7,378 nucleotides of DNA. Origin: Planctomycetales bacterium. Its GTDB lineage: Bacteria > Planctomycetota > SZUA-567. Location: NCBI GenBank assembly GCA_025997475.1, contig BNUQ01000069.1:1-7378 (forward strand). Direction: 5' to 3'. Shown piece after piece: positions 1 through 7,378 of the stretch. Numbering within the stretch: the stretch's first letter is position 1; every line of letters begins with the position of its first letter. The notes under the pieces were generated by a model that saw only the letters and a program-made list of their open reading frames with translations, made no database searches and was not told the DNA's origin. The translations under genes were made by a program, and so were the position numbers.

Positions 1-13
1 TTTTGTCCGGCAT
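1..13 (-). CDS. 5' end of a gene truncated by the left edge
   Basis: On the minus strand an ATG at 13-11 begins a frame reading M-P-D-K before the window ends. An AAGGA ribosome-site-like stretch lies about 8 nt upstream. It follows the small gene ending at 62 by 48 bp on the same strand, so the two could be co-transcribed. With only four codons the product cannot be identified. Confidence rests on the spacing, the start codon and the Shine-Dalgarno match alone. Confidence 0.35.
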
Positions 14-61
14 AGTGATTTTCCTTTGATGAAGTTGATAAAATGGTTCGGCGTTTTACCT

Positions 62-361
62 TTATTTGTCGTTACTCCCTGAAATGTAATATACTATTTC
101 ATTATCCACTCTTTTTTTATCAACTTCGCAACGATGCTCTTGACCGGAATCGCTTGTCTTGACAATAGTCTCTTTGGATACTTCGATGTTTCGAAGCAGC
201 TTATTTTCCACGGTTTCCTTGAATATTTTTCCAAAAGACCTTTCGTCTCCAACATTCTTCCAATCTTCTCCATAAATCTCTTTCGCCGTATGTTCACCTC
301 GCTCAGTTTTGTCGATAAGCCCTTGTGCAAATTTTACCTCGTCCTCCGTTAGAACACTCAT
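62..361 (-). CDS. small DUF1413-like protein, 99 aa
   Basis: The frame stays open further upstream, but the start at 361 is chosen because a perfect GGAGGT lies 5 nt before it; the longer version would begin inside a terminator hairpin. The product is small, acidic-basic and soluble, with no signal peptide or membrane segment. Residues 20-60 carry the pattern T-A-K-E-I-Y-G-E-D-W, then R41, G44, and F-K-x-x-V at 47-51. This resembles DUF1413-type domains (K-[DE]-L-[FY]-G-x-x-W ... R...G..F...V), which are small proteins of unknown, possibly nucleic-acid-related function. The family call is from memory of the pattern and is tentative. Base composition is visibly AT-richer than the genes to the right, suggesting separate origin. 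It precedes another minus-strand gene that starts at 13. Confidence 0.75.
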   Translation of the reverse strand: MSVLTEDEVKFAQGLIDKTERGEHTAKEIYGEDWKNVGDERSFGKIFKETVENKLLRNIEVSKETIVKTSDSGQEHRCEVDKKRVDNEIVYYISGSNDK

Positions 362-366
362 AGTCC

Positions 367-372
367 ACCTCC
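367..372 (-). promoter_or_regulatory. strong Shine-Dalgarno of the 99-aa gene
   Basis: GGAGGT on the minus strand, 5 nt before the ATG at 361. It decides the start, excluding the in-frame ATG at 424. Confidence 0.85.
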
Positions 373-376
373 CTTT

Positions 377-418
377 AAAAAACACAAAAAAGCCCGAATC
401 CACAATGGATTCGGGCTT
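377..418 (-). terminator. intrinsic terminator abutting the 99-aa gene
   Basis: A 13-bp perfect stem (arms 390-402 and 406-418, 3-nt loop) is followed on the minus strand by TTTTTTGTGTTTTT at 390-377. This is a textbook rho-independent terminator pointing toward the 99-aa gene. Its U-tract ends only a few bases before the GGAGGT ribosome site. No promoter can fit between, so either the hairpin works as an attenuator or the promoter overlaps it. Confidence 0.85.
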
Positions 419-430
419 ATCCAAATTCGA

Positions 431-706
431 TTACGCAGTTGCAAAAGGAGCGCCACCAACCACGTCAACCCTAAGGCCGACCAAAGCCCCACCGTAAAAC
501 GCAACCAACAGCACCCCAAAGGGCGCGCGGTTAATTACAGTGGGAAACAAAAAATTGGTCGTTTTAGGGTTTTCCCATTTCTGTGACGCCGATTCCGCAA
601 ATAACGGAATCGGCGTGTATGTCTGTAAATTTAATCCTGAATGAAAAAATAAAAAAAAGAATCCGACCGAAAACGGCGCGAAACGGTAAAAATAAATTTT
701 CAGAAG
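431..706 (-). other. 91-codon open frame without ATG, or RNA/repeat
   Basis: On the minus strand a frame is open from just after a TGA at 709-707 to a TAA at 433-431, and is followed directly by the terminator at 418-377. It contains no ATG and no Shine-Dalgarno before a possible TTG/CTG/GTG start. The conceptual C-terminal half is hydrophobic and glycine-rich, ending in ...A-P-F-A-T-A. Codon use does not match the GC-biased genes of the window. It could be the end of a broken gene, or a non-coding transcript that starts near the hairpin at 586-616 and ends at the terminator. I do not recognise it. Confidence 0.2.
586..616. repeat. 12-bp perfect inverted repeat (hairpin)
   Basis: ACGCCGATTCCG at 586-597 pairs perfectly with 605-616 around a 7-nt loop. 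Neither strand has a following T-tract, so it is not a standard intrinsic terminator. It would sit at the 5' side of any minus-strand transcript that ends at 377-418. Confidence 0.7.
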
Positions 707-718
707 TCAAGAGGATAT

Positions 719-754
719 TTTAGCGCTCTCGTTTCGGATTTTTTTGGCGCTAAA
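719..754. repeat. 8-bp inverted repeat with 20-nt loop
   Basis: TTTAGCGC at 719-726 is the reverse complement of GCGCTAAA at 747-754. The loop holds a T-run. Function is not evident; it may be a structured intergenic element or a dyad-type binding site. Confidence 0.4.
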
Positions 755-853
755 TTTTGCGTTTGCGCCGCTTTACACCGCGCGGGAACGGGTTAATAAC
801 TCACGTTACGCGCACCAAGAAATCGCAACCGGCTTGACAAAAATAAAATCCTT

Positions 854-874
854 AAAAAAACGCCGTAGGCGTTT
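854..874 (-). terminator. GTA-loop hairpin with T-tract, minus strand
   Basis: AAACGCC at 858-864 pairs with GGCGTTT at 868-874 around a GTA loop. Read on the minus strand it runs into seven Ts (860-854), a compact terminator. It lies more than 300 bp beyond the minus-strand gene ending at 1178, so it could end that transcript. The GCC-GTA-GGC core occurs again at 5998-6010. Confidence 0.5.
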
Positions 875-941
875 AATTTGAATAACGTCAAGCGACACGC
901 GCTATCGTCGCGCCGGTCGGGGATAACGCCGCCCAATCGCC

Positions 942-1080
942 GAACCCCGAGAGGGGTTCAACAAAAAGTTCAACCCCTATCGGGGTTGAGATTGGCAGGG
1001 ACGCTTTTCCCCGAGTTGCGCGGCGGAAAAGCATCGCCGCTCCACTCGGGGTTATTCATCTTAAGCCCCTCTCGGGGCTT
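942..1080. repeat. cluster of four CCCC/GGGG hairpins
   Basis: Four hairpins follow one another in about 140 bp. First, GAACCCC 942-948 with 953-959, loop GAGA. Second, TCAACCCC 970-977 with 982-989, loop TATC. Third, a two-part stem CCCCGAGT 1009-1016 with 1044-1051, enclosing GCGGCG 1020-1025 with 1035-1040. Fourth, AAGCCCC 1063-1069 with 1074-1080, loop TCTC, followed by a short T-run that could act as a plus-strand terminator. The shared core suggests REP-like repeats. The open frame across them on the plus strand is a shadow of the repeats. Confidence 0.6.
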
Positions 1081-1177
1081 TTAGCGGACACGTCCGTCGA
1101 GGCGGAGTTGATGATGACAAATTCGCGTAACCTGAGTTAAGTAAAATTTAGTTCCATTTTTAAGTTAAACGACCATA
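1081..1177. other. intergenic stretch, nothing recognised
   Basis: Between the hairpin cluster and the stop of the AI-2E family gene there is AT-rich sequence without a coding frame. No strong terminator directly follows the stop codon at 1178. Confidence 0.5.
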
Positions 1178-2515
1178 TCAAGTCAACGGCTCGCTACTCA
1201 TCGTCAGTTCCGACTCGTCGTCGTTGGCGTGGATGACGAGGCGCTGGTAATACGCGAGGAACAAGCAGGTCATCGGCAGGGCGATTAAAAAGCCGAGCAA
1301 GCCGAGCAATTTTCCCCAGACCGACAGCGACAGCAAAATCACCGCCGGACTGAGTTTCGTCGCGTCGCCCATAATTTTCGGCACCAACACCAAATCGTAA
1401 ATTATTTGCGCCGCGATAAACACCGCCGCGATTTCGAGCGCGATAAACCAAAAACTCACGCCGGTGTCGAGCGAATAAATCAGCGCCAGCGCCGCCGCCG
1501 GCAAAAATCCCGCCGCCTGCAAATACGGCACGATGCTCAACCCGCCGCAGAACAAGCCGAGCGCCAAGCCCATCGGCAAATTTATCAGTTGAAAACCCAC
1601 CGCCAACATCACGCCGTTGAACGCCGCGATAAGCACCTGCGCGCGAAAATAATTGCGCATATTCGTTTCAAAATCGCGGATAAACGTCAACACTTTCGCG
1701 GAGCGCTCCGGCGGAATCAGGTCGCGCCAGCCCTGACAAATCCGCTCATAGTCGCGCAAGATATACACCAAATACAGCACCATCATCACGAAACCGGCGA
1801 TGCTGACGACCAGTCCGAGCAAGCCGGAAAAAATCCCGCCGAACAAATTCGCCGTGAACGGCAGTAAATTGCGGAGCGCCTCCCGCGCCGTTTCCAGAAT
1901 TCTTTCTTTGCTCGGCAATAACTCGGCGATTTCCTGCCGGTCGAAAAAACTTTTCGTCGCCTGCCACCAGTCCGCGTGGTCGGTCTCGTCCGCCGCCCCG
2001 CCCGTCGCCGCGCCGGCGGCGATTTGCGCGTCGGTCAACGCGAGCGCCGACGGCATTTCGTGCGGCGCGGGAAAAGGCGCGGTGTCGGCGAACGGCGGTT
2101 GCAGATACGGCGCGACCTGCGGACTGCGTAAAAATTCGTTGCCGGCTTCGACCCAATCGGCGGGCAAAATTTGCCGGGCGCGTTCGACCAATTTTTTATT
2201 TTGCACCAATTCGCCGACCAAATGCGCGAGATGCCGCCCTTGTTTGACAATCGGCGGCACCAGCAAAATCACCGCCGCGACCAACACCAACGCCACGCCG
2301 GACAGCGTCAGCCCGATGGCGGCGAAGCGGTTCTTGACGAGGCGGCGCTCGGTGAAAACGACGACCGGCTGGAGCAGATACGCGCATAAAAACGCCACGA
2401 CAAACGGCACCAACACGTCGCTCAAATAGGCGACGAGCGCGAGCAAACCGGCGACGGTCAGGGCGCCGATTAACAATCGCACGACGCGGTCGAAGGTGTA
2501 GCGGTGGCGAGCCAT
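1178..2515 (-). CDS. AI-2E/PerM family transporter (PF01594), 445 aa
   Basis: A polytopic inner-membrane protein of the AI-2E/PerM (YhhT, former UPF0118) family. Members are described as exporters, of autoinducer-2 in some cases and of ions or antiporter-like in others, so the substrate here is unknown. Membrane helices are at about 12-32, 34-55 and 66-89, then, after a soluble region, at 228-252, 296-316, 318-348, 357-380 and 388-424. The family signature G-L-x-x-I-V-P-Y is at 325-331, and the C-terminal V-P-K-I-M-G ... L-S-P-A-V motif at 378-391 with the G-L-L-G-F-L-I-A-L-P helix after it. The start at 2515 is preferred over one 34 codons upstream because AAAGGGA precedes it and the longer form overlaps the neighbour's terminator. 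The soluble loop at about 140-182 is Ala/Pro-rich and low-complexity. A promoter of its own lies at 2545-2573. Confidence 0.9.
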   Translation of the reverse strand: MARHRYTFDRVVRLLIGALTVAGLLALVAYLSDVLVPFVVAFLCAYLLQPVVVFTERRLVKNRFAAIGLTLSGVALVLVAAVILLVPPIVKQGRHLAHLVGELVQNKKLVERARQILPADWVEAGNEFLRSPQVAPYLQPPFADTAPFPAPHEMPSALALTDAQIAAGAATGGAADETDHADWWQATKSFFDRQEIAELLPSKERILETAREALRNLLPFTANLFGGIFSGLLGLVVSIAGFVMMVLYLVYILRDYERICQGWRDLIPPERSAKVLTFIRDFETNMRNYFRAQVLIAAFNGVMLAVGFQLINLPMGLALGLFCGGLSIVPYLQAAGFLPAAALALIYSLDTGVSFWFIALEIAAVFIAAQIIYDLVLVPKIMGDATKLSPAVILLSLSVWGKLLGLLGFLIALPMTCLFLAYYQRLVIHANDDESELTMSSEPLT

Positions 2516-2544
2516 TATTTCCCTTTCGCAAAAAGACGCGGCGG

Positions 2545-2573
2545 ATTGTAGCCGCGCGGCGGCGTTTTGCGAA
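2545..2573 (-). promoter_or_regulatory. candidate promoter of the AI-2E family gene
   Basis: On the minus strand TTCGCA (2573-2568) and TACAAT (2550-2545) are separated by 17 bp, matching sigma-70-type consensus at 4/6 and 5/6. It lies just downstream of the rubrerythrin terminator and would give a leader of about 20 nt. Inferred by eye only. Confidence 0.4.
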
Positions 2574-2584
2574 GCGGCGGCAAT

Positions 2585-2614
2585 AAAAAACGGAATCGCG
2601 CGCGCGCGACTCCG
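2585..2614 (-). terminator. intrinsic terminator of the reverse rubrerythrin gene
   Basis: A 10-bp stem with one G-T pair (arms 2591-2600 and 2605-2614, loop CGCG) is followed on the minus strand by six Ts. It is 35 bp beyond the stop of the rubrerythrin gene, indicating that gene is mostly a single-gene transcript. Confidence 0.8.
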
Positions 2615-2649
2615 CAAAAGAAAGAGCAGTTAAAAATTATTTGCCGACC

Positions 2650-3198
2650 CTATTTACTGAAATAGCGAACCAGCAAGCCGTTAAACGCGCATCCGTGGCG
2701 GGCTTCGTCTTTAGCCATTTCGTGCACCGTGTCGTGAATGGCGTCGTAGCCCAAATCTTTGGCGCGGGCGGCGAGTTTTTTCTTGCCGGCGGTTGCGCCG
2801 TTTTCGGCTTCGACGCGCAATTGCAAATTCTTTTTCGTGTCGGCGAACACGACCTCGCCGAGCAGTTCCGCGAATTTCGCCGCGTGTTCGGCTTCTTCAA
2901 ACGCGATGCGCTTATACGCTTCGGCGACTTCGGGGAAGCCCTGACGGTCGGCTTGGCGGCTCATCGCCAGATACATTCCGACCTCGCAACATTCGCCGTT
3001 GAAATGCGCGCGCAAGCCATCGACCACTTCGGCGTCGCCCCCCTGCGCCACGCCGATTTTATGCTCGTCCGCCCAGGTCAAACCGCCCGTCGCCTGTTCG
3101 GCGAACTTCGCCGCCGGCGCGTGACATTGCGGACATTGCTCCGGCGCGCCGTCGCCCGTATGCACATACCCGCACACGCTACACACAAATTTTTTCAT
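2650..3198 (-). CDS. rbr: reverse rubrerythrin (NADH peroxidase type), 182 aa
   Basis: A cytoplasmic peroxide-detoxifying protein typical of anaerobes: electrons from NAD(P)H, via a reductase and the rubredoxin iron, reduce H2O2 to water at a di-iron site. The rubredoxin-like domain is N-terminal, with C6-x2-C9-G-Y and C22-x2-C25, the reverse of classical rubrerythrin order. The ferritin-like four-helix domain spans about 45-180, with E69, an E-x-x-H pair at E102/H105, further Glu near 130, and a second E-x-x-H at E165/H168. All expected ligands appear present, and length is normal. The start is supported by GGGGAGGG a few bases upstream. It is divergent from feoB, with a probable promoter at 3258-3285 and a strong terminator after it. 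The protein is soluble and lacks a signal peptide. Confidence 0.95.
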
Positions 3199-3257
3199 TG
3201 CCCTCCCCTTTCGTAAAAAAAAATCGTAATAAAAAATTCTCGTCTATCCGGACGCCG

Positions 3258-3285
3258 TTGATAGGAGCGGCGGCAAATTTGTCAA
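3258..3285 (-). promoter_or_regulatory. candidate promoter of the reverse rubrerythrin gene
   Basis: On the minus strand a perfect TTGACA (3285-3280) and TATCAA (3263-3258) are 16 bp apart. This predicts a start near 3251 and a leader of about 50 nt. The -35 lies back to back with that of the plus-strand promoter at 3307. Confidence 0.45.
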
Positions 3286-3306
3286 GCGGCGACCCGAAGG
3301 GGGAAC

Positions 3307-3334
3307 TTGACGCCCGTAAATTTTCGGCTATAAG
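3307..3334 (+). promoter_or_regulatory. candidate promoter of feoB
   Basis: TTGACG (3307-3312) and TATAAG (3329-3334) are separated by 16 bp, each 5/6 to consensus. The predicted start is near 3341, giving a leader of about 180 nt before feoB. Confidence 0.5.
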
Positions 3335-3337
3335 ATA

Positions 3338-3351
3338 TGAACAGTTGTTCA
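3338..3351. promoter_or_regulatory. palindromic operator candidate at the feoB start site
   Basis: TGAACA-GT-TGTTCA is a perfect 6-2-6 dyad immediately after the -10 element, where a bound repressor would block initiation. A further half site, TGTTCAAG, recurs at 3370-3377. It does not look like a Fur box or DtxR site, so the regulator is unknown. Confidence 0.35.
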
Positions 3352-3381
3352 AGTGAATTTTTGTTTTGATGTTCAAGCGTG

Positions 3382-3473
3382 ATGGCGAAATTACGAATTA
3401 CGCCACCGTTGCGTGAGAAAACTGCTCTAAACAAATTCCGCCATTCGCCATTCGTAATTTTTAATTTCGTCAT
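3382..3473. repeat. degenerate heptamer repeats in inverted arms
   Basis: The arm 3438-3472 reads as 7-bp units (ccgccat, tcgccat, tcgtaat, ttttaat, ttcgtca). The left arm 3382-3402 is an inverted copy matching 3453-3473 at 18 of 21 positions. Such short tandemly repeated heptamers are known from intergenic regions of several bacteria. Another array of a different unit follows feoB. Confidence 0.55.
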
Positions 3474-3484
3474 TCTCCCGTTGT

Positions 3485-3510
3485 CCCCCTCGTCGGGGCA
3501 GGCATCCCCC
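3485..3510 (+). promoter_or_regulatory. CCCC-GGGG-CCCCC blocks before the feoB ribosome site
   Basis: A C-block (3485-3489) can pair with GGGG (3495-3498), which can instead pair with a second C-block (3506-3510) ending next to the AAAGGA ribosome site at 3513-3518. Alternative pairing could affect initiation, but the stems are only 4 bp. Confidence 0.25.
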
Positions 3511-3523
3511 GGAAAGGAAAACT

Positions 3524-5830
3524 ATGTCCACCGAACCGTCCCCCCCTGCCCCGCCCGCGACCGGCAAAAAGAAAATCAAAGCCGCGTTGGTCGGCAATCC
3601 GAACTGCGGCAAGACCACAATCTTCAACGCGCTCACCGGCGCCCGCCAGCACGTCGGCAACTACCCCGGCGTAACCGTCGAAAGTAAAATCGGACACTTC
3701 CGCCTTTCGGCGCGTCGGTCCGGCGCCGACCAACGTCGAGACGATTATCGTCGAGACGATTATCGTCGGGACGACCAACGTCGAGACGACGGTTGTCATT
3801 GCGATAACGCCCCCGCGCCCGCGTTGCCCGCAACCGCGTTGCCGGCGGGCGATTACGAAATCGAACTTATCGACTTGCCCGGCGTTTATTCGCTGTCGTC
3901 GTCTTCGCCCGAAGAGGAAGTCGCGTTCACCGAACTCACCGCCGCCGGTCTCGATTTAATCATTAACGTCGTCAATTGCGCCGCCCTGCAACGCAATCTG
4001 TATCTCACCACGCAGGTCTCGGAGTTGCATATTCCGATGCTCATCGCGTTCAATATGAGCGACGAAGCGGAGGCGAAGGGCGAGCGCTTTGACTTGCCGG
4101 CACTCGAAGACGCGCTCGGTTATCCGATTGTCAAAACCGTCGGCCACAAGGGCGGCGGACTTGACGACTTGAAAGAAAAATTGCTGACGGTTTGCGCGAA
4201 TTTAAGCCGACACAAAACGCCGAAATTAAACTACGGCGAGGACGTCAGCGATGCGATTGCCAAAATTGCCGCGCCGATTGCCGAAATTCACGTTACCAAA
4301 TTCGCGCATATTCCGCCGCGCTTTTTCGCCATCAAATTGCTCGAACACGACGCCACCGTGCTGAAAATGCCGGAGTTCGCGCCGGTGCATCAACTCGCCG
4401 CCGAGCAAATTCAACATTTAAGCGGCGCGCACGCGATTGACGCCGACACGTTTGTCGCCGACCGCCGCTACGCGCTGATTTCCGGCATCTGCCGACAGGC
4501 GGTTACCTTTAACGAGGAACACCGGCGCGAGGTCTCCGACCAAATCGACGCGGTGGTTACCAATCGCTGGCTCGGTTTGCCGTTGTTTTTACTGGCGATT
4601 TATTTGGTGTTCTGGGTAACTTTCACCGGCGGCGCCCCGCTGATGGAATTGATTGAGGACGGCTTCGGCTGGTTGCAGGATTTTATCAAAGCGGAGTGGA
4701 CCGACGACTCGACGTTGCGGCGGTTGCTGGTCGAGGGCGTTATCGGCGGCGTCGGCGGCGTGTTGGTTTTCCTGCCGAATATCGTGTTGATGTTTATCGC
4801 GCTGGCGTTTTTGGAGGACTCCGGCTATATGGCGCGGGCGTCGTTTGTCGTGGACGGGATAATGCGAAAATTCGGCTTGCACGGCAAAAGTTTTGTGCCG
4901 TTGGTGTTGGGTTTCGGTTGCACGGTGCCGGCGATTATGGCGACGCGCAGTATCGAGTCGACGCGCGACCGGACGGCGACGATTATGATTTTGCCGCTGA
5001 TGAGTTGCGGGGCGCGCCTGCCGATACACTTGCTCGTCATCGCCGCGTTTTTCAGCGCCCGACAGGCGACGATGATGTTCGTCATTTATTTGCTCGGCGT
5101 CGTCATCGCGCTCACGGCGGCGATGTTGATGAAGAAAACGATTTTTCGCGGCGACAACGAGGTCTATTTAATGGAACTGCCGCCCTACCGCCTGCCGACT
5201 TTACGCGGCATTTTAATTCACGCCGGCGGACGGGCGAAGACGTATTTGCACCGCGCCGGCACCGTTATTTTGGCGGTGTCGATACTGCTGTTCTTCGCCA
5301 ATAATTATCCAGAAAAGCAAGATTTTTCGGTTGATTACGCGGCGGCGCGAACGGCGCTCGCGGCGGACGACGAAGAGGCGAAGGCGGAAATTGACCACGC
5401 CGAATTGTCGGAACGGTTGGCGTTCACCGTGTCGGGACGGATTGGCAAATTTTTAGAACCGGTGTTTCAGCCGCTCGGCTTTGACTGGAAAATCAGCACC
5501 GCGATGGTCGGCGCGCTGGCGGCGAAAGAAGTGTTGGTGTCGCAATTGGGGATTTTATACGCGGCGGGCGACGCCGACGAAACCTCGGAAAGTTTGCGGG
5601 CGAGTTTGGTGAAAAATTATTCGCCGTTGCAGGGCTTTTGTTTGATGGTGTTCTCCTTGCTGTCGATTCCCTGCGTCGCGACGCTGGCGATGGTGCGTCG
5701 CGAACTGAACTCGTGGGGCTACGCCGCGCTCGAAGCGGTCGGCTTATTGGCGCTGGCGTATGTCGTAACGTTCATCGTCTATCAAGGCGGGACGCTACTA
5801 CATATCGGGACGAAATTGGCGGGCGGGTAA
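3524..5830 (+). CDS. feoB: ferrous iron transporter FeoB, 768 aa
   Basis: FeoB imports Fe(II) across the inner membrane under GTPase control. The N-terminal G domain shows G1 GNPNCGKT at 24-31, G2 around T51 (GNYPGVT), G3 DLPG at 117-120, G4 NMSD at 177-180 and a G5-like loop near 205-210. A helical linker (about 220-340) leads to the membrane domain with both Gate motifs: GFGCTVPA at 463-470 and IPCVATLA at 715-722, plus MSCGARLP at 493-500 and AKEVLVSQLG at 667-676. Length is near that of E. coli FeoB, but residues about 60-108 are an insertion of some 46 residues between G2 and G3, with an RRDDY/RRDDQ repeat and a C-H-C motif. The N-terminus has a short Pro-rich extension. AGGA lies 5 nt before the ATG. 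No feoA or feoC is in the window; the gene is divergent from the reverse rubrerythrin. Confidence 0.97.
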   Translation: MSTEPSPPAPPATGKKKIKAALVGNPNCGKTTIFNALTGARQHVGNYPGVTVESKIGHFRLSARRSGADQRRDDYRRDDYRRDDQRRDDGCHCDNAPAPALPATALPAGDYEIELIDLPGVYSLSSSSPEEEVAFTELTAAGLDLIINVVNCAALQRNLYLTTQVSELHIPMLIAFNMSDEAEAKGERFDLPALEDALGYPIVKTVGHKGGGLDDLKEKLLTVCANLSRHKTPKLNYGEDVSDAIAKIAAPIAEIHVTKFAHIPPRFFAIKLLEHDATVLKMPEFAPVHQLAAEQIQHLSGAHAIDADTFVADRRYALISGICRQAVTFNEEHRREVSDQIDAVVTNRWLGLPLFLLAIYLVFWVTFTGGAPLMELIEDGFGWLQDFIKAEWTDDSTLRRLLVEGVIGGVGGVLVFLPNIVLMFIALAFLEDSGYMARASFVVDGIMRKFGLHGKSFVPLVLGFGCTVPAIMATRSIESTRDRTATIMILPLMSCGARLPIHLLVIAAFFSARQATMMFVIYLLGVVIALTAAMLMKKTIFRGDNEVYLMELPPYRLPTLRGILIHAGGRAKTYLHRAGTVILAVSILLFFANNYPEKQDFSVDYAAARTALAADDEEAKAEIDHAELSERLAFTVSGRIGKFLEPVFQPLGFDWKISTAMVGALAAKEVLVSQLGILYAAGDADETSESLRASLVKNYSPLQGFCLMVFSLLSIPCVATLAMVRRELNSWGYAALEAVGLLALAYVVTFIVYQGGTLLHIGTKLAGG
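3728..3793 (+). repeat. 15-bp in-frame minisatellite inside feoB
   Basis: Four tandem 15-bp units (3734, 3749, 3764, 3779), each beginning CGTCG[AG]GAC followed by a 6-bp variant (gattat, gattat, gaccaa, gacggt); a further gaccaa precedes the first. Each unit encodes five residues of the R-R-D-D-x type, so copy-number change would keep the frame. It lies between the G2 and G3 motifs of the GTPase. Confidence 0.85.
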
Positions 5831-5834
5831 AAGA

Positions 5835-5876
5835 GCAGAGTTGAGAGTTGAAAGTTTAGAGTTGAGAGTTGAAAAA
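5835..5876 (+). repeat. heptamer tandem array after feoB
   Basis: Six 7-bp units follow the stop codon closely: gcagagt, tgagagt, tgaaagt, ttagagt, tgagagt, tgaaaaa. This is a short tandemly repeated repetitive array, of the same 7-bp period but a different unit from the one upstream of feoB. Confidence 0.7.
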
Positions 5877-5935
5877 ATGGGCGCGACGCGCGGCAAATCC
5901 TCTCTACGGAGGGACCGGGGCGGACTATCCGCTGG

Positions 5936-5960
5936 CAGGCGCGAGGCGCTTTCGCGCCTG
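5936..5960. repeat. 9-bp inverted repeat downstream of feoB
   Basis: CAGGCGCGA (5936-5944) pairs perfectly with TCGCGCCTG (5952-5960) around a 7-nt loop. No T-tract follows on the plus strand within 10 nt, so it is at best an imperfect terminator for feoB; it may be a REP-like element. Confidence 0.5.
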
Positions 5961-5997
5961 ACGGGGCGGTGATTTTTAATCAATCATTCCGACCATT

Positions 5998-6010
5998 GCG
6001 CCGTAGGCGC
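5998..6010. repeat. GCGCC-GTA-GGCGC hairpin
   Basis: A 5-bp stem with a GTA loop, sharing the GCC-GTA-GGC core of the hairpin at 858-874. It has no T-tract on either side. Confidence 0.4.
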
Positions 6011-6036
6011 GAAATGTCGGTAGAAAACGGCATCCG

Positions 6037-6057
6037 AAAAAAAAATCCGTCCTACGG
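6037..6057 (-). terminator. terminator at the end of the minus-strand fragment
   Basis: On the minus strand a short stem (CCGT 6047-6050 with ACGG 6054-6057) overlapping the stop codon is followed by nine or more Ts. A larger dyad, 6028-6036 with 6065-6073 (9 bp), encloses it and reaches into the last codons. Confidence 0.5.
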
Positions 6058-6516
6058 GACTTGCCGGATGCCGACCGGCGCATAAAAAACATAGCGTCCG
6101 CAATCACCGATGGCGCGAACGTCGTGCATATCGACTATTTTTTCCGCGACGGCGACGGCGCGAGCGCGGTCGTCGCTCACAATGAACAGCGGATACGTCC
6201 GTGCGACAGCGCGATACCGCGCCAGCGTTTCAGAATTCTCCGCAATCATTTCATAATAGCCGCCGACCGAATTTTGCGGCTGATAAAACTTGAAGTAAAA
6301 CATAAACGGCAACGCGACATAATCGCGAGTGAACAGCACTACGCCGCCGTCGGGCGCGGCGATTTTCGCCGCGAGAATAGCGGCGTCGCGGTCAACATAT
6401 TCGTCGTAATTCGGGTCGTGGTCATAGAGATTGCCGTTGCCGCCGTAATCCGACGACAATAAATTCCACGCCGGCTTGTTGTTCGCCACCGCGCATTGCG
6501 TCTTAAATTTCGCCAC
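6052..6516 (-). pseudogene. C-terminal fragment of a GT39-like membrane protein
   Basis: The frame encodes 154 residues that look like the periplasmic C-terminal tail found after the membrane helices of bacterial glycosyltransferase-39/ArnT-like proteins. There is a Y-G-G-N-G-N-L-Y region, D-P-N-Y-D-E-Y, a Rossmann-like strand G-G-V-V-L-F-T-R-D-Y and then a second strand P-L-F-I-V-S-D-D. There is no membrane segment, no signal peptide and no ribosome site before the nominal ATG at 6516, so it is not a complete gene. The stop codon is followed by a terminator, so this end is genuine. The matching membrane part lies immediately to the right but on the opposite strand. Authentic sequence probably begins somewhere between 6440 and 6500. 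Family assignment is from overall pattern and neighbour, not a search. Confidence 0.6.
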
Positions 6517-7169
6517 CGAATTGCGCGGCTACGCGATGTCTTTACCGTTCGCGTTGACCGCGTTTTACTTTTTGGCGGAATTTTTAACGACCGCGAAACG
6601 ACGACATTTAATCGGCTATTTGCTCAGTTGTTGGCTTTTAGTCGGCATTTTACCGACGAATTTAATCATTCCGGCGGCGCTGGCGATTTGGGCGGCGAGC
6701 GAAATTTGGCGGCAGTCCGGTTTTCCCGCCGTCCGCGCCCGTTGGAAAAATTTGGCGTTGATTACGTTCGCGCCGCTGGCGGGCTTGGCGATTTTGCTAC
6801 CGTGTTACGCGCAGTTGGCGGCAAGCATCGCGCAAGGCGTCGTGGCGTCGCGCGAATTTCTGCTCTGGCACTATCCGGCATCGCTCGGACGCGATATTTT
6901 GTTTATCGCGCCGGTGTTAATCGGCGCGGCATTTTATCGCCGCGTCGCCGCGCCCGCCGTCGCCAATGTTAATGAAACGCCGTTTCGCGCCAATTTTTCC
7001 GCGCCGTTGTTCACGCTCATCGTTTTTCTTGCGCCGCTGTTGTTGTGTTTGCTTTTGCCGCGCGTCCCGGGCGAGCGCGTTTTAGTAACCGCCACGCCGC
7101 TGATTTTCCTCGGTTTGGGCTGTTGGCTTGCCGACGCGGGCGGCAAGATTTTTGCGCCTTACAATTTAC
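6476..7169 (+). pseudogene. middle fragment of a GT39-like polytopic glycosyltransferase
   Basis: A hydrophobic frame with at least five membrane helices. Near its start it has F-A-T-E-L-R-G-Y-A-M-S-L, the [ST]-E-x-R-G-Y-A motif typical of dolichyl/undecaprenyl-phosphate-mannose glycosyltransferase family 39 proteins, which use a lipid-linked sugar donor in the inner membrane. In full proteins about 100 or more residues, with the catalytic acidic loop, precede this motif; here they are missing. The nominal start is a TTG without a ribosome site. The frame stays convincing through R-V-P-G-E-R-V-L-V to about 7169, where a G homopolymer begins; everything after is artefact, so the Gly-rich C-terminus is not real. 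It is probably the same gene as the minus-strand fragment at 6052, in inverted order. Confidence 0.6.
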
Positions 7170-7378
7170 GGGGGGGGGGGGGGGGGGGGGGGGGTTTTTT
7201 TTTGTGGCGCAGGGGGGGGGTTGGGGGGGTGGGGGTTTTCCCCGAAACAAGGGCGGGGGGGGGGGATTTTTTTTTCTGGGGGTTGGGGGGGAACGGGCAA
7301 TAGAGGGGGAGGGCGCCCCGGCGTAACCCCAGTCAAGAATTCTTATGCGGTTGCCGCTCTCTTGTTTGAAAAAAAAAA
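7170..7378. other. sequencing artefact: poly-G tail and Illumina adapter
   Basis: A run of 25 Gs is followed by T-runs, more G-runs and low-complexity sequence. From 7325 to 7378 the sequence aligns without gaps to the 3' part of the TruSeq i7 adapter, as I recall it: A-A-C-x-C-C-A-G-T-C-A, then an 8-nt index, the P7 end and ten As. About 30 of 44 non-poly-A positions agree, and the index slot GAATTCTT is one base from index D706 (GAATTCGT) as remembered. This is read-through of a low-quality read, not genomic DNA. Confidence 0.9.

What the first reader, a model, noticed from the sequence alone, without database searches (positions are those of the whole stretch)
7325..7378. Degraded Illumina index adapter at the contig end
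A gapless alignment to the TruSeq i7 adapter (as recalled) covers 54 positions: CCAGTCA is intact, an 8-nt index slot reads GAATTCTT, then a P7-like end and exactly ten trailing As. Spacing between all elements is the expected one, which chance would not give. The end of this contig is therefore synthetic.
Basis: partly seen in the sequence, partly recalled or inferred. Interest (0 to 1): 0.75.

Follow-up and report, generated by a model that had tools for sequence, protein, structure and literature searches.

The report
Stuttered sequencing adapter beyond poly-G tract
The last 76 bases of this contig are sequencing adapter rather than bacterial DNA; they follow a long run of G inside a bacterial gene that likely made the read slip by one base, and dozens of similar runs in the same genome are predicted to act as on/off switches.

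Summary
Positions 7303-7378 are an Illumina TruSeq read-1 adapter (stem, 8-base index, P7 end, ten As) reading off the contig end. Exact identity is modest (38 of 66), but 64 of 66 letters equal the adapter base at that place or its neighbour; the best of 110,692 genomic positions gives 56. The "degradation" is a one-base stutter: 26 of 28 mismatches equal a neighbouring adapter base. Two other contig ends of the genome carry adapter: C29 (two copies, same index) and C14 (read-2 side, 22 of 24). Only the last 76 bases are synthetic: 7170-7194 is a G tract, present as G11 at the same place in a same-genus genome, and 7195-7302 is a slipped reading of the rest of that gene. All nine places with 17 or more G lie at contig ends. 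The two genomes of this genus have the densest G>=10 tracts of 60 searched (22.6 and 29.6 per Mb), preferentially after TRC, partly in glycosyltransferase genes, often out of frame across the tract. This resembles a poly-G phase-variation set; no reads were available to show switching.

The parts
7303..7336 (+). TruSeq read-1 adapter stem, slipped copy
   Evidence: 18 of 34 exact; part of the 64 of 66 letters within one base of the adapter
7337..7344 (+). i7 index slot, GAATTCTT, read as D706 (GAATTCGT, recalled)
   Evidence: 7 of 8, next best of 12 recalled indices 4 of 8; 8 of 8 within one base; majority of the three copies in the genome is GAATTCGT
7345..7368 (+). P7 end of the adapter, slipped copy
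   Evidence: 13 of 24 exact, not significant alone; significant with the rest
7369..7378 (+). ten As after the end of the adapter, last bases of the contig
7195..7302 (+). slipped reading of the gene downstream of the tract
   Evidence: 7195-7270 aligns to the relative from just after its tract, score 21.5 against at most 16.5 in 500 shuffles; 7259-7301 matches the genome's own downstream part at 6472-6430 minus strand, 28 of 43 exact and 42 of 43 within one base
7170..7194 (+). poly-G tract, 25 as assembled (length unreliable), at the place where a same-genus genome has 11
6476..7169 (+). N-terminal side (incomplete) of a hydrophobic protein, 93% identical to the same-genus relative; no Pfam family
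6052..6473 (-). C-terminal part of the same gene, placed here in inverted orientation by a chimeric join
6469..6595 (.). 127 bases shared exactly with contig C84, which continues as the relative's gene does; the inverted join lies at 6469-6473

Best explanation
The last 76 bases of the contig are an Illumina TruSeq adapter that follows a genomic poly-G tract and a one-base-slipped reading of the gene's own continuation, and the slippage likely arose at that tract during library amplification or on the flow cell. The sequenced insert ran from the gene through the tract, about 108 bases further into the gene, and ended; the read then went on into the adapter and past its end into As. Shown: adapter identity, orientation and spacing; the same index at a second contig end; the one-base stutter; the tract at the same place in a related genome; the gene sequence between tract and adapter. 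Inferred: that the tract caused the slip, that adapter trimming was absent or failed, and that the contig stops here because reads past a long tract disagree. Inferred about the biology: the tract is one of several dozen in this genus whose length changes would put genes in and out of frame.
For: Adapter match against shuffles and genomic controls. Whole-genome search finds only C29 (twice), this place, and one chance hit. Index agreement in three copies. A third contig end, C14, ends in 22 of 24 bases of the TruSeq read-2 adapter, where 61,642 control positions reach at most 16. Stutter: 26 of 28 mismatches equal a neighbouring adapter base, shuffled 12.5 +/- 2.5; shifts of 2-4 at background. 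Tract G11 at the same place in G001. Downstream gene read between tract and adapter. All nine places with 17 or more G are within about 330 bases of a contig end, five of six places with 15-16 G are internal.
Against: No reads or qualities were available. The two C29 copies, also beyond a G tract, do not show the stutter (6 of 18 and 8 of 19 mismatches equal a neighbour, as in shuffles); their errors are mostly to A and T. C14 carries adapter without a long tract at its end, so a tract is not needed for adapter to remain. Of ten ends with tracts of 15 or more, adapter was recognised at two. Stem and P7 parts taken singly are weak. The index list is recalled.
Confidence: 0.95

Rival explanations
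1. The tail is ordinary low-quality two-colour sequence in which dark cycles are called G; the poly-G tract is part of that artefact and not in the genome.
For: 7195-7302 is rich in G and T, and 13 of 28 mismatches to the adapter are to G.
Against: The tract stands at the same place in another genome, with good sequence on both sides there; other contigs of G000 have internal tracts of 15-16; at C24, C27, C63 and C94 the outward run is C, not G; mismatches follow neighbouring bases.
Confidence: 0.04
2. The adapter likeness is chance and the tail is odd genomic DNA.
For: Exact identity is only 38 of 66; the stem and P7 parts singly are weak.
Against: 64 of 66 within one base, controls at most 56; same index at C29; adapter at C14.
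Confidence: 0.01
3. The G tracts of this genus are real but not switches: they are slippage-prone runs that drift without function.
For: Variation within one population could not be tested. Among 31 tract sites with 40 or more open codons on both sides, the two frames agree in 10, about a third, as random lengths would give (one of the 31 is the window's own, whose downstream side is slipped).
Against: Length distribution has a gap at 6-8 and a second mode; 16 of 50 sites recur in the second species; glycosyltransferases at 8 of 24 tract sites against 0 of 20 control ORFs.
Confidence: 0.3

Closest known systems
Sequencing-adapter contamination at contig ends of microbial genome databases (Moeller et al. 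2024, PMC11536531; part 1 of 3 of the text read)
   Same: TruSeq adapter sequence at the extremity of a contig, reading outward, in a published assembly.
   Different: Their screen uses exact copies of the first 12 adapter bases; this genome has none, and the copy here is disguised by a one-base stutter.
Poly-G phase variation as in Campylobacter (PhasomeIt, PMC6321876; passages read)
   Same: Many G tracts per genome, mostly beside or inside open frames: 5-81 phase-variable genes per strain there, 54 and 77 tracts of 10 or more G here.
   Different: Planctomycetota; second mode of run lengths at 11-13 rather than 9-10; the longest tracts break the short-read assembly; a TRC preference before the tract. 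Switching not shown.

Membership tests
Illumina TruSeq adapter contamination | Adapter stem, index, P7 end and trailing As in order with correct spacing | tested here: met
   Ungapped over 76 positions; controls. P7 string also found in papers (listing); index list recalled
Illumina TruSeq adapter contamination | Exact copy of the first bases of the stem (AGATCGGAAGAG) | tested here: not met
   No exact copy in the genome with up to one mismatch allowed in 13 bases; C69 is not among the three near matches. The copy here is slipped, 64 of 66 within one base
Illumina TruSeq adapter contamination | At the contig extremity, reading outward | tested here: met
   Contig length 7378 equals the window
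Illumina TruSeq adapter contamination | Same library index elsewhere in the assembly | tested here: met
   Two copies at the C29 left end, both best with D706
Illumina TruSeq adapter contamination | Adapter in the raw reads at this place | not testable with these tools
   No reads held
Poly-G phase-variable (contingency) locus | Homopolymer of about 8 or more G in or beside a gene | tested here: met
   G25 as assembled, G11 in the relative
Poly-G phase-variable (contingency) locus | Tract length decides the reading frame of the gene | tested here: inconclusive
   In the relative the two sides are in different frames; homologues of 524 and 536 aa are in one frame; in the window the downstream side is slipped
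Poly-G phase-variable (contingency) locus | Length differs at the same site between genomes | tested here: met
   25 (nominal) against 11 here; 16 of 50 G000 tracts have a tract at the matching place in G001 loci, one pair of equal length, one with two matches of which one equal, the rest different
Poly-G phase-variable (contingency) locus | Reversible ON/OFF expression within one population | not testable with these tools
   Needs reads, clones or protein data

The most novel reading that the evidence does not exclude
This planctomycete genus carries a genome-wide set of poly-G switches in surface-glycan genes, with longer tracts than the Campylobacter phasome, and the tracts arise or persist at a preferred DNA site (TTTRC just before the Gs), independent of codon phase and coding strand, pointing to an unknown site-directed process that makes or keeps them.
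Probability: 0.3. Interest if true: 0.7.

Novelty: new member of a known kind. Interest (0 to 1): 0.4.

Why it matters
The artefact itself is ordinary, but it shows how adapter can hide from exact-match screens behind a slip, and it marks where this assembly breaks: at long G tracts. Those tracts point to an apparent poly-G phase-variation set in Planctomycetota, on which three literature searches (15 of 53, 3 of 3 and 10 of 30 papers listed) showed me no report. Such sets would be undercounted in short-read genomes, because the longest tracts fall at contig ends.

Tried and rejected
Other adapters fitted worse than TruSeq read 1 with an 8-base index (41 of 68 including the As): Nextera 32 of 68 and 26 of 72, TruSeq read 2 30 of 72 and 32 of 68, six- and seven-base index slots 34 and 39 of 68. 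Free local alignment of the whole tail to the genome's own downstream part was not significant (13.0; shuffles up to 15.0; control chunks up to 16.5); the placed tests were. An ungapped scan of 7196-7243 against the relative picked a wrong place and 7243-7271 picked the tract itself; the gapped alignment places the stretch in order. The stutter was looked for in the C29 copies and not found. No adapter above the controls at the other tract-bearing ends (no control was computed for the read-2 adapter there). The structure model of homologue P0003 was poor (mean pLDDT 45.0), so no fold search was made; a profile search of solved structures found nothing. No viral relatives of the gene. The class of the interrupted protein stays open: that its start resembles membrane glycosyltransferases (GT-C) is recalled, not tested; Pfam and NCBIfam gave no family.

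Full report
Observation. The window is the whole contig C69 of genome G000 (169 contigs, 2.39 Mb). Its last 76 bases align without gaps to the TruSeq read-1 adapter: stem 7303-7336, index slot 7337-7344, P7 end 7345-7368, ten As 7369-7378. With the index left open and the As left out, 31 of 58 letters match; 0 of 2000 shuffled adapters (best 30), 0 of 2000 shuffled tails (best 28) and none of 14,206 positions of the genomic part of the window, both strands (best 29), do as well. Stem alone and P7 alone are weak (52 and 557 of 2000 shuffled adapters). A genome-wide search with index GAATTCGT returns C29 twice, this place at 7325-7378 (E 1.3e-5) and a 14-base hit on C54 (E 1.9).

Stutter. Of 28 mismatches to the adapter, 20 equal the next adapter base, 14 of 27 the previous one, and 26 of 28 one or the other (shuffled 12.5 +/- 2.5); shifts of 2, 3 and 4 are at background. 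So 64 of 66 letters lie within one base of the adapter; the best of 110,692 positions in the window and 16 other G000 loci is 56, and of 20,000 shuffled adapters 55. A mixture of molecules differing by one G, or a phasing error, would give this; which of the two cannot be told without reads.

Other ends. The C29 left end carries two degraded copies, 57 and 56 of 76; these do not show the stutter (6 of 18 and 8 of 19 mismatches equal a neighbour, as in shuffles), and their errors are mostly to A and T. The C14 right end finishes with 22 of 24 bases of the TruSeq read-2 adapter; 61,642 control positions reach at most 16. So adapter was left in this assembly at three contig ends at least, and a G tract is not a condition for it. 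The index slot is 7 of 8 to D706 (list recalled; next best of 12 is 4 of 8), both C29 copies score best with D706, and the majority of the three copies is GAATTCGT.

What precedes the adapter. The same-genus genome G001 (contig C62, taken to be JAISJR010000042.1, a Planctomycetota MAG, by length and alignment) holds both parts of the gene side by side on one strand, with an 11-G tract where the window has 25 G. Window 7195-7270 aligns to the relative from just after its tract (21.5; 500 shuffles up to 16.5). 7259-7301 matches the genome's own intact downstream part at 6472-6430 minus strand in 28 of 43 letters exactly, best of 14,254 window positions, while 1 of 97,220 positions in other G000 loci also reaches 28; 42 of 43 letters lie within one base, and the only other 42 is the neighbouring register. 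Tract, gene, adapter, end of molecule: the order is that of one read.

Tracts and contig ends. The 20 forward and 89 reverse 15-mers of G in G000 are all accounted for by 15 places (lengths). Nine have runs of 17 or more (C13, C18, C24, C27, C29 left, C62, C63, C69, C94) and all lie within about 330 bases of a contig end. Six have 15-16 (C1, C6, C22, C29 right, C42, C94 second); one of these is at an end. Lengths at ends come from slipped reads and may be inflated. Of the ten tract-bearing ends, adapter was recognised at two.

A tract set in the genus. With 10 or more G, G000 has 54 and G001 77 tract starts, 22.6 and 29.6 per Mb, the highest of 60 genomes searched (own included); the next is 15.7. 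G000's count includes runs in slipped tails. Run lengths in the loci held are bimodal: in G001 834, 124, 16, 5, 1 runs of 4-8 G, then 11, 8, 10, 12, 20, 11, 6 of 9-15; the loci were chosen for holding a tract of 9 or more, which inflates the second mode but not the gap. 16 of 50 G000 tracts have a tract at the matching place among the G001 tract loci; some pairs are only 80-84% alike and may be paralogues; the other 34 were not sought elsewhere in G001. Before tracts of 10 or more, TRC stands in 15 of 43 (G000) and 41 of 70 (G001), against 22 of 459 and 43 of 979 for runs of 4-7. In the 60 genomes TRC precedes 60 of 131 tracts in this genus and 24 of 697 in the other 58. Codon phase and coding strand are mixed, so this is not a codon effect; G000 shows it less strongly than G001.

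Genes at tracts. At 24 tract sites (30 open pieces, picked for long frames, from both genomes) 18 gave Pfam families; 8 sites have glycosyltransferase families (GT11, GT87 three times, GT25, GT2 with a sugar-binding GT region, GT10, PMT_2), others FkbM and further methyltransferases (one below its cut-off), an acyltransferase, a sulfatase, two radical SAM proteins, a subtilase and a histidine kinase. Of 26 control ORFs at least 500 bases from a tract (G000 only), the 20 longest were scanned: 8 gave families, none a glycosyltransferase; 8 of 24 against 0 of 20, p 0.005. The control is small and not matched. The window's own gene has no Pfam or NCBIfam family; homologues of 524 and 536 aa exist in one frame, among 4 proteins found in a search that scored the best 7998 candidates.

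Inverted join. Window 6070-6473 and 6469-7180 match the relative on opposite strands; contig C84 shares exactly 127 bases (6469-6595) and goes on as the relative does for 1627 bases. The window contig therefore contains a fold-back join with about five shared bases. A 127-base overlap suggests a k=127 assembly graph (inference). Whether it arose in the library or is a rare real inversion cannot be told.

Known. Adapter at contig ends of public genomes is documented (PMC11536531, part 1 of 3 of the text). Poly-G phase variation is classic in Campylobacter (PMC6321876, passages). PMC3711429 and PMC11868660 were seen as passages only. Searches listed 15 of 53, 3 of 3 and 10 of 30 papers holding the terms; none of the listed titles or abstracts concerns such tracts in Planctomycetota.

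Noticed in passing
6469-6595 and G000:C84:1-127 (L033): Fold-back join in the window contig: the C-terminal part of the interrupted gene stands inverted before its N-terminal part; C84 holds the uninverted continuation after an exact 127-base overlap.
   Followed up: partly
G000:C14 right end (L001, last 24 bases): The contig ends in 22 of 24 bases of the TruSeq read-2 adapter, without a long G tract.
   Followed up: yes
G000:C29 left end (L037, bases 104-233): Two degraded TruSeq read-1 copies 54 bases apart, with different error patterns from the window's copy, and AT-rich sequence beyond.
   Followed up: partly
G000 and G001 tract loci (L068-L187): Long G tracts stand preferentially after TRC or TTTRC, in this genus far more than in 58 other genomes of the phylum searched.
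   Followed up: partly
L094, L096, L097 (C21, C22) and C94 (L188): In several places the tract, as C, directly follows an ATG that is preceded by a purine-rich stretch, so it would sit at the second codon.
   Followed up: no
C24, C27, C63 right ends (L042, L041, L040): After outward C tracts the tails are nearly free of G, the mirror image of the G- and T-rich tail after the G tract in the window.
   Followed up: no
3721-3800: The FeoB gene (3524-5830) carries an Arg/Asp-rich repeat (RRDDY/RRDDQ) inserted in its GTPase domain.
   Followed up: no
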